NCBI GenBank assembly: GCA_950295325.1
Contig: OX485809.1
Coordinates: 17,424,001 to 17,488,000, forward strand
DNA length: 64,000 bases
DNA from: Polytrichum commune
Taxonomy: Eukaryota > Streptophyta > Polytrichopsida > Polytrichales > Polytrichaceae
Reading direction: 5' to 3'
Numbering within the stretch: position 1 is the first letter of the stretch; each line of letters starts with the position of its first letter. Both the position numbers and the translations under genes were made by a program. The notes beneath the pieces are model-generated. The model was given only the letters and a program-made list of their open reading frames with translations. It did not search any database and was not told the DNA's origin. This document shows positions 1-64,000 of the stretch, in pieces.

Positions 1-660
1 CTTATATTCATGGAGTAGGCCCACCCACTCATCACATCCATTACCTACCTCTTAACTCAAGAAGGTATGTGGCGTTATTGTGGTAGGTACATAGTACATG
101 TGTATAGCAATACATATGTATGTGACAAGGGCCAAAATGTTGGTCATACATAAAGTCCTCTCCAAGTGATTCATGTTGGCGTGTCTTTTCCAAACTGGAT
201 AGAAAGGAGGCTCATTATCACCCATAAGGTATGATCATGTCATGGCTTGACCACTACATCCCCTAATGGACATGTGTTGCCCTGCCATAGGTTGTGTAGC
301 AAGTACCTAGTACTTGTTTCCCCGTAGTAGGGCTCATCATTACCTAGTTGTTAACTTAGGAACGGAATGTGCCATGTGGCCCTACCGTGGTGGGTACAAA
401 GTACCGAGGTGTGTAACAAGGGTCCAAAAAATCAATTACAAGACCTCTTTGAGTTATTTTTGTTGACGTGTCTATTGCTTGTTCGATATGTGGAGGCACA
501 TTATCACTCGTGCGTGCTGTGTCTATTATACCAAGATTGGACATGAGGGGGCACATACCACTTGTAATTGATGCCCATGCCATGGCCTAAATTATTACAT
601 CTTGAAATAGACATGTGTCGCCTAATCGTCAATTTAAGTACCTAGTACTAATCTTGCCAC
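1..660. repeat. Diverged tandem repeat, unit about 330 bp
   Basis: Two consecutive units share an ordered set of words: a 'taggtacatagtac'-like block, 'aacaagggtcc/gacaagggcc', 'gttgacgtgtct/gttggcgtgtct', 'gacatgtgtcgcc/gacatgtgttgcc' and 'aagtacctagtact'. The last word recurs 334 bases apart (about 301 and 635), and a third unit seems to begin at about 655 with 'tagcgaggcccg'. The second unit holds an insertion near 540-570. The array probably continues beyond the left edge. No coding capacity is evident. Confidence 0.6.
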
Positions 661-719
661 TAGCGAGGCCCGATAAGTTGGGTGCCTACTACATCCGGTG
701 ATAAGGACTTCGCGTGCAT

Positions 720-1410
720 TACCTAGTGCATTACACATAATTTTGGATGTTTATTTGGATCCCGAATTACTTCACCCAATTAGTGATTTTCATTTCGAGT
801 TTCAGAATCAGAATTGAGATGCACAAACAATAAGAAGTAGAAGTGAAGATTTTATTCCTCCTTAAACGATCGCATCAACCCTCCCACTTGTGTTAATCAT
901 TAAACTTAGAATGGTGTCTACCGGGAAAAAATAAGAGATAAGAAGAAAAGATAAAAAAGAACGTCAATGTTTTTACACTAACACGCGATGTTTGTTCGTT
1001 GCACGATCATGCAGGCATGGGAGCAAGGGACTGAATGGCGTCCATGTATTTTGAGCACATTGTCCAATCTTATCGGAACGCAAATCATTCTTGATGTTCG
1101 TTCTTGACTCCAAACTTTGCCATATACCACTCAAATATAGGTGTAGAATGGAGAAGAGTGATCGTATAAGGTCCACACAGCTTAGTGCATGCTAAGTTGG
1201 CCAATCTACTACATAACATTCTTTAGCAAAAAGTAGGAAAATTCGAGCACGAAGCCGCAGTTAGGAAGATATTCGCTACGGAATTGAGCAAATTTCTCCA
1301 CACACCTTGATGCCCTAATTCAATATTCTTGAATTGTGTGTAGATGTACTAATGGTGAATTGTTTAAGGTGGGGATGTCTAATTTGGTTACTGGTCTTAA
1401 CCAACACATT
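720..1410. other. No gene recognised
   Basis: AT-rich DNA between the tandem repeat and the left retrotransposon. I see no domain-bearing frame and no inverted-repeat element here. Confidence 0.5.
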
Positions 1411-1435
1411 TGTATTGAGTGACGGCTTCACCATA

Positions 1436-2740
1436 GACCAGCGTGGAGAACCTCAAATCCCACTACATAAATACTTCGATCCAGAAACATATGACATATG
1501 TCTCAAACACTTGGGTAATAACAAAGCCCTTGGCCCAGACAAAATTCTCAATTCAATCCTAAAAAATAGGTCACCACGATTTCACAAACTACTGTTTTTA
1601 TTCTTCAAACACTGTTACAAACAAAAACAAATCCCTGCATTATGAAAAACGAGCCTCACAGTTCTATTCTATAAGAAAGGTAACTCATCACAACTTATAA
1701 ACCATAGACCTATTGCTCTAGCCAATACCATATATAAACTCTACACAAATACTTTGACATCCATCCTCTCGGCTTATGGAGAAACTCACCAAATACTACA
1801 CGATAGTCAAGAAGGATTCAGAGCAGAAAGAGAAACATCCAGACAACTCCAAATACTTATTGTTGCATTAGAAGATGCAAGATTCACAAATTATGACATA
1901 TATATTCTATACATAGACTTCAAAAACATCTTTGGCTCCATTGACCACGCTAGATTCCTAGTCATAATGAAGGACCTTGGATACCCAAATGATGTCATAT
2001 ACCTAATTGAAAACATATACTCACAATCCACTACCACATTCATTGGAGAACACTTCGGTAAAACACAACCCATTCTCATTCAAAGAAAAACGATACAAGA
2101 AGACACCATAAGTCCATACTTATTCATCATATTCTTATAATCCCTCCTTAGATGGTTACAACAAGGAAATGATAGATACACATTTGGAACATCCAAAGTA
2201 AAAATCTCCTCAGTAGTATATGCGGATGACTTAGCAGCAATTGCCAACAGATTAAAATCACTTCAAATACAACTCAACAAACTCGACAAATTCTGTAAAT
2301 GGGTTCGCATGGATCTTGGAATCCCTAAATGCGCAATTACTGGATGCCCGAACAAATCCAAAGTGAGCCCCCTAGCATTCAAAAACTCAAATTCAAGCGA
2401 CCAATATAAACTACATAAACGAACCTATACCAGTTTTAAGTCAAAATGAATCATATACATATCTGGGAATAAACCTTGCCCCTTCACTAAAATGGAAAAC
2501 AGAAATACACACTACTACCACCAAAGTCATAAAACAATGCAAGGACCTTGCAGCTTGTCCAACCACTATGAAACAAAAAATTAATATGGCCGACACAGTT
2601 CTATGTTATACCATACTCCTTACCTGCCATAAAAAAACTTGACAAAAAGATTATTGCCCTCCACAAAATAATATGTGAACTACCAAAATGCACGTCAAAC
2701 ATAGCCACGTAACTCCCTCATGACCTATTTGGAATAGAAG
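1436..2740 (+). pseudogene. Reverse transcriptase domain of LINE copy 1 (broken)
   Basis: The frame starting at 1436 reads an RT entry motif (NNKALGPDKI, about 1527-1556), then a fingers motif with RPIALANTIYKLY, a palm motif with LYIDFKNIFGSIDH near 1908-1950, and the catalytic box as YADD at 2219-2230. All lie in one frame, but it is crossed by TGA at 1643-1645 and TAA at 2138-2140. Around 2400 the reading jumps to another frame, where YLGINLAPSLKWK continues the thumb. Catalytic aspartates are still present. With at least two stops and one frameshift no functional RT can be made from this copy. Confidence 0.88.
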
Positions 2741-2972
2741 GTTTTTCACTTAAAAACGCCTACGTACGATGCATAGGTGAGCAACTACAACATGCCCTTA
2801 ATGACACAGGTAGACTTGGACAAATTTACAACGGACTACTACAATTTATACTAGCAACATTTGGTGGCGCTGAAGAAATACCTCGTATCAAATACCACCA
2901 TTGTGTCTGATCACCTATAACTAGAAAAAAAAATTACTTAAAAAAAGAGCAGGAGTTCACCTAAAAAGCACA

Positions 2973-3679
2973 ATGGACAACTTCATACTTAACACCTCCC
3001 CACTTGAAAACGTCTGGATGAATGAAGCGCAAAACATTCACGGCCTAAATCCTAAAACATCACTTAAATTACTACAAAAGTTATTATTGTACAATATAAT
3101 TGAACTAGGGCAAATCACTTTACCCAATGGCCTTAATATGATGAGCCCATATGATTTTAAAAACTATCATTCTAACCCTACCAAACTAATTAAAAGTGCA
3201 TTAAATATTTCTCAACAACTATTTTGTCACCCCTCTTGCCCCCGCAATGCCAACAACCATGCCCGCACCATCACCCCCCAAGAACCCTAAAAGACAACTA
3301 CATCATAATAAATCACAACATTCCCCCCAGACAACCCGAGCCTCTAGTGCATCCCCCAAATCCACTTCACCCATACCAACCTTCCCCACCAAGAGACGTT
3401 CTTAAAAACCCTAGACAATTCCCTATCCACACAATCTTTTATCATAAACACCGACATTACACTGACTCCAATGGAATCACGAAAAACCACACATCATATC
3501 TATGCCAATGGATAATAAGAAATAATAATACCTATAACAAATGGCGAACCCAAAGAGATTTATTCCCTTGGTACGACTGCAACACCTATGTCCGTAACAC
3601 CGGGCTACTAACTCAGTACTACACCAAAAGACAACATAAACACTTCTTGAACCTAATAAACGCCCACTTTGCCACATAA
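2973..3679 (+). pseudogene. Linker region between RT and methyltransferase-like domain, LINE copy 1
   Basis: Two overlapping frames (2973-3290 and 3224-3679) cover the stretch between RT thumb and the next domain. The first is leucine/asparagine-rich. The second becomes proline-rich and then reads a Y/H/N-rich segment ending at TAA (3677-3679). It shares its frame with the 326-codon domain that follows, so the TAA and a TGA at 3686-3688 are probably later mutations inside one original polyprotein. I recognise no named domain here. Confidence 0.55.
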
Positions 3680-3724
3680 CAACAATGAGATACCACATAC
3701 GTCACCCCCGCAACAATTATCCCA

Positions 3725-4702
3725 TTGGCACATATCTCTATCAATGAATGCAACCCTGAAAATGATATAGAAACCAGCACCAATACCATCCAAGCACACT
3801 TTGATGTGGCCCACATATATGAAGACCATGGACGACACCTCACCACCATTCCCAAAACAAGACTACACTGGCTATGGAAACAATACCAACTCGCAAAAAA
3901 TACCCCACACGGACTAGAACCACCCACACAACCATTCGAAACTGAAATGGTATGGTTATACCAAAAATACAAATACCGTATTCCAAAAAATGACCCTCTA
4001 AAACTAGCCCAATATACAATACCAACCCCGATATTAAACTTTCTCACTACATCATTCAATATCAGTCACTCATATTTTTCATCTTCAGTCACATGTTCTA
4101 CACAACTTAATCAATTTTACTCTCCATTCTCACGAGATAAAATATTTGGATCCTTAGGGAAAGCCTTTGACCATAAATGGAAAGGAATAGGATATGCCCA
4201 CCCCAATAATGCAACAAACTTAGAACATGCTATACATTGGGCCCGTCTTGCCGCCAAAAAATACCCAAGCACCATCACAATACTCATCTCACTTGATACA
4301 AACTGGTATCAAAACTGCAACCCACATTCCGGCCCATTCCCAGACACACATATTATCGCCCACTTTATTGCAGATACTATCACATATGAAGAACCTACTA
4401 AACCACCAAAATTTAACATACCTAGGAAAGAACTCTCTACACTACGAATACTTTGCATACACCACCAAAATAACTACATAGGAACCCATGAACAACTAAA
4501 TCAATTCACCCATATTATAAATAATCTCTCAATACAACAACCATACACACAGATTGCCATGTATACCCCCCCGAATATCCATGTCAATCCCAACAAAAAG
4601 TGGTCCAAACTAACTTATCCCAATATCCCCACACTCAATGAAACACCTATGCCTCAACTATGTGACTACCAAACTAACTTACCATTAAAATTTCATCCGT
4701 AA
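3725..4702 (+). CDS. Retrotransposon domain of unknown function, possibly PCIF1-like methyltransferase fold (copy 1)
   Basis: A 326-codon uninterrupted frame inside an otherwise decayed element. The track start is a TTG, so it is best read as an internal part of the polyprotein. The core, about residues 130-235, reads FSRDKIFGSLGKAF, then a short gap, GYAHP, a helix with HWARLAAKKYP, and a strand TITILISLDTNWY. That order (FGS-x-G, hydrophobic strand, xHP where NPPF would sit, helix, strand plus P/D-x-W) resembles the PCIF1 family of cap-adenosine N6-methyltransferases. The catalytic NPPF is not conserved: both copies have AHP followed by N or H. The second copy keeps the same pattern at about 60% identity by eye. 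The function is inference. It could instead be an inactive or unrelated fold. Confidence 0.6.
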   Translation: MAHISINECNPENDIETSTNTIQAHFDVAHIYEDHGRHLTTIPKTRLHWLWKQYQLAKNTPHGLEPPTQPFETEMVWLYQKYKYRIPKNDPLKLAQYTIPTPILNFLTTSFNISHSYFSSSVTCSTQLNQFYSPFSRDKIFGSLGKAFDHKWKGIGYAHPNNATNLEHAIHWARLAAKKYPSTITILISLDTNWYQNCNPHSGPFPDTHIIAHFIADTITYEEPTKPPKFNIPRKELSTLRILCIHHQNNYIGTHEQLNQFTHIINNLSIQQPYTQIAMYTPPNIHVNPNKKWSKLTYPNIPTLNETPMPQLCDYQTNLPLKFHP

Positions 4703-4708
4703 TTTAGT

Positions 4709-5295
4709 TATTACACTGATGGGTCATTTACAAAACCCAAACTAATTTCCCTAGAGTATGGAGAAGAGAAACAACATGATATGGTATTTATAGCCCTAAA
4801 GGGCTTAGCATTGCCAAAAGACTACATGGCCACCAAAATATCCTACGGGCAGAAATGATTGCCATCCATAAAACACTACGAATTATCAATACCCAATATC
4901 CAAATGAACCCGCATACATATTCACCGATAGCCTAAATGTATTATATCTACTAAACACACAAATTAAACATCCCACACTACACAACAGTCACCCCGACCG
5001 AGTCACACTTGCCTCCATGGTACAATTGCTTCAAAACCGCTCCCAACCAATCACATTATACAAAGTTAGAGCACATGTCAACATAGACGGCAATGAACAA
5101 GCAAATAAACTAGCAAATAAACTAGCAAAAGAAGGACTGGACCTTACCCATAGAAGCGCCACACACCCATACGAACACGCCCATGCCAGACCTTACTACT
5201 ACCAAAAAGATGAATGGCCCTCCATTATAGACACACCAGACAAAGGCCCTGTTAGATTTCTAGAAAAACAAATAAAAATACGACAGAATAAATAA
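4709..5295 (+). pseudogene. RNase H domain of LINE copy 1 (frameshifted)
   Basis: The first catalytic motif, YYTDGSF, lies at 4709-4729 in one frame. From about 4780 the domain continues in the next frame through RAEM, FTDSLNVLYLL and NIDGNEQANKLAN, giving the four acidic positions D, E, D, D of cellular-type RNase H. A frameshift near 4770 separates the halves, and a tandem codon duplication (ANKL repeated) follows the last motif. In retrotransposons this domain removes the RNA strand during cDNA synthesis. The intact counterpart is at 31452-31964. Confidence 0.88.
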
Positions 5296-5339
5296 CTTAG
5301 AAACTATAGCCATACAAACCCCCAATATCTGTAAATGGA

Positions 5340-6145
5340 CAGGCAATGCAGACATTGACAAAGAACTTTCCAATGAATTATGGAGTAACCCTACTATTAC
5401 GGACAAGCAAAAATCATGCCTTATCAAATTTTGCACCGGAACCTACATGGGCCAAGCCAGAAAACAAACCTTCTTTGGTAGACAAAGATTCCCCACCATC
5501 ACCTGTCCTATCTGCAACTCATATGAACTTGATACATGGCTACATGTACTACTCACATGCAAACAACAACATATACACTCATTACACGTACAATGATATA
5601 CTGTTTACGTACAAAACAATATGGAAAATCAGAAAATTACTAATTTCTTCTGAAAATCCCGATGCTACACTTTCATGAACGTTGGTACGTTTAATGACAA
5701 CCCCCAAGAAAACACCGTCCCTAACTGGCTATTACCCTGTACATGTGGAACCCAAAGATGCCACTGTAACTCTCAATTTAGACCCGACATCCTTTGCGTT
5801 AAAGGGTTACCATATCAAAATGAACCCCCCACAAATATTGACCAAACTCTTACCATACAATTTATTGAATTCACATATTGCAATGACATATTTTCACCAG
5901 AAACACTAGAAGCTAAAGCTAACAAATACAAACCACCGATAAAAAACATTGCTGCTCTAGGCTGGAAAATTGATCCGCTCATTGTTATTACAGCAGGCGC
6001 TAGAGCCGCAACACACATTCCATCAATGAAAGTACTTGAAGACAAATTAAAATACCTATGCCATCCATCCGAACTACCTTCAAAAACATCAATACCATTG
6101 CTATACAATACGCCATGTCCAACCTCCTCCACAAAAGAAGACTAG
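5340..6145 (+). pseudogene. CCHC knuckle and restriction-like endonuclease of LINE copy 1
   Basis: A knuckle of the form C-x2-C-x9-H-x4-C starts with the Cys codon at 5504. The frame then shifts briefly (WKIRKLLISS is read in another frame) and returns at 5675 for a 156-residue segment. This holds a Cys/His cluster (CTCGTQRCHC), an RPDI motif, IEFTYCND about 28 residues later and a K-x-NKYKPP stretch. The order Cys cluster, PD, acidic strand, K-rich helix is that of the R2-type restriction-like endonuclease, which nicks target DNA for target-primed reverse transcription. The second acidic position is Glu, not the Asp usual in R2. Confidence 0.75.
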
Positions 6146-6460
6146 AAAATCACCAACCTTTACCTCAATTACAAGATCCCCCCTAACGGAACCAAAAGTT
6201 ATATATGAAACTTACCCTATATTAATTAACCCTTATTTGCATTCTTCTAGCTGTTATTGGTTTCTATCTGTTACTGGCCCCTATTTGTTAATGGTTACTT
6301 GTGACTATAGTGTCTACTCTCGAAAGGGGGAAGTAGTTCTTTACTTCTATTCCTATGTCCACAGGACATAGGTCTAGGGGTGGAACGAACAGACACTTCA
6401 TTCACGTCGGTCCCCTACCGGAGACCGAAGTTTCTTCTCTCTCTTCTCTCTGCATAAAAG
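6146..6460 (+). other. 3' UTR and pyrimidine tail of LINE copy 1
   Basis: Non-coding sequence shared in part with the 3' flank of the second copy. It ends in a TTC/CTCT-rich run at about 6432-6452 in place of a poly(A) tail. The exact end and target duplication are not resolved. Confidence 0.6.
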
Positions 6461-7437
6461 TTGTTAAGTGAAAATTGCTTCTAGGAAATCATGTCATTTC
6501 ATAGTTCAAATTACATGGAAAATGATAATACAGATGTTTGTTTGATGTCATTGAAAACCAACAAGATAATCATTCATAAAACTTCCCGAAATGACCATTC
6601 CATGTTAGTCATGAACCTTCTAGGTAGAAATGTATGTTGCAACTATTTCTACAAACATGTAGTTTGTTATTATTATTATTATTAAAAAACTCTTTCTAAG
6701 ATCGACTTTGACGAGTAAGACATGCCATTCTCATAGAAATTTGTTTGATTAAGTCAGGCTTTTGCTAGTTACTAGATGGAACCACCATAGTAGAGCTATT
6801 GGAGCAACCTAGTGTACTTCTACTAAGTTAATGTTGGTTGGTGGTAGTGGATCCAACATGCTCTAGCTATGTTTGTGATGACTTATGTTGCACATTTGTT
6901 CATACTTGTAAGCTCCAACCAATGAATGGGGAGAATTGGTTGTTGGTTGTAAGCCATTTGTTTGGTCATAGTCCGGCCGAAGTGGGCAAGTTTCAATTTT
7001 TGGTGGCTTTCATCTAGTGTTTGGTAGTTAGAATTTGATCCATAGTATGATCAGAAGGCTATGGCTGTGATAAGTTGGTTTTTGCTTATAACCACATTCT
7101 TCTTCTTCGTCTTAACTCAATGTGGAGAAGGTCGGCCAAGGAAGAAGCATGCTATTTCTGTAAGTAGAATCAAGCATAGTTTCAACACAACATAGCAATT
7201 GACTTTTGTGTGAACATTGAAGTTTAGTGATTGAGTTCGGAGGATATAGGCCATAGGCAAATCCCAAGTGAGATGCTTGAGAATAAGAAGTTCGTTTTTT
7301 TTATAAAAAGCCAAGTGATTTGGACTTTGAAATGTCTTGGATACTTCGGTATTGAGAGTAATTGAATGATCTTGATGAGGAAGTTCAATGTGAATTACAA
7401 AGTGAATGAGAGAACTTGCATGTGTGAGAGTAGTGGC
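6461..7437. other. No gene recognised; (TTA)n at about 6667-6685
   Basis: Apart from a short TTA/ATT microsatellite just after 6665 I see only AT-rich DNA with no domain-bearing frame. Confidence 0.5.
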
Positions 7438-7438
7438 T

Positions 7439-7940
7439 ATATCGTAGACATGCTACTGACCGTGCAACACCACTTACCGTGCATGTCACGATACTCCACC
7501 ATGCCACTTACCGTGTACTTTTAATCTCGGCCGTCAAATTATATCACATGCAATCTCAACCGTCCGATGTCTCTCAAACTCAATCATGACCGTGCCAATG
7601 ACCTAAAACGTCACTGTCAACTCACACTCACCATGGAGTCTCCTTCACTCAAATCACATAGCAAGGTGTAGATGTAGCAATAATTTGTAGCTCCTTTAGT
7701 GAAACCTAACATGCACGGTTAGTGAATGGCACATTGATCACACATTGATGCATATAGTTGTGAACTTGATTGTAGAAAGGTTACAAATTTTCAAATACAA
7801 TTGTCATTTCATTTTACCACAATACTCTCATCTCATTTACTAATTACAATTTTTTTTTAAATATTAAAAAAGGTTTAACCCACCTTGTGGAAAACCATTT
7901 GAAACCCAAATATGCACGGTCAGTAGCATGTCTACGATAT
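7439..7940. mobile_element. Inverted-repeat element with 28-bp perfect termini
   Basis: Bases 7439-7466 and 7913-7940 are perfect reverse complements over 28 bp, beginning atatcgtagacatgctactg on the left. The interior is rich in the word 'accgtgc' and its complement and has no coding frame. Size and structure fit a non-autonomous DNA transposon. I could not find a convincing target duplication, so the superfamily is unassigned. Confidence 0.65.
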
Positions 7941-8324
7941 GCATGGTTTTGAGCATTTAGACTATTAAAAGCATGCACATGTTGATTGAAGATTGTATAA
8001 GGAATCAAAATGAATGTAGAAGAACAAGTTTTTGGCAATAGCCTGGTGAGATTAGGCGTGTTGAGGAAGAGGATAAGTTTGATTGAGGATATGAGTGAGG
8101 GTGTGAACATGAGGATGATAGCTTGAGAGCAATTAAACTATGAGCAAGGGGAAGGTGGCATTGAGATTGACTTTAAATGAGTAAAGTTGATGGTGATAGG
8201 CCAAAGAATATAAATATTAAATGAATAAGAGGAAAATGAGCGTATGTCAAGATGCAGTGTTGGGTAATGATGTGACAAAGGAAGATGTCATAGGAGCAAG
8301 AGTTGGAGAGGAAGTGATGAGTGA

Positions 8325-8903
8325 GGGCCACTTCACACACAAGGCTGAAGGCCCTTGACCATGGCAATGTAAGAGCTCTCATTGGTCGAAAAGGCGGAGA
8401 CTGTCCAAGTTCGCTTCACACTAGGAGGTGGAGGCCTAAAGGCCCAAAGAAAAGTTCATGGATGAAAAGTCTACATGGAGTCCTACATGGCTAGTTGTGG
8501 ATAAGGGTGCATGGTCTACCGGAATTTGTGTCAGACCCACCTCCAAGAGGTGGGCTTGACGCAAATTCTGGGAGACCATGACTTTTTTAATGTATTTTTC
8601 AGCATGACAGATTTCAAGACAGACTGCATGGCAGATTCCAGAAGAGATTCCAAGACATATTCCAGGATAGACAAACACCATCAAGTAGTTATCTTAAATT
8701 GATAAACTTGGAGACATATTATATTGAACCGAATCCTCCCCTCTTTTTCCGCCAACAAAATATGCAATGGTCCCGCAACATGGTTCATTCTCACTTCATA
8801 CTATGCTTGAGGGCCAAAGACTACATAAAATGGCTTTTGGATGAGAGTCAAGGGTCCTCACCATTACAAGGTCACGGCTCTTGGCTCATGTGTGAAGTGG
8901 CCC
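8325..8903 (+). mobile_element. Harbinger-like MITE, family H1, long form
   Basis: Termini are gggccacttcacacac on the left and its complement on the right, flanked by TGA at 8322-8324 and 8904-8906, the 3-bp duplication expected of PIF/Harbinger. Inside, 8510-8580 is a near-perfect palindrome (ggtctaccgg ... gggagacc). A second long-form copy is at 20562-21118. No transposase is encoded. Confidence 0.75.
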
Positions 8904-10021
8904 TGAGTCAAACATATGAGGATTAAGATATGGGAGAGCCGAGAGCAAGTCCACTCGAATGATTTAGGTTTGGTGGAAGGTCAAGAGAAAAAGAAGTAAA
9001 CAAGAAGTGTTGAGAAACCATACAAATCTTGAGAGAGGTTGTTGGGAATAAGTCCTTGAATCACTTCACTCAACATGTGGAAGGGAGTGAGGAATATTTG
9101 CCTTAGTAGGGCGATAGGCTTTGAAAACCAAAGGAAGTTAGTTGAGAAGCTAAAGATAAAGAATTGGTAAGCTTGAGAAGGGTAATGGCCTAGTAAAGAT
9201 TGAATATGGACATGACCGGTGGAAGGTCAAGAGGAAATTAAATCCCGCATGGAGATAGAAAGTCAATAGCTTAGTGAGGATGAGAGAATTTAGTGAAGCC
9301 TTGGATGGGCACATATGAGATTCGAGATGGTTGAAGGCCATAGTCAAGCCTCGGGTGGAGAGATGGCCATGAGAATGAAGTCATTACCAAAGAGTAAGAA
9401 TGTTACTAGAACATAGCCTAGTAGGTCTATTGCATCTTGTCAAGGAAAATAAAGAATGTGCATACAAGGATGATGAGACTTGAAGTTACTTTGGGCATGC
9501 TATAGGCTACCAAAGACATTACCTTGGTAGAAGGAGGATTTCATCCCACTGGAGTAAGTTTTGACATCTATTTGAGCACACAAGACAATCTAATTCATAG
9601 AATAAAGGATATTGCATGTCATGTTGATGCATTGTATTAACATGTGTGAATAATTATTGAGACAAGTTGCTAGGTCCATCGAAGATGAAGGTGATGATTA
9701 CAGTGTTAAAGATTTGCACGATGGTTGTAAGTTGATTAAGGGAGCTTTACTTTGAGATTATTGCAAGCATAATTTATGGCAATTAAAGACTATGCATGAC
9801 TCAAAAGACATTACCCGGGACATTGTCCTGACCATGAGCCATTGACTTCTTGCCAAGCTTTTGAGCTTCACAATTGACATGAAATTAGAGTGATAAGAGT
9901 CCACACACGTAGGACAAATTCACAAGTGATTGAGAAAACACCAATGAACCATACAAGTGCGAATTAAGCTTTATGTAGAAGGAACGATAGAGTTGAAACA
10001 TGGATTATTACTAGAAACCTT
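8904..10021. other. No gene recognised
   Basis: Purine-rich, gene-less DNA. No repeat family found elsewhere in the window is recognisable here. Confidence 0.45.
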
Positions 10022-10135
10022 AATCCAATGTGACATTAATCCTTATATACAGTAGCTCAACCTTGCCTAAGACTTCCCTAATACAATGCTAGGGAAGGTT
10101 GAGCTACTGTCTATAAGGATTAATGTCACATTGGG
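10022..10135. repeat. Near-perfect 48-bp hairpin
   Basis: The arms 10022-10068 and about 10090-10135 are reverse complements with about three mismatches (aatccaatgtgacattaatc on the left). The loop is about 20 bp. The shape suits a fold-back MITE or a hairpin small-RNA precursor; sequence alone does not separate these. Confidence 0.7.
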
Positions 10136-10486
10136 TTACTTTAAGTGATAGCAAAAACCTAACTACATTAGTTACAAATGAACTAGTTGAATTTGAAAAA
10201 TAACCGGTTGAAGCTCAAACCTTCAAGAAAAATACAATTTATTTTGGAGGAATTCATAGATACGCCCCAAATTACTAAAGAAATTTTGAAAGGTGTCAAC
10301 ATGTAGCCGATTGGACTTGGAAACACTAGGATCTTGACCAGCCATGCCCAAAAGTCTCCATGGATATTGGCTCCAACCGAGTGAGGGGTGCTTTAGATGG
10401 GGGTCCAAAGTCCACAAACATAGGGACCAACTTGAAGCAATTCGAGGCAAATTGAACCCTTGAACTGAACAATCCTATCCAAACTA

Positions 10487-10703
10487 CACTAAGTATGATA
10501 TTTAGTGTCACTTACCATTTGGAATTACTCAATGCTTTATCTATTTAATGTATATCTCATATTTACCCCAAAAAAATGAAATTGGTAGTTTGGACATTAT
10601 AGAACATTAAAAAATTTACTTGATAGTTTTTTTTATCAATAGGAAAAAGATATAGCATTGTGTAAATCCAAATAATAAGTGACACTAAATATCAGATTTA
10701 GTG
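10487..10703. mobile_element. CACTAAATAT-terminus MITE, short form
   Basis: Begins CACTAAGTATGATATTTAG and ends with its complement, with TA on both sides. Each terminus is itself palindromic (CACTAAATAT-N-ATATTTAGTG). Length is 217 bp. Related copies are at 17074-17289 and 54386-54600. Confidence 0.7.
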
Positions 10704-11749
10704 TAGTTCTCCAAAACACGAGCTCTCCTTTGAGCTTCATAACATGGTTTGGAGCATTACTGTTTGTTTCCCTCCAAAATGATGCCATGTAAAAGACACT
10801 TTGGTTTGCCGTGGTCTTGATCTTGGCAAATCAATCCATTTTGTTACATCCTCCCCCTTGGACCCCCATTCAAAGAGTCCTCAAAATTCAATCTAAATCT
10901 ATCCTTAAAGTGTGGACCCCGCAAATGTTGGGTGCATATGCCACGTTGATTGTAGGACCCACATAACCTAACTACATAAGGGTCCACCCTCACCACATGG
11001 TTTGGCGAATCAACTAACTTTTGCGTTAGTGAGGATTAACAAACTAAAATTCTAGTAAAGTAAAATCATGGTTGAATCACCCACACAACCTAGTTAGGAT
11101 AATTAGCTAACAATATGACTTAGTGAGAATCAACTAACTCATTTGCTAGCTTTTAGATCTAACACCCGCACCCCCAACTATAACTAACCAAAGGTCAACC
11201 ATTTAATATAGGAGTTAACATTGACTGGCCAAAAGTTTCATGAACTTGTCTAAGTTTTGAACATGACTCTAATTATGGACATTGTGATTTTTGTGGCCCA
11301 CACCATTTGTGTTTCATAATAAGCAGTATTATGAAATTAAACAGTATTACATAATTTACTTAGAATCACTTGCTTAAAATTGAGCATTGAATTATATATA
11401 TATATATATATATATATGAATTTTTTTTCTTGAATATACTTGTATGCTAATTTATAATGATGTAAGAAATAATGTGGTTCACCTCGTAGCGGATTGGAGA
11501 AGAGATGGGGAAGATGAGAGAGGGGCTTTCAACAAAAAGAAAAGAAAAAGAAAAGGAAGGCCATTTATTGGTAAAAATTTAGTTAGCTCTAGGGGCATGG
11601 ATGAGTTAGAATCTCTTCACACAAGCGAGATCCAGAATAATCAACTAACATCTACTTTGATAACTTTAATTTAAACCTCAATTTTAACTAGATGATGAGA
11701 GCGTACAATTACTTAGCTCTCATATTGGTTAGCTACCTCATATGTTAAC
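10704..11749. other. No gene recognised; (TA)n at 11391-11417
   Basis: Contains a TA dinucleotide run. The part from about 11000 shares 'gaatcaactaac/ttagctaac' words with the repeat at 63050-63765, so part of it is probably an old copy of that repeat. Confidence 0.4.
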
Positions 11750-11962
11750 TACATTGATTCTCCCAATAAGTGCATGTTGTTGTTCGAATTTAGGAAATGC
11801 TATAATTATTTAATTTTACCAAACAAAGTCATTTATGTTTTATAATGTCCGAACAACCCATTGAATTTTCGTAAGTAAAAATTGAACTCATGAATAGGAT
11901 GTTATTGCACTGCATAACTCTGAATAGTAACACACATTAATTGGGATAATTAGTATAATCCT
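11750..11962. mobile_element. Small internal-deletion relative of the CTACATTGATTATCCC family
   Basis: Starts ctacattgattctcccaat and ends in the complementary attaattgggataattag. Length is about 212 bp against about 390 bp for relatives at 25712, 28005 and 63140. It sits inside the same outer repeat that hosts the 63-kb copy. Confidence 0.55.
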
Positions 11963-12077
11963 CTTGACCATGAGATGCGGGCACAATATCTATCTATCTA
12001 TCTATCTACTTATAGATAATTTGAAGGATTACTTACTGTGACAAAAGCCTTAACTGGAAAGTGCGGGTGAACCCTCA

Positions 12078-12577
12078 AGGCCACTTCACATATGGGACTG
12101 AGAGCCTATGACCGTTGCATTTCAAGCACTCTCATTGGTGGAATAGGCGGAGCCAGTCCAAGTTTGCTTCACACAATGCTCAAGGGACCAACAAGGTATG
12201 TGAATGCAAGATGGATGTAAAGTCTACATGGATTCCTACATGGCATCAAATAGATCATGTTCCATGATCACTTGGACTGTTTTCATGAACCATCTCTTGG
12301 AGGTAGGCCTAACACAAAACCGGGAGACTATGGCACTCTGAACACTCACAACTGTTGGTTCATTCTATTTTATCATGTGCGAGGATCCGCATGAATAGAA
12401 ATTCATTGGAAATAGCATTTGGTTGAGGACCCAGTCACATATGTCTTCACACTACACTTGAGGATCCGTGACCACACTACATGATTGTGGAGGTGTGTTG
12501 GGACGGCCTTTGAACACTTTCTTTTGGGCTCTCACAATTTGATGGTCACGGCTCTTGACTCATGTGTGAAGTGGCCC
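12078..12577 (+). mobile_element. Harbinger-like MITE, family H1, short form
   Basis: Termini aggccacttcaca and tgtgaagtggccc. Flanks are TCA on the left and TCC on the right, an imperfect 3-bp duplication. Internal sequence matches 61633-62123 in the same orientation and 51888-52391 and 62554-63045 in the opposite one. Confidence 0.7.
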
Positions 12578-13500
12578 TCCTAGGTTAGTTGGTGAACCCT
12601 AATGTTATGTGGTCGGGCCTCATACCCATGCATAATGCCTTAAACCAAGATGGTCATGCATTGAGAAGACATGGAAGAAAACAGCCATGTCCCACTTCCT
12701 TGCAAGATCCTTGGATCTTGTCCGCATGGTTATTCCGGTATTCAAGGGGGATATTACCAACGAGTTCGTAGTTTGAGGTGTGACAAAACAAGTTGTTCAA
12801 CTTATATATTAACTTGTGTGGAATGGTCAATTCCTATAGTACCGTACTTGACCCCCCCCCCCCTCCTCCTCCTCTTCCCCCGCCACCGATTTAGGCATAA
12901 AGTAAAGTATAACTTGAATCTTTGTTGCCACGTGTCATTCATTGCAACTTGTGGAGAATCCCACGTGGCACTTAAAACCTTGAGTAATGAAACCCGCGCG
13001 TGTGCGGATCTCTAAATGCATAAGTTAATCCAAATGGCCAAGCCTTTTGGCTTCCCATATGGCCCTGGCTAGACATCCACCTCCTTGAGTTGGGCCCCCA
13101 CCAATATTATCAAGGTAAAAAAGGGTTCAGTAAGAACTCAATCCCCATGTATTTGTGTTTGATTCAGCTCAAGTGGGGTCTTCTTATGCTCATCCGAGTT
13201 CAGGGTTTTTTTGATGTTGATTATGGCTCGAATAGTATAATGAACAATTTTATATGCTATGATTAATTGACTACATTTTCACTTTGGGTAATGTTGGCCC
13301 GTGTGCCGGGGGGGGGGGGGGTTACTCAAAGAGGTGGGTGGCTAGCCCTAGCTTCCCCTTTCAACCTTACACAAAGTTTTGTCTTCTAGAGACTTACAAT
13401 GTCCTTTGGTAGTCAAGCATGTTCATTGCAGATGTGATTTTCATTCCAAATACCAACATGTGATACAAACACTTCATAAATGTAGTTCTTAAGTTATAAA
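12578..13500. other. No gene recognised; poly(C) 12852-12863 and poly(G) 13308-13321
   Basis: Two long homopolymer tracts (12 C and 14 G) are the only structure I see. Short open frames here are not supported by any motif. Confidence 0.45.
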
Positions 13501-13509
13501 ATTGACTGA

Positions 13510-14006
13510 GGAATTGGGTTCGGGTACATCATTTATATATAGTATGTATTGTTGCGTACACTATGTACGGATGGTCTCAAGTAGATGCCTACAAAGGTTC
13601 CAAAGTGTCACATCTACTAATTGCCGATACTATTTGTCAAAATTAGTGATTTTTAAAGTGAAGACTTATTTACATCATGACATTCATCGTATCACATTGG
13701 GATACTTTGAGATGATAGTTTTGTATAGTAGCATGCAAGGAAAAGATATTCTTGAGTATGCCAATGCCAAGTATCAATTGTGTATACTTTTAGTCAGGTT
13801 GTAGACCATTATGTAACACAGGCATGTTACACTTTGTGACACTATTGAACATACTCATGCCAAGATAATAGGAAGCGCACTTGAACACCTAGTATTATGA
13901 GGTGAACACTAATAATAAAGTCACTAGTGTAAATTGGTACATGTCTCAAAATAGGGTATGTGACACTATTATGCATGCAACACTAAATACCGCAAACGGT
14001 GTAACT
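13510..14006. mobile_element. Long-form CACTAAATAT-family remnant
   Basis: The segment shares 'caaagtgtcacatctactaattgcc' type words with 55853-56095, and ends in 'cactaaataccgcaaacggtg', the family's right terminus. The left end is diverged. A family H2 element begins two bases after it. Confidence 0.5.
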
Positions 14007-14008
14007 TA

Positions 14009-14542
14009 GGGCCGCTTTACACCTAGAGGCGGGGCCAATCCCCCTTGAGGCCAATTACATGAAATTTCAGGCCTTTTCGGGTTGGAGGCCGGCCTCAACT
14101 ACGCATTATTATAAGATTATAATGGGGGGCAAATTTCCCATATGTAAAGGCCTTAGGGCCAAGAAGCTAGGCCGATTCAATAAATCTAGCATAATCCAAC
14201 GGATCTAGCACAATCTAGCATAGAGCCATTCATATTGTCACATAATCCAATGGATATGGTTCGCTAAAAAAATCATAGTTTATTGATAATATTTTTTCTT
14301 TATTTAAATTTAACATTGGCCCCGAGACCAAGAATTGGCCTTCCATTTTGGACGCACCCAATTCAATGAGCTCGGGCCATGTCATACCATGTATTTTTTG
14401 GTTAAAAAATTCATACCACCAAATTGGCTCGGCCTCTAGGTGTAAAAGGGTTGGGCCTGATTTCAACCTTTTGACCAATCACAAGTGAGGATTTCAAGCC
14501 TCTTACAAACGAATTGGCCCGGCCTCTAGGTTAAAGCGGCCC
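14009..14542. mobile_element. Harbinger-like MITE, family H2
   Basis: Termini gggccgctttacacctagag and complement (ctctaggttaaagcggccc), flanked by TTA at 14006-14008 and 14543-14545. The 3-bp TTA duplication and GGG start fit PIF/Harbinger. The interior has no coding frame. Confidence 0.78.
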
Positions 14543-14933
14543 TTAGCTCTTAGATTTTCAAACTAACTTAAGAGTCGGGTACATGTACGTAATTAGAGAC
14601 TATAAGGTAGTACTACAAAAGTGTAGCAATGAGTTAAGCTTTGGTTGGGCCCGGGCTATGGGTGGCTAGGTACTCATGAATGCCGAGTTCAAGCTTGGTC
14701 CAAGAAACACACTTTATGTTACAAGGCATGAGATATTTGGTGGGGCCTAAAAAGCTGCCTCCACAAGCTCAACGCTTGGAACCTAGGTAGGAGGAACATG
14801 TGTTCCAATCTATAAAAAAATCAAGCCGCATTGATTGCATGGCCATGCTTGAAGGGCGGGGCTTTGACATTGAAGGGTAGGCACACACGTTCTAAAACAT
14901 CGGGTTCGACACGTACATCGCTTGGTAACTTAA

Positions 14934-15379
14934 GGGGCGGTTTACACTATGGACCATGAAGTCGTCCCACGTAAGAGGCCTATTTTGCGTGGGACGACTT
15001 CATGGGACGACTTCCATGGTCCGAGTTACTAAAATATTAGTTTTCATGGTTCATGGGCCCTTCACTAGGTGTAAACCGAATGTGGACCATGAAGAATGAC
15101 CATGCACCAAAAAGGCTTAAAACGGCATTTTTCTGACATGGGCCCTTGCTCTTTTTCCCGGACCACCTCTTTTGCTTGTCCCAACGGAAAAACCCGTTGG
15201 ACCATGGCAGTGGATAGAGTAGGCTTAAAAAATAATATTTTGTGGACCTCAACCTCCGTGGTCACTCTGCCATTTTTTCCTTGGTGTAAACCCAAGTCGT
15301 CCCAGGACGACTTCAACGTCCAATCACATCGCTTAGACGGCCGTGGGACGACTTCATGGTCCATAGTGTAAACCGCCCC
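14934..15379. mobile_element. Harbinger-like MITE, family H3, with about 38-bp terminal repeats
   Basis: Left end ggggcggtttacactatgga; the right end is its complement, with nearly perfect complementarity for about 38 bp. TAA flanks both sides (14931-14933, 15380-15382). Extra copies of the subterminal word 'gacgacttcatgg' occur inside near 14990 and 15300. Overlapping open frames here are products of the repeat. Confidence 0.82.
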
Positions 15380-15387
15380 TAAGTCAT

Positions 15388-15648
15388 GGTAAAAGAATTT
15401 CGGCCCTCACATGTGCTTAACTTTGAGGAGTTGGGTTTCAGGGTTGGTCCTTTTTGTTGTTTTTTTGGGTTGAAATCGTATGTTTCCAACTCCGATTGGA
15501 AACGGAGGTTTTAAGCCTTGCAAAAACGTCGTCTCATATCAGAGTTGGAAATGGTTAGTTTTAACCAAAAGAAGAGGGACCGACCTTGAAACCTAACTCC
15601 TTGAAGGTAGGCACATGTCAAGGCTGAAATACTACTTTTACCTTGGCT
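15388..15648. repeat. Fold-back repeat with about 75-bp imperfect arms
   Basis: Bases 15388-15465 pair imperfectly with 15570-15648 through the words taaaagaatttcggccc / gctgaaatactactttta, cacatgtgctta / taggcacatgtc and ggagttgggtttcagggt / accttgaaacctaactcc. The centre carries a smaller palindrome around 'gtttccaactccgattggaaac'. It could be a fold-back MITE. Confidence 0.55.
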
Positions 15649-15949
15649 TACCAAACTCTGTTTTGAAACTGGCGTTTTCGAACATGTGTGGCCTCCCCTT
15701 GAGGAGGTCACATTCCATGCATGAACTACACGTAGGTCACTATCTTGTTTAGAATTTGTACAAATTTATATTGTTACAATGGAGTAGGGGTGGTATACTA
15801 AGGGTGAGGGGTTGGTCACACCGACTACGTATGGCACCATCCATTGGCATCTCCAGTGGTAATAGTGTGACAAGTGGTGGGCCAACATCTATTTTTTCAA
15901 CATGATCCCCAACAATTTCATAGTTGGAGTCAGATGGAAACGTTGGTGT

Positions 15950-17056
15950 GATCGAGGCATGAATTTACATGTAGGCCATTCGCCCACCATCTTCTAGTGG
16001 GAATAAGGACAAACCTAAACAAATGTACACCCTAAACTTGGTAATATCAACCTCCTTAATGTTACTCCTTCTCTTATATCCCCAAACCCTAGGAAACAAA
16101 TGTTATCAATTTAATTCTCACTCCTTATTATCATGTGTTCCCTCTATCACGGAGTTTGACATTAAAATTAACCACCAAAGAATTCAAACCACACATATCA
16201 CGTTGTCGTCATTATTGCAATGTTGATTTTGTGGTATCTCTTAATGTCACATGCTACACTAATCCTCTTTTTATTATTACGCATTCATGTTAACTCAACA
16301 AAACTCCTTAATATCATGTGCACTTTTGTTACCACAAGGTTGATATTACGGAGTTTAAAGCGTAGATGAAATTTGATGGAATAGGGTTCATATGTGCCAA
16401 CTTCACTAAATATGATATTTAGTGTCACCAATTCTAATTGTCTTGCTCAATACTAATCGGAAACCACGGACTAGTGTCACCAACACTAAATATAAACCCA
16501 ACATTATTTGTCTTTCCTTGTAAAGTTTCTCGGGGGATTATGGATTTACAGTGTTGCAATTACTGTCACGTACCTAGTGAATTTCATCCAAATTCTAATC
16601 ATTTATGACAATATACCATCAAAAGTTGTTGACAAGAGACAGTAGGGTTTTTGCCAATGGATGAACTCATCCATCATCCATAACAATATTTGTGAACTTA
16701 TTCATAAGAAGTGTCATCCAAAAAGTTACCATAGTGACATTAAATAGTATATGACACTAAATATCATATTTAGTGTAGCTACTCTCATCTTCTCAAATCC
16801 GGGCCCACCTACTAATCTCCTCCTCCTTCTAAAACCAGTCTTTGATCCTTCAGTAACCAACACTTGTAGGTTAATAAGTGCTTTACTGAGCGCATGGAAG
16901 TCTAGTGGCATGTGTCCAGAGCCCTTCACATTCTAGTAGGCCACCAAAATGTGGTTTGGTTGGCGCCTTGTGCTTGTCTACTTGTGAACACCTCCAACCC
17001 ACTATTACTTGGAATCCAGTGGGCAAGCAACCTACATGGAAACTCGCCCTTAGAGC
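15950..17056. mobile_element. Family H4 element interrupted by other repeats
   Basis: The outer parts match the element at 44977-45403: 15975-16030 corresponds to its left end and 16776-17056 to its right half (aaatccgggccca, gcgcatggaag, cacattctagt, atggaaactcgccc). The stretch between holds a complete 372-bp CACTAAATAT element (16404-16775) and about 370 bp of extra unassigned DNA, so insertions have split it. Confidence 0.6.
16404..16775. mobile_element. CACTAAATAT-terminus MITE, 370-390-bp form
   Basis: Begins CACTAAATATGATATTTAGT and ends with the complement. Internal sequence (agacaatt/aattctaattgtc, caatactaatcgg, tgaatttcatccaaattc) matches 27166-27559 in inverted orientation and 20057-20462 in the same orientation. 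Inserted within a family H4 element. Confidence 0.7.
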
Positions 17057-17073
17057 CACATGCATGACCACTA

Positions 17074-17289
17074 CACTAAATATGATATTTAGTGTGACAT
17101 ACTGTTCGGAGTTACATGTTCCTATATCTTTTTATTATTAATGTATTTTTTTACCCAATAAAGATGTTAATGTTCTATAGTGTCCAACCAACCAATTCGA
17201 CCACGGCTAGTAAAAAATGAGATGCATGGTTACATTTATAGCATTGCGTAATTCCAAATAATAAGTCACATTAAATATCATATTTAGTT
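17074..17289. mobile_element. CACTAAATAT-terminus MITE, short form
   Basis: Left end CACTAAATATGATATTTAGT preceded by TA; right end decayed (catatttagttg). Interior matches 10487-10703: 'ggagttac', 'tgttctatagtgtccaa', 'gcattgcgtaattccaaataataag'. Confidence 0.65.
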
Positions 17290-17696
17290 GACTTAACTTA
17301 CAGGAAGAATCACCAATTTGGTTTTCTAGCACATACGGAGGTCACATAAGAAAATTTGACCCCCGGTAAGTTGGTTGTTGGTTCATCCTAATTGAAGGCA
17401 ATTGTACTACCTATTCTAATTTGGTGTTTATTATCCTAATGTAGGATCTATTTTACCTATAAATAGTAGTCCTTGGTTTTACAATAGTAGTAACCATGTC
17501 CGATCCCTTATCTATGGTTCGCCCTCCCATTGAATAGGTGTTGTGAACCAAATAAATACATGGAAAAAGTGATTGTAGATTTTACTCAAGGGTCAATTAA
17601 TTGGGTAAAAGTTTTGTGATACCTGGTCTACCACAATGGAGGATGAAAACGCAAAGAAACATTGTATAGCCCAAGGTATTTCATGTTTGTATTGCA

Positions 17697-18224
17697 CTAC
17701 ATCATTTATGGTATTTAGTGCCACTTACCCTATCTTGAGGCACGTGATAGGTCACACTAATGGCTAACAACTTGACGACTAGTGTAAGTTCACGACACTT
17801 GGCGTTAGTGTGTTTACTAATATCTTATAAGTATGCTCAATAAGATTATGGTGTCTATTTATAGGTTACATAATGGTCAACAAGTTGATCACAAGTGTAA
17901 ATACATGACACTTGGCGTTAATATGCTCAACAACATCTTCCGCTTGCATATTAAAATGTAGCCAACATGACACTTGGCATTCGTATGCTTGATCGTAAGT
18001 TCCTCTTGCATACTAAAATGCAAAACTACAATCTCAAGCAGTCTAGTGTGATACGCTAAATACAATACCCATGCATAATTACGCACTTCAAAAAGTCACT
18101 AATGTTGACAAATAGTGTCAGGCTTACAGTTAGCAAACGTTACACTACTAGGCCTCTAGGCATCCAGTTTAGACCGTTCGTCAATAATTGTGTAACACTA
18201 AATACTCTAAACAATGTAGTTGGA
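17697..18224. mobile_element. CACTAAATAT-related MITE, long form
   Basis: Left terminus cactacatcatttatggtat followed by ttagtgcc; right terminus cactaaatactctaaacaat followed by gtag. Interior has several 'acacttggcgtta' copies. About 525 bp, no coding frame. Flanking DNA 17290-17694 shows nothing recognisable. Confidence 0.55.
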
Positions 18225-18716
18225 TCCAATTGAAATGGATTAACAACAAACTTGGGAGGAACATGGTTGTCCTGCCCCTGCCCCCCTCCCTCCCTCATGG
18301 TAGGATCAAAAACCCTTCAAATTGGTCAATCGATCATGTAAGTTTCATTACCATAAAATGATTTTAAAGTAAAATTGGACTAAATCCAAGTCCGGAATTA
18401 AACACGTTGAAATCTGTCATAAGATCGTGTGGTAAGATTTTATAATAGGATATGTAAAGTTGATTATGATCATATTGAAGTTGTCGTTTAGACTGTAGTT
18501 TCACTAAACAACATTTTATTTATATAAGTTTAACAAAATAAACATATATTTGAGTTATCCATCACATCCTAGTAGCATAACATTCAAGTAATTACTAAGA
18601 ATTCACATATCTCCCATAAAATTTCGGTGTATCAGAAGTGTATCGATGAATCCGTTGATAGAATTGAAGCAACCAAAGTGTCCAGATTTTAAGAAATTCG
18701 ATCAGGTTTACTTAGA

Positions 18717-18943
18717 TATGTCTATACACTAAAGTGTGATTTCCACAATGTTAATGCAATAATTTGTTTGACAATATCTTCCCCTTGCATGCTATGACTC
18801 AAAATTTTCATCTCAAGTAACCCAATGTCATACACTAAATAATGTAAATAAATCTTCACTTCAAAAAGTCATTTGTGTTGACGATTTAGTATCATATTGG
18901 CAACTAGAGGACGTGACACTAAGTACCCTAAATGGTGTAGTGC
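18717..18943. mobile_element. CACTAAATAT-related remnant
   Basis: Right end gacactaagtaccctaaatg then gtgtag, with internal 'gacaatatcttccccttgcatgct' shared with 17920-18010. The left end is weak. Bases 18225-18700 and 18946-20050 have no gene; a (CAA)n run lies at 19431-19452. Confidence 0.45.
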
Positions 18944-20056
18944 CAGATTGGAATTTTCTATTCTATGTGGGGTTCAAGTACTTGGCATAATGCGGAGCAA
19001 AACCATTCATTTTTGCTGGAAGAAAAGTTAGAGCCATCCACAATAATCATAACAAATGTTGTATTTTTAATTGAAGTGTCATCACAAATGTTGTATTCTT
19101 AGTTGAAGTGTACATTATGGTGTGCAAAAATAGTATCATTTGATAGGTTGTTCATCACAAGACACCCTAATTTTAAACCCTTATAATGTGCCACAATAAT
19201 TTATACCCTTGCTAACTTCCAACCTACAATAGTGGGTGTGAAAGGTGTAGTAAAGATGTACTGAAATACCTTGGAATTTGGAAGTCTTCATACCACCCTC
19301 AATACCACCACAATTGCTATTGGGGAGACAAAGTAAGGTTGGTTGACCTAATTTTGTTATTTATTGTAATCAGACAATTGTACTTGTTTGACGGATGGTT
19401 GGTTAGGTGTGACTCTAAGAATGGATGACGACAACAACAACAACAACAACAAACAAACAAATTGGGCTATGGAGTCAAATATTGTTGACTATTATAGGTG
19501 CAACATTCAGCATGATTGGAGGGACACATATGATCATGCAAAAGGAAAGAGTTGTTTCACTTTTGATAATGAATAATGCATCCGCATGAGCTACGACCGT
19601 GATGTGATTTTGTGTTCATTGTGTGTTTAATGTCCTAGGATAAGTTGGGAGGGGGTTAACAATTTAAGACCCACCTACATTAAACCATAATCAAGGACAC
19701 TTATACAAAAATGGAAAGATGGGTTTCCTCCACCAACGAGTCACCACACTGGTTAAACCATTTGAAGTTATGAGTTATTATAACTTTTGCCCATAGTATT
19801 GTTTCTACCCATAAAACATAAATATATTGTATGTACTCATGAACAAAATATAACTTAGTAGTAAATCACACTCTTAATTAAAAAATTATAGCATGACATA
19901 ACTCTAGGCGGTAAACATAATTCTAGGGGGTGGTTGCTAACATGGGTGGGGCACCTCATAATGAGTCAAAGCCCACCAAAAGTCAGGCATGCCCAGGCTT
20001 AATGAGAGCCTAGACAATAATGTCTTGACACCTACTCTCCGACATGGGTTAAAGAC

Positions 20057-20462
20057 ATCATTGTATTTAGTGTCACCAATTTAATTTGTCTCCTCAATAC
20101 TAATCGCAAACCGCCCCCTTGTTAGCATCACCAACTTGAACACCGAATGTAAACCTAAAACCAAATGCCATTTCCTTGCAAAGAAAAGAGGACATTATAG
20201 ATTTTACAATGTTGCAATGACTGCCACTAAGTAAGTGATTTTTCATACATCCATGACAATACTTCATCACATAAATGTTAGGTTGCAGAATATACCGAAC
20301 TTTTGTTTCTCAATAATTGACATTTGTATCAACTAAAAGTAAAGTTGGGATGACAACATTTGTAACCTTATTCATAAGAAGTGTCCTAAGAAAAGTTAAT
20401 TATCATAGCGACATGAAATGCCATATGACACTTAAATAAAGTATTTATTAGTTTAGTGTCTA
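20057..20462. mobile_element. CACTAAATAT-family MITE, 370-400-bp form, decayed
   Basis: Left end 'catcattgtatttagtgtcacc' and right end '...agtatttattagtttagtgtc'. The interior parallels 16404-16775 in the same order: cctcaatactaatcgcaaac, aacctaaaac, gttgcaatgactg, ttcataagaagtgtcc. Confidence 0.6.
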
Positions 20463-20561
20463 GATTAGGGTAAAGTATATATAGTGTCAATAAAGTCCCT
20501 TGGCAGGCCAAGAGGAGGGTCGCCATATGGGCCGGTACAGGTTAATTAGTTCAATAACTGA

Positions 20562-21118
20562 AGGCCACTTCACACACAAGGCTGAAGGCCCATGACCATG
20601 GCAATGTAAGAGCTCTCATTGGTCGAAGAGTCGGAGACCGTCCAAGTTCACTTCACACTTGGAGGTGAAGGCCTAAAGGTCCAAAGAAAAGTTTGTGGAT
20701 GAAAATTCTACATGGAGTCCTACATGGTTGTGGATAAGGGTGCATGGTCTACCGGAATTTGCGTCAAGCCCACCTCGCAAAGTCCGGGAGACCATGACTT
20801 ATTTTAATAGTTTTCCAGTAGGACATATTTCAGGATAGGTTGCAGGGAAGATTTCAGAACATATTCTAGGACATATTCCAGGACAGACAAACACCACGAA
20901 GTAATTCTCTTAAATTGATAAAGTCTCCTCCCCTCTTTTCCCGCCAACAAAATATGCAACGGTCCCGCAACATGGTTCATTCTCACTTCACACTATGCTT
21001 GAGGGCCCACGACTACATAAAAGAGCTTTCCCAACACCCATGGTACGGCCTTTGGATGAGAGTCAAGGGTCGTCACCATTACAAGGTCACGGCTCTTGAC
21101 TCATGTGTGAAGTGGCCC
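20562..21118 (+). mobile_element. Harbinger-like MITE, family H1, long form
   Basis: A same-orientation relative of 8325-8903 with TGA duplications at 20559-20561 and 21119-21121. First base of the terminus is changed (aggcc). The internal palindrome is shortened by a small deletion. Bases 21122-22031 that follow show no gene. Confidence 0.75.
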
Positions 21119-22031
21119 TGATTGATCAGCGACTTCCCTTTCATCACAAAACGTTATGTTTAATGTTATCACAATTTTTAATTCACAATACTCTTGTCAC
21201 AAGTTGAAGATTTGGCGTACTTCTTAAGTACTACTGTAAGCTATAAAAGTAGTACACAGAATTGCCAAATCCAGTCAGCCTACAAAACTCACACATGGTT
21301 TCTCACATTACCCAAAACTCAAGTATCTCATTATCATGCGCATGATTTGGAACCACAAGATTGTTGAATGTTCTGCGTCCTCACACAGTCAGCAACATAT
21401 ATATTTGGGAACCGATGAAATAGAGACCAATTGCATGATGATTCAATATCTACACTGAAACGTCCAAAATTCAACTTGAAGGAGTTTCGAAGACATTAAT
21501 TTATTTGCAGCGGTGCACGTAGTACTACTGTAGTGCATGTTTCATGACGTTTCAGTGACTCGGTAAGTTTGTTGGACCGATCGACTTGATCTACGTAGTG
21601 AGATCAAGTGCAGATGAAAATCATGGCGATCGTAATCAGGGTAGACTTTCATCAAGATTTATTGAGAAGTTTACAGGTGAAGGGAGTATACTGTACGTCG
21701 AGGGGCTCGCTCTCTACTTCTGACGAGATAGAATCAGCGTTCCTGAAAAATTCTGCCATGTGTTGTTCCCTCATTGGTCGCGACCCACTTGAATTCCCAT
21801 GTGGAAACTGCATTTCCGGCACTTTATGAAGACGTCTCCGGTAATGGAGTTTGTTTTGGAAAGCAGGCCTCCACATATATATCCGGTGGTGGTGGACTCA
21901 TTGCGTTCACTGCCATGATTCCAACCTGTAAAAATATTTGACAAGGGAGGGAGGATGTCAACGGGTATGCTGGCATTGTTTGTAGCGAAAGACGGATACC
22001 AAAAAGACACGTGTTGAGGTGAGATTGGACT

Positions 22032-22126
22032 GATTTGGGCGAACGAACCCATACACTCGTTCCTTGTTGGATGCCTAAACCCTTGCCTCCAAGGAACCAG
22101 TGTACATGTTGGTTCGCCCCGGCCAA
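22032..22126. mobile_element. Tiny hairpin transposon, copy 1, with 8-bp target duplication
   Basis: An almost complete palindrome built on ggcgaacgaacccatacact and its complement, about 95 bp, flanked by attggact at 22024-22031 and 22127-22134. A second copy in inverted orientation is at 46062-46152. Confidence 0.75.
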
Positions 22127-22599
22127 ATTGGACTATGTGCTCAAAGTGTAAATATCATTTAAAGTTCAGTTATTAAAATAGACGGGTCTTGAATGGTTTT
22201 TTTTTTTTCTTTCGACTATCTCACTTCTCCTAGGATATGAAACACGCGAATAGTACGAGACGGTTAATTAACAAATCCAATATAGCATTAATAAGTGACG
22301 TGCATTTGTTCATGTGGGCCCCTGAGAATGTGACCATGGGATGCCCCAACCTAGTGCAAGGAGACTTAGCTTGAGCCATTGTTACGAAATTGAGGTCGTA
22401 GCCACTTCCCTTTATTAATTTTGGAGCTCGTATGAATATCTTCGTTATCAAAGCAAAGATTCTCTTGCTTTTTAGCCGGTCATATAGCCACCCCCCCTTC
22501 CTCAAATTATGTTGAGGATGGGATCTAAAATAGTTATCATATTTTGAGCAGGTAGACATGTTCTCAACATCTGTTCTTGGAGCCACATGTAACAACATA

Positions 22600-22791
22600 C
22601 TCCCTCTGTCCCAAAATGATTGTCCTACCCTCCCAAAACGTTTATTGAATTTGTTTAGAGAAATTATTTGGCACACTAAATTGTTTGGCAAAATTTTCTA
22701 CATCAACAAAATCGATAAACATTTGACCTCGAACAATCATTTTGAGACAAAAAACTCCGGATGTAGGACAATCATTTCAAGACAAAGTGAG
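22600..22791. mobile_element. Stowaway-like MITE (Tc1/mariner type)
   Basis: The left terminus CTCCCTCTGTCCCAAAATGA is the classic plant Stowaway end, preceded by TA at 22598-22599. The right end (aatcatttcaagacaaagtgag) is an imperfect complement, followed by TA at 22792-22793. About 192 bp, no coding capacity. Confidence 0.85.
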
Positions 22792-23078
22792 TAACACTCA
22801 AAAATAAGTGTCCGATTAAGATGAGTAACCATTTATGGCCGATCTACCTTAACATAATTGGGAAGACCTACTGTGTCATCTGCTTCATATTCTTCACTCG
22901 AACCTCCTTCATATAACTTCTGCATTTGAACTTTGATTCTAGAGCTTGAATCGACGATCTACGCAACTCGCAATTGCTAACCGGATCTGACAGTTCCGGG
23001 TTTAAGTATCAACGGTGAAACTTGCATGCGGAGTTGGAAGTGCCTTCAATCAATGGAGTCACATACCTTGTTTTTGTT

Positions 23079-23331
23079 TTACTGATCTTTGGCGGCAACG
23101 TCGCGCCTGTGGAGCCCTGAGCGGCCATGCGAGGGTTTTGGTAGAATCCAAGTGGCAAGAGCTTGCAGAAAGTGGAAGAGGCCGGCCTGCGCGGTCCCCA
23201 GAAGAAAGCGGAGCGGGTAGGAGTTGTAGATTTGACCGATGATGGGGATTTGTTGCATTATGGGAGAGCGCTCAAAGTAGTCCCGCTGCACTTTCACCTT
23301 CTTCACAACCTTGTCATGCTGCCACGGAAAA

Positions 23332-23388
<57 letters not shown>

Positions 23389-24514
23389 CACATAGCCATG
23401 TTAGGTTTATAGGTAAGAATGCGCGCTTGTTGTGGAGCAAAACGTGAATGGAGAGCCTCTTCGCAGGCATGCTACTGCCCCCGTTTGAGTTGGGCTTGTG
23501 TTAGGTAGCTAGCGAAATGTGGATCCGACCGTGTTCGTCTCATGGTTCAAAGTGTTTGTGTGTGAGACAAAATGATTTGTTTTCTAGGATAGATGCTATT
23601 TTGCACATATTAGTATGCACAACAATATAGCAAAAAGCGTTGACATTAACAACTGTCACCAACGACATCGACATTTAGAGTTCTTTGAACACAACTTGAG
23701 ACATGAATAGAATCAATGTGTAGGATGTACATGGTTGGCCACTCGTCTAACAAGCGAGCATTTGACTCATAACCTCTGGTTTTGTCCATGAACAACTTGA
23801 CAAGGTGGATGTGTCGCTGCTTCTAAGTATTGGAACTCGTCATCCAATCTCTTCTTGCCAGTTATGTAATTCTTGTGAGCCTTCACCTCCAGCCACAAAA
23901 GAATCCATAGAAGAGACTTCGACCGTCTGTGAATGATGGAAGTTTGGTTAACTGAGAATTTGGGTACGAGGAGGAAGACGGTTCCACCACGTACACCTCA
24001 GAGAGTCGCCCTTCTCTCTGTTTCGGGTCCTGGAGGCTTTCTATGATTTTGGATATCCTCTCTGTTTCAGGTCCTAGTGGCCTTGGACATTTTCTGACGA
24101 TGAAAGAAGACATGTCATTTGTCTCTTTGAGGAAAAAAAATCGGTAAGAGGAGGAAGATGGGCTTTAATTACCTCGACAACGTCTTCGAGCTCCAGCCAA
24201 ACTGACAGTTGCAAGGGCGTCCTTTGAAAGAATGTGAACATCGGCCGGAGGAACACTGTAATCCGAATCGCGACGGTGTTCTTCACCTCATCGTACGCGA
24301 GAGCATGAATCACGACCCCACTGTAATTCCCAAGTAGCTTTCCCATATGGTAGAGTGCGATTAACGTGGACAAGCCCCTCGAATTCACATAGAAATGGTA
24401 GAATTCCACATCCTCGGTGAAATACCTCCGGAGAGTCTCTTCCTGTTGGCGTAGCGTCGGGTTGTCCAACAATGTGTGGAGGAGCCCCTCCACATCCCTC
24501 GCGGGATCCTCCAT
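23079..24514 (-). CDS. NTF2-like (SigF-like) domain protein, paralogue A
   Basis: Two coding exons on the minus strand, 24514-24173 and 23318-23079, joined in phase 0 across an 854-bp GT-AG intron, give 193 residues starting MEDPARDVEG. The start is the ATG shared with the paralogue at 36199. Residues about 20-110 follow the SigF-like NTF2 fold pattern: RRYFTEDVEFYHFYVN, then ALYHMGKLLGNYSGV, then NTVAIRITVFLRP. Exon 2 supplies the last strands (VQRDYFERSP) and a hydrophobic C-terminal helix (LHFLQ-like, ALATWIL) that could associate with membrane. No catalytic activity is established for this family. The paralogue has the same intron position and phase. The intron's acceptor tract is a CT microsatellite. 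Confidence 0.8.
23335..23386. repeat. (GA/CT)26 microsatellite inside the intron
   Basis: Twenty-six GA units on the + strand. On the coding (minus) strand they are CT and end about 17 bases before the AG acceptor of paralogue A, so they occupy the polypyrimidine-tract position. Confidence 0.9.
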
Positions 24515-24530
24515 CTCCCCTGCAACCAAA

Positions 24531-25711
24531 AAGAGAAAGATGCTTCACACTTGGGCATAGACTGAGCTCATATGTAACCCCGACACACAAGATTACGAAG
24601 CTAGACTACAGATTTTGTGGCAAATGCTACTGCCTCCATCGGAGGTGGTCTCTTAATTTGATGATGCAGCCCCAACAAATCGTTTTCACAAAGCTCAATC
24701 CCCATGTGATGCTATTGCAGCTCAAGGTCTGAACTCGAACTCGTCCGGTATGTTGCAAATCCTTGACCGCATCAGATTTTTTTAACGCATGGACCCTGGT
24801 CAATGCTCACATAAATGGAGTGGATGTATCATGGGACATGTAGCACAATCGTGTGTTTTCAACATGTCGTGGAAAAGTGATGTTTTTATTTAAAAAAAAT
24901 TCAACCTTACCTATATTTTAAGAACGGCTATTGTATCAAGTTTGTAATAAGCCTCAGAGGAAGTGGAGGCGCATGTTGGCTTCGTGGCATCAATGTGAAC
25001 CTCATCCAACGTGTATCTAGTAAACGCACACTCTCCTTTGTGGTTTGAGGGACGACTCATTCTGACTCAGTTTCACTCTACTAATTTCGGGTCTTTGATA
25101 CCATTTTCAGAGTTGGATGAATCTAAACAAGAGTTCCTTACATTATGGAATAGGTTGATGTATTTTTGAATGTTATTTCTTGGATAAACATGATCGCTGG
25201 AATTTAAGCGATGAAAGGTGCATTAGAGAATCAAAAACACATAGTCAACTGTATTTGGAACCCGTAGGTAGTCTGGCTCTTCACACTTACCAAAGCTTAC
25301 TTGAACATAATGTATATGAAGGCAAAGAGAAGAGTCAATGAATGCATAAGGTAGGAATGGAGGGGAGAAAGAGGAGGAAAATACAAGGAAGGAGGAGTTG
25401 AGGAAGGATGGGAGGCATGCGAGGTGGATTTAACTTGCTTTTGTTGGGACTAACTTGTATGTAGTCATCTTTCTAATGATGTAGCACACCTATAAATTAG
25501 TTGTTCTTTAAACATTTATAAAACATCGTTGACGAGGGTCCACTATTGGTAACCAATTGTGAATACTAAAGAGAAGTGAAATGAGCGTCAAGTTGTTAGC
25601 TTCACATGAGTTATGGAAGTGCATAACCTATCACAATCACTACAATTCGTAAGCCAATACACCATCTTTCAAAGTTCACATGTTTAGTTTAGGTGGTTGC
25701 ACATATGCAGA
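24531..25711. other. 5' flank of paralogue A; no further gene
   Basis: The first few hundred bases should contain the promoter and leader of the minus-strand gene. I see no clear TATA box to fix a start. The rest is featureless. Confidence 0.4.
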
Positions 25712-26093
25712 CTACACTGGTTATTTCGATTAGTGTTTGTGGTACTCATTTCCAAAACACACACATTTTTGTCAAGTCTCAAAATTAGTCAAGGCTGAAC
25801 TTTATATCGAGTGATACTAAATTCATGAATACATGCTCTTTTATAATACGTTTTGAGAAAATTAGTGTGTGCTCTAAGGTGTTTGTTGAGTGCTATTTAA
25901 ATTCAAATGCAAAAGTGAATAGTGCCAAGACGAAAAGTGCCGGTACTTTCCGTGAATAATGTTGGGATGAACAATGCTCCATAGATCTTTTGGTGGCACT
26001 AATTTCACAACATAAAGAAATTTGGTATCACCTTCACAAATTTTCCACACTCACTACTAGCCCTCCCTCACTAATCGGGATGATTGGTGTAGT
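25712..26093. mobile_element. CTACATTGATTATCCC-family MITE, copy 1
   Basis: About 380 bp with ends ctacactggttatttcgatta and the complement of a similar word (ctaatcgggatgattggtgtag). The interior (gtgatactaaattcatgaat, acatgctc, gttttgagaaaat, tgttgggatgaacaatgct) matches 28005-28412 and 63140-63523. Confidence 0.68.
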
Positions 26094-26907
26094 TTGAGGT
26101 GCAATTTCTAAACATATGTTACTAGGTTTATGAAATAAACTTATTTGAGCTTGTAAATGAGGAACTTGAGAGTTGAGATGCACTGACTATGGTAAATATT
26201 GTGGGCATATGTATAGTGTGACCTAGCCTTTGCATCCCTATAGTGTGGCCCACAGTACACACAATCAAGCATGGCAATAATGTGCAACTCGAGTTACACT
26301 CACTATGTTCTTATTTTTCTTCTTCTAGATGTGAGTAAATTGTTGATTTATAGCAATTGAAGGTCCAAATTCAAAGGGGAAAACCTTTCTAAGTCATTGA
26401 ATCAAGGGACGAAAGACCAATAATTGACATGGAGGCGATCCTGAAAGGTATATGCAACTGATCTTTGAATGGTCATTTCGTTCAAAAGGCTGGGAGTGCG
26501 GATGGGATTTTGATGATTATAGAAAGACCATAAAACGTTCTACAAGACAATTTGTTTGTATGTGGAAAATGATCAAAATTTCAAGGAGGTATCATCATTT
26601 CCTTCCTTGACCTCCAATATTAAACAATGTAGGTTGGTAAATAGTGTGCATCCACGGTAATATCCTCAATGCTTTTAGTGTGAGTATCTTATCGTTAATG
26701 TGGCCCACAATATTTCCCATGATGTAGTTCATTTTAAGAATGTTGGCCAAAGACATGACAAATTGGCCTTATTTCAAATATATCAATTTCAAACTTGAAT
26801 ATATGTACCTGCAGGTTAAAAACCATTGTAGGTCGCTCACCATTATAGGTGCGATTCGTGTAACTTGATGTGAAAACACTTAAAGATTTCACAAGAATCA
26901 ATATCAT
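26094..26907. other. No gene recognised
   Basis: AT-rich DNA without recognisable coding or repeat structure. Confidence 0.4.
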
Positions 26908-26922
26908 GAAAGAGGAGAGAGC

Positions 26923-27070
26923 ATGGTCCAAGATGACCTTAAACTACCAGATGATAGTGGAAAGGTACCCAGACCGAACGGGGTTCAATTCCCAACCGTG
27001 AAATTGTATCTCTACTTGACGGAAAACTTGTTAGGTGGTCAAGCGCCTCTTGTGTTCCAAAAGAAAAAAA
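26923..27070 (+). mobile_element. tRNA-like SINE with A-rich tail and 15-bp target duplication
   Basis: A B-box-like word ggggttcaattccc lies at 26979-26992, preceded at the expected distance by a weak A-box-like word in 'atggtccaagatga'. The body ends in an A-rich tail (27058-27070). Flanks 26908-26922 and 27071-27085 are direct repeats of gaaagaggagaRagc, 14 of 15 matching. This is the standard anatomy of a SINE mobilised by LINE machinery. An older relative is at about 28715-28845. Confidence 0.72.
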
Positions 27071-27165
27071 GAAAGAGGAGAAAGCAACTGAGAAAAGTAT
27101 TGTGGTTGTGTTCTACTTCTCTTGCAATGACTATAATAAAATAAACAAATATAGTAGAACTACTA

Positions 27166-27559
27166 CACTAAATAGTGTATTTGGTGTCATATGGTATTTT
27201 ACGTCACTTGCAGTAACTTTTGTAGTGACACTTTGCATGAATGAGTTTGCAAATATTGCCATCCCAACTTACTTTCAGTTCATTTTAATGCCAATTACTG
27301 AAAGAAACGTTCGGTATAGTATGCATCTTAAGGTTTTTGTAATGTGATATTCTCATGAATGGTTGAAATTTGGATGAAAATTCACTTAGTGAGTGATATT
27401 TATTGCAACATTGTAGATTTGTATTGCCCAGATTTTTTTACAAGGAATGACAAATAATGTTAGGTTTACATTTAGTGTTGGTAACACGACACATGCAGAT
27501 TACAATTAGTATTGAGCAAGTCAATTAGACTTGGTTGACACTAAACACAATATTTAGTG
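27166..27559. mobile_element. CACTAAATAT-terminus MITE, 390-bp form
   Basis: Starts cactaaatagtgtatttgg, ends aatatttagtg, with TA on both sides. Internal sequence is the inverted counterpart of 16404-16775. Confidence 0.7.
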
Positions 27560-28004
27560 TAGTTGTGTGTGCCCAAGCACTTTTTAGAAATTTTTTGGTA
27601 TTCATAGTATTCATCTTCCGTAACACACACATGAATAATCTCGTCGTTTGATCTTCATGCTTTAATTTGATTTTTAGCATGTTAATGATACATAAACCTT
27701 GGTAAAAATGCAATTGACAATACTTGATGAGGTCATCAAGGAGGTTGGAAGGAGGAAACCACAAGATTTTCATTTTTAAATAGGTTTTTTTAAATAATAA
27801 AAATTACAATCACACTCCACGATTCCAAGTAATTGCATCGACGATGAAATTGGAATGCGATGATTTTTCAGGAAGGATTCAAGAAGAGACATAAGGCAAT
27901 GGGAATCTAGAACAATTGTAGTCCCAATATGGATACATGAGAGCGGGACATGTATGCCCGAATGACAATTAGCCATTATGTATGCATAGAAAGAAAAAAA
28001 TCCG

Positions 28005-28412
28005 CTACATTGATTATCCCAATTAGTGTGCGTGGTACTAGTTTCCATAGCAATGCATTGTTTTGCCAAGTTTAGTGAGGGTTGACATTTTTACCAAGTG
28101 ATACTAAATTCATGAATATATGCTCATTTACCATAGGTTTTGAGAAAATCAATGCATGTCTTACAATGCTCGTAGAGTAATAACAATTTTTTTTTAATGC
28201 AAACACATGCTTGTTAGTGAATAATGCCAGGATGAATAGTGAATATTGTTGCTCTAAATAATATTTTTAGTGAATAGTGTTGGGATGAACAATGCTTCCA
28301 AGTTCTTTTCGTGACACTAATTTCAAAGCGTAAAGAAATTTAGTATCCCCTTCACTAATTTTTCATATGTGCTATTAGCCCTCCCTCACTAATTGGGATA
28401 ATCGGTGTAATT
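28005..28412. mobile_element. CTACATTGATTATCCC-family MITE, copy 2
   Basis: Left end ctacattgattatcccaatt and right end cactaattgggataatcggt are complementary over about 24 bp. Length about 408 bp. Bases 27560-28004 hold nothing else recognisable. Confidence 0.75.
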
Positions 28413-28714
28413 AGCAATAACACATGTGTGTTAAGTAGGTGTAGAAAGATGTGAGAGGTCATTATTTCATATTGAAAGAGCAATCATTTTTGTGAATGCT
28501 TAGAATGGATATGAGGGATTGGACTTGAAAGGTATATAAGTATAACCCACCTATGTCACTTTTTTTGTTTTCTTCATCATAGAGCGACCCGGTGGCCCTA
28601 TGAGAAGAAGGAATTGAGAAAAGTAAGAGAGTCAAAGTCACATGCACGTGAGCAAAGGTTATCTTCTCATCATGGAATTCTCTTAGGGAGGTGTAAGGTA
28701 CGTGGGTGTTATTA

Positions 28715-28845
28715 GGTTTGTTTATGAGATGACCCTAAACTACTGGATGATAGTTGAGAGGTACCCAAATTTGAACGGAGGAGTTGCTGGTGTAATTCAT
28801 GGCTGTGAAATCTTCTCTCTACTTGACATAAAAAACCAAGAGTCC
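28715..28845 (+). repeat. Degraded SINE relative
   Basis: Shares 'gatgaccctaaactac', 'gatgatagt', 'gaggtaccca' and 'tctctacttgac' in order with the SINE at 26923. The B-box is disrupted by a short insertion and I see no target duplication. Confidence 0.5.
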
Positions 28846-29520
28846 ATCCACCGCAACGTAGGCAATAAACCCCATTCTGCACCAAGGGGATCCTTGAGCA
28901 GGGTAGGGCCAACGGACTCAAATTCACATCGGATTGCCTAACGTTGTATCATGTTCTCCAACTACTTAATATACCAATTAGATTTATACAACAAAACTCA
29001 TGTTGCATTAGTAAGTCTATGATGAATTATATGCAAAAACACCAAATTGAACATTGGACTTCCCTTGGTTTAGTTGTGGTTTTCAGAAATGTATGTTTGT
29101 TTGATTTCTTAACTAGACACATACGTCCTCCCAATTGTGTTCACTATTGAGTGTAGAGTAGTTAATTATATTTCAAGATGTAGTCCAATCTCTTTTAAAC
29201 AAGTGTGTTTTTGATGATTGCTCTTTGATCCTCATCGAACCACACACCAATCAAATCTAGGGGTCTGGTTAAAAAAACAAGCCACATAAGACCCATCTAC
29301 CTTATGTGTGGTTGAGCAATTCCGCATCCTCCATCAACGTTCTTTGTTATGAAGACCTTAGAATGAATGAAACAAAATGAAATTGATTTGAAAGTCCGGG
29401 AAGCTGTAAAGGCTAATGGGACTGAAAGTACATAAGGATGGTTTCAAACCAATTAATTCTCGAGAGTGGCGAAGTGTGGTGGCCTCCGTGAGATAGAGCT
29501 AGGCTAATGTTAACTTGTTG
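28846..29520. other. No gene recognised
   Basis: No domain-bearing frame or repeat terminus seen. Confidence 0.4.
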
Positions 29521-29559
29521 GTCTAATTGAAAGAAAGACTTGATGCTCCTTGGAACTTA

Positions 29560-29920
29560 GTTCTCAAGTAGAGAGGGAAACTTATCTCTAATGGGGTTGT
29601 ATAGGGGACATTCCAACACATAATGTGCCTCATTTTCAACTGCATAATAGGAGCAAAAGCGGCATAGTCTAGTATCTCTAGCGATAAGGATAATCGTCCA
29701 TTATCCAGTTTCAATGGCAAGTTTATGGTTCGAGGTGCAGCAGGCAACAATGATCTTGTGTTATGATGGAGTCAATGGTTCCTTCAGGTACAATTCACAT
29801 TTGTATTCAAAAAATTCCTTGAGGTGGAGGGTAATCTAGCTTCTTCCCAAAGGGATGGAAAGAGCTCCACTCTTTAGCAAGAAAAGCCTCCTTGATGTCA
29901 ACACATGCTATTATTAACAT
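29560..29920 (-). pseudogene. C-terminal end of a second LINE type (CCHC region)
   Basis: In one minus-strand frame the stretch reads AFLAKEWSSFHPFGKKL upstream and then TRLCRFCSYYAVENEAHYVL, ECPLYNPIRDKFPSLLEN near 29572-29685. The C-x2-C-x8-H-x4-C knuckle followed by ECPLYN-x-IR-x-KF is typical of LINE C-termini. Small frameshifts occur between the blocks. It probably belongs with the RT piece at 33530-34081, from which it is separated by the Ty3/gypsy and R2-like insertions. Confidence 0.7.
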
Positions 29921-29971
29921 GATTTGGTTGTCATGGATTTTCTAATGAAATAAACCCCATGATGTCTTCCA

Positions 29972-30269
29972 CATGATTGTCGATTTATACTGATGTGCTG
30001 AAAACGACATTCACCACTCCATTTGGCACTTTTGCATGGTTGTGCATGCCGTTTGGCTTTCACAATTCCAAAGGGTGCATAATGTAATCTTTGCACCTTA
30101 TCTCGGTAAATTCATACATGCTTACCTTGACGATGTCTGCATATATGGCGCTCGAGATTCACATTTGGGACGATTACGAGCAATATTTGAGAGGCTGTCA
30201 AAATTTTGAGGGAAGAATGTCCCTTGAAAAATGTAATTTTGGCTTTGAAAAGGCTACTTTGCTTGGGCA
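29972..30269 (+). pseudogene. Ty3/gypsy reverse transcriptase, left part
   Basis: Reads TDVLKTTFTTPFGTFAWLCM then PFGFHN, then after a frameshift HAYLDDVCIYGARDSHLGRL with the catalytic YLDD at 30123-30134, then ERLSKF and a KCNFGFEKATLLG stretch. These are the classic palm motifs of Ty3/gypsy polymerase. It stops mid-motif (LG|H) where the LINE copy 2 begins and resumes at 32888. Confidence 0.88.
30261..30269. repeat. Left target-site duplication (gcttgggca)
   Basis: Identical to 32888-32896. It is part of the host Ty3/gypsy coding sequence, duplicated at LINE insertion. Confidence 0.88.
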
Positions 30270-30499
30270 GAAGAAGAAGAAGAACTCCGGTTTCTCTAGG
30301 GAGGGGCCGGAGTGAATAAAGTGTATGTTCGTAGGGCATCCTTGGCCATACCCAGGGTAATGGTTTTGGATGTAATACTACTTCACCCTTTGCAGGGAGT
30401 AGACACTATTTGAGTAACTAGTGGTTCTTTACCGGTTTAGCCGGTAATCAAGGACTAGGGGGGGGGGGGGGGGTGAGTGTGTTGGGTGTAGGATGTATT

Positions 30500-31324
30500 T
30501 TATATATTGTGTTGAAGGTCGGTGATGGATTGTTTATTTTCTATCCTCCTTTTATGGATTAGTATTGAATGTGCATATTGTGTGGCTATTATGTTAATTT
30601 GTCTAAATGTGTTCCTGATTTGTGAAGTAGGAAGTTTAAGTTTTGTCTCTAGTTCTGCCATTGAGGGAATATATGTTGTGGCTCTGGCACCTGATGCTAG
30701 TACTATCAGCGGGGCTACGTTCCATCCTTTTTCTTTGATGTTGTTGATGAGCGGTTGATATTTGGTGATTTTTCTTTCTAGTGATTTTGTGGAGAACCTA
30801 TCGTTGCAGTACGTGAATTCTATGAATTGGACTGTAAGTTCCGGTGTAGGTGCGTCTAGTGGTGGGGATTTATATGGGTGTCCTAGTATACATAATATGT
30901 CGGGTTTGAGCCTAGCATTGCAGTGACATCTTTGGGTGCTACATGTGCATGGAAGTAACCATGATGGTACTGTGTTTTCTTGGGGGAGCTCATTATATGT
31001 ACTTGCATTCATAAGCGTGTAGTATCTTGTTCTTTTGTTTGAGATGAGAAGTTTGCGTATTTCCCATACGGCTTTGTTATGTCTTTTTGTTATTAGTGCG
31101 TGTATGTGTTGTTGTTGACATTTGAGGAGTACATGTAACCATGTGTCTGCTTCTTGTGAGTTGCATATGGGGCACGTATGTGAGGGGTATGCATTTCTTC
31201 CGAAGAAGAGTTGTTTTCTAGCATGTCCCATGTATTGTCCGGTTCTGAATTTTACTAGGCATGTTTTTTTGTCTATCTGTGATAATTGGGTTGTTCCAAA
31301 AATCGTTTGATAGTGTTTTGTCAA
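30500..31324 (-). CDS. CCHC knuckle and restriction-like endonuclease of LINE copy 2
   Basis: A 274-residue uninterrupted frame. Residues about 50-68 form C-x2-C-x9-H-x4-C (CPICNSQEADTWLHVLLKC). Then come KRHNKAVWEIRKLL, a Cys/His cluster CTCSTQRCHC, the KPDI motif near residue 138, VQFIEFTYCNDRF, and ERKITKYQPLI. This is the arrangement of the R2-type restriction-like endonuclease, with Glu at the second acidic site. It would cleave target DNA to prime reverse transcription. The domain itself has no break. The upstream junction to RNase H is crossed by a stop at 31452, so it is not part of an intact polyprotein. Confidence 0.8.
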   Translation of the reverse strand: MTKHYQTIFGTTQLSQIDKKTCLVKFRTGQYMGHARKQLFFGRNAYPSHTCPICNSQEADTWLHVLLKCQQQHIHALITKRHNKAVWEIRKLLISNKRTRYYTLMNASTYNELPQENTVPSWLLPCTCSTQRCHCNARLKPDILCILGHPYKSPPLDAPTPELTVQFIEFTYCNDRFSTKSLERKITKYQPLINNIKEKGWNVAPLIVLASGARATTYIPSMAELETKLKLPTSQIRNTFRQINIIATQYAHSILIHKRRIENKQSITDLQHNI

Positions 31325-31451
31325 TATCTTTGTTGTCGAGTCACTTGTGTAGTTGATGTGTTTGGGTTGCTATAATGGATAGGTTATGTTTTTTGTCATG
31401 TTTAGCGATGTATTTACCAAGGTGTCGGATGGGGCCTTTATATGATGTTTC

Positions 31452-31964
31452 TTACATTGAGTGCCACCAATCTTTCTGTAGGTAGTATGGCGTGGGGTGT
31501 GCATGTTCATATGTGGTTATGGCATCTCTATGTTCGAGTTCACATCCATTTTTGGCTAATTTGTCCGCTTGTTCGTTACCACTAATGTTTGTGTGAGCTT
31601 TGACTTTATGGAGTGTGGTGGTTTGTGTGCGGGATTGCAACATCTCAATTATAGATTCGAGTATCTTTTTGTCTGGGTGGCTATTATGTAGGGTTGGGTG
31701 TTTTGTTTGTGTGTTTAGTAGGTATAGCACGTTAAGACAATCTGTGAAGATGTGTGCCGGTTTGTTTTGATATGTAGTAGTGAGGAGGCGGAGGGTATGG
31801 TGTATAGCCATTAGTTCAGCTCTTAGTATATTTTGGAGTCCGGGTAGTCTTTCTGCAATTTGGAGGTTTTTAAAAGGCTTATATATGCCATATCCTGTTT
31901 TTTCTTGTTTCCAATGTCCTTGGGTTATTTCTTTGGGTGGGATGAATGATCCGTCTGTGTAATA
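31452..31964 (-). CDS. RNase H domain of LINE copy 2 (intact domain)
   Basis: An open frame from YYTDGSF (31964-31944) through LRAELMAIHH, FTDCLNVLYLL and NISGNEQADKLAKNG to a stop at 31452. All four acidic catalytic positions (D, E, D, D) of RNase HI are present. Residues downstream (HAHPTPYYLQKD) match copy 1. It is broken from the preceding domain by a frameshift near 32180 and from the endonuclease by the stop at its end. Confidence 0.85.
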   Translation of the reverse strand, partial: YYTDGSFIPPKEITQGHWKQEKTGYGIYKPFKNLQIAERLPGLQNILRAELMAIHHTLRLLTTTYQNKPAHIFTDCLNVLYLLNTQTKHPTLHNSHPDKKILESIIEMLQSRTQTTTLHKVKAHTNISGNEQADKLAKNGCELEHRDAITTYEHAHPTPYYLQKDWWHSM

Positions 31965-32124
31965 GCAGAACTGTGGTTGATATTTGAGGGGGAGGCATAT
32001 GTCTTGGTTTGTGATTATGGGGACATTAGTAACTTGGGTCGTAGGTGGAGGAGGCTATGTGAGTTGGGACCATTTCTTGCTACGGTTTACTAGGGTGTTT
32101 ATTGGTGTGGGTGGTGCCGTTGTG

Positions 32125-32887
32125 TTAAATATAGTGGGTATTGCCAATAAAGCCCATTTGGTGTGCATAATTTCTCGGGCCAAGTGATGTGGTTTTGTGG
32201 TGTATGCATAGTATGCGGATGTCATGGCTTTCTGTGCGGGGTTCAATTCGTAGTTCTGGTGGCATTGTGGGTTCATCGTATATAATGGTGTCCGCTTTAA
32301 AGTGTGTGATGACGTGTGAATCTGGAAAAGGGCCTACATGGGGTTGAAGGTTGTGGTACCAATTTGGGTCGGTTGTTATGAGTATTGTAATTGTATCTGG
32401 GTTATTTTGGGCTGCAAGTCTTGCCCAATGTAGGGCTTGTTGTGTGTCCTCTTCTGTGTGTGGGTGGGCATACCCGTTCCCTATCCATTTATGTTGGAAT
32501 GCAATTCCTATTGATCCGAATACTTTGTCTCGGGTAAATGGGGAGGAGAATTGTCTTAGCGTGGTAGGGCATGTTACTGGTGATGAAAAGTAGGAGTGGG
32601 TGATGTGGAAGGAGTTGATGATGTTTTCAATGATGGCATTTGGGAGGGTGTATTGTGCGAGTTTGAGGGGGTCATTTTTGGGCATTCTATATTTGTACCT
32701 TTGGTACAACCATGCCACTTTTTCAAATGTTTGTATGGGGGGTTCTAAATTATGTATTTTGGTTATTGCGTCTTGGTATTGTTCCCATAACCATTGTAGT
32801 CTTTGTTCCAGGATGGTAACTAGGTGGCGGCCATCGTTGTCGTAAATATGTGATGCGCCATGTTGGCTTTGAATGGTATGTTGAATG
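32125..32887 (-). CDS. PCIF1-like methyltransferase-fold candidate domain, LINE copy 2 (5'-truncated)
   Basis: Starts inside the domain at the truncation point, with an aspartate-rich HIYDNDGRHLVTI segment, and runs to a stop at 32125 that follows a frameshift near 32180. The core is FTRDKVFGSIGIAF, GNGYAHPH, HWARLAAQNNP, TITILITTDPNWYHN, GPFPDSHVITHF, then DEPTMPPELR and ILCIHHK. These blocks match copy 1 at 3725-4702. The tail past the frameshift (KWSQLT near 32055) also matches copy 1. Confidence 0.6.
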
Positions 32888-33070
32888 GCTTGGGCATGTG
32901 GTGTTTTAAGGTGGAATCAAGGTTGATGCAAAGAAGGTCCACCAAATTAAGGCAATGAAGCCCCTTGCCAATTTTGAAGAAGTTGATATGGGGCATGGCC
33001 ATTTACTAGAATAGGTTTATTGAGAATTTGTTGGATCATGGCCGGCTCACTAAGTGCAATAATACTAACG
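32888..33070 (+). pseudogene. Ty3/gypsy reverse transcriptase, right part
   Basis: Continues the motif interrupted at 30269: LGHVVF, GGIKVDAKKVHQIKAMKPLA, NFEEV, as expected after the gypsy LGH. It decays into stops after about 33000. Sequence 33071-33500 shows no further clear motif. Confidence 0.85.
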
Positions 33071-33529
33071 ACTTTACAAAAATTCAAAAACCCTTCACTA
33101 TCATCCTCAACTCTTGACCGTTCCATAGAGATCATTTACATACTTGGGCCAATATTGAACAAAACATCATTCTCATAATCTCCTCACTAACTTTACTTCA
33201 CTAAACATAGTCCACACTACATCATGTTCGCGTCTCTCACTCAACTCTCACTTGCCCAATGAACTCACTCTCTCCCCCTTTGTTCATCTCGCTTCCAAGA
33301 ATTAGCTCACGTGCATGAAGTTGAAGAGCAAGGAGCGTTTCAAGACAACTACTCATTAACCTAACCACCAATGAACCATTGTTTGATCATGCGTATAGCA
33401 TGGGCATTTCATCATGCCTTTGTGGGACTCAATCGATCTACTAGTAATCTACTACCTGTTCAATTTTCATGCATGATAGTACCAAGTGTTAAATCCCTAT
33501 TCGGCCAGGTGTTGGGATAGTGAGGTTGC

Positions 33530-34081
33530 TTAACTGAGTAGCCAAGAGGGGGATAGGTGGGCGAGCCGTGATTGAAAGCCCATAGTAAGCTTGAGAGCAT
33601 ATAATTTTATGGGAAGTTCTTCGAATTCAGCCAATAAGATATGATAGGAATTTAGAGAACGCACTGTGACGTGAGACATCATTTGCATCTTCATTCCCTT
33701 CTCAAAGACTTTCCAATGAGAGGTTTTCAAGTTGCCTCCCCAACTTTTGGTGCCATACGTGAAAGTAGGAAGCACCAAAGCCTTAATCAGGCGAGATTTG
33801 AGTTCCCAACATGTGATTCCAACTACTGCTTCTTTCCTTATAGTTCCTTTCAAGGCTTTCATACCTACGATTCCGCACCTTTTCTTAGATGGCTCAAAGT
33901 AACCATGTGAACAAAATTCGATCCCAAGGTTTTTGTATTCATGAGTGATCTCAATTTGGTCCTTGTCTAGATTAAATGCCTCTTGGTTTAATTTCCTTTT
34001 GTTGCGACCAAATATCATGATTTTAGTTTCAGCTAGGGTGACTTCAAGGATAGATGTGCCTAATTCATATAGCTTGTTCAA
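33530..34081 (-). pseudogene. RT thumb region of the second LINE type
   Basis: A 183-residue frame reads LAETKIMIFGRNKRKL, YKNLGIEFCSHGYFEPSKKR, GMKALKGTIRKEAV, WELKSRLIKALVLPTFTYGT and KSWGGNLK. That is the region just after the YADD box in many LINE polymerases (KTEIMVFGR, YLG-x-F, LF-x-x-L-V-x-P-x-x-x-YG). The catalytic part upstream is missing. It is a different family from the R2-like LINE: no similarity in the corresponding segment of copy 1. Confidence 0.8.
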
Positions 34082-35049
34082 AAGTCATGTTAAACCCAAA
34101 AATGCATGAGATCTTCTAGATCGTGTAATAAAGTATTATTTTCCAAAGTTCCTTGAGAATTATCACAAAAGAGAAGTTGCAAGGCACCATCAAAAAATCA
34201 CATCCATATAGTTTCCAAATACAATTTTTTTTCTTCCTTTCCTTCCATTATGAGTGGAGAAAATAAAAATTGAAAATTCTTCATCATCACAAACCTCCCA
34301 ATTTTGTTGAAATGATTGGCTAATAAATACAAGAGCTAGAAATCAGTGGGATGTTGGAAGTAAAATATGATCTTGATCATAACCTAATTGTCAAAATGTT
34401 CTCGAAATGTCTCTTAAGACATGAGCTCTTGATATACAAGATAACTATTCATAAAAAGTTGTGATCAAGTTTTGGAGGCGATAAACAGTATCAATGCCAT
34501 GTCTCAAAACAGATCAAGATCCAATCAATTGAAATCGAAATCCTATTTTTGTGACCGTAGGTCATGGCGATTAAGGGCTGAAATTAAATAGAGAGAGCCA
34601 TTTGGTCTCGATCATCATAGAAGCTCCCGTGGATTCAAAAAAAGAGCACATTCAAAAACAAACTCAAGTTTATGATAATTTATTTGGCATAAGCAAGAGC
34701 CCCCCTGGAATTTTTTTCTAAAAGAAATTCACAAATCTAAAAACTTCTGGATGGTATACTATACAGCATCATGCTTACAAGCTATGGAAAATAAATAACA
34801 GGCACCCCACATTCAATGCAGATGCATAAACATAGGGACGGTGTTTAGAGTACAGTTAAATTGTAGAAGAATCTGCTGGCAATGGAGTTGATCGTCACTG
34901 CTTCTTGGTACAAAAAAGAAGGGCTCCAGACATGGAGTAATAAGCTGACTCATTGGTGACTCATGAATGACTCACGGACTGTTGGAAACCTAATCGCATG
35001 AAGTACAAGGGTGGGAGGAGAGAGGGGAAAGATTCAAGGCCTTGATTGA
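34082..35049. other. No gene recognised; 3' flank of paralogue B
   Basis: AT-rich sequence. The last few hundred bases probably contain the 3' UTR of the minus-strand NTF2-like gene. Confidence 0.4.
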
Positions 35050-36199
35050 TCATTGGCCATGGAACGCAACGTCGTGGCTGTAGAGCCCAAACCAGCCGTG
35101 CCAGATTTTGGGTGGCAGAATCCACATGATGAGAGCTTGCAGAAGTTGGAAGATGGCAGCCAGTGTGTTCCCAAGAATGAAGCGAATCGTATCGGAGTTG
35201 TAAATCTCGCCAATCCCGGGAATGAGTTGCACTATGGGTGAGCGGATGAAGTAGTCCCGCTGCACCCTCACCTTCTTCAAAACCCTGTCGTTCTGCCACA
35301 CAAAACATGGTCCAAATGAGTTGCGTGAGAGATTAATGACTCCAGATGCTCCACGTAGCCATAGCTCCGAGATAATGAATTACTAGATAAAGCCCTTGGT
35401 ACACCAGCATGGCATTCTTAAGCATGTGTACGATGTTCTCTCTCTTATAGGGTATTCTGGCTTCAAAAAGAAATTATCAAGAATCGAGGCCCTGATTTCA
35501 TGAATGACTACCACGGATAGTCAGCTGGCAAGCTCTCATTAATCGACAGATAATTGTTACCTAATAAGAGCTTGAGACAAAGCTCTCTTCGGGCAAAGCC
35601 TTTCTCCCATCTAATGCCAGGGTGGTGTACCAAGGGAACTTGCCCAAAAAAATCTCACAGAGTGTATACTCTCACGATGCTTATCTGTGAAGAAGACTCA
35701 CTACACCACTTGAGAATTCTATGACTGCCGGCAATAAAATCCAGAATTTTCCAAACACCGGACCTCGTCTTATCGAAAAATGGGGGGAGGATTTTAATAG
35801 ATGGATTGGTGAGTTAAAAGATGAAAAGAAAGGAGAGGTGCAGCTAAATTATACCACGACAACATCTTCGAGCTCCAGCAAACTGAAGAGCTGCAAGGGA
35901 GTGGTGCGGCCCAACAGCAGCCATGGTCGAATGAACACCGTCATCCGAATCGCCAGGGTATTCTTCACCTTGTCATACGAGACATTATGAAAGACTACCC
36001 CACTGTAGTTCAAAAGCAGCTGAGCCATCTGGTAGATTGCAATCAACGCCCTCAAGCCCATGTTCGTGTTGATGTAGAGGTGGTAAAATTCCACATCATC
36101 CGTGAAATACCGTCGAAGCGTCTCGTCCTGCCGGCGCAGCGTCGGCTTGTCCACCAATGCACGCACCAACTCCTCCGCCTCCCTCGCGGGATCCTCCAT
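35050..36199 (-). CDS. NTF2-like (SigF-like) domain protein, paralogue B
   Basis: Exons 36199-35855 and 35292-35050 joined in phase 0 across a 562-bp GT-AG intron encode 194 residues plus stop. It begins MEDPAREAEELVRALVDKPT and shares with paralogue A the blocks LRRYFTDDVEFYHLYIN, LLNYSGVVFH, NTLAIRMTVF, KKVRVQRDYF-IRSPI, GEIYNSDTIRFILG and a hydrophobic tail LLQALIMWIL. The intron falls at the same residue (LELEDVV) as in A, so the two come from one duplication. The family role is unknown beyond a small NTF2-like fold. The C-terminal helix could anchor it to membrane. About 1.3 kb separates it from the transporter stop, with both genes on the minus strand. Confidence 0.82.
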
Positions 36200-36281
36200 C
36201 TTTCAAAGCAGGTGCCTCAACAAAGAAACAACTCGACAGACACTGCTCACCCAGAAATCTCTGCAGCTCTCTAGCTCCCAA

Positions 36282-37473
36282 GACAATTTCAACTCAACTC
36301 ACCACCGAGACAATTTCAAACCGTAGCAGCTGCTGCATTCTTACAAAACGAGCAAGCACGTACCGAGTTAACTATCATGCAAAGCAAGCACATGCACCGG
36401 TGGTTGCCACAAGCAATGTACAACTATGAGTGGAGGCAAACGGAACATGTAGCACAGTCGAGCAGAATAGGGTAAAGGAGTGTCGGGGCGTGCACTCCAC
36501 GAGTCCACCTCTCTTGCGGAGTGAACAGCGAAAGCAGGGCATGGGTGGGCCAGTGGGCCCAAAGGGAAGGTAATCCTGCCAAGAGGAAGCAGCCCAGGAG
36601 GCCAAGTGGCACATCTCCGAACTAGTCAATCTAGTTCACGATAAAATCAATACTAATGGGATTATAGGAACTGCGAAAAATAGGTGAAAATATATTTCCA
36701 TCAGGCCCAGCTCGTTGAGGTCGGCGTGTCTTGCTTCTCTTCCAACACATCCTTTGACAGGATGCACGTTTATGTCCGGGAGGTCAAGTATTAGATCTTC
36801 TTCCTCACGTTATCTTTCTGTTCCCAAACCAGTCCATCCAAAGAGTTCAGAGAAAAGAAATTAACCATGAATTACATCAGGATACATGGAGAACGATAGG
36901 CGCTTGCCTTATGATTTTATGAGTCCTATAAAGTACATAGCTGGGCAACCAGGTTTCCACTCATATTTCGTGTTGGCAGGCGATTGGATTCTAACTAATA
37001 AACTACAGCAGCCCCGACTGTCTGCCATTTGGGGCTTCTATAGAACCAACGCCCTCTCTGGTTTCCTTGCTTCATTCTGTACCAAGGTGTTCAACCTTCC
37101 CAATGCACTAAATTTCTATTTCTCGCTGCATGAAATTTCCGAGCAAAGAAACTGCACCCTGGAGTGAGAAGTTTCTATTAATGCTCGAAAAACTACAACA
37201 ATTTCTACCTCTGAGTGACATACCGACTGCGTTCCTAAACATCAGTCCTGAAGCCATAAGCAACTTGAGAGAAACGAAAGCTTCCCGATGTACGAGATGC
37301 CATTTTGTGCTTTCTCTACTCTGACAATATAATAGAGAAGGCAACTCTGATTTACTGACATCGCTCACTGATGTCTGCAGAAGAAAGCACACTTCCGTCC
37401 TCGCCTGCTTTGCGTGACGCAAGTCCATGCAGTATTTCAGTATTTTACAAGGTTTGGGAAGAGGAGTAACCCT
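36282..37473. other. Promoter region of paralogue B and 3' flank of the transporter
   Basis: A GC-richer block at about 36450-36620 lies upstream of paralogue B. The part nearest 37473 should include the transporter 3' UTR. No separate gene is supported; the short frames here lack motifs. Confidence 0.4.
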
Positions 37474-40400
37474 TCAAACATAGTATGTCATGCCAACCTT
37501 CAACAACTTTGGTTGGGGAATACTCAGGTAAAGCGTATTCTTCCTGCAATTTCTTCGGAGGAAGCTGTATATGTAGTCGATCGCGATCTTCTTTATGAAA
37601 CAGGCATTCTTTTTGCAGTGGACATCAGTGTCACCGAGTAGGTATACAACCCCAGATTCCTTCGCTTTTTGGAGGAAGGATAGCTCATCGTCCGTGTATG
37701 CATCATCGTCACCTTCGGCTTTTGAATTCATATGGGGAGTCTCAGAGTTGTCCGTCTCTGTTGTGTCGGATAATTCACCTTTGCCAGTTGAAACATCACC
37801 GGAGCCAGAGGAAGTTAATGTCGCAGGAGTATTCTCGGCAGCTTCAGTGATTATGAATCTTCTCAAACTCGATAGGAGACACTCCTCAAAACTACGTTCT
37901 GCGTCCGAGTCCATGTGATCCGTGTATCCATAGCGAACTGCACACCTATACATGCGAAATCTGCGAGGGCCGATCCTCCTCATTAAAATTCGCTCATCTT
38001 CGGGTACCGTACTCACAGCAATATGCCGTATGCAGACGAAGACTAACGTGGAGTGGATGGCAGGTAAATTTGTGATGAAGTGAGCAAAAATCGCAGGAAC
38101 TCCTTGAGGGAGCTCTGTGTAGACAAGCCCTATGCCTGGAACTCGCGAGATTCCGAGATTATGGCCAAGCCCAAGCACCCAATCCATGGATAACTTGTGT
38201 GAAAGCTCAAACAAGGACTTCATACGTGTACCATAGTGCCACGTATACATAATAGTCATGAAGCAGGTTGCAATCGCGAGGGGAACCCAACCACCGTCCA
38301 CCACCTTCGAGAGAACTGACGAGAAGTAGGCACCTTCAATTACTCCGAAAACAAGAATGAAGCCTAGAGCAAGTGCAATATTGGTATGCCAGATCAACAC
38401 CATTATAAGTGTGAGCAGGCAGGTTGAGATGAAAAACACTCCCACCACCGCAATACCTATGGCAAGGCAACGAGAACATTAAATTCCAGATTGCATCTAC
38501 CAAGAAATATAAACTATGTCACCTCCCGCTGAGGTCCCCATATAACCAGTACGAAATATGAAAGGTATTGCTGGAATGACAAAAAAAAAAAGTTGAATTC
38601 GTATGTTCAAACGATGTAAAATCATCAGTGAGACTATTAGCTATTAAATCTTTTGGGTTCACTCTATGTAGCAATTCACAATTCAGGGAAGAAAGACACA
38701 CCGTAAGCATGTCCTATCTGAGTGGTGCTCCGAAACCCGGCGACGATGGATATACTTAAAATCATAATAGTCCAGTTAATCTCCGGGATATAGATCTGGC
38801 CGTGCACGCTCTTTGAAGTGTGAATAACAGTCACTCGAGGGAAACAACCAAGTGCCATTGCGTTTCTGATCATAGAATATGTGGCTGAAATCATAGCCTG
38901 GCTAGCGATGATTGCGGCCATTGTGGATACCGCAAACATTGGCCAGTAAATTGGCTCTGTCAAAACAAACAATGAGGCCACGTTAGTGATTTAGCATCAA
39001 AGAGATCCCTAAAGAGCAAACTACAGGCCGAGCTCCCAACTACACTTAAACAATGACAAGTGCAGCTTAAGCAGTATATATAGGACCTTACTTGGAATCG
39101 ATCTGTAGAAGGTGTAGTTGACATCATCAGGGGTTTGATTTTTTAGAAGAAATGCTGCTTGGCCAATGTAAACACACATCAACGAAGGAAACACCATGCA
39201 AGAGAAGGCAATCTGCAATCAAAATAACACGCGTTACTTAAATTCCCCAGACTATACTTGGCGTCAATAATTCACGAGACCTCAAATCTTATATCTGCTT
39301 CAGGTTTCAAAGAACCATAGAGTCATAGTAAGTACATCTTCTCGTGGTATATGACTAGCTGTACTGAAGTACGAATTGCACCTGAAGTGATCTCACGGTG
39401 AAATGGCCCAAATCCGCAAACATAGCCTCAGTTCCTGCAGAAATATACCGAAAATTCCCCACAATTGTCCACGTAAGGAACCCAGAACAAATCCAAGGTT
39501 TAAACAATGAAGTTGTCGAGCTCTGCATATTTCGTTTTTGAGGAAATTGCTTCCACAACACCATCAGTTTCTCAAAACATAGCCAAAAACCATAGAACTG
39601 GTTAATCACCATTGGCAAGAACTACAGTTCATGGTTCCTTGAAGATTCTACCTAGAATTAAGGCTGTGGTCGAATCTACAATAACTCGTTAGGTTCTATT
39701 AATAAAATAGCAAAATGCTAATCAGATATGCCACGTGCAAATGACATGCTTGTCATTTGCTAATTGATTGGATTGCTTATAGAACGTCACTTACCTGTGA
39801 TGCACAACACGATACCCCCAAGAGAGACCCAGGCTTCCTTCTTGTTTCTCGCAAAATACGAGTAAATGTAGTAGGGATTCAGGGCCTTAAACACAGTTGG
39901 ATCCCATTTGAAAATGTTGTACAGGCCTATGAAGCCGATGGAGAGAAACCACACCAACATCGCCGGTCCAAACATGAATGCAACCTGCATTAAGTTTAGC
40001 ATGCTGTCAGAATTGTTGTCAGATCAGGAACGACTTGGAGCAGCTAAAACATTCGCACAAAGTCAGACACAACTGGTCACACTTGTTTTAGTGAAAATTG
40101 AGTTCAGTGTTTGAAACTTCCAGGAATTGCAATTTGTTAGCGATAGAGGATTTTTTATCATATGGTGCTGTTCGAACTTCTAGAGCACCTAATCTCAACA
40201 CTTTATTCTCTTCAATGAATCACCTTCGACTGAAGGTTGCTTTGGTTGGCAAGTACTGGTCTTATATGCTACAGAGTAGCAGTCTAAAACAACAGAAATA
40301 ACTTATAGAATAGTAAATAGAAGTCTCCTTTCTTCCCAAAACATTCATCAGATTCTTCTCGAATTCAAGATTTCAAACTTTACTCTCTCAAGTGGAATAT

Positions 40401-42363
40401 TCGGTACTTACTTTAGCAGTGCCAAAACGCTGAAGGCTGAAGAGACACACCAATATTACTATAGTAATGATAACCATAATATCTGTGAAACAAACTTTAA
40501 CCTATCAGTATACGCTCCACAGAAAGCATAGACGAAGAATTCATACCATCCTCAATTTACCCTACTCAACAAAAAATAGTACAGGTCGGATGGTTGTGAC
40601 AAGAATTCTTACTCGGTCCAAGACTCGGCACTTGAACACCAATTCCTTGGACTGCGGAAAGTACTGCAGATAGCCACAAATTGTTGGCAATTCAGCCAAG
40701 GAAAGCATGTACAACGTTGCAAAACAGTGCGCCAAGCGCTACTGGGAGAGATCAACACAATTCTGTGAAACTGCTCTTTTTGTTGTGCTCTAGGCTGAAT
40801 GGCACCAATGCGTACATGACTAGACTGTGGATGTGACTGTCATACCTGAAATAGCAGGTGTGAGCGAACCGTCACCAATGACCAAACATGGTCCTAATAG
40901 AACAACTAAAAGGAGTATGTTTTGCAAAACTTTGCTCTTCTCTAGAGCGTCCTTGACGCGTGAAGCCCTTGCAGATCTGGAGCTTGGCTTCTCAAGCTTG
41001 TAGCTCGATATGTTGAGATCAGCTGGCATCCGATTGTGAGCCAAACTGATTTTAGCATGCCGACAGATGAGTGAGTACAACGCAAATGTCCCACCTGCAC
41101 GTAATAGGAGGTTTAAGAATTCGAGCATACCTCGATAACATTTTAAGGAATATTTAGCGTGCCACCACATCTCCAGTCTGCTTTACCAATTGTCTATTAA
41201 TGCAGGAATGAAAGACTCCCCGCTGCTTAGGTATGCAGGCGCAAAACATTCTTGATGGAACATCTGTGGAAATTAAGCATTGTTGAAATATTGTCACATT
41301 TGAAAAAGCGTGTCTTAATCCAATATTATTCTAAAAATACACAACCACCTAACGAGTCTGTGGTATGACGCACCTTCTCCATTATCATTGGCCCGAAGCA
41401 CAATGAATATGTACTTTACAAGAGGAATCATGATAATTGTGTAGACAATGAGGGATAGTGCGCCGAGGATATCTTTGTTATCAGCTATAGTCCCTGAGCT
41501 GAAGGTGCTGCTATACACGTATAGAGGAGAGGTGCCAAGATCGCCAAATACCACACCAATGCTTTGAAAAGCCAATTTCAACACGAAACCCATGGACATT
41601 GCCTGCAGGGACGAGAGGTGTATAAATTAGAACAGGCACTGATAACCATTCTTTTTCACCTTATCAGCATTTAGTTGATCATGCTTCCCTTCACAAAGAG
41701 TGCACTGGTACTACTCTCCTTTCAGTAATCCAATTTGCAGAAAGGGAACCTTGTATGTTTAGGGTTTAGATGCTACCAAGGAATTCAGTTAAGAAATTCC
41801 TATTAGCATTACACTATCTACTCCCACAAGCCGTTATCTGACTGTACATAAAGTAATTTTCTACGTCGCTCTTCTGGGAAAATCCGTGCTCCTATACATT
41901 CATATGAACTGTGTGGTCATTGTTATCTCTACACGAAATTGCAATTGTGCTTTCAAGATGTAGCATTAATCCTAGAATATCCACATCCTACTACATCTGT
42001 TTGCCCGTAATTGCCAGGAAGAAAGAGAGCTCAAGATGATGGCGGGTACCTTAACACAAAACTAACGAGCTGAGGGAACCAAGCACCACTAACCTTAGCT
42101 CCATGTTCCATGCCTCTAACGCGCATAGACTCCACATCCAATGAGTCAGGGCGAGTGAGTTTCCGCGACAAACGACGGAACGGTCCGTCTTTTTTGGTCG
42201 TCGGATCCTCATCCTTCAAATCTTGAAGGATCTCCTCATCGTGAGCTCGTACATCCTCTGTAGGAACACGATCTTCGTGCTCTTCGCCATTTCCTGGATT
42301 GTAGTGTTGTTGATGAAGGTCATCTATGGCCTTCTGTAGCTCCACACTGGTTTCTGTCGCCAT
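37474..42363 (-). CDS. HAK/KUP/KT potassium transporter, ten coding exons, apparently intact
   Basis: Minus-strand coding exons are 42363-42094, 41602-41374, 41094-40846, 40663-40613, 40482-40412, 39984-39795, 39434-39382, 39212-39092, 38956-38702 and 38456-37474. All junctions are GT-AG with compatible phases, summing to 824 codons including stop (823 residues, normal for the family). Exon 1 is a 90-residue hydrophilic N-terminus. Exon 2 has the signature [14 protein letters not shown]. Exons 2-3 join as [18 protein letters not shown]. Exon 3 has [13 protein letters not shown], exon 7 [12 protein letters not shown], exon 9 [11 protein letters not shown] and [11 protein letters not shown]. 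Exon 10 carries the last membrane helices, a long cytosolic tail rich in acidic and Ser residues, and the usual end [10 protein letters not shown]. It would be a K+ transporter of plasma membrane or tonoplast. No subfamily is assigned. Confidence 0.95.
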
Positions 42364-44976
42364 AGCTGCTAGGACTCACTGTGGTGCTGCTCTACGTTGA
42401 TGATGCTAGTATCCCTAGCAGCAGGAGGAGACTACATCAAACAGAAAGACTATTTCAACCAACGAGAAAATATGGACAAATAGTATACAAAAATTTCCTT
42501 GTCATAATTAGGTGCAAATTGACAAGAATTTTAGACACCGGAAGACGCTAGTTGACTAGTATCTGCCCCCGTCAGTCAACATAATCACTAAAGGTAAAGA
42601 AATAAACCAGCTCAACGGCTCCAACACCCTCGCACAAAAGAAAAAAAAGAATTGATTGGACAAAATGAGATCCACGCCTGACGGAATAGACTAGATTATA
42701 AACGAAGAATATTCTACGCAAGGCAGTTCGATACCTTGTTAACGTCCTTATACACTTCGTAGAGAATCGTCATGTTGTCGCGCGAAGTTCATTTCGAGGC
42801 TTAAAAAAGTAAGTTTAATGCTGAGCTCACAAAAATTCCATCTAGACTCCGGCACAATATTTTTCTTGACATAATTTTAGTTGGAAGTCGATAGACACTA
42901 AAGACAGACAGACACAGGCTGGGAAGAAATGACAGCACGCTAAGCACGAACGTTTAATTGTACGAACAGCATTCCTATTCTTCTACTCTAGTTTCAAGCA
43001 CGTGCGCACTAGGGAATGAATCTAGGGCCATAATACCGAACATCTGTTATTTCTACCACGTCATTCAAGTTGATGTAGATGGAATTCGAAGAATCCAAGC
43101 TTCGATATCAGCTTTGAAGTCAATAGTCGAATAAACGTAAGATGCTTAACATACCTGACATGGTTGCTCTTGGTGTTTAGTGTTGGATTGAAGGCGCTCA
43201 AGCGGAATTTTGTCACGTTTGAGTCGTCTAATCAAGCCACGGCTCTCTTACGGTACCTAGCTATATGCAACACAATAAGAAAGTAAGCGACTAGAAATCT
43301 TTTATACAAGATTGGACCGACCAAAAGAAAAGGCAGGAGCAATCGCTAGTTCAAATCAAAACCGCAGGCCTTACAGAACGGGAAAACCGAAGCAACTCAT
43401 CAACTAGAGGTACAGAATCAAAGAGCGACGACACGGGGAGAAGAAAGACATGGCTAGTCAGTCATCACAAAAAATAGTTCGCACCACTTTTAGTAAAATC
43501 GTTGCAGGATTGTTCAGACTCTAATGTTTCCGAAGTCAACATTTCGAAGCACTCATCCAGGAACGCCACTTGATCAAAATTACGTGGCTCCAAAATCACT
43601 AATAGAACAATGCTTGCACAAACATATCCTAGTAAAACAATCCAAAGCGGAAACTCGGTGAGAAGATTCTCTCTAAGTTTTAAAGCGACTCTCTCCAGTC
43701 GGTATCCATAGGGAACGACGTACATTGAATTATTCCGAAAACTATTATACTTGAAACAACTTTCATGCCAGTATGACTTTACTACTTTGTGTATAAAGTC
43801 ATCACGAAGGCACCAGAGCTAAGCTCTGAACAAATATCATCCTAATCCAATGATGCTGAAAATACATAGCGAAGACATAAAAGACAAACTCTGTTCATAG
43901 CCTGATCAACACACGATCCCAAGTTGCACATCAACAATGACTTCATCTCTGCTGTTTGGGACCAGACGAAATCGGCGAAAGCACACTCGAATTATTTTTT
44001 CAAATAACTTGGTGACTCGTCGCGTGGTCTCAATGAGAGCACGTGCATACTGATACCCATTGTCTTCGCAAACTGGAACTCGTACACGAAGATATCCGCA
44101 GAGCTGACTAACTAACAGAGAGCACCCTCTCGAGCATCACCACACTTTCCTACGCCCGGAAACTGCAGAGATTGGCAAATACTGAACAAACTTCAAGGAA
44201 TCTACCACCTACACCCGCCACAAAAAGATTCATAGCACACTCTGCCATTTTCAACCACCTTCTGGGGACGAAAACCGCTTCAGCTCCAAAGGCACCGGCA
44301 CAAAGTCAAGATTCCCCGTAATCCACTTCGCGCACACAAACAATTCGCAGACAAAAGAAAGAAGGCGCACACGATCAGGCAGACGCTCGAGCGGTCCGAG
44401 GGCTCCTACAACGCGAACCCGCAAATCATCAACAGATTTCGGTCCTCTACCCTTCTCTTGCACTCGGATGTCAGGGACACCGAACACGAGATCAGGCAGA
44501 CAGGCACACTCTGCAGGGCGAGGTTAAATTGGTTCCCCGTGGGCGGCCACCAAAAGCAGCTTCGGGACCGGATACAACGAATTTTACCTTCTTCGCTTGT
44601 TGTTCGTTGGTTTTTCCACTTGCCGGTGCTGATGAGTGATTCCCCAGTAGTGGCGCCGAATCCAATCGAGACTGGGAAGCACCTTCTGAGCAGGTCTGAC
44701 GACGCAGGGGAGGACAAAGGGAGGATGGCGACGCGACGCTGCCTGCAAGTATTGTTCAGCTGCAAGGCAGTGGAGGCCATCGCCTCGCCTTTTGTAGGAC
44801 CCGGCGGCGACACCCGCGCGCGCTCGCCCGGTCGCCCGGTCGCTCGGCCAGGCAGGACACAGGGCGAGCGCTTGAGGGCCCGTGACCATCGATGTCTAAA
44901 TCTCTCATTAGTGGGAAAGTATCCTGACCGTCCAACCTCGCTTCAGTCTAGACTGGACTAGAATTTGAGGGCGTAA
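42364..44976 (-). promoter_or_regulatory. Upstream region of the potassium transporter, with likely leader introns and CpG-rich segment
   Basis: Good donor-like sites on the minus strand (cag|gtatgt near 43155 and aacaag|gtatcg near 42736) suggest the 5' UTR is split by introns, as is common in this family. The segment 44720-44880 is far richer in CG dinucleotides than anything around it (cgcgcgcgctcgcccggtcg), which could mark the promoter. No TATA box or start is fixed. An 86-codon frame at 43465-43725 (minus) lacks a recognisable domain and is not called a gene. Confidence 0.45.
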
Positions 44977-45403
44977 GGGTGGGTGAGTTTCCATGAAGGC
45001 CACTCTCCCACCAGATTCTACTATGAATGAGGACAAACCCACCCAAATGTAGAGGGAATCTAGTCACGTAGGACTGGTATATGCCAAGTAGCTACTCCCA
45101 TGTTGTCAAATCCGGGCCCATCAACTAATCCGGTTAGCATGGATCAATGATGGAGTTTTAGACATTCATTGGTTCTGTTGAGTCTTCAACCGGTCTTAAA
45201 ATCTTCGGTGACCGTCATTTATAGGTTAAAGATTCTTGAATGGGCGCATGGAAGTGTAAGAGGCTCGGGTCCACGGTCCTCCACATTCTAGTGGACCGCC
45301 GGAATGTGGTTGGATGGCGGCTTGTGCTTAACTACATGCAAGCATATTTGACCCACTACTATCTAGAATCTGATGGGCGAGTGGCCTCCATGGAAACTCA
45401 CCC
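44977..45403. mobile_element. Harbinger-like MITE, family H4
   Basis: Ends gggtgggtgagtttccatga and the complement (catggaaactcaccc), flanked by TAA at 44974-44976 and 45404-45406. Subterminal complementarity extends over about 45 bp (ccagattctact / tctagaatctga). Length 427 bp. A split relative occupies 15950-17056. Confidence 0.8.
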
Positions 45404-46051
45404 TAAGGAACCAAGAAAGTTTGAATGGACGAACAAACCTTCGTGGATTCTTGGGTTTTGTAAGGCTCAACTAGGAAGGAGAAAGGGCGAGGGGGAATGA
45501 GAAGAGAAAGGGGTAGTTTGTAGCACATCTTGAGGGCTCGTGACCATGATATATAGAATATCTCGTTGGTGAAAAATGTCCAAATTGTCTAACTTTACTA
45601 TACACGAGTGTGCTTGGTGTTGTTGAGCACCATTTGCTTTTTCCCAAACCCCTTCCAATTGTTCTCACAATGCCAGTTTTGCAAGATGACTCCATAGACC
45701 CATGATGTTTACTTTTACATTCTTCTCTTGTATTATGATTCTCATATAAGTTAGGTACACTTAACCATCTTATCCTTCCAATCCCCACTACTTTCCTCAA
45801 TGTTATTAGAATGGTCGCTTTGTGGAATACCTAGAGGCCTATGGTGGTTATTACAAATTCTTCTCACAAATTGAAAATCTCATGACAATTAAATGCACCC
45901 ATAGGTGGTTAATCTTTTTATCCTTCCCAAGGTTTCCAATTACATATCTCAATATTTTAGCAGCAGCCGCTCTGTGGAATAAACCCATAGGCCATTATTA
46001 TTACTAAAAGCATGCCCTACTCCAAATTTCAAGTGGTTTGTTTTCCCTTCT
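45404..46051. other. No gene; repeat fragment near 45520-45610
   Basis: The words 'cttgagggctcgtgaccat', 'ctcgttggtgaaaaatgtcc' at about 45525-45590 recur in variant form near 44871-44945, 47340-47410 and 47586-47670. These are pieces of one more dispersed repeat whose ends I cannot define. Confidence 0.4.
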
Positions 46052-46061
46052 TCTTAATTAT

Positions 46062-46152
46062 GGGTTGTGGCGAACCAACCCGTACACTGGTTCTTTGAAG
46101 GCAAAGGTTTAGGCATCCAGCAAGGAACAAGTGTATGGGTTGGTTCGCCCGA
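46062..46152. mobile_element. Tiny hairpin transposon, copy 2, with 10-bp flanking direct repeat
   Basis: About 91 bp palindrome made from ggcgaaccaacccgtacact and its complement, in inverted orientation to 22032-22126. The flanks tcttaattat at 46052-46061 and 46153-46162 are identical. Confidence 0.78.
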
Positions 46153-46757
46153 ATCTTAATTATACAACTTTATGGAATGCTTTCACCACAACCCCCAAGA
46201 TGGAAATCTCCCTTTTCACTCATAGAGGCTTTTTGAGAAATCTTCTACTTTGTAATTTTGTAATCTACGAACAATCCATGAGCTTTATATTGTATCCAAC
46301 CTTGTGGATATAATCGCTTAATATCTATTTATTCCTTTAAATTGAACCATTCAAGTGTGCCAATGGTTGACCTCATAATGGAAATGTGGTTTGGTTTATC
46401 AAACTTGGCAACTACATTCAAGGATTAGGATACACAATTTGAGAAATTACATAGTATATTTTAATACTATGAATGAATATTTGAAACAATGTATGTTATG
46501 TTCACTTTCTATGAGTGAAGAGAAGTCCTTGAAAATTTATCATCTTAACAATGAAATCATATTCCTAAACCCCAAATTACATTGTTATGTCATCTTTGTC
46601 ATAAAGTACCCATAATCGTATTAAATGTGATTTCCCATGTCATAAATCACTTGAAAATCAATGCCTCCCTCACATGCGTCCAAATATTATGAATCCAAGC
46701 CGGCGCACTACTCCTCTCTCAAAGCTCACACTCCAACAACACCAAGCACATCCCCAT

Positions 46758-47166
46758 CACGGGGAGGTCACTCCATCAACGTTGAAAACCACTTGTGAAC
46801 AAAAAAAAAATCTACTTTTTCTAAGTTGCATCAACAAAATGAGTCAAACTTTTATCAAAAAAAATTTATGAGTACATATACATGGTATCTATTACATAAT
46901 AAAAATTGATAACCAAAATTGATAATTTGTTTTTTCTAGAAAACATACCGTTTCTAACTAGAATGACGCATAATTGAACTAAAACAATTACTAGAAAAAA
47001 TGGAGATGACCGAAAATTTCAAATAATATACAAACGATATTATCAATGGATATGTGTATATAGAAAAAATATCATAATTTTTAAATTATCTATGGCATAT
47101 AATATAGGGGTAGCAAACTTTGTTCGCACGTGGTTTTCAACTTGACAATGGAGTGACCTCCCCGTG
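46758..47166. mobile_element. hAT-like MITE, copy 1, 8-bp target duplication
   Basis: Ends CACGGGGAGGTCACTCCAT and the complement ending CCTCCCCGTG. Flanked by atccccat at 46750-46757 and 47167-47174. Interior AT-rich, 409 bp, no transposase. It matches 48622-49027 in the same orientation. Confidence 0.85.
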
Positions 47167-47174
47167 ATCCCCAT

Positions 47175-48621
47175 GGGCACCATGGGTTGTGAGATCTCAA
47201 CGTGACAAAACAAACGTGCAAACAAAGTACCAAACATAACATATAAACTAGAGTTTGAGGCGGTAAAGGCGCCAAGCAGGTTTGAAGCCTTCTATAAGCC
47301 CTAGGGACCCTTGCTTGGCCAAGAAGGACTTTACACTAGCGCTTGAGGGCCCATGGCGGTTCATATCTAAAATTCTTATTAGCTGAAAATGTCAAGGCCA
47401 TCCAGCTTAATTTTACAATAGAGTGTGAAGGGCTCATTCAAACAAATAAAATATAACATGCATGTATCCCTACATGACATGGAATGGATAATGTTCCAAG
47501 GTTTTTTGTAGGACCTAAGACCCATGCGAACTTGTCTAGGAGGGAGAAAGGGCAAGAGGAAATAGGAGGGGGGGGGGCAACTTAACACCAAAGCTTGTGG
47601 GCCCATGACCATTGATTCATCAAATCTTTCATTGTGGGAAGTTAACCAAACCGTCCAACTTCAATTTACACCAGAGTTTGAGACATTAAGAAACCAAAAA
47701 AATTGAATCAATAAATTAATCTACATAATTTCTACATGACATGCAATGAGTATCATTCCATGATCTACATGATTTGGGCATCAAAACAATCACCTCAGAA
47801 AGGTGGGTCTAACATAAAACCATGATGCTTCAATTTTACAAATTTTGTTGGCTCTGTCTATAGGACAGAGTCTATGCATCAACTTCTAAGTTTCAAGAGC
47901 AAATTTCCTAACCACTTTGTGTTCACACTTGGACATTACTTGTTCATGTTTTTTTGGTCCAATTTATTTAATGTGGATGGTGAAAGCTTGCAACCTTGGA
48001 CAACTAACCAGCTAATTCAACTAATAATTAACTAGTTGCCTTTCATAACTATAGTTGTTCATGATGTGACCTGCCAAAAAATGTAGTCAACTATAGTTGT
48101 TCTAAAATCCACTTAATTGTAGTTTATATATATATATATATATAGTTAACTTTAGTTGTTCCCTAAAATGTATTGAAAAAAAACTAATTGACTATAGTTG
48201 GTTATAGGTATAATAAATAGTCATGATTTGGGATGAGCAAAGTGTACAACTATAATTATAGTTTTTCATAAGAAAGGACAGAGCCTCACGGTTCTACCGT
48301 TTTCTTGTTATTATTATTATTATTATTATTAAGAAGGGTCCACATAAATTATATGATAATAATAGAAACAAATAATTAGGTAAAATAACCCAAGGCCCAT
48401 TGTATGTCTCAACATTGCTTTGAAAGCCCGTCACCACACAAAACTCAGGTTCAATTGTCTATTGTGCGGCCTTTGGATGAGTCGAGGGCCATCAAAATTT
48501 CATGGTCACGGCCAAATGGACGAGGGGAAGGGTGAGAGAAAGGATGGAGAGTAGAGGGAGGGGTGGGGGACCTATGGGAGGGACCTAGCACCAATGCCAT
48601 CAAGACCAGGTGATGTCAACT
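47175..48621. other. No gene; repeat fragments, poly(G) 47568-47577, (TA)n 48128-48143, (TTA)n 48308-48331
   Basis: Contains two fragments of the 'cttgagggcccatg' dispersed repeat (about 47340-47420 and 47586-47690), short microsatellites and an 'aactatagttg' word repeated several times between 48040 and 48260. No coding frame is supported. Confidence 0.45.
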
Positions 48622-49027
48622 CATGGGTAGATCACTCCATTGTCAAGTTGAACACCACGTGCGACCAAAAAAAATCTTCTTTTGGTAAGTTGCGCCACCA
48701 AAATGGGTCAAAATTTTATCAAATTTTTTCATGAGTAGATATACACAGTACCTATGACATAGTCAAAAGTGGTACCTAAATTTGATGATTTGTTTTTTTC
48801 ATAAAACATACCATTTCTAACTAGAATGACACAGAATTGAACTAAAACAATTACTAAAAAAAAAGATGACTAAAAATTTCAAAAAAGTATACAAAAGATA
48901 CTATCAATGGTTATGTATATGTAGAAAAAATATCATAAATTTTAAAATTATATATGGCATGTAATATAGGGGTAGCAAACGTTGTCCTCACGTGGTGTCA
49001 ACTTGACAATGAAGTGACCTCCCCGTG
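48622..49027. mobile_element. hAT-like MITE, copy 2, 8-bp target duplication
   Basis: Same family and orientation as 46758-47166. Flanked by a perfect tgtcaact at 48614-48621 and 49028-49035. The left terminus is mutated (catgggtagatcactcc) while the right is intact (gacctccccgtg). Length 406 bp. Confidence 0.87.
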
Positions 49028-49035
49028 TGTCAACT

Positions 49036-51884
49036 GTTGTGTTGCCCACGTTGTACGACATGTAGCGGTCACACCGCAATTGTACAATAATAGGGTGTAA
49101 CCGAGGGTGATGATAACCATGCTAGTATAGTTGTGACCTTCCTTTAAAAAAATTGTCTCCACATGCTCATGTTGCATGCAACAAGTGCAACTTTGTGTAT
49201 TTTTATTAGTATGAATGTGTATGGCTTCCCGACCTATCAAGTTCGCATACCTATTTTGGCCCACTCTTCATGTTATGGTCCACAGTTCAATGCCATATAG
49301 GCCAATGCATATCTACTATTCACCTTCATCACAACTTCCACAAAGGAGGGAATAATTTGGAGGTTGTAAGGCAAGGTAAACAATCATTGCAATAATTTGG
49401 ATGTATAATAGTATTGTAGTGATGTGTAGTTTGTGATTTTTCTATTGTTATGTTTCGTTGATATCTATGTAGGATAATTGCGAATGCCTATGTGGTTATT
49501 GAAAGAGTCAAATAATCTTCACTTCATTTTGAGCTCTTATCAGTTTTAAAATATCAACTCAACTTTGATTATGTCATATTGAAATATTTGTGTGATTCTT
49601 GAAACCACATAAGAATATTGTGCAATTACATGTTGGTCTCTTTTCAAAGATAGAGGATGCAATGAAGAAACTCTACTAATTTACAACTACTTGTCAAAAA
49701 GTTTAGAATCAACAGCATGAGTGCTCCTCATGGACAGAGAATTAAAGGATAATTGAGCTCATACGATGCCTAGTCCCATAAAATGGCACCAGTGAATTAT
49801 GTAAAACTTTACTTTAATATTTTAATTACTATTATATTATACTAAAGTACGATATCATGAGTGACTATTAGAAATATTTAATTATGGGAAGAAACTTTCA
49901 TTTCTATCTTGAGTATTGAAGGATATGGGTAATTTAAAGGGGTCACATGCGGTCATGGATAAGTATTGAAAGGGGGGGGGGGGATTTGAAGCACCCTTAA
50001 ATGGGGTGATTTTCTGCAACTAAGTTACATCAAGTTACATTTCAACCTTGTCAGATACATTTTGATTATACATGAAGGGATGGTACTATTTGCTTGCGAC
50101 CAGGAGACGATTATGGCCATGGGGAAAAACATGTTTCTCCCATGCATGCATAAGTATAAATCCATACATAAAATCATATATCAAATCCTAGAAAAAATCA
50201 TGCTTGACTATAAATATATAACCCAAAATATGAAGGCATATAATCATGACATTACTAAGCATTTAGCTCTCGTTCCATGGGCCTTAAGAATATAATAATG
50301 AGATGCTTGAAAAGTTGAGTTGGGAGATTTAGATTTAGACTGAACTCCTAGCATCTCACTATTATATTTTGAGGATCCATGTCACTGAGTAATGTTATAC
50401 TACACCATCATTGTGCAACTTATGGTCACTTCACCTCTCTTTGAGATGGATTTTTGTATGTGATCCTTCTGAAGCATGTGTACCATACCGTGTATGGGGG
50501 ACCTCAAAATTGTGACTCAATCACAACCTAGTTTTAGATGCAACAAAAATATGAACATAAAAATTGGGTTGTCTTGCATCTAGGAAATTCTTATATGAAA
50601 TCATCGAATGTGTGTACATTGTTGACATGCTAAACTCATGTCTTAACTGATCACTTATTTGATAATGTCTTAATTGATGGTGATCCATACTGCACTAAGT
50701 CATCGACTTCAAAAACACATGCAACCCTAGATAATTTCTTCACACCTCATGTGTGACTCCAAAGTTCCATACTAATGTGCAATTACGTTGTCCCACACTA
50801 AGTATCAACATTAAATGTTATTTTGAATATTTTGTACCATAAGTCACATAAGGCATTCCATTGGTAGATTTCTATTAGAAATTTCTCAAAGATACATGTA
50901 TAAATCAAAGTGAGGTTTCTCATGCTAAAGACAGAAAAAAATAAAAAAATAAAAAAATACTATAGATTTATCTAGAGAGATTCTTTAAGCATTGGATGCA
51001 TTTGTCAATATAAACAAGTGGAAAATAGAACATTTCCACCTACTACCAACATAAACATAAGTATTCTAAAACATGGGCCAATCAGTCATTTTCCCGTATC
51101 CAAGCTTTTACAATGCGAAAGTGAAGATGGAGTCAACACATTCATTTGGGAATCAAATGTTATTAAAAGGAAGTATACTTCCACATGTGGTGGTGGTGCT
51201 AGTAAGACATCTCCATCGGCATTAAAGTACGTTAGAAGTCCCTCTTAAATAAGGTATATTTGTCACATTCGTGTATGAGTGGTGATCTCAAATTGATATA
51301 CCTAATGAAAAACCACCACAACATGGACCTAATCCACAAACTCGGTTCAAGATTTTGAAAACCTCACTGAGGAGTCATAAATAACATTTATGATCTTCTG
51401 TTGTTAAGAGTAGATGGGATGGCAACCAATGTTGGTCCGGTATATAAGTGAATGTATGGCGTCAATAATCAACATCAATAATGGTGTCATAGAACTTACT
51501 TGTAAATATCAAAATTGTAGTACCAATCAAATACTCATACCGTGAAGTCTCTCAAAGAGGGATGAAACTGTAGGTTTGATCCTTCTTTGAGAAATTTCCT
51601 ATTAAATGCTCATTAGCTTGTCATGTTTAGAAGACTATTTTGAAAGTTGGGTGAAACTTTTTCTGCCTCTCAAACTCCAAGAGAATTTTAAGATCTAAAA
51701 TAGAGTATGCAAATAGGATGCACAGTTCTAATTCCGGATCGACCTATGCAAAGGCTAGCCTAGACCACCCATCCTAGTAAGACAAGCTAGAAAGCCAATT
51801 TTTAATAGCCCAACACCACTACTTGTGTATAAGTAATCTAAGCATTAACAAAACTCGGGTGACTTTGTGTTAATTCTCATAAAC
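49036..51884. other. No gene recognised; poly(G) 49972-49983
   Basis: Nearly 3 kb of AT-rich DNA. Short frames (for example 51018-51248) lack motifs. A short inverted word pair around 'gagatgctt... agcatctcactattatat' occurs at 50300-50370. Confidence 0.45.
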
Positions 51885-51887
51885 TCA

Positions 51888-52391
51888 AGGCCACTTCACA
51901 CACGAGCCAAGAGCTGTGACTATGAAATTGTGAGAGCCCAAAAGAAAGTGTCCAAAGGCCGTCCCAACACACCTTCAAAATCATGTAGTGTGATCACGGA
52001 CCCTCAAGTGTAGTGTGAAGTCACATGTGACCATACCCTCAGCCAAATATTATTTCAATAAATTTCTATTCATGCGGGTCCTCACACATGATAAAATAAA
52101 ATAAATCAACGGTTATGAGCGTTCGGAGTGCCATGGTCTCCTAGTTTTGTGTTAGACCTACCTCCAAAAGATGGTTTATGAACGCAGTCCAAGTGACCAT
52201 GAAACATGATCCAATCGATGCCATGTAAGAATCCATGTAGACTCTACATCCACCTTGCATTCACATATATACTCCATTGGCCCCTCAAGCGTAGTGTGAA
52301 GCGGCGAACTTGGACCGGCTCCGCCTTTTCCACCAATGAGAGTGCTTGAAGTGTACTGGTCACGGGCTCTCAGTCTCGTGTGTGAAGTGGG
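51888..52391 (-). mobile_element. Harbinger-like MITE, family H1, short form, inverted
   Basis: Left end aggccacttcacacacgagc preceded by TCA; right end gtgtgtgaagtgggg, with the terminal CCC lost. Interior is the complement of 12078-12577. Confidence 0.7.
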
Positions 52392-52399
52392 GACTACTA

Positions 52400-54385
52400 C
52401 ACCCATGGTCTCCTCGGCTTTACTTCACAAAAATAACTCTAATGCCTCACAACAATTGGCAAGCATTTTTCCAGCTTTAAAAAAACATGATATATGCAAG
52501 CCTACCAGTCAATTCAGGTGATGCACATGTTGACATAAAAGAAAAAGTATAATCAAATGGTCAAGCCCCTCACCACTAGATATCCATGATTGACGAATCT
52601 AGAGTGTCCTTAACCGTTGTACTTCCCGAGCGTCTACCTACTTCCAATGACGTCACGAGCGTCACAAGTATTTTAGATGCGTTATTATTCCGAGCTAGGC
52701 TCGCTCTTTGTTCCTTTCCCGACATAGTTATGACTCCGGTAACTACTATGCCTATAATGGAATTGTTGCCCATTATGAACCCTAGTTTCATGGGTATGGC
52801 ATTACGGGACATAGGCGAGATCCTAGTGTTGCCAAGACATCTTCCGGTTTTACTTCATTAAATTGTGGAGTGCTCTTTAAAATGATGGGTACTTTTCCCC
52901 GAAGTCTTGAACTTCGACCGGTTATTTCTCAAACTCCACCGGTTCATCTATATCAAGCATGCCGAGATCGACAATCGCTACCTTTTAAAAAAATCTTTGA
53001 ACGTGCTATGCTTTGGATATTGAACCCCGGGTCCGGCCCACCTTAGTTGTTCATCCCTTGTAGAGTGAACAATCCTCAAGTTGAATACTGTTCATTTTGA
53101 GAAGGGTAGCCCAACATGAGAGGAGAACGTTCTCACAAGATTCTCGGCACTGTGGATGCAACACCCTAGTGTTTAATAATGTGATGGTATGTGGATGGCA
53201 ACTACAAGAGAAACGTGAGGGTTTTCTCTCCAACTTAAAATACTCCATGTTGTGAATTTCCTCTCTAAACTACATCAAACGTCATGTGCTTGCACAAAGT
53301 GATGGCGTAATATACTAGGAACTATGCTTGAAATGTGGCAAGTTTCTTGTGTGCAGTGAGGCCACATGTCCTGCTACAGTTGGGCTAAGGCTTAAAATTA
53401 GACCAGACTTCTTAAATTCTTGACGGGTTCCTACCTATCTTGGACCAGTGTACATGTGAATGCATGGTATCAATAATCAAACAAAGACAATGGCATCAAA
53501 GAACGTACCTATAGGTGTCGAAATTGTAACACCAATCAAATACCGATGTTCGGTGGGTTTGTCAAGGTGAGAGAATCTTTGCATACCTGACTCATGATCT
53601 AGGTCAATACCATTCTTATACCATATTGATACTAGTACGATTTTACCTGGATATGAAGGTCCATGCATGATATATATGCATCCAAATGGTACCATCAAAA
53701 ACCTATACCCCACTAGTATATAAAAAAAATGTAACATTCTTCATCATAGATACCCGAATGGTATTTAAGAAAAAACGATGCCGGTCCAACATTGGTTCCT
53801 ACTTACATAATCATTTTCTTGGCTTTCTTAAATAGACCCATTTTCTTGAGTCGACACATGGTTGGTCCCCATGTTTCCGTATTCACTTAACATATTGTAT
53901 AAGTGGCACACGAACTTGGTGCCGCTTGTTAAGTGAATAGCATAAGCTAAGCGGTGCTTTTGAGGGTATAAAATTCTTCTTTGTCAATGAAGGCTTTCCG
54001 CCCACAAGTGACGATGGAAGTGCCTCCTCACTAGCCCCACTTGTTGCAACTTGTTGCCTTTTGGTGATACCGCGTGTCATATTTCACGTTTTTGTGCATT
54101 GGTTGTGACACATGGCGCAAGGGGAGGAAGGAAGGGATTTGTGGGTGGGTGGGGGGGGGGGGTGGAGTAATTTTTCTTAGGAAAAAGAAGAATAAAAAAA
54201 TTGGTCTTATCAAATCACACACATGGCCCAAAGGGTTCGGTGTGTCTATGTAACCTCGTCTATTAGGAAGGGGAAACACAACACACAACATTTCTTTCCC
54301 CTTCCAGTCCGATGATTTGACTCATGGTAATGGCATCATGGGTGTTAAATTAGTTTAGTGGACTGTAGTTGGAATGAATTACCTA
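52400..54385. other. No gene recognised; poly(G) 54151-54162
   Basis: A segment at 52580-52865 is more GC- and CpG-rich than its flanks and is open for 92 codons on + and 79 on -, but neither product shows a motif. The rest is AT-rich without structure I can name. Confidence 0.4.
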
Positions 54386-54600
54386 CACTATATATTGTTT
54401 ATAGTGTCATTTCTTGTTTGGAATTACGCATAATTATTTAGTGTGTGTATTTCCCCCCCCCCCCCCAACTAAGGTCAAATTGGTTGTTTGGACATTACAA
54501 AACATTAACATCTTTACTTGGTAAAACATTATGGTAATAGTAACCATGTATAACATTGTGTAACTCCAAATAGTAGGTGACATTAAATCAATATTTAGTG
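54386..54600. mobile_element. CACTAAATAT-terminus MITE, short form, with poly(C)
   Basis: Starts cactatatattgtttatagt, ends caatatttagtg, TA on both sides. Interior 'tggaattacgcataat', 'ggtcaaattggttgtttggac', 'cattgtgtaactccaaatag' matches 10487-10703. A 14-base C tract sits at 54453-54466. Confidence 0.68.
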
Positions 54601-55849
54601 TAGTTTGTTTTTGCAAGAATTGCATATGTTGATCCTTTGAGCCATCTGTAATATTTCATGTTTTTGTGCAATCTATTCTTACACATTAAGCAAGAGCGTG
54701 AAGGAACAGTTTGGGGGGGGGGGTGAAAATAAGTTGCCGAAGAAGAAATTGTCATATCAATATCACACTTGTGGGCCGAGGATTCTGGGTATTTGCTTAA
54801 ACTTATTCATTATGAAGGTGAAAACATAATATGCTTTTATATTTTGAGGATTTAAAGATTCGACTCATGGAAATGGCCTCAAAGATTTTGCATTGGTTTA
54901 GTGAAGTCCAGTTGGAATGAATTCGTCTTCCATTTTTGCCTCTCCATGTTGTGTGTCATGTTTCTATGTACCCATGTTGACGCATTGAGAATGCATTCAA
55001 CAATCATTGTATGCCCTCATGGCTTTCATTTATAAGTTGAATTGACCCCTGAGTCGGGGTCAGAGACCCTGATTTGATCTAGTGGGACTCAATCGAAATG
55101 GACTAACAACAAACTTGGGAGGGACATGTTTTTACATCACCCAACCCCCTATTCAAAATTTTCAACAAGTTGAGCTCATTTTTGGGACTAGTATCACCCT
55201 TTCTAAATTAAACTAAATAAATAATTTCTCATGCATATATAATGAGGGTTTTACATTTTGTTAATGTTGGTAGAGTGCATGTGATTGAGGGTTTTATTGG
55301 ATTTGAATCCATACAAGGACCATATAACAAAAGGAGGTACATTCAATAGGCTCATCAGTGTGACAACTCAATATTATGACTTATCATGTTGACTTATGGT
55401 TCCAAGTTACTAAGACAAAACAAAATTCACTTATTGACATGTGGAGACATGTGGAGTTGTGTGAGCATGTTTGCTACTATTATGGTGTTTTGTACTTGTG
55501 TACTGCACAAATATAGTACATTCATATAGTATGTTTGATCAAATATCATAGTACGGTTGTAGAAAATACAATTTTTATGAATAGCTATGTAATTCGTATT
55601 AATCACACAAACAAGGCTTGAGATTTGTGGTGTCCATGCAAACTCATCCAGTGTGGATGAAGGGACTCTAGTAAAAACAATGAAGGCCCTCCACGGGTTG
55701 CGAGCCAATTTGTTCCAACTGAAGCCCATGGGCCTAAAGCAAGGTCTCTAATGCTATTTCCACTATCTTATGGTCTAAATATAGTAGTTTCATGATATAG
55801 GAGTGCATTATGTTTTCACCTTCTTAATGGACGAGTTCACATTGACATT
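54601..55849. other. No gene recognised; poly(G) 54714-54723
   Basis: AT-rich DNA. No repeat family from elsewhere in the window is clear here. Confidence 0.4.
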
Positions 55850-55852
55850 ACT

Positions 55853-56095
55853 ACACCATTTATGGCATTTAATGTCACATACACTATTTGCTAAGGGCCT
55901 AAATTAGATGCGTAGAGGTGTCAAAGTGTCACGTCTACTAATTGCCAATATGATATTATTCATCAAGATAAGTAAACTTTTTCAGCAAATGATTATCTAA
56001 ATGATGATATTTAGCAGACCACATTGGGATACTTGAGATGATAAGTATGCAATTTAGTATGCAAGAGGAGGATAGAGCATGCTAAAATGAACCAA
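55853..56095. mobile_element. Long-form CACTAAATAT-related remnant, left part
   Basis: Left end actacaccatttatggcatt then taatgtcac, followed by 'caaagtgtcacgtctactaattgcc' shared with 13590-13625, and 'cacattgggatacttgagatgat' shared with about 13693-13717. The right end is missing. Confidence 0.5.
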
Positions 56096-57590
56096 CCTTA
56101 GAACAAGCACTAATTTCAAACTCCAGCACCACAATGTGGTCCACCATCTACCACAAATCCACTAAATCAACTTGAACACAAAAAGAATGTGTTGCAATGA
56201 CTATATGCTAGCCTCAAACCACTAAACTAGCACCAAATCACCAATGCAATGCAAAATATTGGGTGCTACATTATATTTGAGCAAAATGTTGATATTCTTC
56301 ATCCATTCAATGCTCTAGGGTTTTATCAGGGTTTCCTTGGTAGCCGATGCCGCCTAGATCTAGTTTCAAATTTTCATATTATTATTATTATTAGTTTTTT
56401 TGGGGAATGTCACTCAATACATGCATGCATGATGGCATGGATGTCCATGTTCAAACATATTACACCAAAGTATAACCTTGCCCTTGTCCCAAAACATAAC
56501 TATGTTCATGTTCCAAAGGTTCGATGTGTTATAATTCCAAGACTTGAATCTTGGGACATAGGACACAAGCAACGTTCAGAGCGGGTGCCATATTAACCTC
56601 CCATAACTTGAGCTAGAGGTGTTAGAATACACTGTTGTCATTCCATATTTTTTGGTTGGGCCCCATCACTTGCCACAACTAGTGGCAGCGGGTTTACCCT
56701 TCACCTGTTACAAACCTTAGCTCATATAATGTGAGGGGTTGTACTTTACATCAACAATCTTCTCTCTTACCTATTGCAATATTCTTCACTAGCATTTCTT
56801 TGCTTACAAGATTCAAAGAGTAAATGAGACTTGCCAATTCATTTGTTGCTTCTTTCATTCTCAATTCCTCATGTTCATCATCATGGCTTGGCATTCTAGT
56901 CGGCAAGAAAAATCTTGGAGATCCTCTAATTGTTTTGTATGGTTTGGGGATTCATCTCTCTCCACATTGTAGAACCACAAAACGAAGAAAAGTTGAATAA
57001 GGGAATGTGGAAAGCAACAAGCATCAACATGCTAGAGGACAGAGGCAATTGAGAGCCGGGGGAGGAAGACATAGTTCCCTTCATGGGGAACCAATGAAGG
57101 CTTGGGAACCAACAACAAGGTTTGGGAACTGGCAACAAAGGCCTGGGAATCATGAATGAGGTTTGGGGAATGTAGGCGGTGAGAACTTAAGAAGTAGGGA
57201 ACTTAGGGAGTGTGTGAGCTTTAGTTGTCCATTTATAATGGACTATGGATGATGTTAAGTAGATGAGAAACTAACTTTTGGATGATAGTTTCTTGGATGG
57301 ACATAACTACCTTTACCATTTTGGAGTGAATACGGTGAATGAAAGTTCATGAGACAAATATCACATCTATGTATGCACATGAAATGAGTTTTGTGTATCT
57401 TATAGGTACATGAGGATTCAAATAATCTAAATTTCTAATAATATATATATAGATAGAGGAAATTAGAAAACAATATCATACATTAAAATAGGCAATTTGA
57501 AGCTTTAGTAATGTAGGAAGGAAGAGTAACCGCCAAATCCAATCATACATGGATTGTGAAGACTAAAGGAACGATATTGAGTACCTAAAG
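56096..57590. other. No gene recognised
   Basis: Frames up to 115 codons (56249-56596) show no motif. A short (TTA)n run lies at about 56379-56393. Confidence 0.4.
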
Positions 57591-57594
57591 CACC

Positions 57595-57925
57595 ACATTC
57601 GACATCCAACATCTCACGTGAGTGTTCCAATAGTCTTCACAAGAGCATTTGTGAAGACCCTTCAAGACTATTGGGAGCGCAATTCCGGAGAACCTTGAAG
57701 ACTTGGAATCCCTTGAAGACTAAAAGACTTAGAGTTTCACCGGACGGGTTTCAACTTCAAGCTTTAAAGATTTTTTGGCTTCAAGATTTGAAGATTTTTC
57801 CAAGCTTCAAGAATTAGAGATTTTCCAAAACTTTAAGACTTGGAGATCTACCAAGGCATTTGGCCTTCGTACTTAGAGATTTTTACCCGAGGTGCTATTG
57901 CATAAAGACTTGGAAAATTACCGCA
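57595..57925. repeat. Degenerate GAAGACTT / CTTCAAGA repeat block
   Basis: The words gaagactt, cttcaag, agagatttt and ttggagat recur every 15-40 bases across about 330 bp, giving a degenerate tandem pattern. Blocks like this occur in LTRs and untranslated regions of plant retrotransposons, but no LTR boundary or polymerase is seen here. The following 57926-58750 has no gene. Confidence 0.5.
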
Positions 57926-58754
57926 CCCGTCTAAAGGAGGAGCGCGCCCGCGGAGGACCTACAATTCAAATTCAAATTACCCCTTTAAATTTCTAAAGTA
58001 GAGGGGGTCTACAAAGTAACCGAGACCGGAAAAATAGGCTAGAAATCAAATCAACTCAATGGTAGGCTATCGATTGGAAGAGAGACTTGAAGGTGACAAG
58101 AAATTTAAGCAAGGCCATCGAATGGGCATATCGTCCATCCCTCACACGTGGGCATGAGCTAAGGTTTTGCATCATGATAGGAAGAATTACAACAAAGGGT
58201 TTTTGTTAAATAAGGAGGGGACATGCTAATGTCATCTTCATTTCATGAAATTTTGAATGGCTTTCCTTTTCTTTGAAAATGCTTACACAAAAGTTCATGA
58301 CCTTAATTAGAAGGTGGATTTGTTTGCAAGTGCATTGGTCTTATAATCAGTCCATCCTCGGTGTTGGGTCAAGAAGTAACTTATTTGTGAGCAAACCTTG
58401 ACGTTAGTTTCTTGACCCAAAGACAGATCACAAAAACTTTTGTCTTTTCAATCATATGTATAGCAACCTTAATAAACTAGATATTAGTATTGTTTATATG
58501 ATAATAAGTATTTAAATAGTGTGGAATGTCTATAAATTATGCAGGGGTTAACCTAATTGCACATAATAATGTATAGAAGTTAAAACTCAATTGATCCTTT
58601 CTAGTCTCATAGGGGTTGCAAGTTGGGATAGGTTCCTTAGTTGGGTGCACACGTACTTAGGTTTGATAATGCAACCGTATGTTATCCAAAATTACCCCAT
58701 GTGGTCACATTTTTTGTGAAGGCTTGTAAGGCTTATCACGTCCCAGTGGATGAC

Positions 58755-58870
58755 ATTGTTTATGATATTTAGTGTCACTTACTATTTGGAATTATGAGAT
58801 GCCGTACTTTCTTACTATGAATTAGATACTCTATAAAAAAGGTACAAATAGGTACTTTGGACATTATAGA
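58755..58870. mobile_element. CACTAAATAT-family fragment
   Basis: 'tgtttatgatatttagtgtcacttactatttggaattatg' is the left end of the short form; the rest is lost next to the element at 58889. Confidence 0.5.
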
Positions 58871-58888
58871 GAAGAAGAGAGAGAAAGC

Positions 58889-59299
58889 TCGGGGAGTGCA
58901 CTTAAAGTTAAGACTAGGAATCACGTGAGTGCGTACTTTTGACCCCCCTATGTATGTACTAAAAATCATCTAAAATTTGTAAAACAAATATGAGATTGTT
59001 AAACACAATCTAAAGTTCTTGTTGCATAAATTTCAAAAAATAATCAATTGTAAATATTTTTAAATTTATTTTTGAAGCAAAAAACAACGCATTTTCGTTC
59101 AAACTTCTATCATTTTTTAAAATAAAATTTAAAAACTTTTCGTCCTGAAATTTATACCAAGTGATAGATATATACGTAATGATTTGGCACTTAAAAAGTC
59201 TTAATTTAAAAAATATTTTAAGGCCAGGTATTGTAGGGGGTATGCCATTAAAACGCACTCATGTGTATTCCTAATCTTAACTTTAAGTGCACTCCCCGG
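58889..59299. mobile_element. Mutator-like MITE with about 45-bp terminal repeats and 10-bp flanking duplication
   Basis: Left end tcggggagtgcacttaaagt; the right end is the complement, with complementarity over about 45 bp. The direct repeat gagagaaagc lies at 58879-58888 and 59300-59309. Long terminal repeats with a 9-11 bp duplication point to the Mutator superfamily. It has no transposase. Confidence 0.82.
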
Positions 59300-59309
59300 G
59301 AGAGAAAGC

Positions 59310-61629
59310 CATTCTAGGTCGGTGGGGACATATCCCATTGGTGGGCCCATTTGAATGACATTTGAGATGCAAGCAACACTAAAAAATCTCAAGTTTTGCA
59401 ACAAAATAACTTGCATGTCAAAGCAAAGTGCAATATTCACAAAGTCTCAAACACATGTGTTTTAGGGTTTTGCAAAAGAAACATACTCTTACTGCAAACC
59501 GAGACATTGTCGCCATAGTTTGGGTGGGTTATGACAACATTTTACTAGAATCATGTAGCCCTATATTGTTCATAAGTTGAGGTTCAAAATAAAAGGGACG
59601 ATTTCCAAAATTTATTGTGCCAATATGTGCATTGTTCCTCAAGGTATCAAACTTTCAAATGGCATTAAAAATGGAAGTAAGTCATTTTGGAAAATTATAG
59701 TTTCAAATGTTTATATAAGGAACAATTGAAGCATTTCAATGAATAGCCGGTTGATGATAAAGAAAAGTAAGTACAGTGATTGAGTTGGCTCAAATTTCTC
59801 CTCAAAGTTTACTTTAAAGTTTGTTGTTATGATCAATAGTCTCTCATTCACACCAACCTAGAGTTGAGATCAACCCTATTATTTTAGATGAAAAAAGGTC
59901 ATGTGGTATAATTTTAAAATGGAAATATAATGTTATGTCATTTTTCATGGATGGAATAGTCAAAATCATTATAAATGTTGGATAAAATTGTTTGTTATGG
60001 ATGGTCATGTCCATTTTTGAACAAAACTCTAGAATATCATCCACATGTGGCTTCATCTCTCCAATAATTGTTGCCATAGTTCATTCTTCTTAATCATTTA
60101 TAGAAAAAGGTTGGTTGAGATTATTTCTCTCCCTTTTTTTCGTGGAGACAAAAGACAAAAAGGACCAACGCCAAGAATGAATTAAGAACCAAGAGGACAC
60201 ACCCACTTGGACCTCAAATTTCATACCAATAATAGAAATACACAAATCATGAGAGTCTTAAACCAAAATTGTATTTTCTATGTAAGTGATCACACATGCC
60301 CTCCCTACAAGCATGTTAAGCATATTGTCTATACTATGAGCACATAGTCCAACCTCAATGTCTATTCCTAACTACAAACCTCGCCATAGTATAGCACAAC
60401 GTTTGGGGAGGCTTTTGGGCATAATTGGCAAGTCTTGGAAGCAATAGAATTTTGATCTTCTGGTTCTACTTCATAACTTTGAGGAATATTATATAAATTC
60501 CTCTAAAATGATGGGTAGAGTCCAAGAAGTCTTAAACTTGAACTGATTAACTATTTCTCAAACTTAACTTATTCATCTGTAACTACACTAAATAATCCTA
60601 TTACTATGGGCCACAATAAATTTATAAAGCCCGTGCTCCTTTTCATAATGAGAACTAATGTGGGCCACATTAATTATCAACACACGCTAAATTTCTAGTA
60701 GAAAATTAGCATGGGCCGCATTAATTGTTTTTCTAGGAAATTGACATCAGTGATTAGATTATTTAGTCTCATAAAAAAATCCATCGTGTTAGTCGGAAGT
60801 CTTCATGAAGACTTAGCAGAAGACTTGGGGTCTAGACCCATGCTAAATCCACCTTGCCTAGAAAATTACTATGGCCCATGGTAATTTTACACCCACACTA
60901 ATATGACTATTTTGTGTATGGTAGGGGGGCTAAAACCAACACCCCACCCAAAACAACACCTATAAACGCCTCCCAATTGCCACACTCTACTACCTTTAAC
61001 CAGTCCCCATGGAAGAGGAGTGCATGGGCCCACAAAGTGACATGTTCGGTTCAAGGTGGGTTTAGGGTGACTTGCTAGTGCCTATTCTAGCCATTCTATT
61101 CACACGGAGGGGGGGGGGGGCAAGATGGTGACTATACATACAAGGCTCGGTTACGGGGCACAAAGCCAAGGGGGTCGATACCCAGGATGCAAAGAGACTT
61201 TTCTACAACCAAACCAGGTCAGATCATGGAGGTGGCCATGTGGCATTGCATACTGCTACTAGTTGGGCTTTGATCTAGCTTGAGTCTAGTACCCAACTAT
61301 GTTGGGTTGAGGCTAGGTAATGAAGGCAAGGGTCCTCATCACATGCAAGCCCATCATACAAGGGGCGTAAGGGTTGTGTTAAAGAAGCTAGTGGTTTTGA
61401 CTTTGAATATTCATCAAATATTCAATTGATGCAAATAATTTTTAATTTATACCTATGTTTTGCCCAAAGACTAATATGAAATTTTTTTTTTTATGTCAAC
61501 CACATTGCCATATGTATGTGCAATAGCTTCAAGTGTTGGTTTAAGCACCTTCAACCTTAGCAGTCAGTCCTCCCCCTTCATAGGTATACCACACAAGTCT
61601 AAAAAGAAGATTGACCCACCACATAAGAC
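59310..61629. other. No gene recognised; poly(G) 61109-61120
   Basis: AT-rich DNA with no supported coding frame. Near 60600-60900 the words 'ttagcatgggcc', 'atgggccacattaat', 'ctatggcccatggtaatt' recur in both orientations, hinting at an old inverted-repeat element of about 300 bp whose ends I cannot fix. Confidence 0.4.
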
Positions 61630-61632
61630 TTA

Positions 61633-62123
61633 GGGCCACTTCACACACAAGATTGATTGAGGGCCCGTGGCCGTTGCACTTCAAGCACTCTCATTGGTGG
61701 AAAATCCGGAGCCGGTCCAAGTTCTCTTCACACTATGCTTGAGGGACCAACGGAGTAAGTGAATGCAAGATGGATGTAAAGTCTACATGGATTCCTACAT
61801 GCCATCAAATGGATCATGGTTTATGGTCACTAAGCTTATTTTCAAAAACCACCTCTTGGAGGCAGGCCCAACACAAAACTGGGAGACCAGGGCACTCCAA
61901 AATCTGAAACCCGTGGACTTATTATATTTTATCATCTGGGAGGACCATGCATGAAGAGAAATAGCCCAACTAGTTGAGGACCCAATCACATACGATTCCA
62001 CACTACACTTAAGGACCCATGACCACATTAAATGATGTTGGAAGTGTGTTGGGACGGCCTTTGGACACTTTCTTTTGGGCTCTAACAATTTCATGGTCAT
62101 GGCTCGTGTGTTTGAAGCGGCCC
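61633..62123 (+). mobile_element. Harbinger-like MITE, family H1, short form
   Basis: Left gggccacttcacacacaaga, right gtgtttgaagcggccc, perfect TTA duplications at 61630-61632 and 62124-62126. Length 491 bp. Confidence 0.8.
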
Positions 62124-62553
62124 TTAAGTTATACCTAATGTAGTTTCCTGGCACCTCTCAGAATATGCTCATAATATGCTCCACTGCTGTTGTTAGAAAA
62201 TAGCAAGCGGTCTCTATTTACTCTTGAGGAATCATTAAATTTAAGCCTATAATTTCCTATGTTGCAAGGTTGCAATCATTCTCTCTCTCTATATATATAT
62301 ATTGAAGGAATCATTAAATGTATATATGTTGCCATTGCTTGCCCGAGTCAATGAGCTTCAAGCCTTAAGGATCAGACCTAGTCTTTAAAGCTTTCAGGTA
62401 TTGGAACATACTGTTTCGAGTATGTACATACACTCTCCAGGTAACAGGGGACCTGTTTTTTACTTCTATTTTTATTTGCCCCAGAATATAAGCTAAACAT
62501 GGTCACATACAGCAATTGATGAATTCGGGTTTATTGAGGCGACAAGAGTCTGA

Positions 62554-63045
62554 GGACGACTTCACACACGAGCCAAGAGCCGTGACCATGAAATTGTGAG
62601 AGCCCAATTGAAAGTGTCCAAGACCGTCCCAACACACCTCCACACTCATTTAGTGTGGTCACGGGTCCTTCAGTGTAGTGTGAAGTCGTATGTGACCGGG
62701 CCCTCAACCAAATGTTATTTCAATGAATTTCTCTTCACGCGGGTCCTCACACATGGTAAAATAGAATAAATCAATGGTTGTGAGCATTCGGAGTGCTATG
62801 GTCTCCCGGTTTTGTGTTAGGCTTTGCCTCCAAGAGGTGGTTTTTGAAAATAGTCCCACTGACTGTGAAACATGATCCATTTGATGTCATGTAAGAATCC
62901 ATGTAGACTTTACATCCATCTTGCATTCACTTACTTTGTTGGTCCCTCAAGCGTAGTGTGAAGTGAACTTGGACTAGCTCCACCTTTTCCACCAATGAGA
63001 GTGCTCGAAGTGTAGTGGTCACGGGCACTTAGTCTCGTGTGTGGC
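62554..63045 (-). mobile_element. Harbinger-like MITE, family H1, short form, inverted
   Basis: Left ggacgacttcacacacgagc preceded by TGA; right end damaged (ctcgtgtgtggc). Interior is the complement of 61633-62123, 430 bp away. A short TA microsatellite lies between them at about 62290-62301. Confidence 0.72.
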
Positions 63046-63049
63046 TATG

Positions 63050-63765
63050 AGTTTGGGTCCTGCACATCTAAGGGTCCAGCCGCACCATCTAAGAGAATTA
63101 GCTAGCTTATAAGTTAGTGACGATTAGCTAACCAAAATGCTACATTGATTATCCCAATTAGTGCATGTAGTTCCAATTTTCAAAACACACATTTTTTTGC
63201 CAAATCTCAATGTTAGCAAGGGTTGAATTTTTTACTGAGTGATACCAAATTCATGAATACATGCTCATTTACCATACATTTCAAGAAAATTAGTGTATTC
63301 TCTAAGGAGCTTGTGGAGTGATAAAAAAATAATATTATGCTAACACATGCCTATCAATAAATAATGCCATGATTAATAATGCCAATACTTTCAATGAATA
63401 ATGTTGCTATGAATAGTGTTTTCAATACAAAGTGTTGAGATGTTTCCTAGATCTTTTGGTGGCAAAAACTTCTTAGTGTAAAGACTTTAGTATCACCTTC
63501 ATCAATTGTATCATCAGTGTAGCTACCGAAAATCAAGCTGCACCACCCTATACTTAGGAGAATTAGCTAACTTTTCATTTGATCATTTAAATATAAACCT
63601 TTAATTATCTAAGTTGTTTGTCCGTAGGTAGATTAGCTGCCATATAGGTTAGCTACCTCATATGTTAGCTAATTCTCTTAACCAGGCAATGCGGGCACAC
63701 TATAACTCATTTTAGTGGTTACTTACTAATTGAAGCCTTAACTGGAAAGTGCAGCTACACCCTAA
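63050..63765. repeat. Outer repeat split by a MITE
   Basis: Parts before 63139 and after 63524 share words with 10950-12070 (agttagtgaggatta, ttagctacctcatatgttagct, aatgcgggcaca, gaagccttaactggaaagtgc). Ends resemble 'ctgcaccaccctatacttagg' in inverted arrangement. A CTACATTGATTATCCC element fills the middle. Confidence 0.5.
63140..63523. mobile_element. CTACATTGATTATCCC-family MITE, copy 3
   Basis: Left end ctacattgattatcccaatt intact; right end eroded (tcatcagtgtag). The interior matches 25712-26093 and 28005-28412 in order and orientation. Inserted in the outer repeat 63050-63765. Confidence 0.7.
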
Positions 63766-64000
63766 TATGGCCTAAGTTGCAGTAGAGTTAATCGTAAAGT
63801 ATACATATATGGGCTTCAACCTAAAGAAAAAAAGAAAAAAAAATGACTTAGATGTTGCCACCAGAGTGACTTTATAGTGTTGCTTCATTTCCAAGTTAGT
63901 CTAAGGCCCACTCTACATGAGGAATCAAGGCCTATTTGGGGCATTGACATGCATATATCCTTGTATGTGATTGGTCTAGTCCACTAAATCAACCCCAAGG

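Follow-up and report, generated by a model that had tools for sequence, protein, structure and literature searches.

We found that a 64,000-nucleotide stretch of Polytrichum commune contig OX485809.1, hereafter the window, contains two copies of a LINE family whose ORF2 protein includes a PCIF1-like methyltransferase-fold domain. The plus-strand copy extends from the upstream edge of the reverse transcriptase (RT) to the C-terminal domain (1421-6187 (+)) and is 73.7% identical to a long relative, L005, over 4818 columns (blastn). Using the ORF2 sequences of two long relatives, L005 and L004, as tblastn queries, we delimited this copy to 1421-6183 and the minus-strand copy to 32880-30524, both of them 5'-truncated and frame-shifted. 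In the plus copy the RT lies at 1682-2344 (+), divided between two frames (PF00078: one match of 1.7e-11 above the cut-off and another of 1.2e-4 that falls short of it). Downstream, an open frame of 337 residues (3689-4702 (+)) holds the PCIF1-like domain, the stretch modelled being 3770-4594 (+) (PF12237 7.6e-8, AlphaFold2, VIA-align), and is followed by an RNase H domain (4792-5124 (+); PF00075 4.8e-9), the C-terminal domain (5276-6183 (+); tblastn to L005 ORF2 residues 2091-2390) and a piece of the element's 3' untranslated region (6287-6442 (+); blastn to L005 7435-7590, 70%). Within the domain, hhalign sets SYFSSSVTC (4070-4096 (+)) opposite ECFASPLNC of PCIF1, FGSLG (4145-4159 (+)) opposite FGSRG, and GYAHP (4190-4204 (+)) at the position of (A)NPPF, with GYAHPNN paired to FEANPPF. 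In the second copy we find the PCIF1-like domain at 32128-32916 (-) (PF12237 1.3e-8; GYAHP at 32475-32461), RNase H at 31455-32054 (-) (PF00075 1.5e-16) and the C-terminal domain at 30524-31324 (-) (tblastn to L005 ORF2 residues 2117-2383).

The original prediction, made from the letters of the window, described a domain with FGS-x-G, GYAHP, HWARLAA and a strand motif in a fixed order, and both copies carry them in that order: FGSLGKAF, KGIGYAHPNN, HWARLAA and TITILISLDTNWY in 3689-4702 (+), and FGSIGIAF, GYAHPHTEE, HWARLAA and TITILITTDPNWY in the minus-strand frame. Its placement of the domain between RT and RNase H holds for the plus copy and fails for the minus copy, which is 5'-truncated at about 32.88 kb, immediately upstream of the PCIF1-like domain, and is adjoined by no RT of the same LINE family (tblastn with the two long ORF2 queries, E <= 1e-4). 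An open reading frame beside it, at 33530-34084 (-), has no Pfam match up to E 1 and by eye resembles the RT or thumb of an unrelated LINE. Apart from the LINE copies, the window contains an exon of a KUP/HAK-type potassium transporter (37474-38478 (-); PF22776 3.6e-26). The genome as a whole has the content expected of a green plant, with 16 matches to the plant-specific SBP domain and 58 to chlorophyll a/b-binding proteins; at least 14 genes for the latter, equal in Pfam score, stand in tandem outside the window at G000:C5:1751760-1846160.

Upon examining the LINE family, we retrieved four long copies and scanned two ORF2 stretches of 2390 and 2312 residues (L005 and L004, respectively), in which the order of domains is APE-type endonuclease, RT, PCIF1-like domain, RNase H and C-terminal domain. 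The APE-type endonuclease is over the cut-off in L004 (PF14529 9.6e-8, PF03372 1e-5) and below it for both families in L005 (1.6e-5 and 0.0024); PF12237 reaches 1.2e-10 in L005 and 2.2e-12 in L004, and the RT and RNase H of L005 score 4.6e-29 (PF00078) and 2.9e-12 (PF00075). The element had been called R2-like. This stands in so far as its RT has R2 proteins as the closest solved relatives (1.1e-30 to 1.6e-28), although two other sequences, which we take for R2, reach 2.6e-19 and 4.6e-18 and are about level with L1 (1.1e-17); it does not stand for the whole element, since a long copy bears an N-terminal APE-type endonuclease (PF14529). At the C-terminus of L004 and L005 (L005 6138-7169 (+), corresponding to 5276-6183 in the window) we observe by eye the motifs C-x2-C-x9-H-x4-C (a Cys/His knuckle), RHN and PD...E...KxxKY, which we take to be those of R2-type endonucleases. 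No Pfam match was obtained here, nor a PDB match for L005, and the assignment is thus at the level of motifs, which suggest a second, R2-type endonuclease and hence a dual-endonuclease plant LINE.

Upstream of ORF2, the pieces read contain open frames of 825 and 589 residues that have no Pfam family over the cut-off and are taken to be ORF1 from their position. Neither the two ORF2 pieces (2390 and 2312 residues, E <= 0.01) nor the two upstream pieces (E <= 1) showed a WW domain, which in PCIF1 binds the Pol II CTD. Before MPNIL at the ORF2 start there are 2A-like ribosome-skipping peptides, GDIETNPGP in L091 and GDIKPNPGP in L005 (approximately 120-155). Three copies, L005, L006 and L007, are 99.6% identical over about 7.5 kb (blastn), and their 3' ends (approximately 7520-7640) consist of a short (TATC)n repeat followed by mutually different 3' flanks, from which we infer recent movement. 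Furthermore, of 40 loci with the domain (L008-L047), 37 have the linker upstream as well as the beginning of RNase H; L009 and L013, two of the three that do not, were retrieved as incomplete pieces. The PCIF1-like domain is a regular part of the ORF2 protein in a plant LINE family that appears to have been mobile recently. A chromodomain was considered for the linker between the RT and the PCIF1-like domain (L005 4404-4646 (+)), where Y-L-x-x-W ... W ... L can be read by eye, but is not established: Pfam Chromo matches 4 of 11 members, the best at 0.053, and when the linker was compared by hhalign with chromodomains from this genome, P was 0.016-0.017 and the probability below 3%.

We observed that profile searches bear out the proposed likeness to a PCIF1-type methyltransferase. 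Pfam PF12237 (PCIF1_WW), the family proposed as a check, scores 32.6 bits at 3689-4702 (+) and 35.1 bits at 32916-32128 (-) against a cut-off of 31.1; despite its name, the model appears to span part of the methyltransferase domain, judging by the position of the match here. The genome (408 Mb) gave 697 PF12237 candidates, and the 150 that were scored exceed the cut-off, a lower bound on the number of matches; PF12237 is found at E <= 0.1 in 39 of 39 members, 37 of which had been picked through a PF12237 search. With a single sequence, the PDB match is weak (0.048); with a profile of 70 rows, the two best sequences are PCIF1 (3.8e-4 and 8.4e-3) and the next stands at 0.69. Additionally, hhalign to an 87-residue piece of zebrafish PCIF1 returns E 2.8e-8 and a probability of 95%. 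The alignment is shallow (Neff approximately 1.9), with every row from one genome.

When predicting the structure with AlphaFold2, without templates and from the 70-row alignment, the best of five models reached a pLDDT of 83.1 and a pTM of 0.82; the remaining four had a pLDDT of 53.7-62.3, and confidence in the fold thus rests on one model of five. An earlier model (A1, 39 rows, pLDDT 48), on which we do not rely, also had PCIF1 as its top Foldseek match (7.4e-3). For the best model, Foldseek against the PDB, a second proposed check, gives only six matches at E <= 0.001, all of them PCIF1 entries (6irw 2.4e-9). VIA-align similarly returns Z of 13.0-15.0 to six PCIF1 entries and 7.8 to the best other protein; on 6irw_B the Z is 15.0 with an rmsd of 4.7 over 231 residues, model positions 3-251 falling on human PCIF1 417-668. 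This model has a Rossmann-like methyltransferase fold. Two outcomes had been set beforehand as speaking against the prediction, a profile search without a methyltransferase match and a predicted structure without a Rossmann-like fold; neither occurred. We conclude that the domain, some 230-250 residues long, is homologous to the PCIF1/CAPAM methyltransferase domain and has the same predicted fold, both being results of computation.

Next to this likeness stands a changed catalytic motif. At the position of PCIF1 NPPF the LINE motif is HP[HN][NT]. The altered motif, noticed as AHPN or AHPH in both window copies, is genuine and close to fixation in the family. In alignment A2 (70 rows from 68 sources, with the motif covered in 68 rows) His is present in 68/68 rows and the first Pro in 67/68, the second Pro of NPPF in 2/68 and its Phe in 0/67 of the rows that cover each; the NPPF motif of the PCIF1 m6Am enzyme is absent from these rows. 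Fifteen of the 68 motif rows come from loci retrieved with a pattern that required His-Pro, and excluding them leaves His in 53/53 and Pro in 52/53. When the count is confined to copies that fill 200 or more of the 263 columns, with the duplicate loci L001, L002 and L003 dropped, both residues are found in 35/35. A genome-wide DNA pattern for KWxGxGYAHP matches 404 places and its reversed control 0, which puts the motif far beyond chance. When any residue is allowed at the His position the pattern matches 414 places (reversed control 0), and His is thus present in 404/414; for comparison, the Ala preceding it is kept in 404/424 places (reversed control 0). Asn at the His position occurs in 1 place, L089, a copy split over frames (reversed control 0). 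The invariance of xHP, which was also put forward for checking, is complete for His and one row short for Pro in the alignment, and nearly complete for His in the genome.

The segments around the motif are similarly conserved, with S132 in 68/68 and C136 in 67/68 rows of the SP..C segment, and F153, G154 and G157 each in 68/68 and S155 in 62/68 rows of the FGSxG segment. A base-composition bias behind the change from Asn to His was rejected by reasoning only, the sense strand being A/C-rich, which does not favour CAY over AAY. No host PCIF1 gene with NPPF was found among 20 of the 114 matches to the zebrafish piece (87 residues; best E 0.002), all 20 being the LINE domain with His, in a search that could miss a gene split by introns. 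No relatives were confirmed in viral contigs among 64 pattern matches.

We also investigated selection on the domain with pairwise dN/dS, using 23 stop-free copies for core and tail and 15-21 copies, by region, elsewhere; the pairs overlap in their sequences and are not independent. Over core residues 75-240 the median dN/dS is 0.13, 0.076 and 0.071 at dS of 0.1-0.3, 0.3-0.6 and 0.6-1.0, respectively, with 0.33 at dS up to 0.1 (14 pairs), 0.12 at dS 1.0-2.5 (74 pairs) and 69 pairs saturated. For the tail (260-325) the values in the same three middle bins are 0.26, 0.26 and 0.61, and for the start of RNase H, from 15 copies, they are 0.245 (3 pairs), 0.081 (4 pairs) and 0.047 (12 pairs). Upon partitioning the core into three segments, we find dN/dS of 0.05-0.16 at dS 0.1-1.0, and the motif stretch 123-175 (0.10-0.13) is no lower than the other segments. 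By conservation, this stretch, which includes SSP..C, FGSxG and GYAHP, comes third among 222 stretches of equal length, yet it is matched by residues 76-98 (entropy 0.72 against 0.74 and 0.83). L004 and L005 agree most in the RT (80% identity), then in the endonuclease (70%), the PCIF1-like core (65%) and the RNase H (64%), and least in the linker (46%) and the tail (45%). The PCIF1-like domain is under purifying selection, which for the domain taken whole is about as strong as for the adjoining RNase H and does not single out the pocket.

What the domain does has to be read from the motif and from what is reported of NPPF enzymes. In PCIF1, changes of the NPPF motif lower or abolish activity (PMC6318281, PMC10544176, PMC11550742): N553A and F556G lower it (PMC11550742), and APPA or SPPG in place of NPPF serve as inactive mutants (PMC10544176). 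In PsiM, another NPPF enzyme, the amine that receives the methyl group is held by the side chain of Asn together with the carbonyl of Pro, the first of the two, and the N183A mutant is inactive (PMC10978996). The original prediction left open whether the domain modifies a nucleic acid or binds without catalysis, and binding is favoured by the absence of two NPPF residues, the Asn and the Phe. We consider it probable, with some reserve, that the domain is a PCIF1-derived pseudo-methyltransferase, which has lost canonical N6-adenine catalysis and is kept as a predicted binding part of the ORF2 protein (ORF2p). With the change from N-P-P-F to H-P-[H/N]-[N/T], both the amine-holding Asn and the aromatic Phe are lost, and with them most likely N6-adenine methylation of the PCIF1 kind, while the first Pro and the FGSxG and SSP..C segments, which we take to line the cofactor pocket, are retained. 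The conserved pocket may then bind a nucleotide, an RNA end or a cofactor and, from its position between RT and RNase H, could help ORF2p to grip the template RNA or the RNA-DNA hybrid during target-primed reverse transcription. The replacement of the catalytic Asn by a conserved His points to a methyltransferase fold that the element took up and remodelled for a step in its copying. Several observations count against a binding pseudo-enzyme. A dead motif without constraint would drift, and the conserved His may therefore be functional; furthermore, selection does not single out the pocket. The higher dN/dS of very close pairs, the single confident AlphaFold2 model, the shallow alignment and the poorly kept cap-ribose Glu, described below, weigh on the same side.

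The first of these leads to an active enzyme, a SAM-dependent methyltransferase whose centre has been remodelled, in which His would take the place of Asn and the target would be another atom or substrate, such as element RNA, cDNA or protein. This agrees with the near-fixation of His in the rows and genomic places counted above, with the first Pro in 67/68 rows, with the FGSxG-type segment in which F, G and G are invariant, and with purifying selection on the domain. Against it stand the loss of the NPPF Phe in 67/67 rows and the retention of the second Pro in only 2/68, and we know of no methyltransferase with a motif of the HP[HN][NT] type. The reported effects of N553A and F556G on PCIF1 activity also count against it (PMC11550742), whereas retrotransposons with cytosine or Dam-like adenine methyltransferases do exist (PMC5890265). 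We regard such an active enzyme as unlikely, with a modest chance of being right, and its more specific form, a captured PCIF1-type enzyme with a new His-Pro catalytic form, whose targets in retrotransposition would be the element's RNA, its cDNA or a chromatin partner, as rather doubtful. If true, a His-Pro enzyme would be a new methyltransferase chemistry inside a retrotransposon polymerase.

Alternatively, the domain could bind the 5' cap or the first nucleotides of the element's mRNA, leading to cis preference or to the completion of full-length copies. The homology to PCIF1 is in keeping with this, and PCIF1 is described as preferring capped 5' ends in a review that also names Arg239, Arg269 and Glu563 in the recognition of the cap ribose (PMC11550742). 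Because human and zebrafish chains are offset by five residues, Glu563 would be in zebrafish numbering and lie two residues after the NPPF Phe. This Glu is not conserved in the LINE domain, where the two columns after the motif have Glu in 25/66 and 16/66 rows, the latter being the column opposite Glu563. Moreover, the helical domain that carries the two cap Arg in PCIF1 was not found in the upstream linker by a profile search of the PDB. Cap binding in the manner of PCIF1 is thus not supported and is less likely, and we consider the cap-binding reading as a whole quite improbable. A resemblance by chance or an unrelated fold, the latter an option in the original prediction, would fit the weak single-sequence match and the variation among the AlphaFold2 models, and is very unlikely given that Pfam, the PDB profile search, Foldseek, VIA-align and hhalign all single out PCIF1. 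Equally hard to credit is a functionless passenger carried in frame, for which nothing speaks beyond the lost catalytic residues, as against dN/dS of 0.05-0.16 in the core segments versus 0.26-0.61 in the adjoining tail (dS 0.1-1.0), and a core as similar between L004 and L005 as their RNase H and more so than linker and tail.

Among the top-ranked results of longer lists from the open-licence literature, we found no description of a PCIF1-type domain in a non-LTR element; an earlier description of such a LINE domain may exist. The family offers a natural test of what becomes of an m6A-type fold once NPPF has turned into a conserved His-Pro, and its nearly identical copies make the role of extra ORF2p domains testable. 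Additionally, with hundreds of copies in a plant genome, plant matches annotated as PCIF1_WW may be pieces of transposons and not cap methyltransferases.

When compared with known systems, the LINE domain shares with PCIF1 the fold of the methyltransferase domain (Z 15.0), PF12237, the FGSxG and SP..C segments and A-x-P at the catalytic loop, and differs in having HP[HN][NT] for NPPF, in that WW and helical domains were not found, and in lying inside a LINE polyprotein. The preferred reading, a pseudo-methyltransferase, has a precedent in METTL14, a methyltransferase fold that has lost its catalytic motif and serves RNA binding; METTL14 belongs to the MT-A70 subfamily and is a cellular protein. 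With R2 the family has in common the best solved relatives of its RT and, by eye, the C-terminal motifs. R2 itself is not known to possess an APE endonuclease, an RNase H or a PCIF1-like domain, whereas the LINE family bears an APE-type domain and so departs from the R2 criterion of a single restriction-like endonuclease without APE. The Dualen/RandI non-LTR retrotransposons, reportedly described by Kojima and Fujiwara in 2005, carry RNase H. The LINE family has an APE endonuclease, RT, RNase H and, by eye, R2-type PD-(D/E)XK-like C-terminal motifs, and is thus closest to Dualen/RandI rather than to R2, with the caveat that the C-terminal motifs were read by eye. The PCIF1-like insert between RT and RNase H may set it apart from Dualen/RandI. 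Elements with both endonuclease types form the Dualen/RandI group (PMC3636483).

Finally, methyltransferases are known from other retrotransposons. Cytosine DNMTs have been described in LINE, DIRS and Gypsy elements (SymbioLINE-Dnmt, KnitGypsy-Dnmt3) and Dam-like domains in DIRS, with purifying selection reported on the DNMT domains (PMC5890265). Those domains are cytosine DNMTs or Dam-like, whereas the LINE domain is of the PCIF1 type, lies in ORF2 and is without the canonical catalytic residues; what they have in common is the capture of a methyltransferase by a retrotransposon.
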